Shown: in pieces, positions 1-64,000 of the stretch
How positions within the stretch are numbered: position 1 is the stretch's first letter
Layout of the letters: the number at the start of each line of letters is the position of its first letter
Assembly (NCBI GenBank): GCA_947492475.1
Contig: CANLNM010000002.1
Coordinates: 372,001 to 436,000, forward strand
Direction: 5' to 3'
Length of the DNA: 64,000 bases
From: an uncultured Paracoccaceae bacterium
GTDB taxonomy: Bacteria; Pseudomonadota; Alphaproteobacteria; Rhodobacterales; Rhodobacteraceae
Program-made: the position numbers and the translations under genes
The notes under the pieces: model-generated
Seen by the model: only the letters and a program-made list of their open reading frames with translations
What the model was told of the DNA's origin: nothing
Database searches by the model: none

Positions 1-1
1 T

Positions 2-211
2 CCCCAGCAAACCGTTGAAATTCAACGGGGCGAAAATGCCGGGGAAACCCTGTCTTATGCGAATATTGTCACGTCCTGGACTGCTGTCGGTGAATGGGGC
101 GGGGCCGCAGATTGGCAACGCCGCGTGCGTGTGGACGGGGATCAAGGGGTTGCCGTGATTGTCCAAGAACCCGGCCCGGGACGCATTTTAGCGGCGCAAA
201 TCTTGCGGTGA
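2..211 (+). CDS. C-terminal part of a DUF1223 family protein (5' truncated by the window edge)
   Basis: An open frame runs in from the left edge and stops at TGA 209-211, giving the last 69 residues. The motif RRGEN-like (IQRGENAGETLSY) followed by a tryptophan-rich strand and a final VIVQEPGPGRILAAQIL segment matches the C-terminal half of DUF1223 proteins, which are secreted thioredoxin-like proteins of unknown activity common in alphaproteobacteria. The N-terminal signal peptide and the thioredoxin-like cysteines would lie outside the window. It converges with the acyltransferase gene, with only 12 bp between the two stop codons. Confidence 0.6.
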   Translation, partial: PQQTVEIQRGENAGETLSYANIVTSWTAVGEWGGAADWQRRVRVDGDQGVAVIVQEPGPGRILAAQILR

Positions 212-223
212 TCCCGATTTAAA

Positions 224-1162
224 TCAGTGTGGTTTCTTTTCTTTCCAACGGCGATGAAACCACATCCACTGACCCGGATCATTGCGGATATGTTGTTCAA
301 GCCTGTGGCTCATATCTTGGGTCATTGTTTGCGCATCGGAATGATCAATCGGTGCCTCTATCACAATTTGAAACCCGGTTTCTGTGCGAATCCCAAAATA
401 GGGCACAACAATTGCGTTGAATTTCAACGCGAGCTCGGCCGCAGAAAGCGCGGTTTTGCTGGGCCGCCCCATAAAGTCGACCCATTTCCCGCGCCAGTCA
501 AACAAATCAAACAGCAAAACCGCCATGCCGCCGGATTTGATGTGACGTGCAAACCCCATCGTTCCCCGACGTCCCTGTTCAAATATTGGGCCGCTCACGC
601 TTTCCATCGTGCGAACATAATGCTGATTAAACAGTGCATTGGCCATCGGTCGGTATAGTCCGCCAACTTTGTACCCCAAATGGTGCAACGCATGGCGCGG
701 GGCTTCGTAATTCCCGTAATGCCCGGTGACAAAAATCACGCCTTGCCCTTGTTCTTTGGCGGTTTTGATCGCGTCAAGCCCGGGGCCAGTGACCTGCATC
801 TGCGCCATTTGCGCCGCCAGATCGGTGGTTGAATAATTTTCAATCAAGGTGCGTCCCGCATTGTCCATCGCCGCTTTGGCAATCCGTCGCTGTTCTGCGG
901 GCGACATGTCTGGGAAAATGTAGGACAGGTTGGACAAGGCGCGTTTTTGATAGCCAGCGATTGGCCCAAGGATCAAACGGATAAACCCACCCACAAAACC
1001 CGGGCGAAACCGATAAGGAAGCGCAAGCGCAAGCCCCAACACCGAACGGGCCATGCGATCGGTCAACCAATCAGAAAACCCAACTGACGCTGCCTGCCCA
1101 GAGGACAATGACGGATCGGCCGGTTTTGATTTTTTGGGGGGGTGGGTCACGATTAGGGCCAT
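224..1162 (-). CDS. Lipid A biosynthesis (KDO2-lipid A) lauroyl/myristoyl acyltransferase, LpxL/HtrB family
   Basis: The 312-residue product has the length and motifs of LpxL-type acyltransferases, inner-membrane enzymes that add a secondary acyl chain to KDO2-lipid A from acyl-ACP. The catalytic HX4E/D motif is visible as HYGNYE near residue 147, preceded by GVIFVTGHYG. A hydrophobic segment (SVLGLALALPYRF) lies near residues 40-53, and the C-terminal WMWFHRRWK is typical of the family. LpxL and LpxM types cannot be told apart by eye. The Shine-Dalgarno for the ATG at 1162 is poor (ACAGGA almost touching the start), so a start at the downstream ATG (residue 37) is possible but would remove conserved N-terminal sequence. 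Confidence 0.85.
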   Translation of the reverse strand: MALIVTHPPKKSKPADPSLSSGQAASVGFSDWLTDRMARSVLGLALALPYRFRPGFVGGFIRLILGPIAGYQKRALSNLSYIFPDMSPAEQRRIAKAAMDNAGRTLIENYSTTDLAAQMAQMQVTGPGLDAIKTAKEQGQGVIFVTGHYGNYEAPRHALHHLGYKVGGLYRPMANALFNQHYVRTMESVSGPIFEQGRRGTMGFARHIKSGGMAVLLFDLFDWRGKWVDFMGRPSKTALSAAELALKFNAIVVPYFGIRTETGFQIVIEAPIDHSDAQTMTQDMSHRLEQHIRNDPGQWMWFHRRWKEKKPH

Positions 1163-1334
1163 TCCTGTCAGGGCGCGATCCGTGCCGGGTGATGCGTTTC
1201 AGCCCTGAAACGATCCCGCGCTGTGATCCGCGTTATTGACAGAAATAGTGTGATGATGTGCCGGGTACAAGCTCAGGTCAGGGAGAGTTGCCCATCAAAC
1301 GCCGGAAAAACACATCATCCCCTTGGCTGAGGGA

Positions 1335-2387
1335 TCATTCCTCATCTTCTTCGTCAGGGTCGATCAGCGTAATTTCACCGCGTTCCGCACAATCCCGCAA
1401 TGCTGAAATCAATGCGTTTTGCGCCGCTTCGCCAACTGCGGCTTTGATTTTGGTCTGTTCTGCCATTTCCTCTTCGAGTTGGCTGGCCATCCGTTTTGAG
1501 ATGTTTTCCAACATGAAGGTTACGGACTCTGCGCTGGCTTCGCCCACGGCATTGCCATAAGCGAGCGCAATGACAAATTCGTCATTTTCAACCAAGCGGA
1601 TCACCTTGGCCACATCGGTGGGCTGCAATCGCAGCGCAATGTCAGGGAAGGTAAAGATGTTTTTGCGCACTTCCTGAGCAAAGTTTGGATCCTCTTCGCC
1701 CAACCCTTCGAGCACGTCTTCGCGGGTTTCTGATTTGGTGGAATTCAAAATAGCCCCTACGCGGGCGCCGGCCGGGGCAGGGAAGGCCGTCACTTTGTCA
1801 GAAACATAAGTTTCGGCCAAGGCTCCGCCAATGCGCTGCACAGCCGTTGGGGCAATATCCCCGGTTTGCGAAACGCCATAGGCGATCCTGCGGGCCTTAT
1901 CGCCGGGCAGACGGCCCAACAATTCCGCGGCTTTGCCAACAGGGAGTTTTGACAGAACCACAGCGCAGACTTCGGTGCATTCTGCCTCCATAATTTGCAT
2001 CAATTCGTCAGCTTCCATTTCGATCAGGCGTGGCCATGGATCACCTGTTGCTGCGGATCCGGTTTCTTCGCGAAAACGCGCCATGGCGGTGGGGCTGATT
2101 TGGCCGTCCAACGCTGAAACCGCCGCAGCGGGGCCGCCGGGCAGGGCCAGGCCCACTTCGCTGAGTTCCTGAACAAACTCTTCGGCGACGGCGGCAATGG
2201 TTGCCTTGTCCACCATGCGCAAAGCGGCCACTTCGTGGGTGAGGCGCAATTGATGTTCTTCGGGGAGGGAATCTAGCGCTAATTTCTGGCCATCCGCCAG
2301 CATCATCTGAACAATCAATGCAGCCTTGCGGCTACGGGTCATGGGTTCGTTAGAAGGAAGAGCGAGATTGCCAGCCATATTCATCAT
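1335..2387 (-). CDS. Divergent FliG-like flagellar motor switch protein
   Basis: The product is about 350 residues, close to canonical FliG (330-350). The C-terminal half carries the FliG-C pattern: FTFPDIALRL, then VAKVIR, a SKRMASQLEEE helix and a final CAERGEITLIDP, which parallel FEDL, LREV, SKRAAE and LEEAGEI of FliG. FliG sits at the MS/C-ring junction and contacts the stator. In the middle domain the usual EHPQ motif is replaced by CTEV in CTEVCAVVLSKLP. I place the start at one of the ATGs at 2387, 2384 or 2378; the longer upstream frame lacks a ribosome site and begins with low-complexity basic sequence. No other flagellar gene is nearby, so this is an isolated copy; an ordinary fliG may exist elsewhere. 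A non-flagellar MgtE_N/FliG-like role is the main alternative. Confidence 0.68.
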   Translation of the reverse strand: MMNMAGNLALPSNEPMTRSRKAALIVQMMLADGQKLALDSLPEEHQLRLTHEVAALRMVDKATIAAVAEEFVQELSEVGLALPGGPAAAVSALDGQISPTAMARFREETGSAATGDPWPRLIEMEADELMQIMEAECTEVCAVVLSKLPVGKAAELLGRLPGDKARRIAYGVSQTGDIAPTAVQRIGGALAETYVSDKVTAFPAPAGARVGAILNSTKSETREDVLEGLGEEDPNFAQEVRKNIFTFPDIALRLQPTDVAKVIRLVENDEFVIALAYGNAVGEASAESVTFMLENISKRMASQLEEEMAEQTKIKAAVGEAAQNALISALRDCAERGEITLIDPDEEDEE

Positions 2388-2506
2388 GCGCCTGTTCGTT
2401 GAGTCGCTTCTTTTTCGCGCAAGCTGGTGAATAAAGAGTTGAAGCCGCCCTAAAAAGAGCGGCTCCAACCATAGGTAGAATTTTATTTATCGCGCCTGTC
2501 TGCGCC

Positions 2507-3007
2507 TTAATTGGGGCGCCGTTCAGGATGCGTGAATTTGACGGACATGTTTTTCAACGCCGATCTGGCATCAGGCGTAAGCTTGCCTTCGTGGCTGGTG
2601 ATCCTGTGCAAATGCGCCACATCTTTGGCCAATGCATCGATTTCGGCATCCGTATATTCGCGATCCGCGCGTGCAAAACCGGCAAAACTGCGTGATCCTG
2701 CCTCTTCGATTGCATATGCGGAACCATGGACAATTCCAAATTCTCGTGCCTTTTCAAGCACTCCGAACTCATCTTCGGCTTCAAAATCTGCCCAGCGAGC
2801 TTTGCCTAAATTGGAAAAGCCCCAGCGAACAACCGGGTCTTGCATCACCAAACCGTGTTCTGAATAATAATCCATCCAGTCCTTTCTATAGGTCTGAAAC
2901 AGGAAATCGGGGGTCGTAAATGTCACATGAAACGCGATGGCAAACCCCGATGGGCTCGCATCCTCGATACGCTTCAGGACTGGCATGATGTCGGATTCTA
3001 TAGACAT
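2507..3007 (-). CDS. LuxR-type autoinducer-binding protein lacking the helix-turn-helix domain
   Basis: The 166 residues cover one autoinducer-binding domain and little else. Ligand-pocket positions of the LuxR/TraR family are kept: W and Y in DWMDYY, D and P in QDPVVRW, W in ARWADF, and the glycine of FGIVHGSAYAI. The usual DNA-binding region should follow the LTPDARSAL stretch near residue 147, but the frame stops 20 residues later and the DNA beyond the stop does not encode a helix-turn-helix in any frame. The start is supported by AAAGGA nine bases before the ATG. It diverges from a full-length LuxR gene whose N-terminal domain is clearly related. By analogy with TrlR of Agrobacterium, it may titrate signal or form inactive heterodimers; this is inference. 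Confidence 0.8.
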   Translation of the reverse strand: MSIESDIMPVLKRIEDASPSGFAIAFHVTFTTPDFLFQTYRKDWMDYYSEHGLVMQDPVVRWGFSNLGKARWADFEAEDEFGVLEKAREFGIVHGSAYAIEEAGSRSFAGFARADREYTDAEIDALAKDVAHLHRITSHEGKLTPDARSALKNMSVKFTHPERRPN

Positions 3008-3035
3008 GTGCAGGTCCTTTAACTCGCTTTCTAGT

Positions 3036-3126
3036 TGCCTGTCGCGATATGATCAAAGTAATGTATCAGTGACAACATAATCAAAGGTTAGCTATTTGAT
3101 GAACAAATGGTTAATGCCTGTCGCGA
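3036..3126. promoter_or_regulatory. Pair of TGCCTGTCGCGA direct repeats flanking the divergent luxR promoters
   Basis: The 12-base word TGCCTGTCGCGA occurs at 3036-3047 and again at 3115-3126, each followed after three bases by GATC. The second copy contains the perfect palindrome TGTCGCGACA (3119-3128). One copy lies 29 bp before the HTH-less gene and the other 20 bp before the ATG of luxR. A shorter related word, TGCATGTCG, is at 3911-3919 upstream of luxI. The placement suggests operators, possibly for the LuxR protein, but no binding site is known to me with this sequence. Confidence 0.4.
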
Positions 3127-3145
3127 CAAGATCGAGGGTTTGTGT

Positions 3146-3754
3146 ATGAGCAAAGAGCTAGAGGAAGGTGATCTGCTGCAGATTTCACCATCTGGCTATC
3201 ATATCGCTCTGCGGGTTGGCTTCGCGTTTCCGCTGGCGGAAATCAATGCCTTTCCGGCCGGTTGGATCGATCACTACACGCAACAAAGGTTCATGTTGTT
3301 CGACCCGATCATACGGTGGGTCTATTCAAATACCGGCGCAATCCGTTGGAGCGAATGCCCCCTAGAAGACCCCCGTAAGGTTCTAGGGCAGGCGGCCACA
3401 TTTGGGCTGCGCTTTGGGGTTGCGATTTCCTGTTTTGATGGCAATGCCGAAGGACAACGTAGTTTTGGGTCCTTTGCGCGGTCTGATCGTGAATTCACCG
3501 ATCCCGAAATCAAAGCTCTGACGGCCTATGTTTCCTATCGCCATATGGAAATGGCCCCCCCGACCAATTTGACCCGCGCCGAACTGGAAGCGTTGGGTAT
3601 GGTCAAACAGGGAATGCGTCTAAAACAGATCGCGTTTGAGATTGGGGTGACCGAAGGCGCGGTCAAACAGCGCCTGAAAAATGCAAAGCTGAAATTGCAT
3701 GCTCAGACCTCTGCTCAGGCGGCGACGCGGGCCCATGAATTCGGCCTGATTTGA
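3146..3754 (+). CDS. LuxR family transcriptional regulator with autoinducer-binding and HTH domains
   Basis: The 202-residue protein has an N-terminal autoinducer-binding domain (about residues 10-130) and a C-terminal LuxR-type helix-turn-helix (about 140-190: LTRAELEALGMVKQG, then IAFEIGVTEGAVKQRL). Pocket residues W, Y, D, P, W and G are present (GWIDHY, FDPIIRW, IRWSE, FGLRFG). I choose the ATG at 3146 because GAGGG lies seven bases before it; the ATG at 3107 has no ribosome site and would place a conserved repeat inside the gene. It lies 276 bp upstream of luxI on the same strand and is its likely partner regulator, binding acyl-homoserine lactone and controlling transcription. Confidence 0.88.
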   Translation: MSKELEEGDLLQISPSGYHIALRVGFAFPLAEINAFPAGWIDHYTQQRFMLFDPIIRWVYSNTGAIRWSECPLEDPRKVLGQAATFGLRFGVAISCFDGNAEGQRSFGSFARSDREFTDPEIKALTAYVSYRHMEMAPPTNLTRAELEALGMVKQGMRLKQIAFEIGVTEGAVKQRLKNAKLKLHAQTSAQAATRAHEFGLI

Positions 3755-3801
3755 GCCGTATTGTCGCTATTTAAGCCGCGAATCACTTTGGTTATTCGGC
3801 A

Positions 3802-3816
3802 TTAATTGTTTGTTAA
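3802..3816. promoter_or_regulatory. CtrA-type box (TTAA-N7-TTAA) upstream of luxI
   Basis: TTAA at 3802-3805 and TTAA at 3813-3816 are separated by exactly seven bases. The spacing matches the CtrA consensus TTAA-N7-TTAA(C); on the minus strand the first half reads TTAAC. It lies 214 bp before the luxI start and 48 bp after the luxR stop. This is a sequence match only. Confidence 0.35.
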
Positions 3817-3945
3817 TCTGTTTTCCGCAAATACTAAGAGTACCTGTATTTGTGTACGGCCATTTTGGCGGAAAATGCACACACGTCTAAGTTGATATAG
3901 CGCAAGCAATTGCATGTCGTTTTTGTGATAATTTGCAAAATTATG

Positions 3946-3969
3946 GAAACAATCGGCAAAGATTGTTTC
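3946..3969. promoter_or_regulatory. Perfect 9-bp inverted repeat upstream of luxI
   Basis: GAAACAATC (3946-3954) and GATTGTTTC (3961-3969) are exact reverse complements around the six bases GGCAAA. The dyad lies 61 bp upstream of luxI, where a LuxR operator would be expected, but it does not match the classical lux box. It could be an operator or an mRNA hairpin in the luxI leader; no T-run follows it, so it is not an intrinsic terminator. Confidence 0.4.
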
Positions 3970-4007
3970 TAGACCGTTAACAACCATTGCGTGGGCTGGC
4001 TTAATAG

Positions 4008-4026
4008 ACTCTCCAATAAGGAGAGT
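4008..4026 (+). promoter_or_regulatory. Hairpin covering the luxI ribosome-binding site
   Basis: ACTCTCC (4008-4014), loop AATAA, and GGAGAGT (4020-4026) form a perfect 7-bp stem. The 3' arm contains the GGAG Shine-Dalgarno of luxI, four bases before the ATG. When folded, the ribosome site would be paired. This is seen directly; a role in translational control is inference. Confidence 0.5.
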
Positions 4027-4030
4027 ACCC

Positions 4031-4687
4031 ATGGAATTCATCACACTGAAACTGTCTGATCTTCACAAATATGGTTCTGCCTATTTCGATTACCTGGCTC
4101 TGCGGAAACGGTTCTTTGTTGATACGTTAAATTGGACGATCCCGCATGACGATGCCGTCGAGATGGATCAATATGATAACCCTCAGGCGCGGTATTCGAT
4201 TGTTTTGCAGGATGGCAAGGTGATCGCGGGCGCGCGCGCCATGCCCACCACATCGCGCTGGGGCGACAGCACCTATATGTTGCGCGATGCCTATACCGGG
4301 AAAATTGCCGGCATCCCGTCGGATCTGATCGACCATGAAATCGTGACGCCGGATATGTGGGAATGCACCCGCTTGGTGATTTCGCCAGATGTGAAAACAA
4401 TGTCTGAGCGGACCGAATGCCTGAAGCTGATCTGCGAAGGGTTGGTGGAAATGGCGCTGGCAGAAGGTGCGACAGAATTGATGTCGCTGTCCAACCTGTG
4501 GTTGCTGCGGTCGCTGAAATCGATCGGCTACAAAGCTGAACTGATGTGCAAGCCTTATACAAATTCTGAGGATGGGCATCGCTATGCGGTGATGAAAATG
4601 CACGCAGACCGGATTATGCCGACTGTGACGCCTCATATGCCGACCCATATGCCGGCCCAGCCTGTACCGGTACATGCCAAGGCGTAA
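4031..4687 (+). CDS. luxI: LuxI-type acyl-homoserine-lactone synthase
   Basis: The 218-residue product is a LuxI-family autoinducer synthase, which makes acyl-homoserine lactones from S-adenosylmethionine and an acyl-ACP. The conserved residues are visible in order: R and F in LRKRFFVD, W in TLNW, E-D-Q-Y-D (EMDQYD), R in AGARAMPTT and E-R in ECTRLVI. The C-terminal 15 residues form a short His/Met/Pro-rich tail (HMPTHMPAQPVP) beyond the catalytic domain. It is preceded by AAGGAG, and that site is embedded in a hairpin. Co-oriented luxR and the divergent HTH-less LuxR complete the locus. Signal chain length cannot be predicted by eye. Confidence 0.93.
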   Translation: MEFITLKLSDLHKYGSAYFDYLALRKRFFVDTLNWTIPHDDAVEMDQYDNPQARYSIVLQDGKVIAGARAMPTTSRWGDSTYMLRDAYTGKIAGIPSDLIDHEIVTPDMWECTRLVISPDVKTMSERTECLKLICEGLVEMALAEGATELMSLSNLWLLRSLKSIGYKAELMCKPYTNSEDGHRYAVMKMHADRIMPTVTPHMPTHMPAQPVPVHAKA

Positions 4688-4710
4688 ACTTGGATTGAAC
4701 CCAAGTTTTA
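4686..4710 (+). terminator. Weak terminator-like hairpin at the end of luxI
   Basis: AAACTTGG (4686-4693) pairs with CCAAGTTT (4701-4708) around a seven-base loop and is followed by TTA. The stem starts inside the luxI stop codon. The T-run is short, so termination may be inefficient. Confidence 0.45.
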
Positions 4711-4714
4711 ACGC

Positions 4715-4742
4715 AAAAGCCCGGCGCAGGGATGCGCCGGGC
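4715..4742 (-). terminator. Intrinsic terminator of purB
   Basis: GCCCGGCGCA (4719-4728), loop GGGA and TGCGCCGGGC (4733-4742) form a perfect 10-bp stem. On the minus strand it is followed by TTTTGC (4713-4718), as expected for a terminator reading out of purB, whose stop codon is 27 bp away. Confidence 0.8.
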
Positions 4743-4768
4743 CAAAAAATTGTCACAACAATCTGGGT

Positions 4769-6076
4769 TTAGCTTTCGCCAAACACCCGTTTGAAAATCG
4801 TATCAACATGTTTGGTGTGATAGCCGAGGTCAAATTTCTCTTCGATCTCATCCACACCCAAAGCTTTGACAACTGCGTCGTCGGCCAGCAATTCACCTTT
4901 GAAATCACAGCCTGTTTCCCAAACTTTCAATGCGTTGCGCTGCACCATACGATAGGCGTCTTCGCGGTTCACGCCCGCTTGGGTCAGGGCCAGCAACACA
5001 CGTTGTGACATCACCAATCCGGGGAATTTGTTCATGTTGGCCAGCATGTTTTCAGGATAAACCAGCAATTTGTCGATCACCGATGTCAAACGCGCCAGTG
5101 CAAAATCCAGCGTGATTGTCGTGTCTGGGCCGATGTTACGTTCGACCGAGGAATGCGAAATATCGCGTTCGTGCCACAGGGCGACGTTTTCCATCGCGGG
5201 CACCACCGCCATACGCACCAAGCGCGCCAGACCGGTCAGGTTTTCGGTCAGCACTGGGTTTTTCTTGTGGGGCATCGCGGATGACCCTTTTTGACCCATT
5301 GAGAAAAATTCAGCCGCTTCCAACACTTCTGTGCGCTGCATGTGGCGAATTTCGGTGGCGATGTTTTCAACCGAAGAACCTACCACGCCCAAAGCGGCAA
5401 AAAACGCCGCATGACGATCCCGCGGGATCACTTGGGTGGAAATCGGTTCGGGGCTCAGGCCCAGTTTGGCGCAAACATGTTCCTCAACCGCGGGGTCGAT
5501 ATTGGCAAATGTGCCAACCGCCCCGGAAATGGCACCGGTCGCGATTTCTGCGCGGGCCGTTTTCAGACGGGCAAGGTTGCGATCCATTTCCGCGTAAAAA
5601 CGCGCAAATGTCAGACCCATTGTTGTGGGCTCCGCGTGGATGCCGTGGCTGCGCCCGATGCGAATGGTGTTTTTATGTTCCAAAGCGCGGCGTTTTAGGG
5701 CGGCAAGCAATCCGTCCATGTCTTTGATCAGGATATCCGCGGCTTTAACCAGCTGGACATTGAAACAGGTGTCCAACACATCCGACGATGTCATCCCCTG
5801 ATGCACAAAGCGCGCCTCTTCGCTGCCGACATGTTCGGCCAGATGGGTCAGGAACGCGATGACATCGTGTTTGGTTTCGGCTTCGATTTCATCGATGCGC
5901 GCCACGTCGAATTCCACATCTTTGGCTTTCCAGACCGCATCGGCGTTTTCACGGGGGATCACACCCAGATCGGCCATCGCATCACAGGCATGTGCTTCGA
6001 TTTCGTACCAGATCTTGAACTTGGATTCTGGTGACCAGATGGCAACCATATCGGGACGGGAATAACGTGGGATCAT
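4769..6076 (-). CDS. purB: Adenylosuccinate lyase
   Basis: The 435-residue protein matches bacterial PurB, a cytosolic fumarase-superfamily enzyme that removes fumarate from SAICAR and from adenylosuccinate in purine synthesis. The superfamily signature is present as SSAMPHKKNP near residue 262, with the mobile-loop serine and the lysine/asparagine of the active site. The early TSSDVLDT motif and the RSHGIHAEPT segment near residue 143 carry the conserved histidines. The N-terminus MIPRYSRPDM is typical. The start is preceded by AAAAAGG. It is transcribed alone, with a strong terminator downstream and a long untranslated region upstream. Confidence 0.96.
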   Translation of the reverse strand: MIPRYSRPDMVAIWSPESKFKIWYEIEAHACDAMADLGVIPRENADAVWKAKDVEFDVARIDEIEAETKHDVIAFLTHLAEHVGSEEARFVHQGMTSSDVLDTCFNVQLVKAADILIKDMDGLLAALKRRALEHKNTIRIGRSHGIHAEPTTMGLTFARFYAEMDRNLARLKTARAEIATGAISGAVGTFANIDPAVEEHVCAKLGLSPEPISTQVIPRDRHAAFFAALGVVGSSVENIATEIRHMQRTEVLEAAEFFSMGQKGSSAMPHKKNPVLTENLTGLARLVRMAVVPAMENVALWHERDISHSSVERNIGPDTTITLDFALARLTSVIDKLLVYPENMLANMNKFPGLVMSQRVLLALTQAGVNREDAYRMVQRNALKVWETGCDFKGELLADDAVVKALGVDEIEEKFDLGYHTKHVDTIFKRVFGES

Positions 6077-6742
6077 GGGCAGAACCTTTTTATGGGGGCA
6101 GCAGATTTAACAGCGTCATAAAAGGCAGGGGCCAAGGTCTCAAGGGCTAGAGGGGGTACAACGGTGAAAAATACCAGATTGTTGTGATCCGTAGGATTGG
6201 TGGATCGTGCAGCTGCAATACACAGGATAGGTGGGTCCCCCTTCCGGTGATCTTGGGTTTGGCAACTCAGGGTTTGCAATTATTAGGTGAATTTCATTTT
6301 TGTGAAAATGATCAATAGGTTGTAACGCGTTGTTATAATTCATGTGTTTCGTACTTTGCGATGGGAATAGGTCACATTTCACTTGTCTCCATTGTGCTGG
6401 TTGTCATGTTACATTCACCAAGAGGTCGGTTGTTTTTGAAATTCTGAGTCTCATTAATTCGTGATTTGCACGGGAACTATTTGACCTTTATTAAATGAAT
6501 TTCACCATCCACATTAAACTTTGGGTGCGGCTATAAATAATTATTTTAACCGATGCGATCAAAAATTAAAGTCGAACACATGGCTCAAACGCCATATTTT
6601 TAAGGGAAAAGGGCGATACCTTGCCATGTGACTTTGACAAATATTGGTGACTTTTGATATGGTTACTTTGGAAGTCGAAAAAATTACTTTGTATTAACAT
6701 TAGGTTGAATTAGGCTGCGCGAATTAATTAGGGAGTCTTTTC
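6077..6742. other. Long intergenic region between purB and the GAF gene
   Basis: No convincing gene lies in these 666 bases. The part nearest purB (about 6140-6290) is GC-richer and contains short self-complementary words (GATCC-N10-GGATC at 6185-6205, TGCAGCTGCA at 6209-6218) and a CCCCC/GGGTCC block, so it could be a structured purB leader or a small RNA read on the minus strand. The part from about 6290 to 6740 is strongly AT-rich and presumably holds the divergent promoters. I recognise no Rfam family. Confidence 0.35.
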
Positions 6743-7183
6743 GTGCTGAGTATTGACACGAATAAATTGGCGAATATTGCTGAACGAGTCAAAACCGAGT
6801 TATTGTCGGATATCGCGATGATATCTTACTTGGATGACTCTCTGCACCACATTTGTTCCTCTGCCGGGTTAGACTTGCCGCTTGAATCCGGAAACACTCT
6901 GACGTTTGATTACTCAATTTGCCGGCATGTTCAGATGATGAATTTCCCATTGGTGGTCGAAGATGCGCTAACGCATCCCTTGTTGGTGGATAATAAATCC
7001 ATCAATGAATTGGGGGTGTTAGCCTATATTGGCGTCCCGATCCGGGATGCGGCCGGACGGGCTGTGGGATGTGTTTCTGCCGTGCAAAAACGATCCCGAC
7101 GCTGGTGTGATGCGGATCTAGAGCTGCTTACCCAAGCTGCAAAAGAGATTGAAAAACTGATACCAGCCCCTGCAATGGGCTGA
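6743..7183 (+). CDS. Small single-domain GAF protein
   Basis: The 146 residues form one GAF domain with almost no flanking sequence. Family hallmarks are the SICRHV motif near residue 58, PLVVEDA, LGVLAYIGVPIRDAAG and a terminal RRWCDADLELL helix. GAF domains bind small ligands, chromophores or cyclic nucleotides; the ligand here is unknown. The start is GTG at 6743, preceded by AGGGAG at good spacing. Neighbours do not suggest a pathway. A free-methionine sulfoxide reductase is unlikely because the characteristic cysteine pair is absent, although single cysteines occur. Confidence 0.75.
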   Translation: MLSIDTNKLANIAERVKTELLSDIAMISYLDDSLHHICSSAGLDLPLESGNTLTFDYSICRHVQMMNFPLVVEDALTHPLLVDNKSINELGVLAYIGVPIRDAAGRAVGCVSAVQKRSRRWCDADLELLTQAAKEIEKLIPAPAMG

Positions 7184-7212
7184 CCTTTATTTATTGATTG
7201 AGCGGATAATAA

Positions 7213-8430
7213 TCAGATTTCGGCCAGTTGGGTTTTCACAATATTTGAGCGTTCCAATGTCCTATGAACCGGGCATTTATCTGCGATTTCCAGCAATTTA
7301 GCGCGCTGTTCATCCGTTAGATCACCCGATAAATGAATGACCCTGTGAAATTGATCAACTTTGGCGTCTGAACCCGGCTGCGCGTCTTGGGCGTGCACCT
7401 TGTTATGGCTGACATCTACGCTGATCCCACGCAATGGCCAGCCTTTGCGGCGGGCATACATGCGGATGGTCATCGACGTACATGCGCCAAGCCCGGCCGA
7501 GACAAAACCATAGGGCGACATGCCACGGTTTGTGCCGCCATAGGCCAACGGCTCATCCGCCAAGGCGTGATGACCGGGGCCGGATTGAATATCTTGTAGA
7601 AAACCGTCTGAATCGGCTTCGGTGACACGCAACACGCCTTCGGGCACGCCCGGTGGGGGGGCCGGGGGCGTTAGATCCAGATATCGCCTGCTCCAGGCGG
7701 CAATCACATCTGCGGCGTATTCTGCATCCTCTAACCGGGTGATCAAATGGTCGGCATCATCAAGCGTGACAAAGCTTTTGGGATGTTTGGCGGCCGCAAA
7801 AATGTCGCTGGCGTTTTCAATGCCAACAATAGTGTCGTGGGGGCCATGCAGCACCATCAGCGCGGCTTTTAGATTGGCGATGGCTGGGCGCAAATCCTCT
7901 GTAATGACATCCTGAACAAAGTCCTGATTGATCCGAAAGGGCCGCCCGCCTAAATTCACTTCGGATACGCCATTTTCCGCAATTTTGGGCAGTTCACTGG
8001 CGAAATTATGGGTGACATGGGCGGGATCAAACGGCGCACCCAGCGTCGCGACGGCCTTGATTTGGGGCATTTGCGCGGCTGCCTTTAGGACCGCAGCCCC
8101 ACCAAGCGAATGGCCGATCAGCATGGTCGGTGCCATGCCACGACTGGCCAATGCGTCACATGCGGCGGTTAAATCCGCAACATTTGAGGTGAAATGCGTG
8201 TTTTCAAACTCACCCTCGGAATGGCCCAAGCCTGTGAAATCAAACCGTAAAACAGCGATGCCCATCGCCGCCAGCCGCGCCGAAATCCGCCGGGCTGCGG
8301 GGATGTCTTTGCCACAGGTAAAACAATGTGCAAACAACGCCGTCGCCAAATGAGGCCCGTCCGGCATGTCCAAACGCGCGGCCAATTTGTGTCCGGAATG
8401 GCCTAAAAATGTAAACCGTTCGGTTGGCAT
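7213..8430 (-). CDS. Fusion of an alpha/beta hydrolase and an OsmC-type peroxiredoxin domain
   Basis: The 405-residue protein joins two enzymes. Residues 1-250 are an alpha/beta hydrolase with the nucleophile elbow GHSLGG (about 104-109), an acid in HGPHDTIV and a catalytic histidine in DDADHLI. Residues 265-405 are an OsmC/Ohr-like domain with both redox cysteines, in GLGACTSMT and DKCPVHRTLE. OsmC proteins reduce organic hydroperoxides with thiols, so the hydrolase may release the substrate from lipid esters; that coupling is inference. The ATG at 8430 is preceded by AAAGGAGAT and begins the conserved MPTERFTFLG sequence; a longer in-frame extension to 8682 is not supported and would overlap the divergent gene. 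Confidence 0.88.
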   Translation of the reverse strand: MPTERFTFLGHSGHKLAARLDMPDGPHLATALFAHCFTCGKDIPAARRISARLAAMGIAVLRFDFTGLGHSEGEFENTHFTSNVADLTAACDALASRGMAPTMLIGHSLGGAAVLKAAAQMPQIKAVATLGAPFDPAHVTHNFASELPKIAENGVSEVNLGGRPFRINQDFVQDVITEDLRPAIANLKAALMVLHGPHDTIVGIENASDIFAAAKHPKSFVTLDDADHLITRLEDAEYAADVIAAWSRRYLDLTPPAPPPGVPEGVLRVTEADSDGFLQDIQSGPGHHALADEPLAYGGTNRGMSPYGFVSAGLGACTSMTIRMYARRKGWPLRGISVDVSHNKVHAQDAQPGSDAKVDQFHRVIHLSGDLTDEQRAKLLEIADKCPVHRTLERSNIVKTQLAEI

Positions 8431-8636
8431 GTTGATCTCCTTTGGGGCGTGGTGTCGGCGCTGAGTGTGAACCAACAGGATGGGGCGCGACACGGTGCGG
8501 CGCAAGGGACTGAAACACGAAGGCACGCAGCCGTGAGCAAAACCCAGAAAGTGTGAACAAACCGCAAATCTGAAAACACGCGGGGTTGCGGGCTTGTCGC
8601 GCCGTCGAATTTGCCGTTTGGTGGCGAGATCTATGA

Positions 8637-9374
8637 ATGCGGTGCCTGATGCCATCCCCGATTTTACAATCCTTCCTGCCATTATCCCGCCGAGAGGCAG
8701 CCCTGAACCCGATCCCGCAAATGCGCCCCGTCACGGGCGCGTGGCTGCGACGCGATGATGCGTTTGACGCGCAGCTGGCGTTGAAATCGCAGTTGATCGC
8801 CCAACACAAAGAGGATGTGTTGCACAGCTTGCCCGGGTCCGAAGACGCCCAAATTGAGCTGTTGGAAATCATTTTGGCGCAGTTGGATTCTGCATATCAG
8901 ATCGGCGCAGATCGCGTGCGCCGTCCTGATGGGGCATGGGTGGCGTTGGATTGGACCGAGCCGTTGCGCACCGCTTCGCAATTGATCCAAGAGGATCTGT
9001 GCTTGTTGCAAAAACGGGGCGATGAACATGTGTTAACCGCGGCGTTGCTGTGTTTCCCAGCGAGCTGGACCTTGGCGCAAAAAATCGGCCGCCCGCTGAG
9101 CGTGATCCACGTCCCAGTGCCGAAATATAACCCAGAAATTGCAACCCGCGTGCAGCGTTTGTTTGATGGCATTCAACCGGGCCGCCCTATTTGGCGGGCC
9201 AATCTGCTGCGATATGATGATCCGTCATTATATCAGCCCCGACGCGAGGATGATCCACGCGAAATTGGCAGCCCTGATGCAAAGTATTGGCGCAGCGAAC
9301 GTCAAACTGTCCTGCGATTGCCAAAGTCGCAGGCCGTGTTATTTGCCATTCACACCCTTGTCGTCGAAGCATGA
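8637..9374 (+). CDS. DUF3445 family protein (heme-dependent oxidative N-demethylase-like)
   Basis: The 245-residue product carries the DUF3445 pattern: a long N-terminal helical half, then LLCFPASWTLAQKIGRPLSVIHVPVPKYN written here as short motifs CFPASW, GRPL and IHVPVP, then RANLLRYDD. Relatives include the alpha subunit of heme-dependent oxidative N-demethylase of dimethylamine degradation, but most family members are uncharacterised, and no other subunits are nearby. The start is uncertain: ATG at 8637 and ATG at 8649 both lack a clear ribosome site. It diverges from the hydrolase-OsmC gene. Confidence 0.75.
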   Translation: MRCLMPSPILQSFLPLSRREAALNPIPQMRPVTGAWLRRDDAFDAQLALKSQLIAQHKEDVLHSLPGSEDAQIELLEIILAQLDSAYQIGADRVRRPDGAWVALDWTEPLRTASQLIQEDLCLLQKRGDEHVLTAALLCFPASWTLAQKIGRPLSVIHVPVPKYNPEIATRVQRLFDGIQPGRPIWRANLLRYDDPSLYQPRREDDPREIGSPDAKYWRSERQTVLRLPKSQAVLFAIHTLVVEA

Positions 9375-9381
9375 TGGCGAA

Positions 9382-9405
9382 CCTTTAGGGTGTTGACCCT
9401 AAAGG
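9382..9405. terminator. Perfect hairpin between convergent genes
   Basis: CCTTTAGGGT (9382-9391), loop GTTG, ACCCTAAAGG (9396-9405): a 10-bp perfect stem between the DUF3445 gene and the convergent 317-aa gene, overlapping the latter's stop codon. Neither strand has a good T-run, so it is a weak or Rho-assisted terminator at best. Confidence 0.4.
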
Positions 9406-10352
9406 AAAATATTCATCAAGGTCGGGACGACGCCCGATTGACCAACACCAATTGCTGATCCGGTGATTGCCACAGCGCGCGCCGCATAAGGCAGATGATC
9501 CCGTTCCAAAGTCATATATGACATTGCGGCCATTCCCACGGGCAATGACATCGCCAGTGTTGTCGCGTCTCTGGAAAATTGGGTGACGCGATGTGGGATC
9601 GAACTGGCCTGTGGTCCACCGGTGATGGGACAGGTCGGCACATTTGGGGGCGGGGTTAACATGGACTGCACCCGTGCCAGATGCTGGGATTGCGCCTTGC
9701 GGGCCTCGTGCAAATTTGCCTCTGATTGAGGCGGTGGGCAGGTTTGGCTCACCGGCTCGGCCACGGGGTCATTCGACCGGGTGGCGTCTTTGCGGCGCAA
9801 TTCTTCATCCAACCGCTCTTCTAATGCGGGCAGTAGCGTTTCGGGCGGGGTGCGATGATCTGGGATTTCAGCGGGAACATCAGCCCCCATGGCCAGACTG
9901 GGCCAAATCTGTTCCAAAATCAGATCATACAGATCCGCATCAAAGGCGTCTTGGACCTCAACCCAAAAGAAATGATCGCCCGGATGCACGTCTTCGATGC
10001 AATCCAACAGACCCTCACATAGGGATTGGCGCGCCTTGATTGGCAGGCCGTCATTCCAAGGGGCAGGGTGGGACCCCACCGATAAAACCAGCGAACTGGC
10101 AAAGAGTTGGGGGTCATCGTGATCTGAATGCGACGGGGTTCCGCCGGTTTTCAGGTCGCAATGGGCCAGACATATCCGTGTATCTTCGAGTTCGAAGGTC
10201 ACGAAATCGGAATAGTCAGATCGCACGGCGCATGCCCCAAGGGGACCGCCGTCCAAAGATGTTTTCAGGGCGCCCACTATGGATCGGAAATCCACCTGCT
10301 GTGGGTCTTTGTAACACAAAACAGCAATCGTACTGGCAGGGGTGTTGCTCAT
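9399..10352 (-). CDS. Unrecognised 317-aa protein with a hydrophobic C-terminus
   Basis: I do not recognise a family. The N-terminal half (about 1-165) looks like a compact globular domain with alternating beta strands (STIAVLCY, FVTFELEDTRICLAHCDL, LVLSVGSHP) and a helix-rich end with DHFFWVEVQDAFDADLYDLILEQIW. Residues 165-245 are polar, Pro/Glu-rich and probably disordered. The last 70 residues contain two hydrophobic stretches (LAMSLPVGMAAMSYMTL and a Gly/Val-rich end), suggesting membrane association. The ATG at 10352 has GGAGG five bases upstream; the in-frame TTG four codons earlier is not needed. A perfect CtrA-type box lies 75 bp upstream, so it may belong to the CtrA regulon. Confidence 0.7.
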   Translation of the reverse strand: MSNTPASTIAVLCYKDPQQVDFRSIVGALKTSLDGGPLGACAVRSDYSDFVTFELEDTRICLAHCDLKTGGTPSHSDHDDPQLFASSLVLSVGSHPAPWNDGLPIKARQSLCEGLLDCIEDVHPGDHFFWVEVQDAFDADLYDLILEQIWPSLAMGADVPAEIPDHRTPPETLLPALEERLDEELRRKDATRSNDPVAEPVSQTCPPPQSEANLHEARKAQSQHLARVQSMLTPPPNVPTCPITGGPQASSIPHRVTQFSRDATTLAMSLPVGMAAMSYMTLERDHLPYAARAVAITGSAIGVGQSGVVPTLMNIFL

Positions 10353-10426
10353 CACAGCCTCCAAGATTGTTAACCATGATTTTGCCGGGCAATTGGGGCA
10401 GAATTTGGAAACAATCGGGGCCGTTG

Positions 10427-10442
10427 TTAACTATTTATTAAC
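10427..10442. promoter_or_regulatory. Perfect CtrA-type box TTAAC-N6-TTAAC
   Basis: TTAAC (10427-10431), six bases, TTAAC (10438-10442). This equals the full CtrA consensus TTAA-N7-TTAAC. It lies 75 bp upstream of the unrecognised 317-aa gene on the minus strand, and a further TTAACCAT half-site is at 10370-10377, close to that gene's ribosome site. Confidence 0.55.
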
Positions 10443-10605
10443 CATAATTAACGTGCTGAAATGGCGTTATTTCCCAATAAAATTGGGTTTATTGACGGGG
10501 CTGACCTGTGCAAATATGGCGGTTGACCTAAGGTAAAGCGGCAAGTGCCTGCACATTTGTTAACAATGACCTACGCCCCCAAAGCACGTCTTATTCGGTC
10601 AGAAA

Positions 10606-11109
10606 TTAACCAAATGGCGTCGGCATGATCGTCAAAGTCAGCGTTTGACTGCTGGTCGAACCTGCGGCTTGCCCCGTTAAACCGATTGCAATTTGGCGAT
10701 CTGCATTGCGAAAGAGCTGCGCATGCCCATTTGACCCGGCATAAGAATAGCCACGCGCGTGCAACGCTTCGATCAAATAATCAGGCGCAGCATTGGCAAA
10801 GGCGATCTGTGTGGCTGTGATAATGCATTTGTCCGGCTCGGTGCGCACCCGGATCGAGGACGTCAGGCTGCGGCTACGTTTGAAGCCAAAAGAAGTGGGT
10901 TCCAGCCCCGCGGCCAAGAAAGGTGTCGCATCATCGCCACCCTGCAAATAGGTGATGCAGGCGTTAAGAGGCGGGGTCATTTCAGTGATCAAAAACTGCG
11001 TTTGGCTGGCAATCGCGTTGGCTTGGGCCTCTTGTACAGATTGGGAATTACATCCCAACAACACACCAGCAGACAAAAGAATGGCAAAACCGGATGTCTT
11101 GAAACGCAT
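10606..11109 (-). CDS. Small lipoprotein of unknown function
   Basis: The 167-residue product starts with a lipoprotein signal: positive MRFK, a hydrophobic run, and the lipobox LLGC with Cys at residue 20, so the mature protein would be lipidated and membrane-anchored facing the periplasm. The mature part has two further cysteines (NACITYL and DKCIITAT) that could pair. I recognise no domain. It lies between the CtrA-box gene and glnA, all on the minus strand, separated from glnA by a terminator. Confidence 0.7.
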   Translation of the reverse strand: MRFKTSGFAILLSAGVLLGCNSQSVQEAQANAIASQTQFLITEMTPPLNACITYLQGGDDATPFLAAGLEPTSFGFKRSRSLTSSIRVRTEPDKCIITATQIAFANAAPDYLIEALHARGYSYAGSNGHAQLFRNADRQIAIGLTGQAAGSTSSQTLTLTIMPTPFG

Positions 11110-11167
11110 ATCGCACCTTTAAATATCAATCACTTGTTGGGAATTGATACCAAGTGTTCTGACATAA

Positions 11168-11196
11168 GAAAAGGCAGCCCAGAAACCCGGACTGCC
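11168..11196 (-). terminator. Intrinsic terminator of the glnB-glnA operon
   Basis: GGCAG (11173-11177) and CTGCC (11192-11196) close an imperfect GC-rich stem with inner CCC/GGG pairing. On the minus strand it is followed by TTTTCTT (11166-11172), 25 bp after the glnA stop. Confidence 0.65.
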
Positions 11197-11221
11197 CAAT
11201 TTTTGTCGTGACTGCGCTGAA

Positions 11222-12628
11222 TTAGCAGCTGTAGTACATTTTGAATTCAACAGGGTGTGGTGTGTGCTCATAGGCATACACTTCGTCCCATTTCAGTTCC
11301 AAATAACCGTCGATCTGGGATTTGGTGAACACGTCACCGGCCAGCAAGAAGTCGTGATCGGATTCCAGCGCTTCCAGAGATTCACGCAAAGATGCGCAAA
11401 CGGTTGGAATTTCTGCCAGCTCTTCTGGGGGCAGATCGTACAGATCTTTGTCAGAGGAGGGGCCGGGATCGATTTTGTTTTTGATACCGTCAAGACCAGC
11501 CATCAACAGGGCCGCAAAGCACAGGTATGGGTTGGCTGCTGGATCAGGGAAACGGGCTTCGACGCGTTTTGCCTTGGGGGATTCTGCCCATGGAATACGA
11601 ACGCAACCGGACCGGTTGGATGCGGAATAGGCGCGCAGAACGGGGGCTTCAAAACCGGGGATCAAACGTTTGTAGCTGTTTGTCGATGGGTTTGTGAACG
11701 CGTTCAGTGTTTTTGCGTGCTTCAGGATGCCGCCGATGAAGTACAGAGCTTCTTGGGACAGATCCGCATATTTGTCGCCTGCAAACAGGGGCTTGCCCTC
11801 TTTCCAGATGGACATGTTCACGTGCATGCCTGTGCCGTTATCGCCGGAAATCGGCTTGGGCATAAAGGTGGCGGATTTGCCGTAAGCTTGGGCAACGTTG
11901 TGCACAACGTATTTGTATTTCTGCAGCTCATCCGCTTGGTGCGTCAATGTGCCGAAAATCAGGCCCAGCTCGTGCTGACAGGACGCCACTTCGTGGTGGT
12001 GTTTGTCAACTTTCATGCCCATGCGTTTCATGGTCGACAGCATTTCAGAACGGATGTCCTGAGCGTCGTCGATTGGGTTCACAGGGAAATAGCCGCCCTT
12101 GATGCCGGGACGGTGGCCTGTATTGCCCATTTCGTATTCGGTGTCGGAATTCCAGGACGCGTCCAGCGCGTCAACTTGGTAGGACACTTTGTTCATTTCA
12201 ACGCTATAGCGCACGTCGTCAAACAGGAAAAACTCAGCTTCTGGGCCCATATAGGCGGTGTCACCGATGCCGGATGCGATCAGATACGCTTCGGCTTTTT
12301 CGGCGGTGCCGCGTGGGTCACGCTCATAGGCTTCGCCGGTGTCTGGTTCGACGATGGAACAGTGAATACAGATGGTTTTTTCTGCATAAAACGGGTCCAG
12401 ATAGGCCGATTTGACATCTGGCATCAATTTCATGTCGGATTGATCAATGGATTTCCAGCCCGCGATGGAAGAGCCATCAAACATAAAGCCATCATCCAGG
12501 AAATCTTCGTCAACTTCGTCAGCGATGACGGTGACGTGCTGAAGTTTGCCGCGGGGGTCGGTAAAACGGATATCGACATATTCGATTCCTTCGTCTTTGA
12601 TCTTCTTGACTAGATCAGCATTGCTCAT
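11222..12628 (-). CDS. glnA: Glutamine synthetase type I
   Basis: The 468-residue enzyme makes glutamine from glutamate, ammonia and ATP as a cytosolic dodecamer. The start at 12628 (MSNADLVKKI) has GAGG eight bases upstream and gives exactly the usual length of the GSI family; an ATG two codons earlier is worse placed. The ATP site signature KPISGDNGTGMH is present near residue 264, and the adenylylation site is Tyr397 in DLYDLPPEE, so activity is probably controlled by GlnE. It follows glnB by about 50 bp and is co-transcribed with it; a terminator lies just downstream. Confidence 0.97.
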   Translation of the reverse strand: MSNADLVKKIKDEGIEYVDIRFTDPRGKLQHVTVIADEVDEDFLDDGFMFDGSSIAGWKSIDQSDMKLMPDVKSAYLDPFYAEKTICIHCSIVEPDTGEAYERDPRGTAEKAEAYLIASGIGDTAYMGPEAEFFLFDDVRYSVEMNKVSYQVDALDASWNSDTEYEMGNTGHRPGIKGGYFPVNPIDDAQDIRSEMLSTMKRMGMKVDKHHHEVASCQHELGLIFGTLTHQADELQKYKYVVHNVAQAYGKSATFMPKPISGDNGTGMHVNMSIWKEGKPLFAGDKYADLSQEALYFIGGILKHAKTLNAFTNPSTNSYKRLIPGFEAPVLRAYSASNRSGCVRIPWAESPKAKRVEARFPDPAANPYLCFAALLMAGLDGIKNKIDPGPSSDKDLYDLPPEELAEIPTVCASLRESLEALESDHDFLLAGDVFTKSQIDGYLELKWDEVYAYEHTPHPVEFKMYYSC

Positions 12629-12679
12629 CTGCATATCCTCATTTGTCAGATTGAATAGGTTGGTCAGGCAAATCAGCGC

Positions 12680-13039
<360 letters not shown>

Positions 13040-13141
13040 CTACGTTATCTGGCAAAGACCACTTCCCGTTGGGGGTCACAATTGCCTAAGGTCAGACAGG
13101 CCCCGCGGCATTTTTGTATTTGGGTGTTGTGCTTAATTTTT

Positions 13142-13166
13142 GTGCAGATTGCACGTGAAGTGTGCA
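13142..13166. promoter_or_regulatory. NtrC-type binding site upstream of glnB
   Basis: TGCAC (13150-13154), seven bases, GTGCA (13162-13166) matches the NtrC consensus TGCAC-N7-GTGCA. An overlapping second dyad, GTGCA-N3-TGCAC, covers 13142-13154. The pair lies 124-148 bp upstream of glnB, the distance at which NtrC sites act in Rhodobacter capsulatus. I see no clear sigma54 promoter between it and glnB, which also fits the sigma70-type NtrC regulation known in that genus. Confidence 0.55.
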
Positions 13167-13192
13167 GTTTTGAATCTCTGAAAGTGCGATTG

Positions 13193-14779
13193 ATGACCGA
13201 TTTCCTTTCCCAAGTCTTAACATCTGCGCAAATGCGTAGGATCGAGGCAGATGCCATCAAAAGTGGCGCTGTCACCGGGGCCGAATTGATGGAACGCGCC
13301 GGGCAGGGGGTGGTTGATGCCATTTCTGCGCACTGGCCAGACCTTTTAAACACCAAAGGGCGCGCCGTTGTTTTATGTGGCCCGGGCAATAATGGCGGCG
13401 ACGGGTTTGTGATCGCGCGGTTGCTGCATGGGCTGGGTTGGCGGGTGGATGTCTATCTGTTTGGGGATCCCGAAAACCTGCCGTCGGATGCGCGATTGAA
13501 TTATGATGCGTGGTGCGCAATCGGCGATGTTGCCCCACTGACAGACGGCACATTCGATGGGTATGCAGACCGAAATCCGCACCCAGCGCTGGCAATCGAT
13601 GCGTTGTTTGGCACCGGGCTGTCGCGGCCTTTTGTTGAATTGGGGCGGGTGCAGAAAACGCTAAACACTTGGCGTGCTGGATGCGCAACCGATGCCATGC
13701 CCGTCGTCGTGTCGGTGGATATTCCAAGCGGTCTGTGTGCGGATTCTGGGCGGTATCTTGGGGATGATCTGAGCCATCCGTTGGACAGGCGTATCGCTGC
13801 GCATTTAACGGTGACCTTTCATACGGCAAAGCGGGGGCATTATTTGTCCGATGGGGCGTTGGGATGTGGCCAATTGGATGTCGTTGATATCGGCCTGACC
13901 AAACAACCGGACCCGGACATCGTTCATTTGGCATGCCCAAATCGCCAAGCGTTGATGAAACGCGCTGAATGTCACAAGTTTTCCCACGGGCATGCCGTTG
14001 TGATCGCGGGTCCAGCAGGGCAGGGCGGCGCTGCGCGATTGGCGTCGCGGGGCGCATTGCGGATCGGGGCTGGGCTGGTCACGTTGGGATGTGATGCGGG
14101 TGCCATGGCGGAAAACGCCGCGCGGTTGGACGCGATCATGACGCGGGAAATCGCAGATGCCAAAGCGTTGGCGACCTTGTTACAGGACACACGGATAAAC
14201 GCGGTGAGTTTGGGGCCGGGGCTGGGATTAACCGCAGATCGGAAGGATATGATTGCGACGGCGTTGCGCAGTGGGCGCGCGCTTGTGCTGGACGCGGATG
14301 CGCTGACGTTGGTGGCTCAAAACGCCGACCTGTTTGATCTGTTACACGATAAGTGCGTGTTAACACCCCATGCGGGCGAATTTGCGCGGCTGTTTCCTGA
14401 TATTGCGGACCAATTGAACCAATCTGCCATTTCAGGCCCGGCCTTTTCCAAACTCGACGCCACCCGCGCCGCCGCGAAACGCGCGGGCTGTGTGGTGTTG
14501 TTCAAAGGCGCGGACACGGTGATCGTCGACCCAGAGGGGCGCTGCGTGATCAACGCCGCGACCTACAAACGCGCCGCGCCTTGGTTAGCGACGGCCGGAT
14601 CTGGGGATGTGTTGGCGGGGTTTATCACCGGATTAATGGCGCGGGGGTTTTCCCCCAGCAAGGCTGCAGAAACCGGGGCGTGGCTGCATGTGGAATGCGC
14701 CCGCCAATTTGGTCCGGGGCTGATCGCCGAAGATTTGCCAGACATGTTACCGCAGGTTTTTCGGCACCTGGAACGTTAG
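13193..14779 (+). CDS. nnrD: Bifunctional NAD(P)H-hydrate epimerase / ADP-dependent NAD(P)H-hydrate dehydratase
   Basis: The 528-residue product repairs hydrated NAD(P)H. The N-terminal epimerase domain (about 1-215) shows LCGPGNNGGDGFVIAR near residue 60 and VVSVDIPSGL. The C-terminal dehydratase domain (about 235-528), a ribokinase-like fold, shows VSLGPGLG, LTPHAGEFARLF, VLFKGADTVI and the catalytic TAGSGDVLAGF. Full length and both motif sets indicate a working fusion. I choose ATG 13193; the longer frame begins with TTG and adds sequence foreign to the family, and would also cover the NtrC-type dyad. The ribosome site is weak. The gene diverges from glnB and converges with the Hint-domain gene, 12 bp between stops. 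Confidence 0.92.
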   Translation: MTDFLSQVLTSAQMRRIEADAIKSGAVTGAELMERAGQGVVDAISAHWPDLLNTKGRAVVLCGPGNNGGDGFVIARLLHGLGWRVDVYLFGDPENLPSDARLNYDAWCAIGDVAPLTDGTFDGYADRNPHPALAIDALFGTGLSRPFVELGRVQKTLNTWRAGCATDAMPVVVSVDIPSGLCADSGRYLGDDLSHPLDRRIAAHLTVTFHTAKRGHYLSDGALGCGQLDVVDIGLTKQPDPDIVHLACPNRQALMKRAECHKFSHGHAVVIAGPAGQGGAARLASRGALRIGAGLVTLGCDAGAMAENAARLDAIMTREIADAKALATLLQDTRINAVSLGPGLGLTADRKDMIATALRSGRALVLDADALTLVAQNADLFDLLHDKCVLTPHAGEFARLFPDIADQLNQSAISGPAFSKLDATRAAAKRAGCVVLFKGADTVIVDPEGRCVINAATYKRAAPWLATAGSGDVLAGFITGLMARGFSPSKAAETGAWLHVECARQFGPGLIAEDLPDMLPQVFRHLER

Positions 14780-14791
14780 GACTGGCGACGA

Positions 14792-15268
14792 CTAAAGCGT
14801 CGCAACCTCAAGCCCATCTGCGTAGATGATATGGGGCATGTCGAGTTTCAGTTCGTAACACTTCATTGTCTGCGCATCGCCCGTGCGGATAAATTCACCA
14901 TCCACCAGCCGATGTGCCGGAACGGTGGCCTGATCCGCGCCAAAGATTGCTTTGGCCCGCCAATCGCGAATGTGAATGCGTGTATCCGGGGCCACGGCCA
15001 TATCTTTGTCCGGGCGGGTATTGCCCAGCGAACCGGCCATGATCAAAATCGGGGTGATTTTAACATCTTGGGATTTGATCGCTTCGAGTTGTACCATGCC
15101 CGCGTCACGGGTGATAATCTTGTCCCCGACGACGAGGTTTTCCACCCAGACTTCGCCGCGCATTGTCATGACCGATGTGCCAGCCATCAATCCGCGAACA
15201 TCCTGACCAACCGTGACCAGTGTAACATTTTCCACGCCTGCAGCGTGTCCTAATCTCATATTGCCCAT
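14792..15268 (-). CDS. Hint (hedgehog/intein) domain protein
   Basis: The 158-residue protein carries a Hint-type block: GLMAGTSVMTMRGEVWVENL, then VVGDKIITRDAGMVQL, followed by a distal strand set (MAVAPDTRIHIRD and VPAHRLVDG). This resembles the Hint_2 family frequent in Rhodobacterales, normally attached to large secreted proteins. The nucleophilic cysteine at the start of a Hint domain is not present (GLMAGT occupies that place), so autoprocessing is not expected. The ATG at 15268 is preferred over an upstream TTG. The gene stands alone. Confidence 0.7.
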   Translation of the reverse strand: MGNMRLGHAAGVENVTLVTVGQDVRGLMAGTSVMTMRGEVWVENLVVGDKIITRDAGMVQLEAIKSQDVKITPILIMAGSLGNTRPDKDMAVAPDTRIHIRDWRAKAIFGADQATVPAHRLVDGEFIRTGDAQTMKCYELKLDMPHIIYADGLEVATL

Positions 15269-15429
15269 AGCGTTTGCCGCCCTTTGGTTAACTGCCTCAG
15301 TTTTCTTTAACGATAATGGCAAGAAAGCGACTTCGTCATGCCGTTTTCTAGAAATCTTACTAAATCGTTAACAAAGTGAGTCATTTTCGCCTCGCATCTG
15401 GTTTCAACCTTTGCTAATCAACCGGCAAT

Positions 15430-15514
15430 GCGGGTGTGGCGGAATTGGTAGACGCACCAGATTTAGGTTCTGGCGCCGCGAGGCGTGGGGGTTCGAGTCC
15501 CTTCACCCGCACCA
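15430..15514 (+). tRNA. tRNA-Leu, anticodon TAG
   Basis: An 85-base tRNA with acceptor stem GCGGGTG (15430-15436) pairing with CACCCGC (15504-15510), discriminator A and encoded CCA (15512-15514). The anticodon stem CCAGA/TCTGG encloses the loop TTTAGGT with anticodon TAG, reading CUA/CUN leucine codons. A long variable arm (type II) and the T-loop GTTCGAGTC are visible. Confidence 0.97.
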
Positions 15515-15616
15515 CAAATCAGAAAAATCACCTGTAATTCGCAATTTTTTACTGCAAGTCGCGTTGATGGTTTTGCATGGTTACTGACATTCGGGCCGAT
15601 TCTTTTTCAACCACTG

Positions 15617-18049
15617 TTACGGTCCAGCCCGTTTTGATCTGACCATGTCCTGATGGAAATCAAAGCGAATTCCTTCGAGGATCAGCTCTCGGAACGCATT
15701 AGCAGGGAGGGGCCGCGAAAAGAAATATCCCTGAAGCACGTCACAGCCCAGACCATTTAGAATGTTGACGGCATTTTGCGTTTCCACCCCTTCTGCGATC
15801 ACTTCTAGGCCCAAGCGATCACAGAGATTGATGATGGTGGACACAATGGATTGCGCTTCGGGGTCTTCGATTTCAAACACAAAGGATTGGTCGATTTTTA
15901 ACCGGTTAAGCGGCAAAGCACGGACATAGCTCAGAGATGAATATCCGGTTCCAAAGTCATCCAGAGAAATCACAATCCCTGCTTCGGACAGTTCTTCGAG
16001 CAAGAAACGGGTCGCAGGGACATCATCAATCAACACGCCTTCGGTGATCTCAATTTCAAGACGAGACGGTGGGAATCCGGTTTCAGTTAGGATGCGTTTG
16101 ATTTTATCCGCAACATTGCCGCGCCGAACCTCAATCGGGGATAGGTTCATGGCCAGCATAAGCGGAGTGCCATCAGGGCGTGGCGGCCATCGCAGCGCAT
16201 CGAGGCAGGCGCGGCGCAGCAATTGTTCGCCAAGATCGTGGATCAGACCGGTTTCTTCTGCGATTGCGATAAACAGGTCGGGGGCTACAAAACCAAGGTC
16301 ATCATCGTTCCACCTAGCCAGCGCTTCTGCGCCGATGATCTGACTGGATTTTGTGCAAAACTGGGGTTGATAGTAAGGTTCAATACACCCGGTCTGGACG
16401 GCTTTGCGTAGTTTTTCGGTTACGTTGATCCGGTTCTGCACACCATCCATCATCGCCGGAATAAAGGTCACACATTTGTTGCGTCCGCCACGTTTGGCTG
16501 CATAAAGCGCAAGGTCAGCGTGATTAAGCAGCGTCGCGCCCTGGTTTGTATCCTGTGGAAATTTCGCGATACCAACCGATCCGGTCAGGCTGATTTCAAG
16601 ATGATTGACCAAAAACGGTTCTGACAAGCAATCCAGCAATTGGGTCCCCATTTGATGATGGGCAAAGTGCATTTCCGAAGGGTGAAGTTTGCAAAACACA
16701 AGGAACTCATCCCCACCCAACCGCGCAACCACAGCCTGATCTTCAACCACACCGAGCAACCGATTGGTGACGATTTGCAACAGCTTATCACCCGCCGTGT
16801 GCCCATAGCCGTCGTTAACATTTTTAAACCCATCTAAATCAATTAGAAATATCAAGGCCCTGTCATGAGCAGGATCAAGTTCAGACAGGACGGTTTGAAC
16901 AAAATTTCTGTTATAGGCCCCGGTCAGCGGGTCATGTTTGGCTAGAAATTCGACGTGTTTTTTCGCTTCGACCGTTGCGGTTGCATCTGCAAAAAAGCCC
17001 CGAAAGCCGGAAAAGTTGCCATTTTGATATTGCGGGCGACCCTTCATCACGATCCACCGAATTGTGCCGTCCGCAGACATCCGCAAAGGCAATGTCACAT
17101 TGTGCAAATCAACCTTTTCATCAAATGCCGTGCCCAGTTTGATCACTTCTGGCTGGCCATCCGGTTCTACCGAGTTTTTCAGCGCCTCCAAAAGTCCGGT
17201 TCGGGCCATTTTCGTTTCATCAAGGTTCAACAGATCAAGGATTTTTCGTGGGCAATTCACGATGTTTCCCGCAACATCGGTTTCCCAAATCCACGCGGTC
17301 CCTTGCTCTTCGTAATCCTTGAGCATCAGGTCAACGACTTCGGTTTTATGCATCAAATCTTCTTGGACCTGAAAGGCACGCATTTGCGCCTTTGCCCGCT
17401 CTAAAACGGTGTTAAAAATGCCAGCCGAGGCGACCAAGGCCAAGGAACCTAACAGAAAGTCAATTGAGGTTTGATTGAGAATGCCAAAGGTGAATGGGAC
17501 CAAGCTGAGCGTGACAGCATGGATGGCCAAATACCAAAGCGCTGCCTTGGGCGCGTGAGAAAACCCAACTGTTCCCAGCGCAAGACTACCGATCATGACA
17601 CATGTCAGAACCGTTTTGGCATCCCCCGCGACAAAAGGGTAAAACAACACCATACCAAAGCACCAGAGCGATGCATTTAGCTTTGTTTCTTTGACGAATT
17701 GGCACATATCGGCGCTGCGTCCATCCGTGCGATAACTGATCCGCCATGTGAAAAACAGCCACCAGGAAAAGGCCAGCATCAGCGACGTCCAAACAATGAC
17801 AACCCCGTTAAGGCCCAAGCCCCAGGCCTGAAATGCCAGCACCGGTGCAAAGCATGTGTTGCCAACCACAAAGACCCGCATCTGTTCGATGGCGCCGCGA
17901 ATTTGTGATTTTCGCAAGCGATTGCCAGCATCCAAGGGTAATGATTCAAGCGCGATTTCATCAAACCCAAGCGCTTGTGACAACTTTGATCGAACTGCAT
18001 TCACGAACGTTGCCAAATATTCCGTCCCGTATGTCGGCTCGCACCTCAA
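15617..18049 (-). CDS. Membrane GGDEF-EAL protein with PAS domain
   Basis: The protein is up to 810 residues. About six hydrophobic helices occupy residues 55-210. A PAS-like segment follows (240-345, AWIWETDVAGNIV), then a GGDEF domain (365-520) with intact RLGGDEF, and an EAL domain (535-795) with EALARW, NLSPIEVR, DDFGTGYSSL, LKIDQSF and VIAEGVE. Both active sites look intact, so it may make and/or degrade cyclic di-GMP. The four residues five before GGDEF read EDQA, so the RxxD inhibitory site is missing. No in-frame ATG lies near the start; TTG at 18049 or a nearby GTG/TTG must be used. It diverges from the next GGDEF-EAL gene. Confidence 0.9.
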   Translation of the reverse strand: MRCEPTYGTEYLATFVNAVRSKLSQALGFDEIALESLPLDAGNRLRKSQIRGAIEQMRVFVVGNTCFAPVLAFQAWGLGLNGVVIVWTSLMLAFSWWLFFTWRISYRTDGRSADMCQFVKETKLNASLWCFGMVLFYPFVAGDAKTVLTCVMIGSLALGTVGFSHAPKAALWYLAIHAVTLSLVPFTFGILNQTSIDFLLGSLALVASAGIFNTVLERAKAQMRAFQVQEDLMHKTEVVDLMLKDYEEQGTAWIWETDVAGNIVNCPRKILDLLNLDETKMARTGLLEALKNSVEPDGQPEVIKLGTAFDEKVDLHNVTLPLRMSADGTIRWIVMKGRPQYQNGNFSGFRGFFADATATVEAKKHVEFLAKHDPLTGAYNRNFVQTVLSELDPAHDRALIFLIDLDGFKNVNDGYGHTAGDKLLQIVTNRLLGVVEDQAVVARLGGDEFLVFCKLHPSEMHFAHHQMGTQLLDCLSEPFLVNHLEISLTGSVGIAKFPQDTNQGATLLNHADLALYAAKRGGRNKCVTFIPAMMDGVQNRINVTEKLRKAVQTGCIEPYYQPQFCTKSSQIIGAEALARWNDDDLGFVAPDLFIAIAEETGLIHDLGEQLLRRACLDALRWPPRPDGTPLMLAMNLSPIEVRRGNVADKIKRILTETGFPPSRLEIEITEGVLIDDVPATRFLLEELSEAGIVISLDDFGTGYSSLSYVRALPLNRLKIDQSFVFEIEDPEAQSIVSTIINLCDRLGLEVIAEGVETQNAVNILNGLGCDVLQGYFFSRPLPANAFRELILEGIRFDFHQDMVRSKRAGP

Positions 18050-18327
18050 ATGGTGGCGTCTTTGTAATTCATAGGTGAGAATTCAATTAAATTCAGTAAA
18101 CGCCGACATTTGCGGTGGATTAAATGAGGCAGGTCAAAAATTGGAATTTTCATTAAAACTGTGGTAATTTGAGATGGGGGCGGCTTGGTGCGGTTTGATT
18201 GCATCTTTGGATCCTTAACATCCGACCCCAAAGCGCCAAATTTGTCATGATTGTTAAAATAACCAAATCGAAAGAGAGTCTGGTATAAGACGTCCAATGT
18301 TGGTTTGTAGCTCGGATAGGAGGGGAA

Positions 18328-20781
18328 ATGACGTCAAACGATCATCGCTATGATCAGTTTTCGCAAGAACTGACCTCGCATGAGCGCAACGTTGTTGCAC
18401 TGCTTGATGTGCCTGCAATGATTTTGGATAGGGCAGGGCGTATTGCCGAAATAAATGTTCTGATGTGTCAGATGTTCAGCGGCGAAAAATCTGAGATGCT
18501 GGGGCGATCCGTTTTTGATTTTCTTAAGCCACCTTTTCGGGAACAATGTGCCGATTTCATTCTAAATTATAGCCCGGGTCATGATGCTGACATACCGTTT
18601 TCGGGGGGCAGTTTCACCGGTGGGTCTGATGCAGGTTTAACGGTAAAACCCATGCCGGTGGCAGCAGGTGTGACGGCCTTTTTGTGTCAGTCTCAGGCCA
18701 GTTTTGACAAAGACGACCAGAACATGAGGTTTTTTCTGGAACGTTGCGATCAGGGCGTTTGGGACTTTGATGCAATCACTGGCAAGCTACATGTATCCGA
18801 CATCTGGCGACGTATGCGAGGGCTGGGCCCGGATGACCCGATCGAAGAAGAGGGGCGGGATTGGCTCGAAGATGTGCATGACGATGACCGCACAGCGTTG
18901 TCCGAAGAAATAGACAAGCAAATTCGAGGTGAAGTTCAAACCCTGAATATTCAGTATCGCCAGCGCCATAAAGCAGGCCATTGGGTTTGGATATTATGTC
19001 GTGGCAGCGTAACTGAGACAGATAACAATGGCCTGCCAACGCGGTTGGTGGGGACGGATACTGACATTTCTGAAATCAAATCGATTGAGGAAAACCTGTC
19101 GCGGCTTGCGGGGAAATTTCAGCTGGCAATCGAAGCGTCGGGCATGGGGATCTGGGAATATAACGCCACTGAAAACAAAGTCCATTGGGACCAAACTATG
19201 ATGGATTTATATGGGGTAACCGATGGTCAATCGTTGAGAAACGGGGACCTGTGGGAAACCTATCTGCACCCGGACGATTATCAAGTCACAGTCGATTATT
19301 CGGATGAGTGTCTGAGAGAGCAGAAAGATTTCAAACGCGATTTTCGGATTGTGCGACAGGATGGCGAAGTGCGTTTTATTCGCAGCATGTCCCGTCTGCA
19401 TCACCCGGATGTGGGCGAAAGCCGTCTCATTGGCATCAACATGGATGTCACCGATGATTACCGGCGTTCCGAAGAATTGGAAGCTGCACGCAAGAAATTG
19501 GAACATGATTCAAAGCATGACGCCTTAACCGGATTGGCCAATAGACGGTTTTTGGATGAACTTGCGGATGCGTATTTCAGTTCAAAACCTGACGATGCGC
19601 GATACGCTGTTTTGCTACTGGATCTGGATCATTTCAAAGAAATTAATGATTCATTGGGGCATGGGGCCGGGGATGCTGTCTTGGTCAGTGTTGCCCGCGA
19701 TCTGCGTCAGATTATAGGGGATCGCGGTCTGGTGTGTCGCGTGGGCGGGGATGAATTTTCAGTTTTTGTTGAAAATGCCTTCGATCTGCAGGAACTGATT
19801 GGATTTGCAGAAGAAATGCTGCGAACGTTTCGCAAACCTATCAATTTTGAAGGGCATGCCTGTAGTATTGGTCTATCCGTCGGGATCGCAATATCGGATC
19901 GCACTCATGATCCGGGATCGCGGATTTTTGCGCAGGCGGATATGGCCCTTTATGAAGCGAAAAATGCGGGCCGATCTTGTTACCAAGTTTACGACACGAC
20001 CATGCAGAGTAATGCTGCGACCCGACATTTGGAACATCAGCGCCTGCTGGACGCAATTTCAGCAAAAGAAATTATTTGTTATTATCAGCCGAAATTCCAT
20101 GCCCACGATCTGACATTTGCCGGCGCCGAAGCGTTGGCGCGTTGGGATTGCCCGGATGCAGGAATTTTGACGCCTGACCGGTTTATCCCATTGTCCAATG
20201 AGGTTGGGATTACGGCCCGGATAGACGAATGTATTCTGGATCGCGTTCTGGCGGACAAACGGGGCTGGTCAAAGGCTGGGATTGATCCGCTGGAAATTTC
20301 ACTAAACGTTTCACAAGAACGCCTGTCTGAAACATTTCTATCGCAGCAATTGCTGGACAATGTGGGTAGGGACAGTGGCCTGACATTTGAGCTGCTTGAA
20401 TCAGCGTTTCTGGACCACACTGATGAAGTGGCGACGCAAAATCTGGCGATAATTCGCGATTTGAACATCGGTATTGAACTGGATGATTTTGGGAGCGGGC
20501 ATGCCTCGATTTTGGCGATGCAGCGGGTAAAGCCAACACGTATCAAAATTGACCGCAATCTGGTTATCCCGGTTTTAGACGACGATATTCAGATGAAAAT
20601 TTTACGCCATCTGATCAGGATTGCGAAATTATCCGGCATCCAAGTGGTCGCAGAAGGGTTGGAAACCCCTGAACATATCAAAGCGATGCAAACGCTGGGA
20701 TGTGATTATTTGCAGGGCTACGCATTGGCGCGCCCTATGTCGGCGGAAAAGTTCAAAGACTTTCTTATTCAGTACGCCTGA
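18328..20781 (+). CDS. Soluble PAS-PAS-PAS-GGDEF-EAL protein
   Basis: The 817-residue cytosolic protein has an N-terminal PAS (about 20-115), two PAS/PAC modules (140-255 and 265-385), a GGDEF domain (395-550) with CRVGGDEF, and an EAL domain (560-815) with EALARW, NVSQERLSE, ELLESAF, LDDFGSGHAS, IKIDRNL and VVAEGLE. Catalytic motifs of both cyclase and phosphodiesterase are present. The position of the RxxD inhibitory site reads GDRG, so it is absent. The ATG at 18328 is preceded by AGGAGGGGAA, a strong ribosome site. It shares a 278-bp intergenic region with the divergent GGDEF-EAL gene. Confidence 0.93.
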   Translation: MTSNDHRYDQFSQELTSHERNVVALLDVPAMILDRAGRIAEINVLMCQMFSGEKSEMLGRSVFDFLKPPFREQCADFILNYSPGHDADIPFSGGSFTGGSDAGLTVKPMPVAAGVTAFLCQSQASFDKDDQNMRFFLERCDQGVWDFDAITGKLHVSDIWRRMRGLGPDDPIEEEGRDWLEDVHDDDRTALSEEIDKQIRGEVQTLNIQYRQRHKAGHWVWILCRGSVTETDNNGLPTRLVGTDTDISEIKSIEENLSRLAGKFQLAIEASGMGIWEYNATENKVHWDQTMMDLYGVTDGQSLRNGDLWETYLHPDDYQVTVDYSDECLREQKDFKRDFRIVRQDGEVRFIRSMSRLHHPDVGESRLIGINMDVTDDYRRSEELEAARKKLEHDSKHDALTGLANRRFLDELADAYFSSKPDDARYAVLLLDLDHFKEINDSLGHGAGDAVLVSVARDLRQIIGDRGLVCRVGGDEFSVFVENAFDLQELIGFAEEMLRTFRKPINFEGHACSIGLSVGIAISDRTHDPGSRIFAQADMALYEAKNAGRSCYQVYDTTMQSNAATRHLEHQRLLDAISAKEIICYYQPKFHAHDLTFAGAEALARWDCPDAGILTPDRFIPLSNEVGITARIDECILDRVLADKRGWSKAGIDPLEISLNVSQERLSETFLSQQLLDNVGRDSGLTFELLESAFLDHTDEVATQNLAIIRDLNIGIELDDFGSGHASILAMQRVKPTRIKIDRNLVIPVLDDDIQMKILRHLIRIAKLSGIQVVAEGLETPEHIKAMQTLGCDYLQGYALARPMSAEKFKDFLIQYA

Positions 20782-21115
20782 TAGAATTTAAGTAAATAAT
20801 TGCGGTCCCATACTGGATTAGACCGGCATAAGCCCTAGATGTGATGCGTCAGCAACAGTTTTTATGCTGTGGAATGGCGTTGTGGTTAACGTGAAGATTG
20901 GTAAAAATTAGTCTTATATTGATATTATTGGTTAAAAATCTGGGTTTATTGAACCTGCCACCCTTTTAGTTTGAGGTTTAGTGACGCCCTGGGAAACTCG
21001 CCCTATACGTGTGTTAATCTTTGCGTTAAGGTCTCGCTTGTCGAGGGTAGGTTTCGTTCGGTTTGCAGAATTCAGATCTAAATGTTGGCGTTGCCCAGCG
21101 GTAATGGAGCGTAGT
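20782..21115. other. Intergenic region between two GGDEF-EAL genes
   Basis: If the third GGDEF-EAL gene starts at 21116, 334 bases remain. They are AT-rich between 20880 and 20960 and hold no gene, tRNA or strong hairpin that I can see. A promoter is likely here, but I cannot pick a confident -35/-10 pair. Confidence 0.4.
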
Positions 21116-23185
21116 ATGGCCCTTGTTACGTTGGGTTTAGACAATAACATCGAACGCCATGGTCAAATGACCACGGAAGCCGATTTGAGGTGTTTAGAGC
21201 AAGCGCGCACACCTTTTTGGACGTTCGACATCGATCAGGCCTGTGTTTTATGGGCCAACTCAGCCGCCATAGAGCTGTGGGACGCGACGACGTTGTCTGA
21301 GTTGCAGCAGCGTGAAATGCGCACAGGCATGTCTGGCGCTGTTCAATCCCGGCTGAAGCAGTATCAACACGAATTTGAATCCGGCCGGTGCTTTGACGAA
21401 ACCTGGACGTTGTATCCAAAAGGCAAACCCACCACCACTTTATGCCGTTTCCGTGGATTACAACTCGAAGATGGCCGGGTTGCCATGTTGTGCGAAGGAC
21501 AGGTGATTGACGACCAATCGCCTGAAATTTTGCGCGGTGGGCAGGCGTTGCTTTATACTGGTGCGATGGTATCGACCTATGATCAGGAAGGGCGGACAAT
21601 TTACGCCAATCCTGCTGCCCTTAGGGGATTTCGGTCGGACCGGTTGGATTTGGCCAGTCGATTTGTCGTCCCCGAAGATGTCGAAAAAATCCTGAACTTG
21701 CCCGCAAATAAGGCGGATTTACGCATGGTGGCGCGGGTGAAATCGGCCTCTGGGATCCGCATTCACGAAGTTGAAGTGACCCGGAGCTATGACGCCCTGT
21801 CGGGTGAACCTGCCTTTTTGTTGACCGAAATTGACATCAGCGAAAAAGAGCGCGCCAAGCGAACGGCGGAACGGTTGGCCAACATTGACGGGCTAACGCG
21901 GCTCTATAATCGCAACTATCTATCTGGTTTTGCGGATGACTTTATCACCCACTCACAAGAGCGCGGTCGCAATGTCACGCTGGGTCTGTTTGATCTGGAT
22001 CGGTTCAAAGTTATTAATGACACCCATGGTCACGACATCGGGGATGCGTTGCTTAAGTCAGTCGCGGCCGATCTACGCAAAGTATTTGGCGGACGCGCGA
22101 TTTTGGGGCGATTGGGCGGCGACGAATTTTGTTTTTTGATTTCTGCACATCGCAACCACAAAACAGCGAGTGTTAAGGCGCGAAAATTTCTAAGCTTGAT
22201 GCGCAAGCCCAAGAAATTGGAAGGGCGCGAAATCCGGTCTGGGGTCAGCATCGGCATGATCACGGTCGCCCCCGGCGAAAAGGCCCAGCGATTCGACAAT
22301 TTGTTGCGCAACGCCGATTTGGCCCTTTACGAAGCCAAGGCGTTGGGGGGCAATGCGATCCGGTATTTCCGCCCTGCATTGGCGCGTAAACGACACCGGT
22401 TTTTGTCAGTCGAAGCCGAGCTGGGCCAAGCGCTGAAGGCAGAGGATGACCGATTTCGGCTGGTTTATCAGCCCAAGGTTGATTTGCGAAATGGCCGTGT
22501 GACGGGGGCGGAATCGCTGGCACGTTTCACCTGTTCAAAAGGCGAGGGGATCAGCCCGGGTGAGTTCATCCCGATCGCCGAATCCACCGGACTAATCCAC
22601 CAATTGGGCAGCCGCGTGATTGCGGAAACCGCCGAACAATTGATGGCGCTGCGTCGCGAGTTCAACTGGATCGATTTGTCGGTGAATGTGTCGCCGCTTC
22701 AGTTTCAGGGATCGCGATTGTTGTCGCAATTGCGATCATTGGCCGGGCGATCTGGCTTTGATCCAACGGGGTTACAGCTGGAACTCACTGAATCTGCACT
22801 ACATTTAGCCGATGCTGACCTTCATAAAAAACTGAATGAATTGGTCGATCTGGGATATCCAATTGCGATTGATGATTTTGGTGCGGCCTATTCCAACATT
22901 GCCCGGCTCAGCGCCTATCCGGTGACTTGTCTGAAATTTGACCGGTCGTTGATTGCGGCCAAAAACAACACGGCCCTGTCCAAAGTTGTGATCAATATTG
23001 GGGCAGCTTTGAACCTGAAAGTTGTGGCTGAAGGCGTGGAAACCGTGGACCAGCGGGACTGGCTGATGCGCAATAATTGCTTTGAGCATCAAGGGTTTTT
23101 ATATGCCCGCCCCAAGCCAATCGAAGAAGTGATCGATCAGATCGCAGCCCCTTGGGATATCCCCGGGTTGCGGCCATCCGATTGA
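21116..23185 (+). CDS. Soluble PAS-GGDEF-EAL protein
   Basis: The 689-residue protein contains two PAS-like segments (about 20-125, FWTFDIDQACVLWAN, and 160-255), a GGDEF domain (275-425) with GRLGGDEF, and an EAL domain (435-685) with ESLARF in place of EALARF, NVSPLQFQ, ELTESAL, DDFGAAYSNI, LKFDRSL and VVAEGVE. The E in the first EAL motif and the metal-binding aspartates remain. The RxxD site reads GGRA and is absent. I prefer the ATG at 21116, six bases after GGAG; the longer frame begins with GTG at 20981 and adds an arginine-rich, non-PAS stretch. Confidence 0.88.
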   Translation: MALVTLGLDNNIERHGQMTTEADLRCLEQARTPFWTFDIDQACVLWANSAAIELWDATTLSELQQREMRTGMSGAVQSRLKQYQHEFESGRCFDETWTLYPKGKPTTTLCRFRGLQLEDGRVAMLCEGQVIDDQSPEILRGGQALLYTGAMVSTYDQEGRTIYANPAALRGFRSDRLDLASRFVVPEDVEKILNLPANKADLRMVARVKSASGIRIHEVEVTRSYDALSGEPAFLLTEIDISEKERAKRTAERLANIDGLTRLYNRNYLSGFADDFITHSQERGRNVTLGLFDLDRFKVINDTHGHDIGDALLKSVAADLRKVFGGRAILGRLGGDEFCFLISAHRNHKTASVKARKFLSLMRKPKKLEGREIRSGVSIGMITVAPGEKAQRFDNLLRNADLALYEAKALGGNAIRYFRPALARKRHRFLSVEAELGQALKAEDDRFRLVYQPKVDLRNGRVTGAESLARFTCSKGEGISPGEFIPIAESTGLIHQLGSRVIAETAEQLMALRREFNWIDLSVNVSPLQFQGSRLLSQLRSLAGRSGFDPTGLQLELTESALHLADADLHKKLNELVDLGYPIAIDDFGAAYSNIARLSAYPVTCLKFDRSLIAAKNNTALSKVVINIGAALNLKVVAEGVETVDQRDWLMRNNCFEHQGFLYARPKPIEEVIDQIAAPWDIPGLRPSD

Positions 23186-23287
23186 TCGGTTGCAGATTGC
23201 ACTTGAAGCCCCGCTTTGCCCCCCTTAGTAAGGCCCAAATTCATTAGGGTGCCAGTGGGTGCCCCGTCGATCTATGCGAGGAACTCC

Positions 23288-24619
23288 ATGAACGTTACCG
23301 AAACCCTGAACGAAGGCCTTCAGCGCGGTTACCAGATCACAGTCACGGCTGCTGAGATGGAAGAAAAGGTACAGGAAAAGCTGGCCGAAGCCCGCCCTGA
23401 GATCGAAATGAAAGGCTTCCGCAAGGGCAAGGTGCCCATGGCGTTGCTGAAAAAACAATTTGGTCCACGCCTGATGGGCGAAGCTATGCAGGAAACCATT
23501 GATGGCGCGATGAACAGCCATCTGGAAACATCCGGCGACCGTCCTGCGGTTCAGCCAGAGATGAAAATGGACAACGAAGACTGGAAAGAAGGCGACGACG
23601 TTGTTGTGAACGTCACTTACGAACGTTTGCCCGATGTTCCAGAAGTTGATTTTGCCGGTATCAAGCTGGAGCGCATGAGCGTGAAAGCCGAAGAGTCTGC
23701 AATCGACGAAGCGCTGGCCAGCCTTGCTGAAACCGCGCAGGATTTCAAAGACCGCAAAAAAGGCACCAAAGCCAAAGACGGCGACCAGATCACATTTGAC
23801 TTTGCAGGCAAGGTTGATGGCGAATTGTTCGATGGCGGTTCCGCCGAAGATTTCGCATTGGTTCTGGGCTCTGGTCAGTTCATCCCCGGCTTCGAAGAGC
23901 AACTGGTTGGTGTGAAAGTCGACGAAGAGAAAGCCGTCGAAGTGTCTTTCCCTGATGATTACCAAGCCGAGCATCTGGCAGGCAAAGCGGCTGTGTTTGA
24001 TTGCACAATCAAAGCCGTAAAAGAGCCTGTTGCCGCTGAGTTGAACGACGAGTTGGCTGTTAAGTTTGGCGCCGAAGATCTGGCCGGTCTGCGTGCCCAA
24101 ATCACCGAACGTCTAGAAGCGGAATACAAAGGGGCGGCACGCGCTGTGACCAAACGGTCCTTGTTGGATGTGTTGGACGAAAAAGTGTCCTTTGATCTGC
24201 CTGCCACTTTGGTCGATGCCGAAGCAGGCCAAATCGCACATCAGTTGTGGCACGAAGAAAACCCAGAAGTCGAAGGCCACGATCACCCAACGATCGAAGC
24301 CACTGACGAACACAAAGGTCTGGCATCACGCCGTGTGAAACTGGGGCTGCTGTTGGCTGATATCGGTCAAAAAGCCGAAGTGCAGGTTTCTGATGCGGAA
24401 ATGACCCAAGCGATCATGAACCAAGCGCGTCAGTATCCAGGCCAAGAGCGTCAGTTCTTTGAGTTTGTGCAGCAGAACGCACAGATGCGCCAGCAATTGC
24501 AAGCGCCGATCTTTGAAGACAAAGTTGTCGATCACATCTTTGATCTGGCTGATGTGTCAGAAAAAGAAGTGTCCAAAGAAGACCTGCAAGCCGCTGTTGA
24601 AGCGCTCGAAGAAGAATAA
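23288..24619 (+). CDS. tig: Trigger factor (ribosome-associated chaperone and prolyl isomerase)
   Basis: The 443-residue protein binds the ribosomal exit tunnel and folds nascent chains. The ribosome-binding signature GFRKGKVP is at residues 43-50; an FKBP-type isomerase domain follows at about 155-245 ([25 protein letters not shown]), then the long helical C-terminal chaperone arms and an acidic end (EALEEE). The ATG at 23288 has GAGGAA seven bases upstream and gives the family N-terminus [10 protein letters not shown]; the longer frame is not needed. A good terminator follows. Confidence 0.96.
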
Positions 24620-24646
24620 GCCACCTTCGAGAATCACAATTATGAG

Positions 24647-24670
24647 AGCCGCGCTTTTGCGCGGCTTTCT
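24647..24670 (+). terminator. Intrinsic terminator of tig
   Basis: AGCCGCGC (24647-24654), loop TTTT, GCGCGGCT (24659-24666), then TTCTGCATTTT. Perfect 8-bp GC-rich stem 27 bp after the tig stop. Confidence 0.75.
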
Positions 24671-24845
24671 GCATTTTGGACAACCCAAAGGTGAGTGCGG
24701 CATTTGAATCGCCCGGGGTTCGGGTGGAATTTCAAATTTTAAGGGGAAAAGTCAGGGAAACCCGACTGTTTTTGACGCGATATCCTATTTGTTTTTAATC
24801 TGAGTGCGTTACCATGAGGCATATTTTAAAAAGAATAGGTGAAGC

Positions 24846-25322
24846 ATGAAACGCTTACTCGTGGCCATCGCGATGATGGTAGGTTTTGCAAGTGCAGCGG
24901 CGGCGTGCCCAAACTGGAATTTGGCGGCAGGGGAATCTTACTCTGCTTCGGGGTCCCAGTTGCGCAGCCCAAAGTTTTTTGACGTAATCGCCGGTGGCAG
25001 CAATTACATTTGGAACTGCCCCGGAATTAACCCCCAATCCGACCGTGGCGCGGGCTATTTCCCGTCCAACCCAGATTTCCGGTTCCAGCTCAGCAATATG
25101 GGTGGCACGCAATTGGTTGTGTCCGTGGTCAGCCGCTGTGATGCGGCGCTGCTGATCAACACAGCGTCTGCCACTTGGTATTATGACGATGATGACAATG
25201 GCAATCTGGACCCACGGATCGTTCTGACACGTCCTGCCAATGGTCAGATCGATATTTGGATCGGGACCTATGACGGCGAATATTGTGACGCGCAATTGCG
25301 CATGGAAACGTTTGCCCGCTAA
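24846..25322 (+). CDS. Small secreted protein, beta-sandwich (pre-peptidase C-terminal-like)
   Basis: The 158-residue product has a Sec signal peptide (KRLLVAIAMMVGFASAAAA, cleavage near residue 20). The mature protein has the pattern of bacterial pre-peptidase C-terminal-like beta domains: LLINTASATWYYDDDDNGN, PRIVLTRPANGQIDIWIGTY. The run of aspartates suggests calcium binding. Five cysteines in the mature part may form disulfides. The exact family is not certain, and it stands alone between terminators. Confidence 0.65.
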   Translation: MKRLLVAIAMMVGFASAAAACPNWNLAAGESYSASGSQLRSPKFFDVIAGGSNYIWNCPGINPQSDRGAGYFPSNPDFRFQLSNMGGTQLVVSVVSRCDAALLINTASATWYYDDDDNGNLDPRIVLTRPANGQIDIWIGTYDGEYCDAQLRMETFAR

Positions 25323-25341
25323 ACCCGTCTGTTCAATAAAT

Positions 25342-25372
25342 AAAAAGACGTCCACAAGTGGGCGTCTTTTTT
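25342..25372 (+). terminator. Intrinsic terminator after the secreted protein gene
   Basis: GACGTCCAC (25347-25355) pairs with GTGGGCGTC (25358-25366, one G-T pair), flanked by AAAAA on the left and TTTTTT on the right. The A- and T-runs make it able to act in both directions. Confidence 0.8.
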
Positions 25373-25569
25373 GCTTTAACGACTTGTGCAAAGCGACGGA
25401 GCAGCTGCAACAAGCCGATATCCAAGGGCGGAGATCAACCGCTGTTCACTTTGTCTAACGGAACCTGCGTTGATTCCGTTCATATTCCTTGCGATTTAGC
25501 TATGGGGTTATAGACTGGGTGTTCATTTAAACCCGGTCATAAAGGTCTGGGTTGAGAGGGGAATTGAAA

Positions 25570-26187
25570 ATGAACTTAAAATCCTTATTGGCCGTTTGCG
25601 CCACAATCATTTCGACAAGCGTTGCGGTCAATTCTGCATCCGCGACAACAGTCGATATCATTGAATTCGATGGCATTTTAGGTGTTACGACTGCAGATGG
25701 ATATGTCGAAGATGGGTATGTCATCTCTTCGGTCGGCGGAGTTTTGGCCCCAGCTGTTGGGCACCCATATCCCATCGGTGGCTATGCGGGATCCGGATTT
25801 CTTGCTTTGGATGGCTTTGCCGGGCCCGTTTCATTTACCCTGAGCCGTTTTGATGGTGGGGCGTTTAACTTGCACAGCTTGTTTGAAACGTCGCTTGATT
25901 TTGGAGGTCTCGTAGCGAGCGTATTGGTAGACTACGGTAGTGGATCGTCTTTGTTTGTCCCCCCTACGCCCGTTGGTGACAATCCCGGCGACTTTCTAAT
26001 TTTCGGACCAGAGTTTTCAAACATGATGTCCATAACTGTAAGCGTTTCAGGGCTCGGATTATTCAATTTTGACCATCTTGAAGTGAGCAATGCAGCACTG
26101 CCACCGGTGCCGGTTCCTGCGGGACTGCCTTTGATGGCAGGCGCGCTGGGTCTGTTTGCCCTTGCATGGCGTCGTAAAGCCGCCTGA
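25570..26187 (+). CDS. VPLPA-CTERM sorting-domain surface protein, copy 1
   Basis: The 205-residue protein has a signal peptide (MNLKSLLAVCATIISTS, ending ASA) and a C-terminal VPVPAGLPLMAGALGLFAL-type helix followed by WRRKAA. This tripartite tail (proline motif, transmembrane helix, basic end) is the VPLPA-CTERM form of the exosortase sorting signals found in Rhodobacterales. The middle 150 residues are beta-rich and of unknown function. The ATG at 25570 lies about nine bases after GAGAGGGG. A closely related gene follows 132 bp downstream. No exosortase is in this window, so it must lie elsewhere. Confidence 0.8.
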   Translation: MNLKSLLAVCATIISTSVAVNSASATTVDIIEFDGILGVTTADGYVEDGYVISSVGGVLAPAVGHPYPIGGYAGSGFLALDGFAGPVSFTLSRFDGGAFNLHSLFETSLDFGGLVASVLVDYGSGSSLFVPPTPVGDNPGDFLIFGPEFSNMMSITVSVSGLGLFNFDHLEVSNAALPPVPVPAGLPLMAGALGLFALAWRRKAA

Positions 26188-26207
26188 TCAAGGTTTGAAA
26201 TTTTTCT

Positions 26208-26236
26208 AAAGGCAGCTCAGTTTGGGCTGCCTTTTT
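26208..26236 (+). terminator. Intrinsic terminator between the two VPLPA-CTERM genes
   Basis: AAAGGCAGC (26208-26216) pairs with GCTGCCTTT (26226-26234), loop of nine bases, followed by TTCG. Good stem with a T-run; it should separate the transcripts of the two paralogues. Confidence 0.75.
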
Positions 26237-26319
26237 CGTTGCAAAATCAATAGGGATCATCAATATCATGTCCAATATCCTTGGATTAACCAAGGTTGTA
26301 TTTTTGTTATGAGGACAAC

Positions 26320-26931
26320 ATGCGTTTGAAAACTGCATTGGCCGTTTGCGCCACGATAATTTCCACCAGTTTTGCAGCCAGTTCGGCTTCTGCTACCATT
26401 CTGGACATCATTGATTTTGATTTCGCCCCTTCAGGCATCCTGACTGCGCCCTATGTTGAAGATGGGTATCAAATCACGGCGACAGGTGCCTGGCTGAGTG
26501 GCGCGGGCCATGACGGTGGATTTCCTGTCGAAGGCGATGACGGGTCCGGTTTTCTGATGACCGATTTTTTCTCTGGTTATAGCACCATCACATTGTCGCG
26601 GGTGGATGGAGAAATGTTTGACCTGGTTAGTCTCTTTTCCGATGTGGCAGATTTCGGTGGCTTTTTCCCATTGGTGACGATCTCCAATCACGATATGAGC
26701 ATTCCTGCGCCGATTTTGTTCCCGTTGGGGCCATCGCAGTCTTTTTTGGGTGGGGAATTTACCAACCTGCTTTCGGTTTCGATTGACTTCTCCGGGGTCG
26801 GGTTCTTTGCGTTGGATAGCATTCACGTCGCGTCCTCTGTTTTGCCGCCTGTGCCGGTTCCCGCTGGGCTGCCATTGATGGCCGGTGCATTGGGGCTGTT
26901 TGCCTTTGCACGGCGTCGCAAAGCCGCCTGA
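26320..26931 (+). CDS. VPLPA-CTERM sorting-domain surface protein, copy 2
   Basis: The 203-residue paralogue of the preceding gene. It shares the signal peptide (LAVCATIISTSFAASSASAT), the start of the mature region (DIIDF, then YVEDGY), internal motifs (GSGFL, ITLSRVDG) and the sorting tail (VPVPAGLPLMAGALGLFA, RRRKAA). The middle has diverged more than the ends. GAGGAC lies before the ATG at 26320. The pair looks like a tandem duplication; each copy has its own ribosome site and terminator. Confidence 0.8.
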   Translation: MRLKTALAVCATIISTSFAASSASATILDIIDFDFAPSGILTAPYVEDGYQITATGAWLSGAGHDGGFPVEGDDGSGFLMTDFFSGYSTITLSRVDGEMFDLVSLFSDVADFGGFFPLVTISNHDMSIPAPILFPLGPSQSFLGGEFTNLLSVSIDFSGVGFFALDSIHVASSVLPPVPVPAGLPLMAGALGLFAFARRRKAA

Positions 26932-26984
26932 TCAGCCACACGGATCATAACGCGGGATGTCCTATCCGGGCATCCCAAAACACG

Positions 26985-27018
26985 AAAGCCGCGCTGTCAA
27001 AGCGCGGCTTTGCTGTTT
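26985..27018 (+). terminator. Intrinsic terminator after the second VPLPA-CTERM gene
   Basis: AAAGCCGCGC (26985-26994) and GCGCGGCTTT (27002-27011) form a perfect 10-bp stem with a seven-base loop, followed by GCTGTTTT. It may also serve the convergent cpdB gene. A second hairpin, GGGATG/CATCCC (26954-26976), lies just before it. Confidence 0.75.
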
Positions 27019-27033
27019 TAAGTGTTTGTGAAA

Positions 27034-28989
27034 TCAGAGCTTGATCCGGAAGAGCGCAAATCCGGTGTCGGATGTGCCGGCCTCTTCTATGGAAACGCCG
27101 TCAACATTGCCCGCATGAGGTGCGGCGGCAGGGCCGGTTTCAAACAGAACAGATGTGTCACCCAGCGGGGCAAAGGACCAGTTGGCATCGGCCCGCGGGC
27201 TGATCGTGCCCTGATCAACGATATAGCGCACAATCACGTCACGGTTGGTATCGGGACCTTCGAACACAATGGTATCACTGTTGGCACCGGGGAAATTGCC
27301 ACCGCCAGAAGCGCGGTAATTGTTGGTTGCCACGATGAATTCCTGTTCCATATCAATCGGTTGACCATCATAGGTCAGATTGATGATACGGTGCGTGTCC
27401 GACACCACTTCGCCGTCATCATTGTAGCGGGCCGGTTGGGTCAGATCGATCTGATAACCCACGCCATCGATCACATCAAAGTTGTAGGATTTGAACTCTG
27501 GGTTCAACAGGATCGCATCCGCAGAGCCTGCTTCGATCTGATTAAACATCCCCGCGCTGCGTTCCAGCCATTCGCGTACTGTGGCACCATTGATGCGCAC
27601 CGCCCGAACCGTGTTAGGATAGAGATATAGATCAGAGACGTTTTTGATCGCCACATCGCCCACAGCCACATCCGTATAATATTCCGGACCGCCGCGACCA
27701 CCCGCTTTGAACGGAGCCGCCGCAGACAGGATCGGCAGACCCTCATGCGCAGTGCCCTGCATCATCTGTTCGATGTACCAAGTTTGGGCGTTGGACACGA
27801 CCTGAACCGATGGGTCATCCGCCACCAGCGCAAAATAGGAATGCAACGGTGCGTCGGTTTTGCCAACAGCGCGGCGCACATAATCCAATGTCGCATCATG
27901 GTCCGCCTGAGCTGCGGCCAGCACGGCAGGGGCGTCTTCGACCAGAGCCGTGATAGAGCGATCTTCTTCGCGTTTGTAGATCGGGCGGGCCTCAGATGTG
28001 TGGGACACAATGCGCCAGCCGGACCCGTCGCGTTCCAGCATCAGATCGATCAACCCCATATGCGAGCCCCAGAACCCACCCATGGTTGCCGGTTTGCCCA
28101 TCAACGTGCCGGCATCTGCGTCGACACCTGCGAAATCAGCATAATTAGACGATGGGAACACAAGGTGGCTGTGACCGGTCAGGATCGCATCGATCCCATC
28201 CACCGCCGCCAAAGGCACCGCTGCGTTTTCCATCCCATCAGTGTGATCCGCTGCGCCAATGCCCGAATGGGACAGGGCGATGATAATATCTGCGCCTTCT
28301 TCCTTCATTTGGGGCACATAGGCGCGGGCTGTTTCGATGATGTCGCGCGCCATGACGTTGCCTTCTAGATGGCGACGATCCCAGTTCATGATCTGAGGGG
28401 GCACAAAACCGATAAAGCCGATGCGGATTGGGTGGGCAGTGCCGGACCCGTCGGTCAATTCATGATCCATAATGACATATGGGGGCAGCAAGGTATCGTC
28501 TTCGCGTGGGGTGGCGCCCATGGTTTTGGCAACGTTGGCACAGACCACCGGGAAATTGGACCCGGCCAAGGATTTCATCAGGAAATCAAGGCCATAGTTA
28601 AATTCGTGGTTGCCCAAGGTCGATGCGTCATAGCCCAATGCGTTCATCGCGTTGATGACCGGATGGGTGTCGCCTTCTTTCATGCCACGTTCATAGGCGA
28701 TGTAATCGCCCATCGGGTTGCCCTGCAAGAAATCGCCATTGTCCAGCAACAGGGAGTTTGTCGCCTCGGCGCGAATGTCGCCAATGATCGACGCAGTGCG
28801 GGCCAGACCAACGCGGTCAGAGGGGCGGTCAGCGTAATAATCGTATGGAAAAACATGCACATGCAAATCGGTGGTTTCCATGATCCGCAAATGTGCTTGG
28901 TTTGTGTTTGCAGCAACCGAATAGGGGTGCATTGCAATAAAGCCAGCCGTTCCAGCCAAAAAGCCGCGGCGTGAGAGAGTAAAAGCCAT
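27034..28989 (-). CDS. cpdB: 2',3'-cyclic-nucleotide 2'-phosphodiesterase/3'-nucleotidase, Tat-exported
   Basis: The 651-residue periplasmic enzyme hydrolyses 2',3'-cyclic nucleotides and 3'-nucleotides. It starts with a Tat signal (SRRGFLAG, then [13 protein letters not shown]). The metallophosphatase domain (about 35-340) has metal-binding motifs [31 protein letters not shown] and TGHSHLVFP. The 5'-nucleotidase C-terminal domain (about 385-600) ends with the substrate-stacking [14 protein letters not shown]. Length agrees with CpdB. It stands alone and probably supplies phosphate and nucleosides. Confidence 0.92.
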
Positions 28990-29106
28990 GTGGATCTCCG
29001 TTAATATTCTGAGACAGGTTGCCCGGATTATGTTTCAGGCAGACGACAAGTATTTGTTTGTTTTGAAACGCTGTCTAGGGGCAGAATGATCAGGTGACGT
29101 TGGGTT

Positions 29107-30108
29107 TCAACTTGATCGCCGCAGAGATCCTATGGTTTTCAGGGACTTATCTAGGGTAGAGGTCGAGCAAGAAAAATATCCGGCAAGTTGTGCAAACCGT
29201 AAACGCCAGTCCAGACGTTTCAGGGCGCAATCGGCATTAAATTTCGCCAGATCATATGACCAGCGATCCACCGCAGTTCGAATTTTTGCCAAGGCAGCAT
29301 TTCGGTCTGTCATGGGGATGTCCAATGTCGCTTCGGGCCAAATCAAGTCAGAGAAAGCCCGATCGCTATGCGGGGCTTGTCCGGCGACAATGGCACCGGC
29401 CGCCAATGCATCGGTCCAGCGCGCGGTCAGGTATTCCTGGGATCCGTGCACATAGGGGGCAGGGGACACCAAATTCGACGAGGCCAAGACAAATTTTGCC
29501 TTTTGATAATGGGAAAATAGGTTTGGAATATGGGATTGGTCGTTCGACCCAAATGGCGGCCGCCCAGAAAAGATTAACCCTTTGTCATTACACGTGATTT
29601 TTGTGTTTTGGTCATGATCAAACAGCATTGGTTGACGCCCGACACGCAGCAGATCAATGGGTTTGTCCCCATGCGAAAAACCCAGCCCCAATGCATCTGT
29701 GCCCCAAGGCAAAACATCGACCGGTAGCCCCGTCGCCGCGGCATATGGGGCAACATCATTGGGACGCATGACAAATATCCGATCAAAGTTTTTTTGAAAC
29801 CACCGTGGTTTCAAGTGGCTGGTATGAAAGGCGTCGATGATCCAAACGGCGGCTTTGTTATATCCGTCGCGCCAGTTTTTTGACAACAAAGCCGCAGGCA
29901 GGTCGGCCGCTATCGTCGTCACAAATAAAAGATTTGGTTTGTGATACCGGGGCGTGCGTGTGATCAGATGGGACCGTAACCGCGCCAGTCGGGTGGTTTT
30001 GTGATCCAGATATGTTGGGCGAACATGCAGCTCTGTTTGCATCACCCGCAGCATATGCCGGATTGGCGCCCAGCCAATGGTGGCCGGAATGTTATGTAAA
30101 ACAATCAT
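29107..30108 (-). CDS. Glycosyltransferase-like protein (GT-B fold, CgeB-like)
   Basis: The 333 residues resemble GT-B glycosyltransferases of the CgeB/GT1 type: an N-terminal Rossmann half ending with FDRIFVMRPNDV and LPWGTDALG, and a C-terminal half with GLIFSGRPPF, a KFVLASSNLVSP segment, and YLTARWTDALAAGAIVAG, where the donor-binding E/D is expected. The acceptor is unknown. No partner genes for polysaccharide synthesis are adjacent. The start ATG at 30108 gives MIVLHNIPATIGW; the function is assigned at family level only. Confidence 0.6.
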   Translation of the reverse strand: MIVLHNIPATIGWAPIRHMLRVMQTELHVRPTYLDHKTTRLARLRSHLITRTPRYHKPNLLFVTTIAADLPAALLSKNWRDGYNKAAVWIIDAFHTSHLKPRWFQKNFDRIFVMRPNDVAPYAAATGLPVDVLPWGTDALGLGFSHGDKPIDLLRVGRQPMLFDHDQNTKITCNDKGLIFSGRPPFGSNDQSHIPNLFSHYQKAKFVLASSNLVSPAPYVHGSQEYLTARWTDALAAGAIVAGQAPHSDRAFSDLIWPEATLDIPMTDRNAALAKIRTAVDRWSYDLAKFNADCALKRLDWRLRFAQLAGYFSCSTSTLDKSLKTIGSLRRSS

Positions 30109-30238
30109 TGGCTTAGAAATTCGATAGACAAATACTCATATCTTATTTCTGCAAATCAACAGATCCAAGCAAAGAGGGCATGGATCGATCCTGTGCAAAA
30201 AGACAAGTCTGGTGCACAGGTTAGGGGGCCGTCAGGCA

Positions 30239-30270
30239 CAAAAAAGCCGCGCAGGCGGACCTACGCGGCT
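30239..30270 (-). terminator. Intrinsic terminator of the rpsF-rpsR-rplI operon
   Basis: AGCCGCG (30245-30251) and CGCGGCT (30264-30270) with inner AGG/CCT pairing form a strong stem. On the minus strand it is followed by TTTTTT (30239-30244), 23 bp after the rplI stop. Confidence 0.85.
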
Positions 30271-30292
30271 AAATTTTCAAAGACAGCGAAGA

Positions 30293-30892
30293 TTACTCTT
30301 CGGTTGTTTCAGCCGGAGCTTCGTCTTCGTCGTTCTGTGCAGCACCGATATCGTCAAACAGTTCCTGAATTTCGAATTCAGCAGCTGCTTCTTCTTCGGC
30401 GGCCAGTTCTTGGATGGATTTACCCGAAGCTTGCAGCTCGGCTTCTTCCTCAGAACGGGCAACGTTCAGTTGAATTTCGCAATCCACTTCGGGGTGCAGG
30501 CGAACGATCACGCTGTGCAGGCCCAGATCTTTGATTGGGGCTGTCAGGATGACTTGCTTGCGGTCCACTGAGAAACCTTCGGCAGTTGCGGCGTCAGCGG
30601 CGTCACGGATGGTGACGGAACCGTACAGCGCGCCTGCGTCAGAGGCAGAGCGAATCACGATGAAAGATTGACCGTCGAGCTTTTCAGCAAGAGCAGCGGC
30701 TTCTTTCTTGGTTTCCAGGTTGCGGGCTTCCAGCTGGGCTTTTTCAGTTTCAAAGCGTGCTTTGTTATGCGCAGAGGCGCGCAATGCTTTGCCTTGAGCC
30801 AACAGGAAGTTGCGAGCATAGCCGTCTTTGACGGTTACGACTTCGCCCATTTGGCCCAATTTGGCCACGCGTTCCAGAAGAATGACGTCCAT
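30293..30892 (-). CDS. rplI: 50S ribosomal protein L9
   Basis: The 199-residue protein matches L9, which binds 23S rRNA near the L1 stalk. The N-terminal domain [19 protein letters not shown] and the [13 protein letters not shown] helix are characteristic. The C-terminal domain is followed by about 50 extra acidic residues (rich in E, A and D, ending APAETTEE), which makes it longer than the 149-residue E. coli L9; such tails occur in Rhodobacteraceae. It is the last gene of the operon, 11 bp after rpsR. Confidence 0.97.
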
Positions 30893-30903
30893 GGGTCTTC
30901 TCC

Positions 30904-31131
30904 TTATTTAACGGCGTAGGGCAGCAGGGCCAGGAACCGTGCGCGTTTGATGGCCTGAGCCAATTTACGCTGGTTTTTGGCGCCTACGGCGGTGATACGG
31001 GAAGGCACGATTTTGCCGCGCTCAGAAACGTAACGCTGCAATGTACGTGTGTCTTTGTAGTCGATCTTTGGGGCGTTTTCACCCTCAAAAGGATCGGTCT
31101 TACGACGACGGAAAAATGGTTTAGCTGCCAT
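30904..31131 (-). CDS. rpsR: 30S ribosomal protein S18
   Basis: The 75-residue protein has the S18 core [19 protein letters not shown]-like sequence (short motifs DYKDTRTL and YVSERGKI) and the signature [21 protein letters not shown], lying here as [12 protein letters not shown] and [13 protein letters not shown]18 pairs with S6 on the platform of the 30S subunit. It lies between rpsF (25 bp upstream) and rplI. Confidence 0.98.
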
Positions 31132-31156
31132 GACTTATGGTCCTTTCCTGATCTAC

Positions 31157-31513
31157 TTAGCTGCGTTCACGACGACGGCTGTCACGCTCGTCACGTTTCT
31201 GCATCTGAACTGATGGGCCATCTTCGTGGGCATCAACTTTGATGGTCAGAATACGCATAACATCGTCATGCAGGCGCATCAGGCGTTCCATTTCCAGAAC
31301 CGCGTCAGAAGGCGCGTCTGTTTTCAGGAAGGCATAATGACCTTTGCGGTTTTTGTTGATCTTGTAGGCCATCGTTTTGACGCCCCAATACTCGCTATCA
31401 ACGACTTTGCCGCCGTTATCTGCAAGTACGGTACCAAAGTGTTCGACGAGGCTTTCAGCTTGCGAGTTGGACAGGTCCTGACGCGCAATGAAGACATGCT
31501 CATAAAGCGGCAT
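31157..31513 (-). CDS. rpsF: 30S ribosomal protein S6
   Basis: The 118-residue protein starts MPLYEHVFIARQDLS and contains YWGVKTMAYKINKNRKGHY-type strands (short motifs WGVKTMAYKI and KGHYAF) and the MRLHDDVMRILTIKV segment of S6. A basic, Arg-rich tail ends the protein. GGAG lies before the ATG. As the first gene of rpsF-rpsR-rplI, it may autoregulate the operon as S6:S18 through a leader hairpin. Confidence 0.97.
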   Translation of the reverse strand: MPLYEHVFIARQDLSNSQAESLVEHFGTVLADNGGKVVDSEYWGVKTMAYKINKNRKGHYAFLKTDAPSDAVLEMERLMRLHDDVMRILTIKVDAHEDGPSVQMQKRDERDSRRRERS

Positions 31514-31559
31514 GTGTGCTCCAGTTCTATTCTAGCGCATTTCAAAGGAGGGGGCTTAA

Positions 31560-31612
31560 CCTTCTGCACCCCATCCACGAGAGACTGCGCGGTTCAAAAC
31601 GTCCGCAGAAGG
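31560..31612 (-). promoter_or_regulatory. Leader hairpin upstream of rpsF
   Basis: CCTTCTGC (31560-31567) and GCAGAAGG (31605-31612) form a perfect 8-bp stem 47 bp before the rpsF start; the enclosed 37 bases read GAACCGCGCAG on the minus strand, with a CCG that resembles the S6:S18-binding bulge described in rpsF leaders. The rest of 31514-31822 holds a TATATA-type promoter region near 31683-31688 for the operon and no gene that I can support. Confidence 0.4.
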
Positions 31613-31822
31613 ATGGCGTCTTATACACGCGCGGGGCAGTGGTGCAAGGGGGATTGAGGCGCAGCGCAGAGATTTGCCCCCTTATATATTCTAACTGTTA
31701 ACGGGCATTAACCAAACATCACGGATTGGACCCGTTGCTGCCCGGATTTGGCCTTTTTTCGGGGTGAAACTTGGTTAACGGCACCCAAAGAGGCGCCAGA
31801 GCAGAGCAAATGAGGCCCCCAA

Positions 31823-32035
31823 ATGACCATGTTTATTGATCACCCGACCCGTAAAGCCGCCAAAGTCACCAGCCCTGCGCGTTTGCTGCGCAAATTTATG
31901 GTGCCGGTTCTGGCCATTGCTGCCCTTGGTGTGTTGTTGATGCCGATGGGGGCGTTTGGTGAATGGGCACTGGCGCAAAAGGTGATTACTTCTGGGATGT
32001 TAGCGGGTTTTGCGTTCATTTTTTCGCATTCATAA
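31823..32035 (+). CDS. Small membrane protein of unknown function
   Basis: The 70-residue product begins MTMFIDHPTRKAAK and has two hydrophobic segments (about 26-43 and 52-68), giving a probable two-helix membrane protein with a basic cytosolic N-terminus. GAGG lies seven bases before the ATG. I recognise no family. The good ribosome site and hydrophobic pattern favour a real gene, but it is short. Confidence 0.5.
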   Translation: MTMFIDHPTRKAAKVTSPARLLRKFMVPVLAIAALGVLLMPMGAFGEWALAQKVITSGMLAGFAFIFSHS

Positions 32036-32178
32036 CTTTGTAGGTTAACGCACATCACAGGGTTGTGAGAGATTTTGACTCTTCATTTACGAACAGAATC
32101 TGTTTGATCATGTAGAATTCTCAGGTCGATTGGTACGTGCAAGTCTGACGTATCAAAACAACCCTTTGAGGATCTGAA

Positions 32179-32757
32179 ATGACCCGTACCCTGATTGCCG
32201 CTCTTATCGCCGCGACGTCTTTGACAACCACCGCAATTGCAGCGCCTGACACATATGTGTTGGATGCCAGCCACAGCCAGATTGTGTTTAGCTATAATCA
32301 CCTTGGTTATTCCACCACTTACGGAATGTTCTCTGGTTTCGAAGGCGAAATCGCATTCGACCAAGAAGACCCCGCCGCATCCAGCGTGTCGGTTTCGATG
32401 CCTGCCCAATCCATGTTGACCGGCTGGGAAGGCCGTTTTCAGCACTTTATGTCGGATGACTTCTTTGGTGCCGACGACGCAGAACTGATTTCGTTCACAT
32501 CCACCGGGATCGAAGTGACGGGTGAAAACACCGCGCTGATCACCGGCGATCTGACCATCAATGAGGTCACCAAATCCGTTGTTCTGGATGCGGTTTTGAA
32601 CCAGACGGGCACACATCCAATGGCGCAAAAAGACTGGGCTGGTTTTAACGCGACCACAACATTGATCCGGTCTGACTTTAACTTGGGTCAGTTCGCCCCC
32701 CATGTCAGCGACGAAGTCGAAGTGATGATTTCAATCGAAGCTTCTAAAGCTGAGTAA
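32179..32757 (+). CDS. YceI family periplasmic protein
   Basis: The 192-residue protein has a signal peptide (TRTLIAALIAATSLTTTAIA) and a YceI lipocalin-like domain: YVLDASHSQIVFSYNHLGYS, FHFM-like QHFMSDDFF, FTSTGIEV, LTINEVTKSVVLDA and RSDFNLG. YceI proteins bind isoprenoid lipids in a beta-barrel. A second YceI domain is fused to cytochrome b561 in the next, convergent gene. Confidence 0.92.
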   Translation: MTRTLIAALIAATSLTTTAIAAPDTYVLDASHSQIVFSYNHLGYSTTYGMFSGFEGEIAFDQEDPAASSVSVSMPAQSMLTGWEGRFQHFMSDDFFGADDAELISFTSTGIEVTGENTALITGDLTINEVTKSVVLDAVLNQTGTHPMAQKDWAGFNATTTLIRSDFNLGQFAPHVSDEVEVMISIEASKAE

Positions 32758-32802
32758 TTGAAATTCTGACAGGTTTGCATCGCAGTCCTGTCCCATTATT
32801 GG

Positions 32803-32836
32803 CGCTGTCGGTTATAACACCGGCAGCGTTTTTTTG
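32803..32836 (+). terminator. Intrinsic terminator of the yceI gene
   Basis: CGCTGTCGG (32803-32811) pairs with CCGGCAGCG (32820-32828, one G-T pair) around an eight-base loop, followed by TTTTTTT. Confidence 0.85.
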
Positions 32837-32898
32837 TGGCTGTGTATGTGGGGCTTGGGATTATCGCAGCGCAGTTGGTGATAACGTGTGGCCATAAA

Positions 32899-32925
32899 AA
32901 TGGCGCCCCAAATGGGACGCCTTTT
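32899..32925 (-). terminator. Terminator of the cytochrome b561-YceI gene
   Basis: GGCGCCCC (32902-32909), loop AAAT, GGGACGCC (32914-32921) with one mismatch; on the minus strand it is followed by ATTTTTA. It lies 18 bp after the convergent gene's stop. Confidence 0.6.
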
Positions 32926-32942
32926 GTCGTGATAGATATGAC

Positions 32943-34151
32943 CTAGCGACGTGCGGTCAGCGAAATAGCGATATCCACGACATGGGCCAGATTGTCTTCG
33001 CCCGAGGCACCGATGCCAAAATCGGTTCGATTGACCTGTGTCGCGCCGGTCATCATAGCGATGTCATCTGCGCCATCATTGGATATTTCCAACGTAAAGG
33101 GCAGGGTGATCGGGATTGTTGTGCCTTTTAATGTGAGGGTCCCGGTCGCGACGTAATCGGTTTCAGTGGCGGTGATTTCAGCGGTGAAGGTGGCGGTTGG
33201 GAATTGTGCGGCGTCAAAATAATCTGTGCCCATGGATTGGCCCGTCACCGATCCCAATGTCAGCGATGCAATGGCGATTTCCGTTTCCACATGCCCCAGA
33301 ATGCCGGTCGCATTTGGGTCAAAAGAAATGACAGAGGTCCATTCAGCAAAGGACCCGTCAACCTGTGATCCAAACTGCGTGATCGACAGCGCAATTGATC
33401 CGGTTTCAACCTGCCATTCGGATGATACGGCTTCCAACACGGGGGCTTGGGCGTGATCATGGTCATGATTGTGGTCTGGCGCGAAAAAACCCAGCCCGGC
33501 ACCAAGTCCCAGCGCGGCGATCCAGATCACCAAAGCCCCTGCCAATGGGGCGAAGGATGGATGATGGGGCGCTACCTGCGGCAAATCGGGGCGGCCAAAC
33601 CACATCCGCCGCAGTGTCGCGTCGCGGTCAATGACATGATGTTTTAGGGCACCTGCAAAATGCAACAGGATCGAAACAACCAAAACACGTTCAAAAATCA
33701 TATGCAGGGTCGACGCGGTTTCTGACAGGCCGACGCTTTTGGGGATAAAGGGCAGGGATTGGCCAAACGGCCACCAAATGGGGGCAAAACCTTGGGATGC
33801 GGCATGGGTGATCCAGCCAGTTAATGGCACAATGATCAGCGACCCATAAAGCAGCCAATGCACCATTTCGGCCATGAAATGTTCTGGCTTATTGTCAGGG
33901 TTGAGCGATCCGGGTTTGGGTTGAACCAGCGCCCAGAGAATGCGCAAAACCGCCAGGAAAAACAGGGTGATACCCAGGGTTTTATGCAGCGAAAACAGAT
34001 ATGCCTTTCGGGTGAGTTCGTTATCGGTGGCAAAGGGCGCATCATCGGCCATGATCCCCAATGGGATCAGCGTGAAAATCAATAAGACGGTGGCCCAGTG
34101 GAATATTTTGGACAAGGTGCCGTAGCGCGCCTGAGTGTTGGTGAATGACAT
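32943..34151 (-). CDS. Fusion of cytochrome b561 and a YceI domain
   Basis: The 402-residue protein has an N-terminal four-helix cytochrome b561 domain (about 10-190) with heme-ligand-type histidines in IFHWATVLL, LHKTLG, MVHWLLYG and LHFAGALKHH. A transmembrane segment and a His/Asp-rich linker (HNHDHDHAQ, about residues 225-240) join it to a YceI domain (about 245-402; TEIAIASLTLGS, FPTATFTAEI, NRTDFGIG). The architecture suggests quinone-linked electron transfer next to a lipid/quinone-binding barrel; this is inference. The companion stand-alone yceI gene is convergent. Confidence 0.88.
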   Translation of the reverse strand: MSFTNTQARYGTLSKIFHWATVLLIFTLIPLGIMADDAPFATDNELTRKAYLFSLHKTLGITLFFLAVLRILWALVQPKPGSLNPDNKPEHFMAEMVHWLLYGSLIIVPLTGWITHAASQGFAPIWWPFGQSLPFIPKSVGLSETASTLHMIFERVLVVSILLHFAGALKHHVIDRDATLRRMWFGRPDLPQVAPHHPSFAPLAGALVIWIAALGLGAGLGFFAPDHNHDHDHAQAPVLEAVSSEWQVETGSIALSITQFGSQVDGSFAEWTSVISFDPNATGILGHVETEIAIASLTLGSVTGQSMGTDYFDAAQFPTATFTAEITATETDYVATGTLTLKGTTIPITLPFTLEISNDGADDIAMMTGATQVNRTDFGIGASGEDNLAHVVDIAISLTARR

Positions 34152-34326
34152 AAGAGCAATCCATAATTGTGTTGCGTGAGCTTAGCACAAACCTAACAAC
34201 GCACATAAATGCACTCAATCCGAGGCAGCGCAGAGAAGCTGTGCGTTAATGCGCTTTCTTGTGATGCGCGCAGGGACAAGGTAAAGCGGTTCCCAACAGG
34301 AAAGTAACACCAAACGGAGTTGGGAC

Positions 34327-35265
34327 ATGCGGGCATTTGTATTTCCGGGGCAGGGCGCACAGACAATTGGAATGGGCAAGGCTTTGGCCGACGCTTATCC
34401 AGAGGCGCAGGCTGTATTTGACGAAGTCGACGAAGCGTTGGGCGAAAAGCTGTCAGATCTGATCTGGAACGGGGACATTGCCGAGCTGACCCTGACGGCC
34501 AATGCGCAGCCAGCATTGATGGCCACATCACTGGCCGCGATGAAAGCATTGGAAGCAGAAGGCGTAACCATTCAGGCGGCGTCATTTGTTGCAGGGCATT
34601 CATTGGGTGAATATTCGGCATTGGCGGCGTCTGGCGCGTTGAGCATTGCAGATACGGCGCGTTTGTTGCGCATTCGCGGCAAAGCGATGCAAGAGGCTGT
34701 TCCGGTTGGTGTCGGTGCGATGGCGGCGTTGTTGGGGCTGGACTTTGAAACAGCCAAAGCCGTGGCCGAAGCGGCGGCCGGTGACGAGGTCTGTCAGGCG
34801 GCGAATGACAATGATCCAAGTCAGGTTGTTGTGTCCGGTCACAAAGCTGCTGTGGAGCGGGCATTGGTGATTGCCAAAGAAAAAGGGGCCAAACGCGCGA
34901 TGTTGTTGCCCGTATCTGCGCCGTTTCATTCCACATTGATGCAGCCCGCTGCCGAAGCCATGGCCGAAGCCTTGGGCGAGGTAGAGCTGAACCGCCCGAG
35001 CGTGCCATTGGTGGCAAACGTTCTGGCCGCTTCCGTGGACAACCCGGCGACCATCCGATCGCTGTTGGTGGAACAAGTGACCGGGTCCGTGCGCTGGCGT
35101 GAAAGCGTGATGTGGCTGGGGGAACATGGCGTGACAGAAGCCTGGGAAATCGGCGCGGGCAAAGCCCTGTCTGGCATGATCAAACGCATTGACCGGTCGA
35201 TCACATCGCGCGCCGTGGGCACGCCAGATGATGTGAAAGCCGCCGCCGAAGCGTTGAACGGCTAA
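34327..35265 (+). CDS. fabD: Malonyl-CoA:ACP transacylase
   Basis: The 312-residue enzyme loads malonyl groups onto acyl carrier protein. FPGQGAQTIGMG begins the protein, the nucleophile serine is in AGHSLGEYSAL near residue 92, and the catalytic histidine is in SAPFHSTLM near residue 201. GAGIQ-type GAGKAL near the end completes the pattern. GGAG precedes the ATG. It heads the fab cluster with fabG 86 bp downstream. Confidence 0.97.
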   Translation: MRAFVFPGQGAQTIGMGKALADAYPEAQAVFDEVDEALGEKLSDLIWNGDIAELTLTANAQPALMATSLAAMKALEAEGVTIQAASFVAGHSLGEYSALAASGALSIADTARLLRIRGKAMQEAVPVGVGAMAALLGLDFETAKAVAEAAAGDEVCQAANDNDPSQVVVSGHKAAVERALVIAKEKGAKRAMLLPVSAPFHSTLMQPAAEAMAEALGEVELNRPSVPLVANVLAASVDNPATIRSLLVEQVTGSVRWRESVMWLGEHGVTEAWEIGAGKALSGMIKRIDRSITSRAVGTPDDVKAAAEALNG

Positions 35266-35351
35266 GCGAAATCAAAGCGAAAGCAAAAGTTTGAAAAACC
35301 CGCCCTGATCACACATGTGATTTAGAATGTGGGATCAAGAAGGAATGAGAA

Positions 35352-36089
35352 ATGTTTGATTTGACTGGGAAAAATGCCCTGATCACCGGCGCATCTGGCG
35401 GTATTGGCGGGGCCATCGCAAAGTCGCTTTATGAGGCGGGCGCCACTGTGGCCCTGTCTGGCACACGGGTAGAGCCTTTAGAAGCATTGGCCGCTGAACT
35501 GGGTGAGCGCGCCCATGTTTTGCCCTGTAACCTAAGTGACGCTGATGCCGTCACAGCCCTGCCCAAAGAGGCCGCCGCCGCCATGGGATCTGTTGATATT
35601 CTGGTGAACAATGCCGGGATCACGCGCGACAATCTGTTTATGCGCATGTCTGATGACGAATGGGCCAGCGTGCTGGAGGTCAATCTGACATCCACCATGC
35701 GTCTGTGCAAAGGCGTGATCCGTGGAATGATGAAATCCCGCTGGGGCCGGATTGTAAATATTTCGTCCATCGTTGGCGCAACGGGCAATCCCGGTCAGGC
35801 CAATTATGCCGCGTCCAAGGCCGGCATGGTCGGGATGTCAAAATCCATCGCTTACGAAGTGGCCAGCCGCGGAATCACCGTGAATTGCGTCGCTCCCGGT
35901 TTCATTGCCACGGCGATGACAGACAAATTGACTGATGATCAAAAAGAAAAAATTAACGTTCAAATCCCGGCTGCGCGGATGGGGTCCCCAGAAGAGATTG
36001 CAGCCTCAGTTCTGTTCCTTTCCAGTGCAGAAGCTGGATATTTAACCGGCACAACTTTGCACGTTAACGGTGGAATGGCGATGATCTGA
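35352..36089 (+). CDS. fabG: 3-oxoacyl-[ACP] reductase
   Basis: The 245-residue short-chain dehydrogenase reduces 3-oxoacyl-ACP with NADPH. The cofactor motif TGASGGIG is at residues 14-21, NNAG at about 86, and the catalytic serine and YxxxK in NISSIVG and YAASKAG. The end AGYLTGTTLHVNGGMAM is typical of FabG. AAGGAATGAGAA precedes the ATG. Confidence 0.97.
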   Translation: MFDLTGKNALITGASGGIGGAIAKSLYEAGATVALSGTRVEPLEALAAELGERAHVLPCNLSDADAVTALPKEAAAAMGSVDILVNNAGITRDNLFMRMSDDEWASVLEVNLTSTMRLCKGVIRGMMKSRWGRIVNISSIVGATGNPGQANYAASKAGMVGMSKSIAYEVASRGITVNCVAPGFIATAMTDKLTDDQKEKINVQIPAARMGSPEEIAASVLFLSSAEAGYLTGTTLHVNGGMAMI

Positions 36090-36113
36090 CCCTATATGGG
36101 GTGTCATAAGCGT

Positions 36114-36141
36114 TTGCCTTACGGGGATTCTCTGTTATAGG
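36114..36141 (+). promoter_or_regulatory. Sigma70-like promoter of acpP
   Basis: TTGCCT (36114-36119), 16-bp spacer, TATAGG (36136-36141). It lies about 125 bp before acpP. The TATAGG -10 also appears in the promoters I propose for cysE and the GTA cluster. Confidence 0.5.
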
Positions 36142-36266
36142 CCACGCAGATTTACCAAAGGGGGCCGTCGCGTTCGTTTTGGTTTTGCCCTAGATCGGGC
36201 TATGAGAGCGGCCCAATAGGGGCAGACAAGAACGGGCGGAAGCCCAGAATATTGTGAGGATACATC

Positions 36267-36500
36267 ATGAGCGACGTCGCAGACCGCGTCCGCAAGATCG
36301 TTGTGGAACATTTGGGTGTTGAAGAAGACAAAGTTGCGGAAAACGCATCTTTCATCGACGACCTTGGCGCAGACAGCCTCGACACAGTCGAGCTGGTAAT
36401 GGCCTTCGAAGAGGAATTCGGTATCGAAATCCCTGACGATGCAGCTGAGACCATCCAGACATTTGGCGATGCAGTGAAATTCATCACTGAAGCTCAATAA
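36267..36500 (+). CDS. acpP: Acyl carrier protein
   Basis: The 77-residue acidic protein carries growing acyl chains on a phosphopantetheine arm. The attachment site is Ser37 in [13 protein letters not shown], and the helix II recognition sequence is intact. GAGGATACATC precedes the ATG. It has its own promoter and a strong terminator, as is usual for this highly expressed gene. Confidence 0.98.
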
Positions 36501-36528
36501 TCAAACAATTTGTTTGATCAGGATTTGA

Positions 36529-36554
36529 AACGGCGCTCTTTTGAGCGCCGTTTT
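36529..36554 (+). terminator. Intrinsic terminator of acpP
   Basis: AACGGCGCTC (36529-36538), loop TTTT, GAGCGCCGTT (36543-36552), followed by TTCATTT. Just before it, TCAAACAA/TTGTTTGA (36501-36517) forms a second perfect palindrome next to the stop codon. Confidence 0.85.
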
Positions 36555-36603
36555 CATTTGCGAACCCGGTTTAGTTATTCATGTCCTTTAGGAAAACCAC
36601 GCA

Positions 36604-37581
36604 TTACGTTTTGTCCGGCTCTATGGTTAGGTCGTCAGCCTGACCGAAGTTGATATCCACAGGTTCCAATGGGGTCGTGGATTGTTTTTGCCCTGCCTCG
36701 ATGATTTTATCGATATCCTCCTGGTCGAGTTCTGTTTCAAAATGCAGGCCCATCTTGGTTTGTGTGCGCCAGATCACCTGTGCCTCGGTTGAAATGTCTT
36801 TGATGATAATTTTCAGATCGCGCGGCCCGTCATAGGGTTCGGAGATTTGCACCTTTGCGCCGGTCAGGCTGATATCAATCAAAGAGGCGACAAGCCAATC
36901 AGTGCCGGTTTCCAACACACAACCCGTGGTGCAATCGAACCGCTGTGCACGCGGCCGTTTTCGGTTTTTGAATCTGTAAAATCCGACATAGATCAGAAAC
37001 AGGCCAAAAGTTGCCGCCGAGACGGATTTCCATGGCAAAACGATTGAAACAGGATTGGTTGGCATTGGGGCAGTGGCGCGTTCGGTTTCATCGCGATCCT
37101 GCGAGGATCGGGTCGGGGTGCCGGAACCGGGGCTGCGTTCCTCCGAAGGAATGTCGCGTTCATCCTGTTGGCAATCCAGATAGCCAAGGATGCGCAGCAT
37201 ATCCGCTGAAATGTCGCGATAGGTCGGGGATTGGATAAACGACACCGCATCGGCCAAAGAATGGGACTTTAGCGAAGCAACAAAACCGCGTTGCATGTTG
37301 TAATAGGCAATGATTGTGGGTTCATGGCTGGTATAGGGGGTCCGGCGGATCGCCAGACGTAATTGAACGGGCGAATGAGAGTCGATAACGTTGTTTAGGC
37401 TATCAATGGCGGCCGACCCAGGATGCGCCGGCAAACCCTGAACAATTGCATCGGTCTGAAGCACAAATTGATGGAGCCAGTTTTCAAATTCGCATTGCTG
37501 CCCTTTTGCCGCGACAGCCAAAGGGGTCAGCAATAGTCCCAGAAAACAAATTGCTCTTAATAAAACAATGCTATGGGCCAT
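36604..37581 (-). CDS. PilZ domain protein with exported N-terminal domain
   Basis: The 325-residue protein has a signal peptide (LLRAICFLGLLLTPLAVAA), a periplasmic region of about 130 residues with two cysteines (QQCEFENW and GYLDCQQDE), a polar linker, one transmembrane segment (about 185-205, VSAATFGLFLIYVGFYRF), and a cytosolic PilZ domain (about 210-300) with the basic run RKRPRAQRF and the DISLTG motif (DxSxxG). PilZ domains bind cyclic di-GMP. It is opposed to, and lies between, acpP and fabF. Its output is unknown; an inside-out signalling role is inference. Confidence 0.8.
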   Translation of the reverse strand: MAHSIVLLRAICFLGLLLTPLAVAAKGQQCEFENWLHQFVLQTDAIVQGLPAHPGSAAIDSLNNVIDSHSPVQLRLAIRRTPYTSHEPTIIAYYNMQRGFVASLKSHSLADAVSFIQSPTYRDISADMLRILGYLDCQQDERDIPSEERSPGSGTPTRSSQDRDETERATAPMPTNPVSIVLPWKSVSAATFGLFLIYVGFYRFKNRKRPRAQRFDCTTGCVLETGTDWLVASLIDISLTGAKVQISEPYDGPRDLKIIIKDISTEAQVIWRTQTKMGLHFETELDQEDIDKIIEAGQKQSTTPLEPVDINFGQADDLTIEPDKT

Positions 37582-37766
37582 GTTACGCCAAACTATCCTG
37601 AGACCAGTGTCCTTTATTAGCCGAATGCCTCTTGCCTATGTCCAATTCGCTCATATTTGGTTAAATCATGCAAACTATCCGGGGGGACCTTACGGTGCCC
37701 TCTTGCTCCGGTTACCCCAGAGGCGTTATCAGGGCGGAAAGACATCACAAAGAATGGGGGCATAAA

Positions 37767-39026
37767 ATGCGTCGAGTGGTTGTGACAGGGCTGGGGTTGG
37801 TAACACCTTTGGCCGACGGAGTTGAAGAAAGCTGGAAGCGGATTCTGGATGGTCAATCTGGCGCCGGAATGATCAAGCAGTTCGATACCGAACGCGTAAC
37901 AACAAAATATGCCTGCGAAGTGCCGCTGGGCGATGGCAGCGATGGGACATTTAACCCAGACGCCTATATGCCCGCCAAGGATCGTCGCAAGGTCGATACA
38001 TTCATTGTGTTTGGCATGGCTGCCGCGGATCAGGCGATTGCCGATTCTGGTTGGGCGCCCGAAGATACAGAAAGTCTGGAACGGACTGGTGTTTTGGCCG
38101 GATCAGGGATCGGTGGTCTGAATTCCATCGCCAACACCGCCATTCAAATGCACGAAAAAGGTCCGCGTCGTGTGTCGCCTTTCTTTGTGCCGGGGGCGTT
38201 GATTAACCTGATTTCCGGTCAGATTGCGATCAAACACGGGTTCAAAGGCCCCAATCATGCGGTTGTGACGGCCTGTTCAACTGGGGCGCATGCCATTGGT
38301 GATGCCGCACGGTTGATCAAATACGGTGATGCGGATGTGATGATTGCCGGGGGCGCAGAAGCGACCATTTGTGAAATCGGCATGGCTGGGTTTAACGCGT
38401 GTAAGGCGCTGTCGACCAAAGGCGAAGCCGATCCAACCAAAGCCAGCCGCCCCTATGATGCGGATCGCGACGGGTTCGTGATGGGCGAAGGCGCGGGCAT
38501 GGTTGTGTTGGAAGAATACGAACACGCCAAAGCGCGCGGTGCTAAGATTTACGCCGAAGTCAAAGGCTATGGCCTGTCGGGCGACGCCTACCACATCACG
38601 GCCCCCTCTGAGACAGGCGAGGGTGGTGAACGGTCGATGCGGATGGCCCTGAAGGATGCCGGGCTGGAACCGGGTCAGATCGATTACATCAACGCCCATG
38701 GCACATCGACCATGGCCGACACAATCGAGCTGGGCGCGGTGGAACGCCTGCTAGGGGATGCGGCGGACGGAGTGACCATGTCATCCACCAAATCCATGAC
38801 CGGCCACCTGTTGGGGGCCGCGGGTGCAATCGAGGCGATTTTCAGCATTCTGGCAATCCGGGATCAGGTGGCTCCGCCCACGATCAATTTGGACAATCCA
38901 GCGGTTGAAACCAAAATCGATCTGGCACCCAATGCCAAGGTTGAGCGCAAAATTGACTATGCTTTGTCCAATAGCTTTGGATTTGGCGGCACCAATGCCA
39001 GCGTGATCTTTGGAAAGGTCGATTAA
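37767..39026 (+). CDS. fabF: 3-oxoacyl-[ACP] synthase II
   Basis: The 419-residue condensing enzyme elongates acyl-ACP. The catalytic triad is in VTACSTGAHAIG (Cys), INAHGTSTMADT (His) and TGHLLGAAGA (His), and the GFGGTNAS end is typical. The ATG at 37767 gives MRRVVVTGLGLVTPL, the standard start; the 33-residue upstream extension is not needed. mltG follows with no gap. Confidence 0.96.
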   Translation: MRRVVVTGLGLVTPLADGVEESWKRILDGQSGAGMIKQFDTERVTTKYACEVPLGDGSDGTFNPDAYMPAKDRRKVDTFIVFGMAAADQAIADSGWAPEDTESLERTGVLAGSGIGGLNSIANTAIQMHEKGPRRVSPFFVPGALINLISGQIAIKHGFKGPNHAVVTACSTGAHAIGDAARLIKYGDADVMIAGGAEATICEIGMAGFNACKALSTKGEADPTKASRPYDADRDGFVMGEGAGMVVLEEYEHAKARGAKIYAEVKGYGLSGDAYHITAPSETGEGGERSMRMALKDAGLEPGQIDYINAHGTSTMADTIELGAVERLLGDAADGVTMSSTKSMTGHLLGAAGAIEAIFSILAIRDQVAPPTINLDNPAVETKIDLAPNAKVERKIDYALSNSFGFGGTNASVIFGKVD

Positions 39027-40181
39027 ATGTGGCGACACATTGCCAGCAACGCGATGACGTTGTTCATCGTGGTGCTGTTTCTGGCTGCCGGTTTGGTGGT
39101 CTGGGGCACGCGGGAATATGCGGCCCAAGGGCCGTTGGACACTGCGATCTGTTTGCGCGTTGAATCCGGCAGCAATATGCGCCGGGTCAGCGAAAACCTA
39201 GCGGATGAAGGCGCGATCAATTCTGCGGCGATGTTCCGGATCGGGGCAGATTATTCCGAAAAATCCAGCCAGTTGAAAGCGGGGGCCTATTTGGTGCCTG
39301 CAGGCGCGTCGATGGAATCCATCGTGGATATCGTCACACGCGGCGGTCAAAGCACCTGTGGCACAGAAATTGTGCATCGCATCGGGGTGACCCGCAGCGA
39401 AATCCAAGTGCGCGAACTGGACCCCGCCAGCAACCGGTTTGTCGAAGTGGCGGCGTTTAATCCAGCCGAAGAAGACGCGCCCGAGGTGTACACCGAATTG
39501 CGGGCTTCGTCGGATACCCGGTATCGCGTGGCCGTGGCCGAAGGCGTGACCAGCTGGCAAATCGTCCAGGGGCTGAACGGGATTGATGGGCTGGATGACC
39601 CGGTGGATGTGATCCCCGGCGAAGGCACATTGGCGCCGGACAGCTATGAATTCACCCCCGGAACCGACGTGGAAACCATTCTGGCGGCGATGACGGCCTC
39701 TCAGGCGCAGCGTCTGGCCGATGCATGGGCCGCACGCGCCGATGGGTTGCCCTATGCCAACCCAGAAGAGGCGCTGATCATGGCCTCCATCGTGGAAAAA
39801 GAAACCGGTTTGGCCGAAGAGCGCCGCCAAGTGGCCAGCGTTTTTGTCAATCGGATGAACCGCGGAATGCGTCTGCAAACGGATCCCACGGTGATCTATG
39901 GCATCACAAATGGCGAAGGCATTCTGGGCCGTGGATTGCGTCAAAGCGAGCTGCGCCGGGAAACGCCGTTTAACACTTATGTGATTGACGGATTGCCACC
40001 AACCCCGATTGCCAATCCCGGTTTTGCCGCGATGGAAGCTGCGTTAAACCCTGATACTACTGAATATATTTTCTTTGTGGCAGATGGGACAGGTGGCCAT
40101 GCATTTGCGACAAATCTGGACGATCACAATTCAAATGTCGCCAAGTGGCGCGAAATCGAAGCGCAGCGCGCGAACCAGTAA
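39027..40181 (+). CDS. mltG: Endolytic murein transglycosylase MltG
   Basis: The 384-residue inner-membrane enzyme cleaves nascent glycan strands. One N-terminal transmembrane helix (about 10-28), a LysM-like region (VAEGVTSWQIVQGL near residue 170), and the YceG domain with the catalytic glutamate in IMASIVEKETGL and the motifs VFVNRM, TDPTVIYG, FNTYVIDGLPPTPI and FVADGTGGHAFAT are seen. The start codon follows the fabF stop directly, so the two are probably coupled. The GTA promoter lies 59 bp downstream. Confidence 0.95.
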   Translation: MWRHIASNAMTLFIVVLFLAAGLVVWGTREYAAQGPLDTAICLRVESGSNMRRVSENLADEGAINSAAMFRIGADYSEKSSQLKAGAYLVPAGASMESIVDIVTRGGQSTCGTEIVHRIGVTRSEIQVRELDPASNRFVEVAAFNPAEEDAPEVYTELRASSDTRYRVAVAEGVTSWQIVQGLNGIDGLDDPVDVIPGEGTLAPDSYEFTPGTDVETILAAMTASQAQRLADAWAARADGLPYANPEEALIMASIVEKETGLAEERRQVASVFVNRMNRGMRLQTDPTVIYGITNGEGILGRGLRQSELRRETPFNTYVIDGLPPTPIANPGFAAMEAALNPDTTEYIFFVADGTGGHAFATNLDDHNSNVAKWREIEAQRANQ

Positions 40182-40239
40182 CGTACTGTAAACGTTCACA
40201 TAAACGCCCCGAACGTTGCGTAGGGTGTTGCGCTAAATC

Positions 40240-40268
40240 TTGACTTATTGCGTTTTTACACGTATAGG
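40240..40268 (+). promoter_or_regulatory. Strong sigma70-like promoter of the GTA cluster
   Basis: TTGACT (40240-40245), 17-bp spacer, TATAGG (40263-40268): near consensus for both boxes and spacing. The start of transcription would be near 40274. Upstream, the word AACGTT occurs twice (40191-40196 and 40213-40218). Confidence 0.65.
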
Positions 40269-40293
40269 TTGTGACATGCTGGAAGACATGGGC

Positions 40294-40329
40294 AAGCGGC
40301 CCCGGAGCAATCCGGTGGCCGCTTTTTCT
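40294..40329 (+). terminator. Intrinsic terminator in the leader of the GTA cluster
   Basis: AAGCGGCC-CCGG (40294-40305), loop AGCAAT, CCGG-T-GGCCGCTT (40312-40324): a 12-bp stem with one bulged T, followed directly by TTTCT, giving a five-T run at 40323-40327. It lies between the promoter and g1, about 20 bases into the transcript. Confidence 0.75.
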
Positions 40330-40374
40330 ATGGCTCTCATCCTGTGGCGGACAATCAATACAGGCAAACCAAGC

Positions 40375-40695
40375 ATGAACGACACCAACAGAGTGGTCCT
40401 CGCGCAAGTCACTGATCTGCGTGAGGAGATTTCGGAAAGCCTAATCCTGCTGAGCAGCGTTCGACGAACGTTGCTTGACCTGCTGACCCGTGTTTCTGAA
40501 GGGGAGGCCGACGCATTGAAAGGTCTTTCCAAGAAACACAGTGAGCTGGAAAGCGCGGTGAAAGCCGCCAAAGACACGGAAAGGCGATTCAATGAGTGGG
40601 AATGCAAGTTCAACGGTAAGGCACGTGAGGGAGAGATCGACTTTGACGCGATCAGAGAGGATATCGGGCGCCGCATTGCTCGCCTCATTGACTGA
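40375..40695 (+). CDS. GTA g1, terminase small-subunit-like protein
   Basis: The 106-residue protein beginning MNDTNRVVLAQVTDL has a long central coiled-coil (about 10-80) and an acidic/basic C-terminus ending RRIARLID. Position directly before the large terminase and length agree with RcGTA g1 (TerS), which in GTAs has lost sequence-specific DNA recognition. The frame is open upstream to 40240 and contains an ATG at 40276 only two bases after the predicted transcription start, so a leaderless longer form through the terminator cannot be excluded. The terminase reading frame overlaps its 3' end. Confidence 0.8.
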   Translation: MNDTNRVVLAQVTDLREEISESLILLSSVRRTLLDLLTRVSEGEADALKGLSKKHSELESAVKAAKDTERRFNEWECKFNGKAREGEIDFDAIREDIGRRIARLID

Positions 40696-42007
40696 GGCGG
40701 ACAGAACGCGATTCCTGAATGGACTAGGGGAGGCAGAGCTGCGTGCTCTGCCTTTCTTGTTTGAGTTTTGGGCGATGGAACATCAGATGCCGCCCGAAGG
40801 CGACTGGCGGTCTTGGGTGATATTGGGTGGACGGGGGGCGGGGAAAACCCGCGCTGGGTCTGAATGGGTACGATCCATGGTCGAAGGTGCGCGCCCCGAA
40901 GACAAAGGGCGCGCATCCCGTGTGGCGCTGGTGGGTGAAACCATCGATCAGGCCCGCGAAGTGATGGTGTTTGGCGAAAGCGGTATTCTGGCTTGTTCGC
41001 CCCCCGATCGCCGTCCGCAATGGATTGCCGGGCGCAAAATGCTGGTTTGGCCCAATGGGGCCACGGCTCAGATTTTTTCGGCCTTTGACCCTGAGAGCCT
41101 GCGCGGTCCGCAATTTGATGCGGCTTGGGTGGATGAGCTGGCCAAGTGGAAAGATGCCCAAGGCACGTGGGATATGTTGCAATTTGGGTTGCGGTTGGGC
41201 GAGGCACCGCGGGTTTGCGTGACCACAACGCCGCGCAATCGCAAGGTTTTGACGGATTTGTTGGACCGCGACAGCACCGTGATGACCCATGCGCCCACAG
41301 AGGCAAACCGTGCCAATCTGGCGGCGTCGTTCCTAGAAGAGGTGCGTCTTCGCTATGCGGGGACGCGATTGGGGCGGCAAGAATTGGATGGCGTGTTGTT
41401 GGCCGACGAAGAAGGCGCGCTGTGGTCGCGGGCCAATCTGGAAACCAATCGGTGCAAGGATATGCCGGATCTGGATCGCATTGTCGTGGCGGTGGATCCG
41501 CCGGTCACAGGCAAAGTGGGATCGGATGAATGCGGGATCATTGTTGCAGGTGTGACGATGCAGGGCGCGCCGCAGGATTGGCGGGCCTATGTGTTAGAGG
41601 ATGCAACCGTGTCTGCATCATCGCCCAGTGAATGGGCGCAGGCTGCGGTGGATGCATTTCATCACTGGCAGGCCGACCGTCTGGTGGCAGAGGTCAACCA
41701 AGGCGGCGATCTGGTCGAAACGGTGATCCGTCAGATCGAACCGGGCGTGGCCTATAAGGCCGTGCGCGCCAGTCGCGGCAAAGTCGTGCGGGCAGAACCC
41801 GTGGCGGCCTTATATGAGCAAGGCAAGGTCCATCATGTGGGGATGTTTGACGCCCTAGAAGACCAAATGTGTCAGATGACCAACAAAGGATTTGCCGGAT
41901 CCAAATCGCCCGACCGCGTGGATGCGCTGGTTTGGGCGCTGACCGACCTGTTGGTGGACGCTCAGCGCGCCCAACACCGCCCCCGGATGCGTGTTCTGGG
42001 CCAATAG
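40592..42007 (+). CDS. GTA g2, terminase large subunit
   Basis: The product of up to 471 residues is the DNA-packaging motor. The ATPase half has Walker A GGRGAGKT near residue 78 and a Walker B-like AAWVDELAKW; the nuclease half has VVAVDPPVTG, LVAEVNQGGD and SPDRVDALVWAL carrying the metal-binding acidic residues. The N-terminus is uncertain: ATG 40592 would overlap g1 by 104 bp, and several GTG/TTG codons between 40625 and 40690 could serve. The conserved block starts at about ALLASLTEADR (residue 28). Confidence 0.95.
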   Translation: MSGNASSTVRHVRERSTLTRSERISGAALLASLTEADRTRFLNGLGEAELRALPFLFEFWAMEHQMPPEGDWRSWVILGGRGAGKTRAGSEWVRSMVEGARPEDKGRASRVALVGETIDQAREVMVFGESGILACSPPDRRPQWIAGRKMLVWPNGATAQIFSAFDPESLRGPQFDAAWVDELAKWKDAQGTWDMLQFGLRLGEAPRVCVTTTPRNRKVLTDLLDRDSTVMTHAPTEANRANLAASFLEEVRLRYAGTRLGRQELDGVLLADEEGALWSRANLETNRCKDMPDLDRIVVAVDPPVTGKVGSDECGIIVAGVTMQGAPQDWRAYVLEDATVSASSPSEWAQAAVDAFHHWQADRLVAEVNQGGDLVETVIRQIEPGVAYKAVRASRGKVVRAEPVAALYEQGKVHHVGMFDALEDQMCQMTNKGFAGSKSPDRVDALVWALTDLLVDAQRAQHRPRMRVLGQ

Positions 42008-42021
42008 CCCCGAAAACACGG

Positions 42022-42037
42022 TTAATACGCCGTTAAC
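42022..42037. promoter_or_regulatory. CtrA-type box inside the GTA cluster
   Basis: TTAA (42022-42025), seven bases, TTAAC (42033-42037), a full match to the CtrA consensus. It lies in the 145-bp gap between g2 and the portal gene, 115 bp before the portal start. A CCACC/GGTGG hairpin (42041-42054) follows. No good -35/-10 pair is obvious. Confidence 0.5.
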
Positions 42038-42152
42038 CAGCCACCGCACGGTGGTCACGGCGCATCTTAAACAATTGCGGTCAAATTGCCCTCAAGACGC
42101 CGAACAACACGATGTTCTGATTTGGCGGCAGCACGGGACCAAGGAGATTTGG

Positions 42153-43343
42153 ATGTTCGACTTTCTAAAACGCAACGATCAACAGACGAACGGTTCGGCT
42201 CCTGAGGCGAAAGCTTCGGCGACGGGTCGGGTTGTATCTTGGCAGGGATCGGGGCGCGTCGCCTGGAGCCCGCGCGACGTTGTGTCATTGACCAAGACCG
42301 GGTTCACATCGAACCCCGTCGGATTTCGCGCCGTCAAACTGATTGCCGAAGCCGCAGCGGCATTGCCGATTGTGTGTCAGGACGCCGAGCGTCGCTATGA
42401 CATGCACCCGGTGATGGATCTTATTCAGCGCCCCAATGCGGGTCAGGGTCGGGCTGAATTGTTCGAAGCATTGGTCGGTCAGATCCTGTTGACCGGCAAT
42501 GGTTACCTAGAGGCGGTTGCGGGCGAAGAGGGATTGCCGTTAGAGCTGCATGTACTGCGCTCTGATCGGATGAGCCTGGTGCCGGGCAGCAATGGTTGGC
42601 CAGCGGCCTATGATTATACGGTTGGGTCACGCAAACACCGGTTCAAAGTGGGCGATGGCGTTTCCCCGATTTGCCATATCAAAAGCTTCCATCCGCAGGA
42701 CGATCATTATGGGTTGTCCCCGATGCAGGCGGCGGCCACGGCGATTGATGTGCATAACGCCGCATCCGCCTGGTCCAAAGCGTTGCTGGACAATGCAGCA
42801 CGCCCATCTGGTGCCATTGTGTACAAAGGGTTGGATGGCCAAGGCAGCCTGTCGCCGGATCAATATGATCGCCTGCTGCACGAAATGGAAAACCAGCACC
42901 AAGGCGCGCGCAATGCCGGACGGCCGATGCTGCTAGAAGGTGGTCTGGATTGGAAACCAATGGGGTTCAGCCCGTCGGATATGGAATTCCAGAAAACCAA
43001 AGAAGCCGCCGCACGTGAAATTGCCACAGCGTTTGGGGTTCCACCGATGATGTTGGGCATTCCGGGGGATGCCACTTACGCAAATTACCAAGAGGCAAAC
43101 CGGGCATTTTATCGCCTGACGGTGTTGCCGTTATTGTCGCGGGTTGTGTCGTCAGTTTCGGAATGGCTGAATGATTTCAATGATGAACGGGTCACTCTTA
43201 AACCTGATTTGGACGGTGTTACCGCACTGTCAACGGAACGGGATGCCAAATGGAAACGCATTGGTGATGCGGATTTCCTGACGGATGCAGAAAAACGGTC
43301 CTTGCTGGGTTTGCCAGCATTGGAGGTCGGCGATGAAGGCTGA
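42153..43343 (+). CDS. GTA g3, portal protein (HK97 family)
   Basis: The 396-residue protein forms the dodecameric ring through which DNA enters the capsid. Family motifs are TSNPVGFRAVKLIAEAAA-like N-terminal sequence, LLTGNGYLEAV, HIKSFHP, YGLSPMQAA and TYANYQEANRAFY. AAGGAG lies seven bases before the ATG at 42153 and gives the RcGTA-type start MFDFLKR. Its stop codon overlaps g3.5. Confidence 0.95.
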   Translation: MFDFLKRNDQQTNGSAPEAKASATGRVVSWQGSGRVAWSPRDVVSLTKTGFTSNPVGFRAVKLIAEAAAALPIVCQDAERRYDMHPVMDLIQRPNAGQGRAELFEALVGQILLTGNGYLEAVAGEEGLPLELHVLRSDRMSLVPGSNGWPAAYDYTVGSRKHRFKVGDGVSPICHIKSFHPQDDHYGLSPMQAAATAIDVHNAASAWSKALLDNAARPSGAIVYKGLDGQGSLSPDQYDRLLHEMENQHQGARNAGRPMLLEGGLDWKPMGFSPSDMEFQKTKEAAAREIATAFGVPPMMLGIPGDATYANYQEANRAFYRLTVLPLLSRVVSSVSEWLNDFNDERVTLKPDLDGVTALSTERDAKWKRIGDADFLTDAEKRSLLGLPALEVGDEG

Positions 43344-43563
43344 AATCGTCGATATGGACGGCAAACCATCATCGGATAGCGGCGCCAGCGCCCGACGTGA
43401 TGCCGGCCATTCAGTGAGTGATTTCTGGTTTGCGCAGGTCGATCTGCGACTGACCCGGATCGAGACCATGATGGAACGCGTCGAGCGTCAGATTTGGATG
43501 ATGGTTTACGCGGCCGGTGGGGTTTTGCTGATCGAAGGCCTGCGCGCCTTGATCGCAGTATAA
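43333..43563 (+). CDS. GTA g3.5, small membrane-helix protein
   Basis: The 76-residue protein has a polar N-terminus, an amphipathic helix (WFAQVDLRLTRIETMMERVE) and one hydrophobic C-terminal segment (IWMMVYAAGGVLLIEGL). GGAGG lies before the ATG at 43333, which overlaps the portal stop. Its place and form equal g3.5 of RcGTA; its role is not known to me. Confidence 0.85.
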   Translation: MKAEIVDMDGKPSSDSGASARRDAGHSVSDFWFAQVDLRLTRIETMMERVERQIWMMVYAAGGVLLIEGLRALIAV

Positions 43564-43576
43564 AGGAAATTGGGAC

Positions 43577-44119
43577 ATGGATTTAGAACATAAGTTCTGC
43601 CAATTGGGCAGCGACGTGACCGTCACGGACGGGGCCTTGATCGAAGGCTATGCGTCATTGTTTGGCAAAACCGACCAGGGTGGCGACGTGGTGCAAAAGG
43701 GGGCCTATGGCGCATCCCTGAGCAAAATCAATGCCAAAGGCGGCAATATCAAAATGCTCTGGCAGCACGACCCGGCCCAACCGATTGGGATCTGGGACGA
43801 AGTGCGCGAAGATTCCAAAGGCCTGTGGGTCAAGGGACGTATTTTAACGGATGTGGAAAAGGGTCGCGAAGCGGCTGCATTGATCAATGCCGGGGCCATC
43901 GACGGTTTGTCGATCGGATACCGCACGGTCAAGGCCACAAAGAACGACAAAGGCAACCGCCTTTTGTCTGAACTGGAGCTTTGGGAAGTGTCATTGGTGA
44001 CGTTTCCGATGCTTCCTGATGCGCGTGTTGACGCCAAAGGGGTCGACCCCGAGGTGGAAACGATGCGCGACTTGGCGGCGGCATTTGAAAATGCCCGCAG
44101 CCTGCTGGCGATTAGATAG
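43577..44119 (+). CDS. GTA g4, prohead (capsid maturation) protease
   Basis: The 180-residue HK97-type S78 peptidase processes the capsid protein. The core shows EGYASLFGKTDQGGDVVQKGAY, KMLWQHDPAQPIG with the catalytic histidine, and LSIGYRTV with the nucleophile serine, then WEVSLVTFPM. AAAGGAAA precedes the ATG. Confidence 0.94.
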   Translation: MDLEHKFCQLGSDVTVTDGALIEGYASLFGKTDQGGDVVQKGAYGASLSKINAKGGNIKMLWQHDPAQPIGIWDEVREDSKGLWVKGRILTDVEKGREAAALINAGAIDGLSIGYRTVKATKNDKGNRLLSELELWEVSLVTFPMLPDARVDAKGVDPEVETMRDLAAAFENARSLLAIR

Positions 44120-44154
44120 AGCCGGCGTTTCTCTCATCAGAAAAGGACTGAAAG

Positions 44155-45345
44155 ATGAGTCATCCCGAGACGAAGGCTCGGGCCGGGGGAGATATGTCTC
44201 CGGCTGAGGAGTTGAAATCCGCAATGGCGGGTTTTGTGGGCGATTTCAAAGGTTTCGCCAATGACATTAATGCAAAGATTCAAAAGCAGGAAGAACGCAT
44301 GAACAAGCTAGATCGCAAATCCTTGATGGCAGCCCGCCCCGCATTGGCAACGGCTGCAACCGAAGAAGCCCCACATCAGAAGGCATTCGCTGCCTATCTG
44401 CGGTCGGGCGATGATGACGCGCTGCGTGGTCTGGATATGGAAGGCAAAGCCCTGAACACATCCGTGGCCGCTGATGGTGGTTATCTGGTGGATCCACAGA
44501 CATCCGACACCATCCATGGCGTGTTGTCTTCGGCCGCATCCCTGCGGGCTGTGTCAAATGTCGTGAATGTCGAAGCAACATCGTTTGATGTGCTGGTGGA
44601 TCATTCCGAAATTGGGTCTGGCTGGGCGTCTGAGACAGGGTCAACAACCGAAACATCGACCCCTCAGATCGATCGCATTACCATTCCATTGCACGAATTG
44701 TCTGCATTGCCAAAGGCGTCTCAGCGTTTGCTGGATGACAGCGCATTTGACATCGAAGGCTGGCTGGCTGAACGCATTGCGGCAAAATTTGTCCGCGCTG
44801 AAGCCGCGGCATTTGTAAGTGGCGACGGCGTGGATAAGCCCGAGGGTTTCCTGAACAACCCAATCGTTGCGAATGACAGCTGGGCTTGGGGTGATATCGG
44901 CTATGTTGCGTCTGGCGCGGATGGTGATTTTGACGTGACCAATCCTGGTGATGCGATCATCGAGCTGGTCTATGCGCTGGGTGCAGAATATCGCGCAAAC
45001 GGGTCGTTTGTGATGAATTCCAAAACCGCTGGCGTAGCACGCAAGTTGAAAGACGCGGATGGCCGTTTCTTGTGGACCGATGGGTTGGCCGCTGGTGAAC
45101 CTGCGCGTTTGCTGGGCTATCCTGTGCTGATCGCCGAAGACATGCCTGACATCGCGTCAGATTCCACATCCATCGCATTTGGCGACTTTGGCGCGGGTTA
45201 CACCATCGCTGAACGCCCCGAAATGCGTGTGCTGCGCGACCCATTCTCAGCCAAGCCACATGTTCTGTTCTACGCGACAAAACGCGTGGGCGGTGCCGTG
45301 AGCGATTACGCTGCGATCAAGGTCCTGAAGTTCTCGGTTAGCTAA
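44155..45345 (+). CDS. GTA g5, major capsid protein (HK97 fold)
   Basis: The 396-residue precursor has an N-terminal coiled-coil delta/scaffold region (about 1-90), a probable protease cleavage zone around ARPALATAATEE, and the HK97 fold (VDPQTSDTIHGVL, ASLRAVSNVV, PLHELSALPKASQRLLDD, GDGVDKPEGFL, then MNSKTAGVARKLKD). AAAGGACTGAAAG precedes the ATG. A terminator-like hairpin follows 87 bp after the stop. Confidence 0.96.
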   Translation: MSHPETKARAGGDMSPAEELKSAMAGFVGDFKGFANDINAKIQKQEERMNKLDRKSLMAARPALATAATEEAPHQKAFAAYLRSGDDDALRGLDMEGKALNTSVAADGGYLVDPQTSDTIHGVLSSAASLRAVSNVVNVEATSFDVLVDHSEIGSGWASETGSTTETSTPQIDRITIPLHELSALPKASQRLLDDSAFDIEGWLAERIAAKFVRAEAAAFVSGDGVDKPEGFLNNPIVANDSWAWGDIGYVASGADGDFDVTNPGDAIIELVYALGAEYRANGSFVMNSKTAGVARKLKDADGRFLWTDGLAAGEPARLLGYPVLIAEDMPDIASDSTSIAFGDFGAGYTIAERPEMRVLRDPFSAKPHVLFYATKRVGGAVSDYAAIKVLKFSVS

Positions 45346-45432
45346 GCTGACAGAGACGGAGTTGGGGGCCAGTGCGCTGGACCCTGACGCCGACCGGGCG
45401 CGCCAACAGACAGCCCTTGCGTTGTCTAGCTG

Positions 45433-45487
45433 CTCCTTCCGTCCGAGCAATGCGGGGGTGCGCGTCCGGGACGGGCGGAGAAATTTT
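45433..45487 (+). terminator. Terminator-like hairpin between capsid and connector genes
   Basis: CTCC-TT-CCGTCC (45433-45444) pairs with GGACGG-GC-GGAG (45469-45480) across a 24-base loop, followed by AAATTTT. The 165-bp gap 45346-45510 contains no gene I can support. A partial terminator here would raise capsid mRNA over downstream tail mRNA. Confidence 0.45.
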
Positions 45488-45510
45488 GGGCCGGAATTCG
45501 GAGTGTTTCC

Positions 45511-46110
45511 ATGATGTTAGTCGAAGAGACCACGGTGCCGCTAAGCGCACTTCCGGTCACTCAGTTTAAAGACCATTTGCGGCTTGGGTCGGGGTTTGCC
45601 GATGATGCCATTCAAGATGGGATGCTGGAAAGTTTTTTGCGTGCGGCCATGGCGGCCATTGAGGCACGCACCGGCAAAATCCTGATTGAGCGGGAATTCA
45701 GCTGGACGCTGACCCTGTGGCGGGATTGTCAAAGCCAGGCTTTGCCTGTGGCACCTGTCAGTGCTGTGATCGAAATGGTCATGATCAACAATGCGAGGGA
45801 TGAAACCGTCGCTGATGCCGGTAGCTATCGTTTAGTGCCGGATATGCAACGCCCGCGGATCGAGGCAGTTGGCGGGGTGTTGTCACCTGTGCCATCCGGC
45901 GGGTCTGTGCGCATTGGGCTGTTGGCCGGATTTGGGCCGGATTGGGCGGATTTGCCCGCGGATCTGGGACAGGCCGTGCTGATGTTGGCCGCGCATTTCT
46001 ATGAATATCGCCACGAGGCCGCATTGGGCGGTGGCGCCATGCCTTATAGCGTCAATGCGCTGATCGAGCGGTATCGCACGGTGCGCGTCTTTGGGGGAGG
46101 CCGCCGGTGA
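45511..46110 (+). CDS. GTA g6, head-tail connector (adaptor)
   Basis: The 199-residue protein shows the gp6-like/phiE125 gp8 pattern: FKDHLRLGSGFADDAIQDG, a helix AAMAAIEARTGKIL, strand EREFSWTLTLW, and a C-terminal helix VLMLAAHFYEYRHEA followed by NALIERYRTVR. It docks onto the portal ring. GGAG precedes tandem ATGs (45511 and 45514). The stop overlaps g7 as GTGA. Confidence 0.9.
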   Translation: MMLVEETTVPLSALPVTQFKDHLRLGSGFADDAIQDGMLESFLRAAMAAIEARTGKILIEREFSWTLTLWRDCQSQALPVAPVSAVIEMVMINNARDETVADAGSYRLVPDMQRPRIEAVGGVLSPVPSGGSVRIGLLAGFGPDWADLPADLGQAVLMLAAHFYEYRHEAALGGGAMPYSVNALIERYRTVRVFGGGRR

Positions 46111-46445
46111 AACAGATGCATCTGAACAGAAAGCTAGAGCTGCAAGAAGCCGTGCGTGTGCCAGATGGATCGGGTGGTTTTGTCGAAACCTGGTCGCCGT
46201 TGGGCAGTCTTTGGGCCGCGTTTGATGCAGGTGCGGGCCGCGAATTGGCTGGGGTGAAAACCCCGCTGAGCCGCGTGCCCTATGTGATCAGCGTGCGGGC
46301 CGCCCCTCATGGGGCACCAAGTCGTCCAAAGGCAGGTCAGCGATTTGTTGAAGGCGTGCGCGTGTTTCCCATTCTGGCAGTTAGCGACGGCGATCCTAAC
46401 GGGCGCTATCTGACCTGCCACGCAGAAGAGGAGATCGTCGTATGA
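46107..46445 (+). CDS. GTA g7, head closure (stopper/head-tail adaptor) protein
   Basis: The 112-residue protein resembles SPP1 gp16-like head-tail adaptors: LNRKLELQEAVRVPDGSGGF, WAAFDAGAGRE, SRVPYVISVRA, PSRPKAGQRFVEGVRVFPI. The GTG start overlaps the g6 stop, and its own stop overlaps g8 as ATGA, so translation is coupled. Confidence 0.88.
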   Translation: MKQMHLNRKLELQEAVRVPDGSGGFVETWSPLGSLWAAFDAGAGRELAGVKTPLSRVPYVISVRAAPHGAPSRPKAGQRFVEGVRVFPILAVSDGDPNGRYLTCHAEEEIVV

Positions 46446-46852
46446 GCTATGGTGTTTCGGCCGCATTGCAGGCGGCTGTGTATCAAGCATTGTCAACCGA
46501 TGGCACCCTGACGGGGCTGGTTGGAACGGCGATTTATGACGCGCTGCCCACCGGGTCCTTGCCTTCGATCTATGTGACGCTGGGACAGGAAACGGTCAGT
46601 GACCGGTCCGACAAAGTGGGCCACGGTGCGGCGCATGAATTTGTAGTGTCGGTGGTCACGGATGTGTCCGGTTTCGCCCAGGCCAAAGAGGCCGCGGCGG
46701 CGATTTCGGACGCGTTGGTGGATGCAAACCTAACCCTGAGCCGAGGAATGCTGTGCGGATTGCAGTTTCTAAAGGCCAAGGCGGCGCGGGTGGGATCAGG
46801 CGGGACCCGCCGGATCGATCTGACGTTTTTGGCGCGTGTCGACGATATCTGA
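46442..46852 (+). CDS. GTA g8, tail terminator (DUF3168)
   Basis: The 136-residue protein matches DUF3168: ALQAAVYQALSTDGTL, VGTAIYDALP, PSIYVTLGQE, EFVVSVVTDVSGF and a C-terminal RRIDLTFLARV. This family ends the tail tube where it joins the head. Start overlaps g7. Confidence 0.9.
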   Translation: MSYGVSAALQAAVYQALSTDGTLTGLVGTAIYDALPTGSLPSIYVTLGQETVSDRSDKVGHGAAHEFVVSVVTDVSGFAQAKEAAAAISDALVDANLTLSRGMLCGLQFLKAKAARVGSGGTRRIDLTFLARVDDI

Positions 46853-46912
46853 ATGCCCATCCCGGCGGGATCGGGGTGAATTTGAATTTGCAACTTATGC
46901 GGAGTGATGGCT

Positions 46913-47329
46913 ATGGCGGCCCAGAACGGAAAAGACCTTTTGGTCAAGATTGATATGAACGGTGCAGGTCTGTTTGAAACGGCTGCAGGTCTGCGGGCAA
47001 CGCGGATTAGCCTGAACGCCGAAAGTGTGGATGTCACCAGCCTGGAAAGCACAGGCGGATGGCGTGAATTGCTGGGTGGCGCGGGTGTGAAAACCGCAGC
47101 GATCAGCGGATCAGGTGTGTTCAAAGACGCAACCACCGATGAACGTGTGCGGCAGATTTTCTTTGATGGGGAAACGCCGGCGTTTCAGGTGATTGTGCCC
47201 GGTTTTGGCACGCTAGAAGGCCCATTTCAGGTAACGTCGATTGAGTATTCCGGCGATTACAACGGCGAAGCGACCTATGAAATGGCGCTGGCATCGGCGG
47301 GCGAAGTCACGTTTGTGGCGTTCCCATAA
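46913..47329 (+). CDS. GTA g9, major tail tube protein
   Basis: The 138-residue protein starts MAAQNGKDLLVKIDMNG and has ATRISLNAESVDVTSLES, WRELLGGAGVKTAAISGSGVF and the C-terminal GDYNGEATYEM strand, as in TP901-1-type major tail proteins. The ATG at 46913 has CGGAG eight bases upstream and agrees with RcGTA g9; GTG 46904 and ATG 46907 are alternatives. The next gene begins directly after its stop. Confidence 0.93.
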   Translation: MAAQNGKDLLVKIDMNGAGLFETAAGLRATRISLNAESVDVTSLESTGGWRELLGGAGVKTAAISGSGVFKDATTDERVRQIFFDGETPAFQVIVPGFGTLEGPFQVTSIEYSGDYNGEATYEMALASAGEVTFVAFP

Positions 47330-47647
47330 ATGAGCAATCCGTGGGCAGGTGAAGTGGATCTGGTGGTCGATGGTCAGCGGCATATATGCAAGCTGACCCT
47401 CGGCGCGCTGGCCGAGATGGAAGCCGGGCTGGAGACGGGATCGATGATGGATCTGGTCACACGGTTTGAAAGTGGCGCGTTTTCCAGTCGGGATGTGCTG
47501 GCGTTGATCGTTGCGGGGTTACGTGGCGGCGGGGAGCAGGTCACAGCGGCGGATTTGTTCAACGCAGATATTGCGGGCGGCCCGGTTGCGGCGGCCCGTG
47601 TGGCGGCTGAGTTGCTGGCACGCGCATTTGCCATGCCCGAAGGCTGA
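47330..47647 (+). CDS. GTA g10 (GTA_gp10 family, tail assembly)
   Basis: The 105-residue protein has the GTA_gp10 pattern: VDLVVDGQRHICKLTLGALAEME and an Ala-rich helical C-terminus. Its place between tail tube and tape measure corresponds to tail assembly chaperones of phages. The ATG follows the g9 stop without a gap. No slippery heptamer at its 3' end is evident, and g10.1 has its own start. Confidence 0.9.
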   Translation: MSNPWAGEVDLVVDGQRHICKLTLGALAEMEAGLETGSMMDLVTRFESGAFSSRDVLALIVAGLRGGGEQVTAADLFNADIAGGPVAAARVAAELLARAFAMPEG

Positions 47648-47658
47648 GGTTGGCCGGG

Positions 47659-47868
47659 ATGGATATGCGCGGGTTGGATTGGCCGGGTTTGATCCGAGCT
47701 GGGCTGGTGGGGCTAAAGCTGAAACCAGCCGAGTTCTGGGCCCTGACCCCAGCAGAGTTGTTGATGATGCTGGGATTAGAAGGCGCGGATGCGCCCATGG
47801 CCCGCAATCGTCTGGAAGAGTTGAGCCGGGCCTACCCGGACGCAGAGAAAGGAAGAGCCGATGGCTGA
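47659..47868 (+). CDS. GTA g10.1, small tail assembly chaperone-like protein
   Basis: The 69-residue protein (MDMRGLDWPGLIRAGL) with LKPAEFWALTPAEL and a following helix matches the small gene found in this position in RcGTA-type clusters. GAGG lies nine bases before the ATG. Its 3' end overlaps the tape measure gene by 8 bp. Confidence 0.85.
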   Translation: MDMRGLDWPGLIRAGLVGLKLKPAEFWALTPAELLMMLGLEGADAPMARNRLEELSRAYPDAEKGRADG

Positions 47869-48517
47869 TAATCCGTTTGAAGCATTGGATGCTGAATCCG
47901 AGGGCCTGAACGAGACGTTGGGGCAGACCAGCGCGATGACCAATGCGTTTTCCAACCAATTGCGTCAGGTGCAAAGCAGTTTGACAGAAACCACGCGGGA
48001 TCTGGCCAATCTGGAACGTGGCATCACCGGGGGATTGCGCAAGGCATTTGACGGTGTCGTTCTGGATGGCATGAAGCTGACGGATGCGCTGAATACCATT
48101 GCGACGTCTATGGTGAACACCGCCTATAAATCCGCGACCCGTCCGGTGATCGACCATGTGGGGGGGCTGCTATCGGATGGGGTGAATTCCTTTATGGGGG
48201 GGCTGTTGCCGTTTGAAAAAGGCGCGCCGTTTTCCCAAGGTCGCGTGATGCCCTTTGCCCGCGGTGGCGTGGTCAGCAGCCCGACCAGTTTTCCCATGCG
48301 CGGGGGCACCGGGTTGATGGGCGAAGCCGGTCCCGAGGCGATTATGCCCCTGTCGCGTGGCAGTGACGGCAAGCTGGGCGTGCGCGCTCAGGGGGGCCGC
48401 AATGTGACCGTCAATATGAACATCACAACGCCGGACGTGCAGGGGTTTCAGCGCTCTCGTGGGCAGATCGCCGCGAATTTGAGCCGGGCCTTGGGCGCGG
48501 GTCAGCGCAATCGGTAA
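47861..48517 (+). CDS. GTA g11, short tail tape measure protein
   Basis: The 218-residue protein has a helical N-terminal half (about 10-80) and the conserved glycine/proline-rich C-terminal region with KGAPFSQGRVMPFARGGVV, PMRGGTGLMGEAGPEAIMPLSRG written here in parts (MRGGTGLMGEAGPEAIM, PLSRG). The length sets a short GTA tail. Start overlaps g10.1. Confidence 0.93.
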   Translation: MADNPFEALDAESEGLNETLGQTSAMTNAFSNQLRQVQSSLTETTRDLANLERGITGGLRKAFDGVVLDGMKLTDALNTIATSMVNTAYKSATRPVIDHVGGLLSDGVNSFMGGLLPFEKGAPFSQGRVMPFARGGVVSSPTSFPMRGGTGLMGEAGPEAIMPLSRGSDGKLGVRAQGGRNVTVNMNITTPDVQGFQRSRGQIAANLSRALGAGQRNR

Positions 48518-48532
48518 GCAAGGAGCAAGCAT

Positions 48533-49165
48533 ATGTCTTTTCATGAGGTACGGTTTCCCGCATCGCTGAGCTTTGGGTCCATCGGGGGGCCAGAACGGCG
48601 CACCGAAGTTGTGACGCTGGCAAATGGGTTTGAGGAACGCAACGCGCCCTGGGCCCATTCACGTCGCCGCTATGATGCGGGGATGGGGCTGCGGTCATTG
48701 GATGATGTAGAAGCGCTGGTTGCGTTTTTTGAGGCCCGCCAAGGCAAGCTGTTTGGATTCCGCTGGAAAGACTGGAGCGATTTCAAATCCTGTCTGCCCA
48801 ATGGTGACATCACCGGCGAAGACCAGTTCATCGCCTATGGGGACGAAATCCAAGATGTGTTTCAGTTGGTGAAAACCTATCGCTCGGGGGAATACACCTA
48901 TGAGCGTCCCATCAAGAAACCGGTTGAGGGTTCCGTTCAGATCACGGTGGGGGATGATCCGCGCCAAGTGGGGGTGGATTATGAGATCGACCATGACACT
49001 GGCATCGTGACATTTAATCACCCACCTGATGTGGGCGCTGAAATTCGCGCAGGGTTCGAATTTGACGTGCCGGTGCGGTTTGATACCGATATGATCCAAA
49101 GCTCGGTTTCCAATTTTCAGGCTGGCGAAGTGCCGGATGTGCCTGTGATTGAGGTGCGGGTATGA
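48533..49165 (+). CDS. GTA g12, distal tail protein (DUF2460)
   Basis: The 210-residue protein begins MSFHEVRFPASLSFGSIGGP and contains NAPWAHSRRRYDAG, FRWKDWSDFKSC and GVDYEIDHDTGIVTF, the DUF2460/TIGR02217 signature of GTA and related phage tail tips. AAGGAG precedes the ATG, and its stop overlaps g13 as ATGA. Confidence 0.94.
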   Translation: MSFHEVRFPASLSFGSIGGPERRTEVVTLANGFEERNAPWAHSRRRYDAGMGLRSLDDVEALVAFFEARQGKLFGFRWKDWSDFKSCLPNGDITGEDQFIAYGDEIQDVFQLVKTYRSGEYTYERPIKKPVEGSVQITVGDDPRQVGVDYEIDHDTGIVTFNHPPDVGAEIRAGFEFDVPVRFDTDMIQSSVSNFQAGEVPDVPVIEVRV

Positions 49166-50043
49166 GCCGGGACGCATTAGAGGCGCATCTGCAAACGGGT
49201 GTCACAAATGTCTGTCGGTGCTGGGCTGTGATCCGCACGGATGGCGATGTGCTGGGGTTTACGGATCATGACGGTGATCTTAGCTTTGATGGGATCACGT
49301 TTCGGGCGGAAACCGGGCTGACACCGATGGCGATCAGTCACACAACCGGCCTGTCGGTGGACAATAGCGAAGCCTTGGGCGCGCTGACAGATAGCGCGCT
49401 GACCGAAGACGACATCGAAGCGGGTCGGTTTGATGGAGCTGAGGTCAAGTCGTGGCTGGTGAACTGGCAAGACACACAAGAGCGCCTGTTACGGTTTCGC
49501 GGCACGATCGGTGAAATCCGCCGGGCAGGCGGTGCCTTTAATGCTGAATTGCGGGGGCTGACCGAAGCGTTGAACCAAGTGCAGGGGCGGGTTTATCAAA
49601 AACTCTGCGGGGCTGTTCTGGGGGACGGGCAATGTGGCTTTGATCTGACCACGCCGGGGTTCAGCTATGATCTGACCTTGGTGGCGGTGACAGATGCACA
49701 AGTGTTCCATGTCTCGCTGGACATGTCATCAGAACATTGTTTTGAACGTGGTCAGCTAAAGGTTCTGACGGGCGATGCGCAAGGACTGTCCGGATTGATC
49801 AAACATGATCGGTTTGAGGATGACGGAATGCGCGTGATTGAATTATGGCAACCGCTGGGGGCAGATGTGACAGCAGGAGATACGGTGCGCGTCACTGCTG
49901 GCTGTGATCGACGGTCCGAAACCTGTCAAAACCGATTTAGCAATTTGCTGAACTTTCGTGGGTTCCCGGATATTCCGGGCGAAGATTGGCTGATGCGGGT
50001 TCCGGTCAAGGCGGGCAATAACACTGGCGGTAGCCGCCGGTGA
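49162..50043 (+). CDS. GTA g13, tail hub protein (DUF2163)
   Basis: The 293-residue protein contains TNVCRCWAVIRTDGDVLGFTDHD, FRGTIGEIRR, CGAVLGDGQCGFDL and the cysteine-rich GCDRRSETCQNRFSN and NFRGFPDIPGED near the end. These cysteine clusters are known in the family, where hub proteins may bind an iron-sulfur cluster. The stop overlaps g14 as GTGA. Confidence 0.93.
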   Translation: MSRDALEAHLQTGVTNVCRCWAVIRTDGDVLGFTDHDGDLSFDGITFRAETGLTPMAISHTTGLSVDNSEALGALTDSALTEDDIEAGRFDGAEVKSWLVNWQDTQERLLRFRGTIGEIRRAGGAFNAELRGLTEALNQVQGRVYQKLCGAVLGDGQCGFDLTTPGFSYDLTLVAVTDAQVFHVSLDMSSEHCFERGQLKVLTGDAQGLSGLIKHDRFEDDGMRVIELWQPLGADVTAGDTVRVTAGCDRRSETCQNRFSNLLNFRGFPDIPGEDWLMRVPVKAGNNTGGSRR

Positions 50044-50489
50044 GCGCCGCAGATGTCCCGAACATCCCGGATCACGCAGCGGTTCTGATCGCCCGGCAAT
50101 GGTTGGGCACGCCATATCGGCATCAGGCGGCGACGTTGGGGGCTGGATGTGACTGTTTGGGGTTATTGCGTGGGGTATGGCGCAGCCTATATGGCCAAGA
50201 GCCAGAAGCGATCCCCAATTACAGCCCGGATTGGTCAGAACCACAGGGCCAAGAGCGCCTGATGGCGGCGGCCTTGCGTCACTTACAGCGACAAACCGGG
50301 GCGGATGCGTCTGGGGATGTGTTGTTGTTCCGTATGCGGGCCGGGTCGGTGGCAAAACATCTGGGGATCGCGGCCCAAATGGGGGCGTCTCCTACTTTTA
50401 TTCATTCCTATTCAGGTCACGGCGTCGTGGAAAGCCCACTGACATCGGCCTGGGGGCGGCGTATCGCGGCCCGTTTCGTATTTCCGTAA
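50040..50489 (+). CDS. GTA g14, NlpC/P60 cell-wall peptidase
   Basis: The 149-residue peptidase has the catalytic cysteine in GAGCDCLGLLRG and histidine in SVAKHLGIA. It helps the particle cross the recipient's peptidoglycan. GTG start overlaps the g13 stop; length equals RcGTA g14. Confidence 0.93.
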   Translation: MSAADVPNIPDHAAVLIARQWLGTPYRHQAATLGAGCDCLGLLRGVWRSLYGQEPEAIPNYSPDWSEPQGQERLMAAALRHLQRQTGADASGDVLLFRMRAGSVAKHLGIAAQMGASPTFIHSYSGHGVVESPLTSAWGRRIAARFVFP

Positions 50490-50503
50490 AGGGGGCCTGA
50501 ACA

Positions 50504-53500
50504 ATGGCGACGATAGTTCTTTCTGCTGCAGGTATGGCGCTGGGCGCGTCTGTTGGGGGCACGGCCCTTGGATTGTCTGCTGCGACCATTGGTCGTGCAA
50601 TTGGCGCCAGTGTCGGTCGGGTGATTGATCAACGCCTGCTTGGGGCGGGCAGTGAAACGATTGAAACCGGGCAGGTGGATCGGTTTCGGCTGACCGGCGC
50701 CAGCGAAGGCACCGCGATCCCACGTCTATATGGGCGTGTGCGGGTCGGCGGGCAGGTCATCTGGGCGACCGAGTTTCTGGAAACCAAAACCAAACATGGC
50801 GGCAGCGGCAAAGGTGGGCCGCCCAAACCGACGACGGTCGAATATTCCTATTCGGTCAGCGTTGCGATTGCCCTATGCGAAGGCGAAATAACCCGCGTCG
50901 GCCGTGTCTGGGCAGATGGGCGCGAAGTGTCCCCCGATGATCTGAATATGCGGGTCTATGCGGGCAGTGAAGACCAGATGCCAGACCCCAAAATGGAAGC
51001 GGTCGAAGGTGCGGGCAACGTGCCTGCCTATCGTGGCACCGCCTATGTGGTGTTAGAAGACCTGGACCTTGGCCAGTTTGGCAATCGTGTGCCGCAATTC
51101 ACCTTTGAGGTCAGCCGCCCCGCGCAGCCAGACCTAGAAGACGAAACCGCAGATATGACCCGCATGGTCAAAGCGGTGGCCTTGATGCCGGGAACCGGGG
51201 AATATGCCTTGGCAACCACTCCGGTGCATATCACCCGTGAATTTGGCGAACAGGCCGTCACAAACGTCAATTCCGCATCCGGCAAATCTGATTTGCAGAC
51301 TTCGTTGGATCACCTGGACGAAGAGCTGCCAGATTGCGGGTCGGTGTCGATGATTGTGTCGTGGTTCGGGGATGATTTGCGGGCGGATCAATGTACGCTA
51401 CGCCCCAAGGTGGAACAAACCACAGCCGACGGCAATGAAATGCCGTGGCGTGTGTCGGGTTTGACCCGTGCCGGGGCGCAGAACGTTCCTGTGGTGGATG
51501 ATCGCGTGATCTATGGGGGCACCCCTGCGGATCAATCCGTGGTTGAGGCGCTGATAGATATTGCCGATCGCGGCAAAAAGGCGGTGTTTTATCCGTTTAT
51601 CCTGATGGATCAGTTGGACGGCAATGGGTTGATCAATCCGTGGACTGGGCAGGCCGGGCAACCGCATCTGCCATGGCGCGGGCGGATCACGTTGTCTGCG
51701 GCGCCGGGACAGGTCGGAACGCCTGATCGCACAGCTGCGGCCGCCGCCGAAGTGGCTGCGTTCTTTGGGACGGCTGCACCTGCGGATTTCACCCAAGCGG
51801 GCAACACCGTGACCTATAGTGGACCGAATGAATGGTCCTATCGTCGGTTCATTCTGCATTATGCGCATTTATGTGCCATGGCGGGGGGCGTGGATGCGTT
51901 CTGTATCGGGTCAGAAATGCGATCCCTGACGCAAATTCGCGGCGCTGGCGACAGTTTCCCTGCTGTGGATGCCATGATCCAGTTGGCGGCAGATGTGCGC
52001 GGTATTCTAGGCCCCAGCACCAAAATTGGCTATGCTGCGGATTGGTCCGAATATCACGGTTATCAACCCGGTGGCGCCAACAAATATTTCCATCTGGATC
52101 CGCTCTGGGCGGATGACAATATCGATTTCATCGGGATCGACAATTACATGCCGCTCTCGGATTGGCGGGATGGGCTGGACCATGCAGATGTTGACGCCCG
52201 TTCAATCTATAATCTGGATTACCTGCGTGCCAATGTGGCCGGGGGGGAAGGCTATGATTGGTATTACCATTCCCCGGAATCCCGTGCGGCGCAAATTCGT
52301 ACGCCCATCACCGATAGTGAAGGTGAGGAATGGATTTGGCGCTATAAGGATATTCAGAACTGGTGGGGGCAATATCACCACAATCGCATCGACGGTGTGC
52401 GGGACACATTGCCCACGATCTGGGAACCGGGCAGCAAACCGATCTGGTTTACCGAACTGGGATGTGCTGCGATCGACAAAGGCACAAACGAGCCGAACAA
52501 ATTCCTTGATCCGAAATCATCGGAAAGTTCGGTGCCGCATTATTCCAATGGTATCCGGGATGATTTTATCCAGATGCAATATCTGCGGGCGGTGCATCAA
52601 CACTACGCCGACGTGGGGAACAATCCCATTTCGCTGACGTATGGTGGTCCCATGGTCGATATGAGCCGCGCCCATGTCTGGGCGTGGGATGCGCGTCCAC
52701 ATCCGTTTTTCCCAGTGTCCCAAGATATCTGGTCGGATGGGGAAAACTATGCGCGCGGGCATTGGATCACGGGCCGATCTGCGGCACGTCCTTTGGCATC
52801 GGTTGTTGCTGAAATCTGCGAAAAGGCCGGTGTGGCGGATTATGATACATCCCGGCTGTTTGGATTGGTCAAAGGGTATCTGCATGAACGGGTAGGTACG
52901 GCGCGCTCAGCGTTGCAGCCGTTGATGTTGGCCCATGGGTTTGACGTTGTGGATCGCGATGGGGCGCTGCATTTCATAACCCGAACCGGTATGCCCGATG
53001 CGACATTGGAATTTGACGATCTGGCTGTGCCTGACGACGTCGAGGGGGACATTGAATTCACCCGCTCAGCCGAGGCAGAAATGGCCGGGCGTGTGCGTCT
53101 GAACTATGTCGCAGGGGACGGTGACTACGAAGTGGCCACCAGCGAAGCCTCACTGGCTGATGATACGGCCTATAATGTGTCGCAATCCGAATTGCCGATT
53201 GTCATGTCACGTGGCGAAGGGCAGGGCGTCGTTGAACGCTGGCTCGCCGAAGCCCGCGTGGCACGGGATGGGGTCCGTTTCGCGCTACCGCCATCCATGT
53301 CCCATCTGGGGGCCGGGGATGTGGTGCGCATCCAAACCGATCAGGGTGGCGGAATTTTCCGGATGGATCGCGTGGAACAAGCCAAGCAGATGGAAATCGA
53401 AGCAGTGGGGGTGGAACCCGAAGTGTACCGCGCCCACAACACCGCAGAGGTTTACGCGCCGTTACAGACGCAGGCACAGGCCGTGCCCGTCGAAGGCGTG

Positions 53501-54415
53501 TTCCTCGATTTGCCATTGATGACCGGGGATGAGGTTCCACATGCGCCACATGTCGGATTTACCAGCAAACCATGGCCGGGATCTGTTGCGCTTTATTCCT
53601 CGACGCAGGATGCAAATTATGCGGTGAACACGATTGCGGACCAATCTGCCATTATTGGGATCACCGAAACCGAACTGGTTCGGGCCGCTCCGGGATTATG
53701 GGATCGAGGGCCGGCATTGCGAGTGAAACTGGTCCGTGGCGCGTTGCTGGGGGTGACCCCGGAACAGATTTTGTCTGGGGCCAATTTGGCGGCGATTGGG
53801 GATGGAACGCCTGAAAACTGGGAATTGTTCCAATTTACGAATGCCGATCTGGTCGCGCCCGACACCTATGAACTGACACTGCGTTTGCGGGGGCAGGCGG
53901 GCAGTGATGGGCTCATGCCCGATCAATGGCCGGTTGGGTCTTTGTTTGTGCTGATGGATGATGCCATGTCGCAGATTGGGCTGAATACAGCCGCGCGCGG
54001 GGTTTTGCAGCATTACCGCTATGGCCCCTCTCAACGGGCGCTGGGTGATGCAACCTATCGGTATCGCGCCGAGGCGTTCCGTGGCGCTGGGCTGCGCCCT
54101 TATGCGGTGGCGCATCTGAGGGCGAAACCCAATGGGGCGGACACTGATCTGACTTGGATCCGGCGCACGCGTCTGGACGGTGACAGCTGGGATGGATTTG
54201 ACGTGCCTCTGGGCGAAGCGGTGGAACGCTATCAGGTTAAAGTGTTTCAATCCGGAACGTTGGTGCGTGACGACGTGATCACCACACCAAACTGGACCTA
54301 CAGCGCCGCCCAAAAGGCCAGTGATGGCATCAGCGGACCCTATCATATCCAAGTGGCGCAGCTGTCTGAAAGCTTTGGACCGGGACCGTTCAAAGGCCTC
54401 GATCTGGATGGCTAA
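50504..54415 (+). CDS. GTA g15, baseplate 'megatron' with TIM-barrel domain
   Basis: The 1303-residue protein equals RcGTA g15 in length. The N-terminus has hydrophobic Gly/Ala repeats and RLTGASEGTAIPRLYGRVRV; the middle (about 420-760) is the GTA TIM-barrel domain with GSEMRSLTQIRG, DFIGIDNYMPLSDWRD, WFTELGCAAIDKG; the C-terminal half contains tail-fibre-like domains and an FNIII-like end. It forms the host-facing tip. Its stop overlaps the next gene's ATG. Confidence 0.96.
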   Translation: MATIVLSAAGMALGASVGGTALGLSAATIGRAIGASVGRVIDQRLLGAGSETIETGQVDRFRLTGASEGTAIPRLYGRVRVGGQVIWATEFLETKTKHGGSGKGGPPKPTTVEYSYSVSVAIALCEGEITRVGRVWADGREVSPDDLNMRVYAGSEDQMPDPKMEAVEGAGNVPAYRGTAYVVLEDLDLGQFGNRVPQFTFEVSRPAQPDLEDETADMTRMVKAVALMPGTGEYALATTPVHITREFGEQAVTNVNSASGKSDLQTSLDHLDEELPDCGSVSMIVSWFGDDLRADQCTLRPKVEQTTADGNEMPWRVSGLTRAGAQNVPVVDDRVIYGGTPADQSVVEALIDIADRGKKAVFYPFILMDQLDGNGLINPWTGQAGQPHLPWRGRITLSAAPGQVGTPDRTAAAAAEVAAFFGTAAPADFTQAGNTVTYSGPNEWSYRRFILHYAHLCAMAGGVDAFCIGSEMRSLTQIRGAGDSFPAVDAMIQLAADVRGILGPSTKIGYAADWSEYHGYQPGGANKYFHLDPLWADDNIDFIGIDNYMPLSDWRDGLDHADVDARSIYNLDYLRANVAGGEGYDWYYHSPESRAAQIRTPITDSEGEEWIWRYKDIQNWWGQYHHNRIDGVRDTLPTIWEPGSKPIWFTELGCAAIDKGTNEPNKFLDPKSSESSVPHYSNGIRDDFIQMQYLRAVHQHYADVGNNPISLTYGGPMVDMSRAHVWAWDARPHPFFPVSQDIWSDGENYARGHWITGRSAARPLASVVAEICEKAGVADYDTSRLFGLVKGYLHERVGTARSALQPLMLAHGFDVVDRDGALHFITRTGMPDATLEFDDLAVPDDVEGDIEFTRSAEAEMAGRVRLNYVAGDGDYEVATSEASLADDTAYNVSQSELPIVMSRGEGQGVVERWLAEARVARDGVRFALPPSMSHLGAGDVVRIQTDQGGGIFRMDRVEQAKQMEIEAVGVEPEVYRAHNTAEVYAPLQTQAQAVPVEGVFLDLPLMTGDEVPHAPHVGFTSKPWPGSVALYSSTQDANYAVNTIADQSAIIGITETELVRAAPGLWDRGPALRVKLVRGALLGVTPEQILSGANLAAIGDGTPENWELFQFTNADLVAPDTYELTLRLRGQAGSDGLMPDQWPVGSLFVLMDDAMSQIGLNTAARGVLQHYRYGPSQRALGDATYRYRAEAFRGAGLRPYAVAHLRAKPNGADTDLTWIRRTRLDGDSWDGFDVPLGEAVERYQVKVFQSGTLVRDDVITTPNWTYSAAQKASDGISGPYHIQVAQLSESFGPGPFKGLDLDG

Positions 54416-54728
54416 CGCGCTGGGCATGCGGGCTTTGTTGCCGGGTGATCTGGATTTTGCGGTGCGGGCGGTTTTGCCGATCGCCCCCCCAGATCGCCCG
54501 GCCATGGTGCGCCAACTGATCCAACAGGCCCGTCTGGCAGAGGCACATCGTCGCCAAACGGGCAGGGCGCATCCCAAATTCGGCACAGGGTCCCTCATGT
54601 CAGCGGCCAGCAAATGGCCCCTGACACCGATGCCACATCACTGTGACATTGGCTATTTGGCCGCTCTGCAAACCACTACGCAGGTGCTGATCCAACAGCT
54701 CAGTGAGGGCAATCCAGACCAACATTAG
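54408..54728 (+). CDS. Small conserved gene at the end of the GTA cluster
   Basis: The 106-residue product begins MANALGMRALLPGDLDFAV and contains RPAMVRQLIQQARLAEAHRR and HCDIGYLAALQTTT. It corresponds to the short gene often found after g15 in roseobacters; I know no function for it. The ATG lies within the last codons of g15 (ATGGCTAA), so it is translationally coupled. Confidence 0.75.
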   Translation: MANALGMRALLPGDLDFAVRAVLPIAPPDRPAMVRQLIQQARLAEAHRRQTGRAHPKFGTGSLMSAASKWPLTPMPHHCDIGYLAALQTTTQVLIQQLSEGNPDQH

Positions 54729-54832
54729 CGATGCGATTGCGTTTTTTTCGTTAGGTTTCTGGGTCTTGCCCCGATTGAAATGCAAAATATCACATAAATT
54801 CATCACGGTTTTGTAAGGGTTTGGGTTGCATC

Positions 54833-54860
54833 TTGGCGTTTGGGGGCTATCTGCTATAGG
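54833..54860 (+). promoter_or_regulatory. Sigma70-like promoter of cysE
   Basis: TTGGCG (54833-54838), 16-bp spacer, TATAGG (54855-54860), about 32 bp before the cysE ATG. The -10 box is the same as in the acpP and GTA promoters. Confidence 0.55.
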
Positions 54861-54892
54861 CTCCTTAGGGAAGATTGCAGCAGGGACCCGTC

Positions 54893-55786
54893 ATGGCTCA
54901 ACTCAATTCAAATGTCGCAAAGCTTGACCCAGTTTGGGCGCGTATTCGGTCAGAAGCAGAAGACGCGATCGCAAATGAACCGTTGATGGGGGGCATGTTT
55001 CACTCTGTTATCCTGCATCACAATTCATTTGAACGCGCTCTGGCTTACCGTCTGGCGATGAAGCTGGAATCAGATGAAATGCCTGCGCAGATCCTGCGGG
55101 AAATCGCGGACGAAGCCTATGCGATTGAACCCAACCTGCCAGCGGCGGGGCGTGCGGATCTGGTGGCGATTTTTGAACGTGACCCGGCCTGCCATCGCTA
55201 TATGCAACCGCTGTTGTTTTTTAAAGGATACCAAGCCGTTCAAGCCTATCGGCTGGGGCATTGGCTGTGGAAACAGGGCCGGCACGATCTGGCATATTTC
55301 CTGCAAATGCGGGTCAGTGAAACCTTTGGCGTCGATATTCACCCCGCAGCGCGGATCGGCAAAGGTCTGATGATTGACCACGCCCATTCGATTGTGATCG
55401 GGGAAACGGCTGTGGTGGGCGACAATGTGTCGATGCTGCATTCCGTGACCTTGGGCGGGACCGGCAAAGAAGAAGAAGACCGTCACCCAAAGATTGGCAA
55501 TGGGGTCTTGATCGGGGCAGGGGCCAAAGTGCTGGGCAATATCCGCATTGGCAATTGCAGCCGTGTGGCCGCAGGGTCGGTTGTGTTGATCGAAGTGCCT
55601 GATTGCAAAACCGTCGCCGGTGTTCCTGCGAAAATTGTGGGTGAAGCAGGCTGTGATCAGCCCGCGATGTCGATGAACCAATTGGTGCAAACGGCCCCCG
55701 CTGGCAAAGAAAGCCCAGAAACAAGCACACCAGGAACGGGCGCCCCAGAAACAAACACCCCGGATAGCCGCGCTCAGGACAGCTGA
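54893..55786 (+). CDS. cysE: Serine O-acetyltransferase
   Basis: The 297-residue enzyme makes O-acetylserine from serine and acetyl-CoA for cysteine synthesis. The left-handed beta-helix shows DIHPAARIGKGLMIDHAHS, VVGDNVSMLHSVTLGGTG, HPKIGNGVLIGAGAKVLGNI and VAAGSVVL. The last 40 residues are a Thr/Pro/Glu-rich extension beyond the usual end. AGGGA precedes the ATG at 54893. It borders the GTA cluster, as described in other roseobacters. Its last 13 bp overlap the convergent AhpD-like gene. Confidence 0.95.
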   Translation: MAQLNSNVAKLDPVWARIRSEAEDAIANEPLMGGMFHSVILHHNSFERALAYRLAMKLESDEMPAQILREIADEAYAIEPNLPAAGRADLVAIFERDPACHRYMQPLLFFKGYQAVQAYRLGHWLWKQGRHDLAYFLQMRVSETFGVDIHPAARIGKGLMIDHAHSIVIGETAVVGDNVSMLHSVTLGGTGKEEEDRHPKIGNGVLIGAGAKVLGNIRIGNCSRVAAGSVVLIEVPDCKTVAGVPAKIVGEAGCDQPAMSMNQLVQTAPAGKESPETSTPGTGAPETNTPDSRAQDS

Positions 55787-56106
55787 TCAAAGGCTTCCAT
55801 GGCCTTGGCACCATACATGTAGCCGGGGCCGCCATTCATCACCACGACAACATTGATGGTCTCTGCGATCTCGTCGCGTGTTGCACCGGCGCGGATCGCG
55901 GCCTTGACGTGGAACCCGATGCAATCATTGCATTGTTTCGATATTCCGATGGCCAAAGCCTGCAATTCTTTGTGTTTCGTACTCAGCACCCCATCCGCCA
56001 TGGCGGCGTCATGCAACGCGCCAAATCCTTTGGCCACGTCTGTTTGCTGTGCGCGCAGGGGCTTCAACAACGCCCTGGTATGAGACAAGGCAGATTTCCA
56101 GTCCAT
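55774..56106 (-). CDS. Carboxymuconolactone decarboxylase family protein (AhpD-like)
   Basis: The 110-residue protein has the AhpD-type active site CNDCIGFHVKAA, with the CxxC pair and the histidine, and the following GATRDEIAETI helix. Such proteins act as thiol peroxidase partners or hydroperoxide reductases; the true substrate is unknown. AAAGGAA lies before the ATG at 56106. Its 3' end overlaps cysE. Confidence 0.88.
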   Translation of the reverse strand: MDWKSALSHTRALLKPLRAQQTDVAKGFGALHDAAMADGVLSTKHKELQALAIGISKQCNDCIGFHVKAAIRAGATRDEIAETINVVVVMNGGPGYMYGAKAMEAFDQLS

Positions 56107-56185
56107 TACATGTTCCTTTTGTGATGTTTCACAAGACATAGACCGGTCGCACAGAGCATGGATTGAGCCAGATCAATCCATGCCT

Positions 56186-56503
56186 TCAGGCGCTGTGAAT
56201 GTGTTCCTCAGCTGGCGGGTTTCTCAGATGGCCAACCTGTCGCCACCGTTTGAAAATCGCCCCTAGCGACATCACAATGTAAAACCCCTGGATCATCGCA
56301 GCACTCAGATTGAAATCCACCCACAAACTGGCCATCACGCAGGTTGATGCCAGCAAAACCATCACAAAATAGAGCGGCGAGGCAGAGTTTAACCGCCCCG
56401 TGCAAAGCCCATAAAACCCCGCCACATAGATCAGAAATCCGATCACACCGATGGCCCGGAACAATGTATTTAAGTCAAGTATATCAATGGGGTAGTAGGC
56501 CAT
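56186..56503 (-). CDS. Small membrane protein (CBU_0592-like)
   Basis: The 105-residue product has three hydrophobic segments (about 17-33, 44-60 and 68-85) and a polar C-terminal tail (HLRNPPAEEHIHSA). The arrangement fits the CBU_0592-like family of small inner-membrane proteins without known function. GGGGGG precedes the ATG. Confidence 0.65.
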   Translation of the reverse strand: MAYYPIDILDLNTLFRAIGVIGFLIYVAGFYGLCTGRLNSASPLYFVMVLLASTCVMASLWVDFNLSAAMIQGFYIVMSLGAIFKRWRQVGHLRNPPAEEHIHSA

Positions 56504-56631
56504 AATGCCCCCCGGAATAGGAAAGAAAGTTTGATAAAAGTCTGGTTCGTTTTAATGAGCAGACCCTAGCAAAACCGCACCAAAGCCAAAAGTCAGACTT
56601 TCCTGACCTTAGGAAACAGCCCTGAAACGAC

Positions 56632-56658
56632 AAAGGCCGCCCCAAACGGGACGGCCTT
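56632..56658 (-). terminator. Terminator of the pdh operon
   Basis: AAAGGCCG (56632-56639) and CGGCCTTT (56651-56658) with inner CCC/GGG pairing around AAAC. The stem is strong; the T-run on the minus strand is part of the stem. It lies 22 bp after pdhC. Confidence 0.65.
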
Positions 56659-56680
56659 TGCCTTGAGTTTAAGGGAATGC

Positions 56681-57988
56681 TTAGGCAAGCATAGTCATCG
56701 GGCTTTCAAGGTTGTCCTTGATCGCGTTCAACAGGTTCGCCCCCAATGCGCCGTCGATCACGCGGTGGTCAACGGACATGGTCACAGACATCACCGTGGC
56801 CACAGCCAGTTCGCCATCTGCGCCAACCACTGGTTTCTTGACCCCGGCGCCCACGGCCAGAATGCCGGAATGCGGTGGGTTCACGATGGCGTCGAAATTG
56901 TCGATGCCAAACATCCCAAGGTTTGAGATTGCAAAGGAACCGCCCTGATATTCATGGGGTGCCAATTTGCGATCCCGGGCGCGTCCGGCCAGGTCTTTCA
57001 TCTGGGCAGACAGCGTCGACAAGGATTTTGTATCCGCATCCTGCAACACAGGTGTGAACAGACCGCCTTCGATGGCGACGGCCACCGCCACATCAGAGGA
57101 TTTCATCTGCAGCACCCGATCCCCGGCCCAAACGGCGTTGGCTTCGGGGTTGGATTGCAGTGCAAGTGCGCAGGCCTTGATGATGAAATCATTCACGGAC
57201 AGTTTGATACCGCGTGGTTCCAGCTGTTTGTTCAACTGGCTGCGGAATTTCAGCAACGCATCCAGATTGATGTCTTTGCGCAGATAGAAATGCGGGATGG
57301 TTTGTTTGGCTTCGGTCAGGCGAGCGGCGATGGTTTTGCGCATACCGTCCAGGCTGACTTCTTCGAAGTCGCGACCTTCGTACATCTTTAGCACCGTTTC
57401 CGTCGACGGACCTGCTGGCATAGCGCCGGCTGGGGCTGCGGATTTGGCGGCAGGTGCCGCTGCGGCCGCAGGTGATGCAGACGGTGCCGTTGCAGTGGCG
57501 CCTTCGACGTCAGCCTTTACGATGCGCCCATGTGGTCCCGACCCGGTGATCTGGGTCAAATCCAAGCCTTTGTCCGCCGCAATGCGACGCGCCAAAGGTG
57601 TGGCAAACAAACGTGACCCATCCGCGGCAGCGGGGGCAGAGGTTGGGGCAGCCTTATCGGAGCCCCCTGCGGGGGCCACCTCTGCGGCTGCGGGGGCGCT
57701 TGCGGCTGGGGCGGCAGCTGGGGCTGCAATGTCAGACACGCTTTCGCCGTCTTCCAGCAACACGGCGATGGGGGTGTTCACGGCCACGCCTTCGCTGCCT
57801 TCTGCGATCAGGATTTTACCGATCACACCTTCGTCCACGGCTTCGAATTCCATGGTGGCTTTGTCGGTTTCAATCTCGGCCAGCAAATCGCCGGATTCAA
57901 CGGTGTCGCCTTCTTTGACCAGCCATTTGGCCAATGTGCCTTCCTCCATGGTGGGGGACAGGGCGGGCATCAGGATTTCTGTTGGCAT
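56681..57988 (-). CDS. pdhC: Pyruvate dehydrogenase E2 (dihydrolipoamide acetyltransferase)
   Basis: The 435-residue core subunit has one lipoyl domain (1-78, lipoyl lysine in ETDKATMEF), an Ala/Pro linker, a peripheral subunit-binding domain (about 125-160, [19 protein letters not shown]), a second linker, and the acetyltransferase domain (about 205-435) with the active-site DHRVIDGA near the end. Its lipoyl domain is almost identical to that of E1-beta. It is the last gene of pdhA-pdhB-pdhC. Confidence 0.96.
57740..57988 (-). repeat. Lipoyl-domain repeat, copy in pdhC
   Basis: The first 83 codons of pdhC are nearly identical at DNA level to those of pdhB, in the same orientation and about 1.4 kb away. 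At protein level only six positions differ in the first 83 residues. Confidence 0.85.
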
Positions 57989-57999
57989 ATCTGTCTCTC

Positions 58000-59382
58000 C
58001 TACCGGTAGGTCACTTGTTTCACGGCAGCGACAACGTCGTCCGTGGTCACAAGTGCCAGTTTTTCAAGATTGGCCGCATAGGGCATTGGCACGTCTTTGC
58101 CAGCGCAATTGATCACAGGGGCGTCCAGATAATCAAAGGCACGTTCCATGATGGTTGCGGACAAATGGTTGCCGATGGACCCCACAGGGAAGCCTTCTTC
58201 GACAGTGACACAGCGGTTGGTTTTCATAACCGAAGCCAGCACAGTGTCATAATCAATCGGACGCAGGGTGCGCAGATCGATCACTTCGGCATCCACGCCT
58301 TCGCCCGCCAGCTGTTCTGCCGCTGCCATGGCATATTGCATACCAATCCCAAAGGACACGATGGTGACGTCATTGCCGGGGCGCGCGATGCGGGCCTTGC
58401 CAAAGGGAATGGTGAAATCATCCAGAACCGGCACGTCAAATGTGCGGCCATACAGGATTTCATTTTCAAGGAAAATCACCGGGTTATTGTCCCGGATCGC
58501 GGTTTTCATCAGACCTTTGGCATCCGCAGCCGTGTAAGGCATAACAACCTTCAGACCCGGAATTTGCGCATACCAAGCGGCATAATCCTGGCTGTGTTGC
58601 GCGCCAACGCGGGCCGCTGCACCGTTTGGACCACGAAACACCATAGGTGCCCCCATCTGACCACCGGACATATACAATGTCTTGGCGGCTGAGTTGATGA
58701 TCTGGTCAATCGCCTGCATGGCAAAGTTGAAGGTCATAAATTCAACGATTGGGCGCAAACCACCAAAGGCCGCCCCGACACCGATCCCGGCAAAGCCATG
58801 TTCGGTAATGGGCGTGTCGATGATGCGTTTAGAGCCAAATTCGTCCAGCAGACCCTGGGACACTTTGTAAGCGCCCTGATATTCTGCCACTTCTTCGCCC
58901 ATCAGGAACACAGTTTCGTCGCGGCGCATTTCTTCGGCCATGGCGTCGCGGATCGCTTCGCGCACGGTCTGGGTTTTCATTTCGGTGCCTTCGGGCCAAT
59001 CCGCAGATGCGTTGGACACAGGCGCAGCCGGGGCCGCCGCAACCGGGGTGGCGGGCGCAGCGGAGCTGTCTGCGACAGCCGCCGCATTGCCCGCTTTGGC
59101 GTCTGGGGCTGCGGTTTCGGGAATGGCAGAAGCGTCTTCGCCGTCTTCCAGCAACACGGCGATGGGGGTGTTCACCGCAACACCTTCGCTGCCTTCTGCG
59201 ATCAGAATTTTGCCGATCACACCTTCGTCGACCGCTTCGAATTCCATCGTTGCTTTGTCGGTTTCGATCTCAGCCATAATGTCGCCAGACTGGACGGTGT
59301 CGCCCTCTTTGACGAGCCATTTGGCCAATGTGCCTTCCTCCATGGTGGGGGACAGGGCGGGCATTAGAATTTCAGTAGCCAT
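58000..59382 (-). CDS. pdhB: Pyruvate dehydrogenase E1 component, beta subunit, with lipoyl domain
   Basis: The 460-residue subunit has an N-terminal lipoyl domain (1-78, ETDKATMEF), an Ala/Pro linker (about 85-130), and the transketolase-like E1-beta domain (135-460) with [39 protein letters not shown] written as shorter motifs, and [11 protein letters not shown]. The fused lipoyl domain is a known feature of alphaproteobacterial PdhB. GAGGG precedes the ATG at 59382, 13 bp after the pdhA stop; an in-frame upstream extension overlaps pdhA and is rejected. Confidence 0.96.
59134..59382 (-). repeat. Lipoyl-domain repeat, copy in pdhB
   Basis: Partner of the copy at the start of pdhC; same orientation. 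The long identical runs at DNA level point to recent duplication or gene conversion. Confidence 0.85.
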
Positions 59383-59395
59383 GATGATGTCCCTC

Positions 59396-60385
59396 TTAGG
59401 CGTAAATATCTGTCCAGAGCTCTTCGACAGCCGGTTCCGGGCTTTCTTTCGAAAAGTCTGCACTTTCGTTGACGATGGCTTTGATCTCTTTGTCGATCGC
59501 CTTCAGATCATCCTCGGATGCATGTTTGCCGGTCAGCAACAGCGACCGGACCGCTTCGATCGGATCGCGTTCTTCGCGCATTTTCTGCACTTCTTCGCGG
59601 GTACGATATTTGGCCGGATCAGACATGGAATGGCCACGGTAACGGTATGTTTTTACTTCCAGAATGTAGGGACCTTTGCCTGCACGACAATGGGCCACAG
59701 CTTTCTCTGATGCGGCTTTGACGGCCAGAACATCCATGCCGTCAACCGCTTCGCCTTTGATGCCAAACGCATTGCCGCGTTCATAGATTTCGGCCGAGGA
59801 CGTAGACCGCGCCTGGGCGGTGCCCATCGCATATTGGTTGTTCTCGATTACAAAAATCACCGGCAAATCCCACAGGGCTGCCATGTTAAATGTCTCGTAA
59901 ACTTGGCCTTGGTTCGCCGCGCCGTCCCCGAAATAGGTAAAGGTCACATTGTCATTGCCGGCATATTTATCGGAAAACGCCAGACCCGCACCCAGCGGAA
60001 CCTGTGCGCCCACGATGCCATGGCCACCGTAGAAATGCTTCTCTTTGCTAAACATATGCATCGAGCCGCCTTTGCCTTTGGAGTAACCTCCTTCACGCCC
60101 GGTCAGCTCGGCCATCACCCCTTTGGGGTCCATGCCGCAGGCCAACATATGGCCGTGGTCACGATAGGATGTGATCCGTTTGTCGCCCTCTTTGGTGGCG
60201 GCTTCTAGGCCGACAACCACGGCTTCTTGTCCGATATACAGGTGGCAGAACCCCCCAATCAAACCCATTCCATATAATTGACCGGCCTTTTCTTCAAAAC
60301 GACGGATCAAAAGCATGTCACGATAATAAGAGAGCAGCTCGTCTTTCGACACATTGGGTTTGCTACTGGCTTTTCTGGCGGCCAT
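59396..60385 (-). CDS. pdhA: Pyruvate dehydrogenase E1 component, alpha subunit
   Basis: The 329-residue subunit binds thiamine diphosphate. The ThDP motif is [20 protein letters not shown], here around residue 165, and the phosphate-loop [15 protein letters not shown] near residue 260. GGAGGAGG lies before the ATG at 60385, which begins MAARKASSK; the upstream TTG is not needed. First gene of the operon, with a 20-bp palindrome upstream. Confidence 0.96.
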
Positions 60386-60753
60386 CAGGTCCTCCTCCTT
60401 GGGCAAAACAGATCGCTAAATAGATAGTTTAGCTTTAAACTATTCTTACAGGAGGTCGATTTAAAATTCCATTGCTAATTAACCTTGGGTCGCGCACACA
60501 GCGCAATCCGTCCATGCGTTGAGCGAATATCAAGGTTAACGCCCCCAAAGGACCCACCATGGATCACGGTGAATTTGTGTTTGGTCAAAACGGGTTAGGG
60601 GGGGGCAAAATTGTAAACGCATTTGGATCGCAGATTTGGCGATGGACCAAATGCCGACCCGTTGCGGTGCAATTTTTGAAAAAAGCGCGACTCATTGCGA
60701 TGCAAAGGCATCAAAAATCGCAAAAGAAGAACGTCGTGGTGATCAGAATCTGA
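60386..60753. other. Intergenic region between pdhA and ftsB
   Basis: Holds the pdhA leader and the palindrome, then an AT-rich stretch and a block from 60541 on. A 64-codon frame on the plus strand (60559-60753) has AAAGGA before its ATG, but its product resembles nothing and is basic without pattern; I do not call it a gene. ftsB and pdhA are both on the minus strand, so part of this region is downstream of pdhA's promoter only in the reverse sense. Confidence 0.4.
60424..60443. promoter_or_regulatory. Perfect palindrome upstream of pdhA
   Basis: ATAGTTTA (60424-60431), GCTT, TAAACTAT (60436-60443): 8-bp arms without mismatch, 38 bp before the pdhA start. The place fits an operator for a dimeric regulator of pyruvate dehydrogenase. 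I cannot assign the regulator. Confidence 0.45.
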
Positions 60754-61053
60754 TCAGCGGATGACAACTTCGTCTGACCGGATCAACCCCAGTACATCGC
60801 GCGCGCGTTCATCCAGCAGGTCCAGATCCAGAAACTGATCAGACAGGCGGCGGGTCAGATTTTCCATCCGCGCCACATCTTGTTGTAATATCGCCAATTC
60901 AAGCCGTAACGCACGCGCCTCCGCTTCGACCTCGGCACGACGAAACACGCCGTAATCCCCCTGCACAGCGGCAAAGGAAAAATAGGACCCTAATATCACG
61001 GCCCCACCAAGGAAGAAGAGAGCGCCCAAAGCCGGGCTCTTACGCGTCGTCAT
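60754..61053 (-). CDS. Septum formation initiator (FtsB/DivIC family)
   Basis: The 99-residue protein has one N-terminal transmembrane helix (about 10-30, LGALFFLGGAVILGSYFSF), a coiled-coil (40-72, VEAEARALRLELAILQQDV) and the C-terminal LLDERARDVLGLIRSDEVVI typical of FtsB/DivIC. It takes part in the divisome with FtsL and FtsQ. It is the gene usually found upstream of pdhA in alphaproteobacteria, which supports the call. Confidence 0.85.
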   Translation of the reverse strand: MTTRKSPALGALFFLGGAVILGSYFSFAAVQGDYGVFRRAEVEAEARALRLELAILQQDVARMENLTRRLSDQFLDLDLLDERARDVLGLIRSDEVVIR

Positions 61054-61222
61054 TTTACTGCCTCATCCCGGTCTAACGCCGGTTAACAAGAGATTCGCAT
61101 ATTTGATTCGGCTTGTGAATCCCCAAAATTACTTTTCTTGTAATTTCAGGCGCTTATTTGCCTATCGCTGGACATAATCGACGATGCGCGACAAGGTGGC
61201 GGGGAAAACCGGGGGAAACAGC

Positions 61223-61537
61223 ATGTTAGATATCAGGCCAAATTGCGAGTTATGCGACAAAGATTTGGCACCCGATGCCTCTGAGGCGCGTATTTGCAGC
61301 TATGAATGCACCTATTGCGCAGACTGCGTTGACCGGGTGCTGCACAATGTCTGCCCAACCTGCGGGGGCGGCTTTGCCCCACGCCCCATACGGCCCAAAA
61401 CCGCGTTTCGTGACACGCATAAACTAGGGCTGGGCCACCATCCGGCCAGCACCACACGGATGCATTCCAAGTTCAGCGCAGAGGACATTGCCGCCCATGT
61501 AGCCCGGATCAAAGACATCCCGCCCAATCAGCGTTAG
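61223..61537 (+). CDS. DUF1272 zinc-ribbon protein
   Basis: The 104-residue protein has eight cysteines in the DUF1272 arrangement: CELCDKDL, ICSYECTYCADC and NVCPTCGGG, which should bind zinc. Function unknown. The ATG at 61223 begins MLDIRPNCELC; GGGGGAAACA precedes it. Its stop overlaps the convergent gene by 4 bp. Confidence 0.85.
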   Translation: MLDIRPNCELCDKDLAPDASEARICSYECTYCADCVDRVLHNVCPTCGGGFAPRPIRPKTAFRDTHKLGLGHHPASTTRMHSKFSAEDIAAHVARIKDIPPNQR

Positions 61538-62040
61538 ATCATCGGATCATAGGCCCATTGCAGCAGCGCCTGACGTTGGCGCGGGCGGCAAAAGATATCG
61601 CCGGGATGGCAATTGGCGCGAATTTGACCTGCGTGACGGGCAAAACCGCGCCAACGTTTGATCTGAATTGCATCAATATCTGGCAAACGGCGTCCCATGT
61701 AATAGCGGCAATACCACTGAAACCAGCCCCGCGGATCGGGCCCATAGATCCAGCCTTTGTCGCGCCAAACCGACAGGGGCTGGCGGCTTTTGACGCCAAA
61801 ATAGTTGAGCGAAACATCCGGGACGTCGCTGATTTTTGCCGCGTCAAACCAATCGGTGGGAAATTCTGCGGTGCAGTCGTTTAGGTATTTGCCTTCGAAC
61901 ACCCCCATCGCTAACATTTGTGAGGGGCTGTGAAACGGGGTGAAATCCGCGTCAAAATCCTGACCCATAGGGGCGGTACGTGTATAGGAGTAACCGGTTT
62001 GAAACCGGTCCTGCACCTGAATGGTCTTGTGAGGGTTCAT
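61534..62040 (-). CDS. Unrecognised 168-aa conserved-looking protein
   Basis: Beginning MNPHKTIQVQDRFQTGYSY, the protein is rich in aromatic residues and has FTPFHSPSQMLAMGVFEGKYLND, DVSLNYFGVKSRQPL, WRDKGWIYGPDPRGWFQWYCRYY and a basic, cysteine-containing C-terminus (ANCHPGDIFCRPRQRQALL). No membrane segment or signal. The Trp/Tyr-rich, well-folded look and the repeated DP/GW motifs favour a real gene; I know no function. The ATG at 62040 is preferred over an upstream TTG. Confidence 0.65.
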   Translation of the reverse strand: MNPHKTIQVQDRFQTGYSYTRTAPMGQDFDADFTPFHSPSQMLAMGVFEGKYLNDCTAEFPTDWFDAAKISDVPDVSLNYFGVKSRQPLSVWRDKGWIYGPDPRGWFQWYCRYYMGRRLPDIDAIQIKRWRGFARHAGQIRANCHPGDIFCRPRQRQALLQWAYDPMI

Positions 62041-62096
62041 AAGGGCATCAGATCGCAAATGGGTACAATTGCAATGATATTCAAACGTCAGGTATG

Positions 62097-62119
62097 AAAA
62101 AGGCGCCCGCAGGCGCCTT
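62097..62119 (-). terminator. Intrinsic terminator of the aldolase gene
   Basis: AAGGCGCC (62100-62107), loop CGCA, GGCGCCTT (62112-62119); on the minus strand it is followed by TTTTTC. 26 bp after the stop. Confidence 0.8.
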
Positions 62120-62144
62120 GATCCGGTGGCATCTGTTTCGCGGC

Positions 62145-63038
62145 TTAGCCCGCGATAGATGCCTGATAAATCTGGTCAATTGTGTCTGCGATCATGGTGT
62201 CAAATTCAGCGTCGCTTTGCTGGGCGGACAGACCTTCGGTCAGGGCACGGCTAAAGCTGGCGATCATGCCAGTGTTTTGGGACAAACGCGCATTGGCCTC
62301 GGCGCGGGAATAGCCGCCTGACAGGGCCACAACTTTCATCACGCGCGGATGTTTGATCAATGGCAGATAAAGGTTGGCCTGTTCCGGCAATGTCAGTTTC
62401 AGCATCACATCTTGATCGTCGGGCAGGGCGTTCAATTGCGCCAGGATGGCATCACGCAGCATCACTTCGGTCTCAGCTTTGTCAGCAATGGTTATGGTCA
62501 CTTCTGGTTCCAGAATTGGGATCAGACCTTTGGCATTGATCTGGGCGCCGATTTCGAATTGCTGCGCAACGATGGCGTTGACACCGTCCGCATTGGCCGC
62601 AGAAATCACCGACCGCATCTTGGTGCCAAAAATGCCATTGGCCACGGCGCGATCCAGAACGGCATCCAGTTCCGGCATCGGTTTCATCAATTGTACGCCG
62701 TTTGCTTCGGCTTCCAGACCTTTGTCGACCTTCAGGAATGGTACAACGCCGCGTTTTTCCCAGATATACTGCGCGGAAGGCATGCCGTCGATGGTGCGAT
62801 CCATGGTCATTTCAAACAGGATCGCCCCGACAACTTTGTCCCCGGTAAAGGCAGGTGCTTTGACGATACGGGTCCGCATATCGTGGATCAGGCCGAACAT
62901 TTCATCGTCGCCATCATAAGCCGTTTCATCGACACCATAGAGCCGCAGCGCCTTGGGGGTGGAACCACCGGATTGATCCAGTGCAGCAATGAAACCCTGT
63001 CCAGCACGGATGAGATTGATTTGATCTTGGTTTGGCAT
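62145..63038 (-). CDS. Fructose-bisphosphate aldolase, class I
   Basis: The 297-residue enzyme splits fructose 1,6-bisphosphate by a Schiff-base mechanism. Motifs are FIAALDQSGGSTPKAL near residue 16, VPFLKVDKGLEAE near 98, GTKMRSVISAAN, and the Schiff-base lysine region ILEPEVTI; LSGGYSRAEAN near the end. It is the short bacterial class I type. It lies 120 bp downstream of pgk, with a terminator between them, consistent with a glycolysis cluster. Confidence 0.93.
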   Translation of the reverse strand: MPNQDQINLIRAGQGFIAALDQSGGSTPKALRLYGVDETAYDGDDEMFGLIHDMRTRIVKAPAFTGDKVVGAILFEMTMDRTIDGMPSAQYIWEKRGVVPFLKVDKGLEAEANGVQLMKPMPELDAVLDRAVANGIFGTKMRSVISAANADGVNAIVAQQFEIGAQINAKGLIPILEPEVTITIADKAETEVMLRDAILAQLNALPDDQDVMLKLTLPEQANLYLPLIKHPRVMKVVALSGGYSRAEANARLSQNTGMIASFSRALTEGLSAQQSDAEFDTMIADTIDQIYQASIAG

Positions 63039-63060
63039 GTGTCGATTCCACTCTATGACT

Positions 63061-63090
63061 AAAAGAAAAGCGCCCCTCTTCAGGGGCGCT
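63061..63090 (-). terminator. Intrinsic terminator of pgk
   Basis: AGCGCCCC (63069-63076), loop TCTTCA, GGGGCGCT (63083-63090); on the minus strand it is followed by TTTTCTTTT (63060-63068). Confidence 0.85.
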
Positions 63091-63157
63091 TCTAAGACAG
63101 GGGCGGGCGGGCCGCAAATATGGTTGCGCTAACAGTGGTTTAATTCACTGCTCAAAC

Positions 63158-64000
63158 TTAAGAAAGTGCCAAAACACCGGGCAATTCCTTGCCTTCCATC
63201 CATTCCAGGAACGCGCCACCCGCGGTTGAGATATAGGTAAAGTGATCCGCAGCACCGGCTTTGTTCAGCGCGGCAACCGTATCACCGCCCCCGGCGACCG
63301 ACACCAGCGACCCGGCTTTGGTCAGGTCTGCGGCCTTTTGTGCTGCGGCATTGGTGGCCGCATCAAAGGGTTCTATTTCAAACGCGCCAAGCGGGCCGTT
63401 CCAGACCAGCGTGTTGGCCGCGTCCAACGCAGTCGCGATCGCCGCCACGGATGCAGGACCGGCGTCCAAAATCATCGCATCGTCCGGGCAAGCCGTAACA
63501 TCCACGGTTTCATTGGCGGCATTTGCGGCGAATTCGCGCGCCACAACCACATCTGAGGGCAGCAAAATGGTGCAGCCTGCGGCCTCGGCCTTGGCCATGA
63601 TGTCGCGGGCCGTATCAGCCAGATCATGTTCACACAGGGATTTGCCCACATTGATGCCTTGCGCGGCCAGGAATGTGTTGGCCATGCCACCACCGATCAC
63701 CAGCGTGTCAACTTTGGCGACCAGATTGCCCAGCAGGTCCAGCTTGGACGACACTTTGGCGCCGCCCACCACCGCCACAACCGGACGGTTCGGCGTGCCA
63801 AGTGCGGCTTCGAGCGCGCTGAGTTCGGCCTGCATCAGGCGACCGGCACAATTTGGCAGCAGACGTGCGACGCCTTCGGTGCTGGCATGGGCGCGGTGCG
63901 CGGCCGAAAAGGCGTCGTTACAATAAACGTCGCCCAACGTGGCCAAAAAGCCAGCCATTTTCGGGTCATTGTCGGTTTCCATGGCGCTGAACCGGGTGTT
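63158..64000 (-). CDS. pgk: Phosphoglycerate kinase, C-terminal part (5' end beyond the window)
   Basis: The frame runs off the right edge; 280 residues are visible. They begin [12 protein letters not shown], matching ENTRF of PGK, then [16 protein letters not shown], the [17 protein letters not shown] segment of the hinge, WNGPLGAFE and [15 protein letters not shown], the nucleotide-binding end. The enzyme makes ATP in glycolysis. About 120 N-terminal residues should lie outside. Confidence 0.95.

Follow-up and report, generated by a model that had tools for sequence, protein, structure and literature searches.

Genes and promoter at the head of the GTA cluster

The window, that is, the whole 64,000-nucleotide stretch of DNA that was analysed, contains the head of an RcGTA-type cluster, and the genes and leader elements described here for it lie on its forward strand. 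We identified g1 (40375..40695) as a small terminase gene of 106 aa by its length and position, which are those of R. capsulatus g1 (324 nt; PMC6854486). The g1 frame is open back to 40240, and the true start is most likely the ATG at 40375. The end of g1 overlaps g2 (40592..42007), the large terminase gene (terL), which has Terminase_6N and Terminase_6C domains and whose true start is probably at about codon 14. After g2 follow portal, prohead protease, capsid, DUF2460 and GTA_TIM genes, the content by which the cluster is assigned to the RcGTA type. Among phages, we found no relative of the window's terL above 60% identity. The upstream neighbour of the cluster is mltG (YceG family; PF02618, 3.8e-78; 39027..40181). 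At the start of terL, a perfect hairpin (GGCAGAGC/GCTCTGCC; 40725-40759) is followed by T-rich DNA; with matches in 59 of 200 relatives, a frequency close to the coding background, it shows no clear conservation and was rejected as a second terminator.

The GTA operon promoter (40240..40268) reads TTGACT-N17-TATAGG, with the −35 at 40240-40245 and the −10 at 40263-40268, and is by direct reading of the sequence near consensus for the sigma-70 type. The predicted transcription start at about 40275 gives a leader of 100 nt up to the g1 ATG. With a weight matrix built from 141 relatives, from which the window species was left out, 40240 scores highest of all sites on either strand of the 64 kb (9.1 bits, against 4.3 for the runner-up), and with the hexamers alone it scores 17.9 (next, 10.9). 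A simple rule-based scan lists neither this promoter nor the leader hairpin described below, the likely reason being that it requires a −10 ending in T and seems not to allow a bulge. For R. capsulatus, PMC6363796 describes a 50-bp probe with the −10 and an RNA-seq-supported start, 76-125 nt upstream of g1; the place of the window's promoter and start relative to g1 matches the −10 and start given there.

An initially transcribed element, GCT[AG]GAAG (40278..40285), was recognised by its conservation in 37 divergent leaders, in which GCT and the G at position 5 never vary. It is also visible in many leaders that have no terminator. Lying just after the start, it is a candidate for a promoter-proximal pause element like those of Q-type loci, but its −10-like form TAGAAG occurs in part of the relatives only. 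The earlier note on this DNA had proposed that an in-frame ATG close to the start could couple leader translation to read-through. The ATG at 40276 is indeed in frame with g1 in the window, but it is present in only about half of the relatives (71 of about 131 have ATG, 37 have AAG, 9 ACG and 4 AGG), and the frame stays open through the leader in 26 of 74, so that there is no conserved upstream reading frame. Nor is there a ribosome-binding site upstream of this ATG in the RNA. We therefore rejected attenuation by a leader peptide as extremely improbable.

Structure and conservation of the leader

The leader contains a predicted intrinsic terminator (40294..40327), formed by the hairpin AAGCGGCC-CCGGA-GCAA-TCCGG-(T)-GGCCGCTT (40294-40324) and a U-tract encoded by five T (40323-40327), at which a terminated RNA would be about 50 nt long. 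The hairpin has 13 GC-rich base pairs (8 + 5, with one bulged T) and begins 25 nt after the −10; the arrangement reported in the earlier note, a promoter followed by a GC-rich stem 25 bases on, a T-run and then g1, is thus confirmed in the sequence. The segment 40276-40328 folds at −27.6 kcal/mol, compared to −17.2 ± 3.0 in shuffled sequences, none of which was as good (0/200), and the terminator scores 66.3 bits in a covariance model (E = 2.3e-13; folding energy −24.8 kcal/mol). Two further structures were found by folding. An outer helix (40287..40332), in which CAUGGG (40287-40292) pairs with UCUAUG (40327-40332), encloses the U-tract and can thus form in read-through RNA only. A second hairpin, CCUGUG/UACAGG (40341..40364), carries the probable Shine-Dalgarno AGG in its 3' arm and a CGGA that is conserved in the loop, and possibly serves translational control of g1. 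In an arm-permutation test, its own arms scored 11.69 and the permuted arms 10.46 ± 0.32 (maximum of 500, 11.38).

For comparison across the family, we collected loci anchored on terL from 80 named genome contigs and one genome per genus, which yielded 200 distinct upstream regions. By the weight matrix, 143 of the 200 upstream regions of RcGTA-type terL genes carry the same promoter. A terminator-like hairpin is present in 141 of these 143 promoter-anchored loci, compared to 121 of 600 shuffled regions and 101 of 399 coding windows, and in 136 of the 141 the 3' end of the hairpin lies 38-70 nt downstream of the −10 (mean 54.4, sd 3.5). A chance hairpin is ruled out by these controls together with the covariation described below.

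For the covariation test, the 37 divergent leaders were aligned with MAFFT without use of structure, and the alignment was scored against the fold of the window. Double changes were found in 14 of 17 base pairs. Of all cells, 83.0% are paired vs. 71.6% in shuffles, and 75 have double changes vs. 27.6 ± 4.9, and none of 500 shuffles reached any of the five covariation measures. When the partner was slid by 1-3 columns, pairing fell from 83% to 39-57%. The outer helix covaries as well, its own arms scoring 10.85 and permuted arms 9.43 ± 0.23 (maximum 10.09). Compensatory changes in a conserved stem across Rhodobacterales GTA clusters, which the earlier note had named as support for control, were thus strongly borne out. 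Among non-Watson-Crick pairs in the same alignment, G-U is far more frequent than A-C both in the outer helix (43 vs. 11) and in the inner helices (45 vs. 4), which indicates that selection acts on the RNA of the operon strand. A DNA palindrome acting as a protein site is accordingly disfavoured, because a double-stranded DNA site would give no excess of G-U over A-C.

The covariance model finds one copy of the element in the genome (next match, E = 0.24). Across the order, 59 of 101 genomes have it, as do 136 of 198 GTA loci. In one genus it is present in 14 of 16 genomes, and compensatory pairs (GAA/TTC vs. GAC/GTC) can be seen there in the outer helix. Judged from these comparisons, the predicted leader terminator is conserved, with matching mutations, across most of the bacterial family. 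Some clades lack it or have an eroded form; a notable case is the Yoonia/Loktanella-like genomes in which the promoter spacer is 18 bp (terminator in 0/13). The Yoonia/Loktanella-like loci L031, L033, L034, L036, L042, L046 and L047 combine this spacer with the absence of a leader terminator, in some cases with a hairpin directly before the −35; their promoters represent another layout of the same operon.

Neighbouring genes and other roles of the leader

Upstream of the cluster, mltG is found in most loci, and in the window locus (L001) it is oriented toward the cluster, and no terminator was found in the interval up to the GTA promoter. The leader terminator might therefore mainly stop mltG transcripts from entering the GTA cluster, with the GTA promoter merely preceding it and enough RNA leaking through, and some clusters without a leader terminator do have a hairpin directly before the promoter (e.g., L032 and L174). 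However, the terminator is present in 37 of the 59 loci without mltG directly upstream. Among these are L004 and L019, in which the upstream genes (PLP-dependent decarboxylase and DegT-family aminotransferase) point away from the cluster; in Paracoccus loci, which have trpF upstream, the terminator is kept with the promoter. Moreover, the distance from the −10 to the hairpin is fixed, whereas the distance from the mltG stop codon to the −35 varies from 20 to >1000 nt, and 27 loci have terminator-like sites on both sides of the promoter. Because its spacing is fixed to the −10 and it is kept with other or divergent neighbours, the terminator is tied to the promoter and not to mltG, and we consider it unlikely that insulation from mltG is its main role.

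The long hairpin could alternatively protect or tune the 5' end of the GTA mRNA, the U-tract being incidental. The covariation of the outer helix beyond the U-tract and the covering of the Shine-Dalgarno region by the second hairpin are compatible with such a role, which both structures could play in read-through RNA only. A stability hairpin needs no U-tract, however, and TTT at this position is invariant in the 37 divergent leaders; as an only role, stability or translation would also leave a strong leader terminator that costs expression. This explanation, too, we regard as unlikely. A promoter followed by a terminator would also be expected to produce a small RNA, about 50 nt long, that could act in trans. 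For such an RNA, the conservation of the outer helix past the terminator would make no sense, no loop shows obvious sequence conservation for target pairing, and the leader has no Rfam match at curated scores, either to a small RNA or to a riboswitch or other described RNA family. We thus assign this possibility a very low probability.

A possible transcription gate and the regulator GafA

GTA production kills the producing cell, and the GTA genes are on in few cells. The genome contains one homologue of gafA (DUF6456, 8.5e-63), located at L213:814-1944 (G000:C1 near 80038), which encodes a protein of 376 aa with an N-terminal HTH (weak match) and a C-terminal DUF6456, an architecture like that of R. 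capsulatus GafA. The sequence TTAAA-N6-GTAAC, about 90 nt upstream of this gene, is similar to the reported CtrA site of R. capsulatus gafA. We found gafA in each of the 36 genomes examined, whether or not they have a leader terminator; DUF6456 scores are lower in the terminator-less genomes, a difference that is confounded by kinship. Since some GTA clusters without a leader terminator keep gafA, the terminator is not universally needed.

The reading that we favour, with fair confidence, is that the leader acts as a gate on transcription, of the same kind as those of lambda Q, AlpA and GafZ, and is passed by a GafA-modified polymerase. Under this model, RNA polymerase would start at about 40275, meet the intrinsic terminator about 50 nt further on and mostly stop, so that a short RNA would be made but little GTA mRNA. 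GafA, when present, would load at the promoter and modify the polymerase, which would then pass the leader terminator and transcribe the cluster. The gate would also block read-through from mltG and so help to keep the lethal operon off in most cells. The short RNA that the earlier note considered as the other outcome would be made if the promoter is active in the absence of GafA. The hairpin is preceded by only about 25 nt, too short a stretch to accommodate an aptamer, a leader peptide or a usefully sized alternative RNA antiterminator, which makes a protein acting on the polymerase likely. Expression of the GTA genes thus probably requires a dedicated protein that enables RNA polymerase to override a stop signal.

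In the lambda pR'-tR'-Q system, a promoter is followed by a short terminated leader RNA, with structural genes downstream and a dedicated antiterminator. The layout here is alike, and differs in the protein family and in the shorter leader; as in systems of the Q, AlpA and GafZ type, an intrinsic terminator lies between the promoter and the first gene and the genome encodes an antiterminator homologue. The alpBCDE operon of P. aeruginosa is likewise lethal and on in a subset of cells, and has the site of its antiterminator, AlpA, between −35 and −10 and an intrinsic terminator before the first ORF (PMC7969949). AlpA is not homologous to GafA or GafZ as far as published, and the terminator described here differs from that of alpBCDE in its family-wide conservation and in the extended helix, which covaries.

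A further close comparison is Caulobacter crescentus, which has an RcGTA-type cluster and a homologous regulator (PMC11150451). There, GafZ, which is homologous to the C-terminal part of GafA, binds between −35 and −10, travels with the polymerase, NusA, NusG and NusE, and allows terGTA and E. coli rrnB T1 to be passed (PMC11150451). The GafZ element between −35 and −10 has a candidate counterpart in most relatives of the window locus, and both systems have a terminator early in the operon that is bypassed by the polymerase, or here would be. Whereas Caulobacter has separate GafY and GafZ proteins, GafA is one protein, homologous to both and their fused counterpart. An antitermination mechanism would fit the known behaviour of GafZ, and Tran and Le (2024) suggested that R. 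capsulatus GafA may antiterminate (PMC11150451). At the R. capsulatus RcGTA promoter, which belongs to the same operon with the same regulator and a matching distance of promoter and start from g1, the GafA C-domain binds a fragment with the −35, −10 and start (PMC9638019); the accessible parts of PMC6363796 and PMC9638019 do not contain the word 'terminator' and describe no leader terminator.

Several observations, the gafA-bearing clusters without a leader terminator among them, count against the gate. So far, R. capsulatus GafA has been described as an activator contacting omega (PMC6363796, PMC9638019). The mapped terminator of Caulobacter, terGTA, stands after the first gene and consists of three 150-bp repeats (PMC11150451), whereas here the 5' leader contains a single intrinsic terminator, some 50 nt after the start; GC-rich 150-bp direct repeats of the terGTA type were not found in the window. 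Finally, the promoter spacer of the window (40246..40262; TATTGCGTTTTTACACG) does not contain the motif conserved among relatives. In most relatives, the spacer has a conserved CGnACGgtC (columns of up to 1.9 bits in the matrix), a candidate site for the GafA C-domain that resembles the GafZ and AlpA elements in position; it is not recognisable in the window species, which appears to have lost it. The terminator is present in 114 of 115 loci with the conserved spacer element vs. 27 of 45 without it, a link that is not significant in a tree-based test with 5 usable independent pairs (p = 0.5), in which the state of the terminator changes at least 7 times.

A search of open-licence full texts turned up no account of a terminator in the leader of Rhodobacteraceae GTA clusters, although older subscription papers may differ. 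A family-wide terminator directly behind the promoter provides a concrete cis target for the idea that GafA antiterminates. If the gate exists, GafA would be a second, non-homologous type of antiterminator, in addition to Q and AlpA, to control a lethal operon of phage origin. It is also conceivable, but rather unlikely, that the outer helix and second hairpin, or GCTRGAAG, form a put/nut-like RNA site recognised by GafA-bound polymerase, in which case a domesticated phage would keep an RNA-guided processivity switch on the host chromosome, family-wide.

Upstream of the promoter, the k-mer GTGTTGCGC is enriched, by a count that ignores kinship. Words similar to GGTGTTGCGC (40224-40239 in the window) recur upstream of the −35 and are a possible site of the GafA N-terminal domain; GTGTTGC occurs in 36 of 143 loci, and in Paracoccus such words often lie at about −70.
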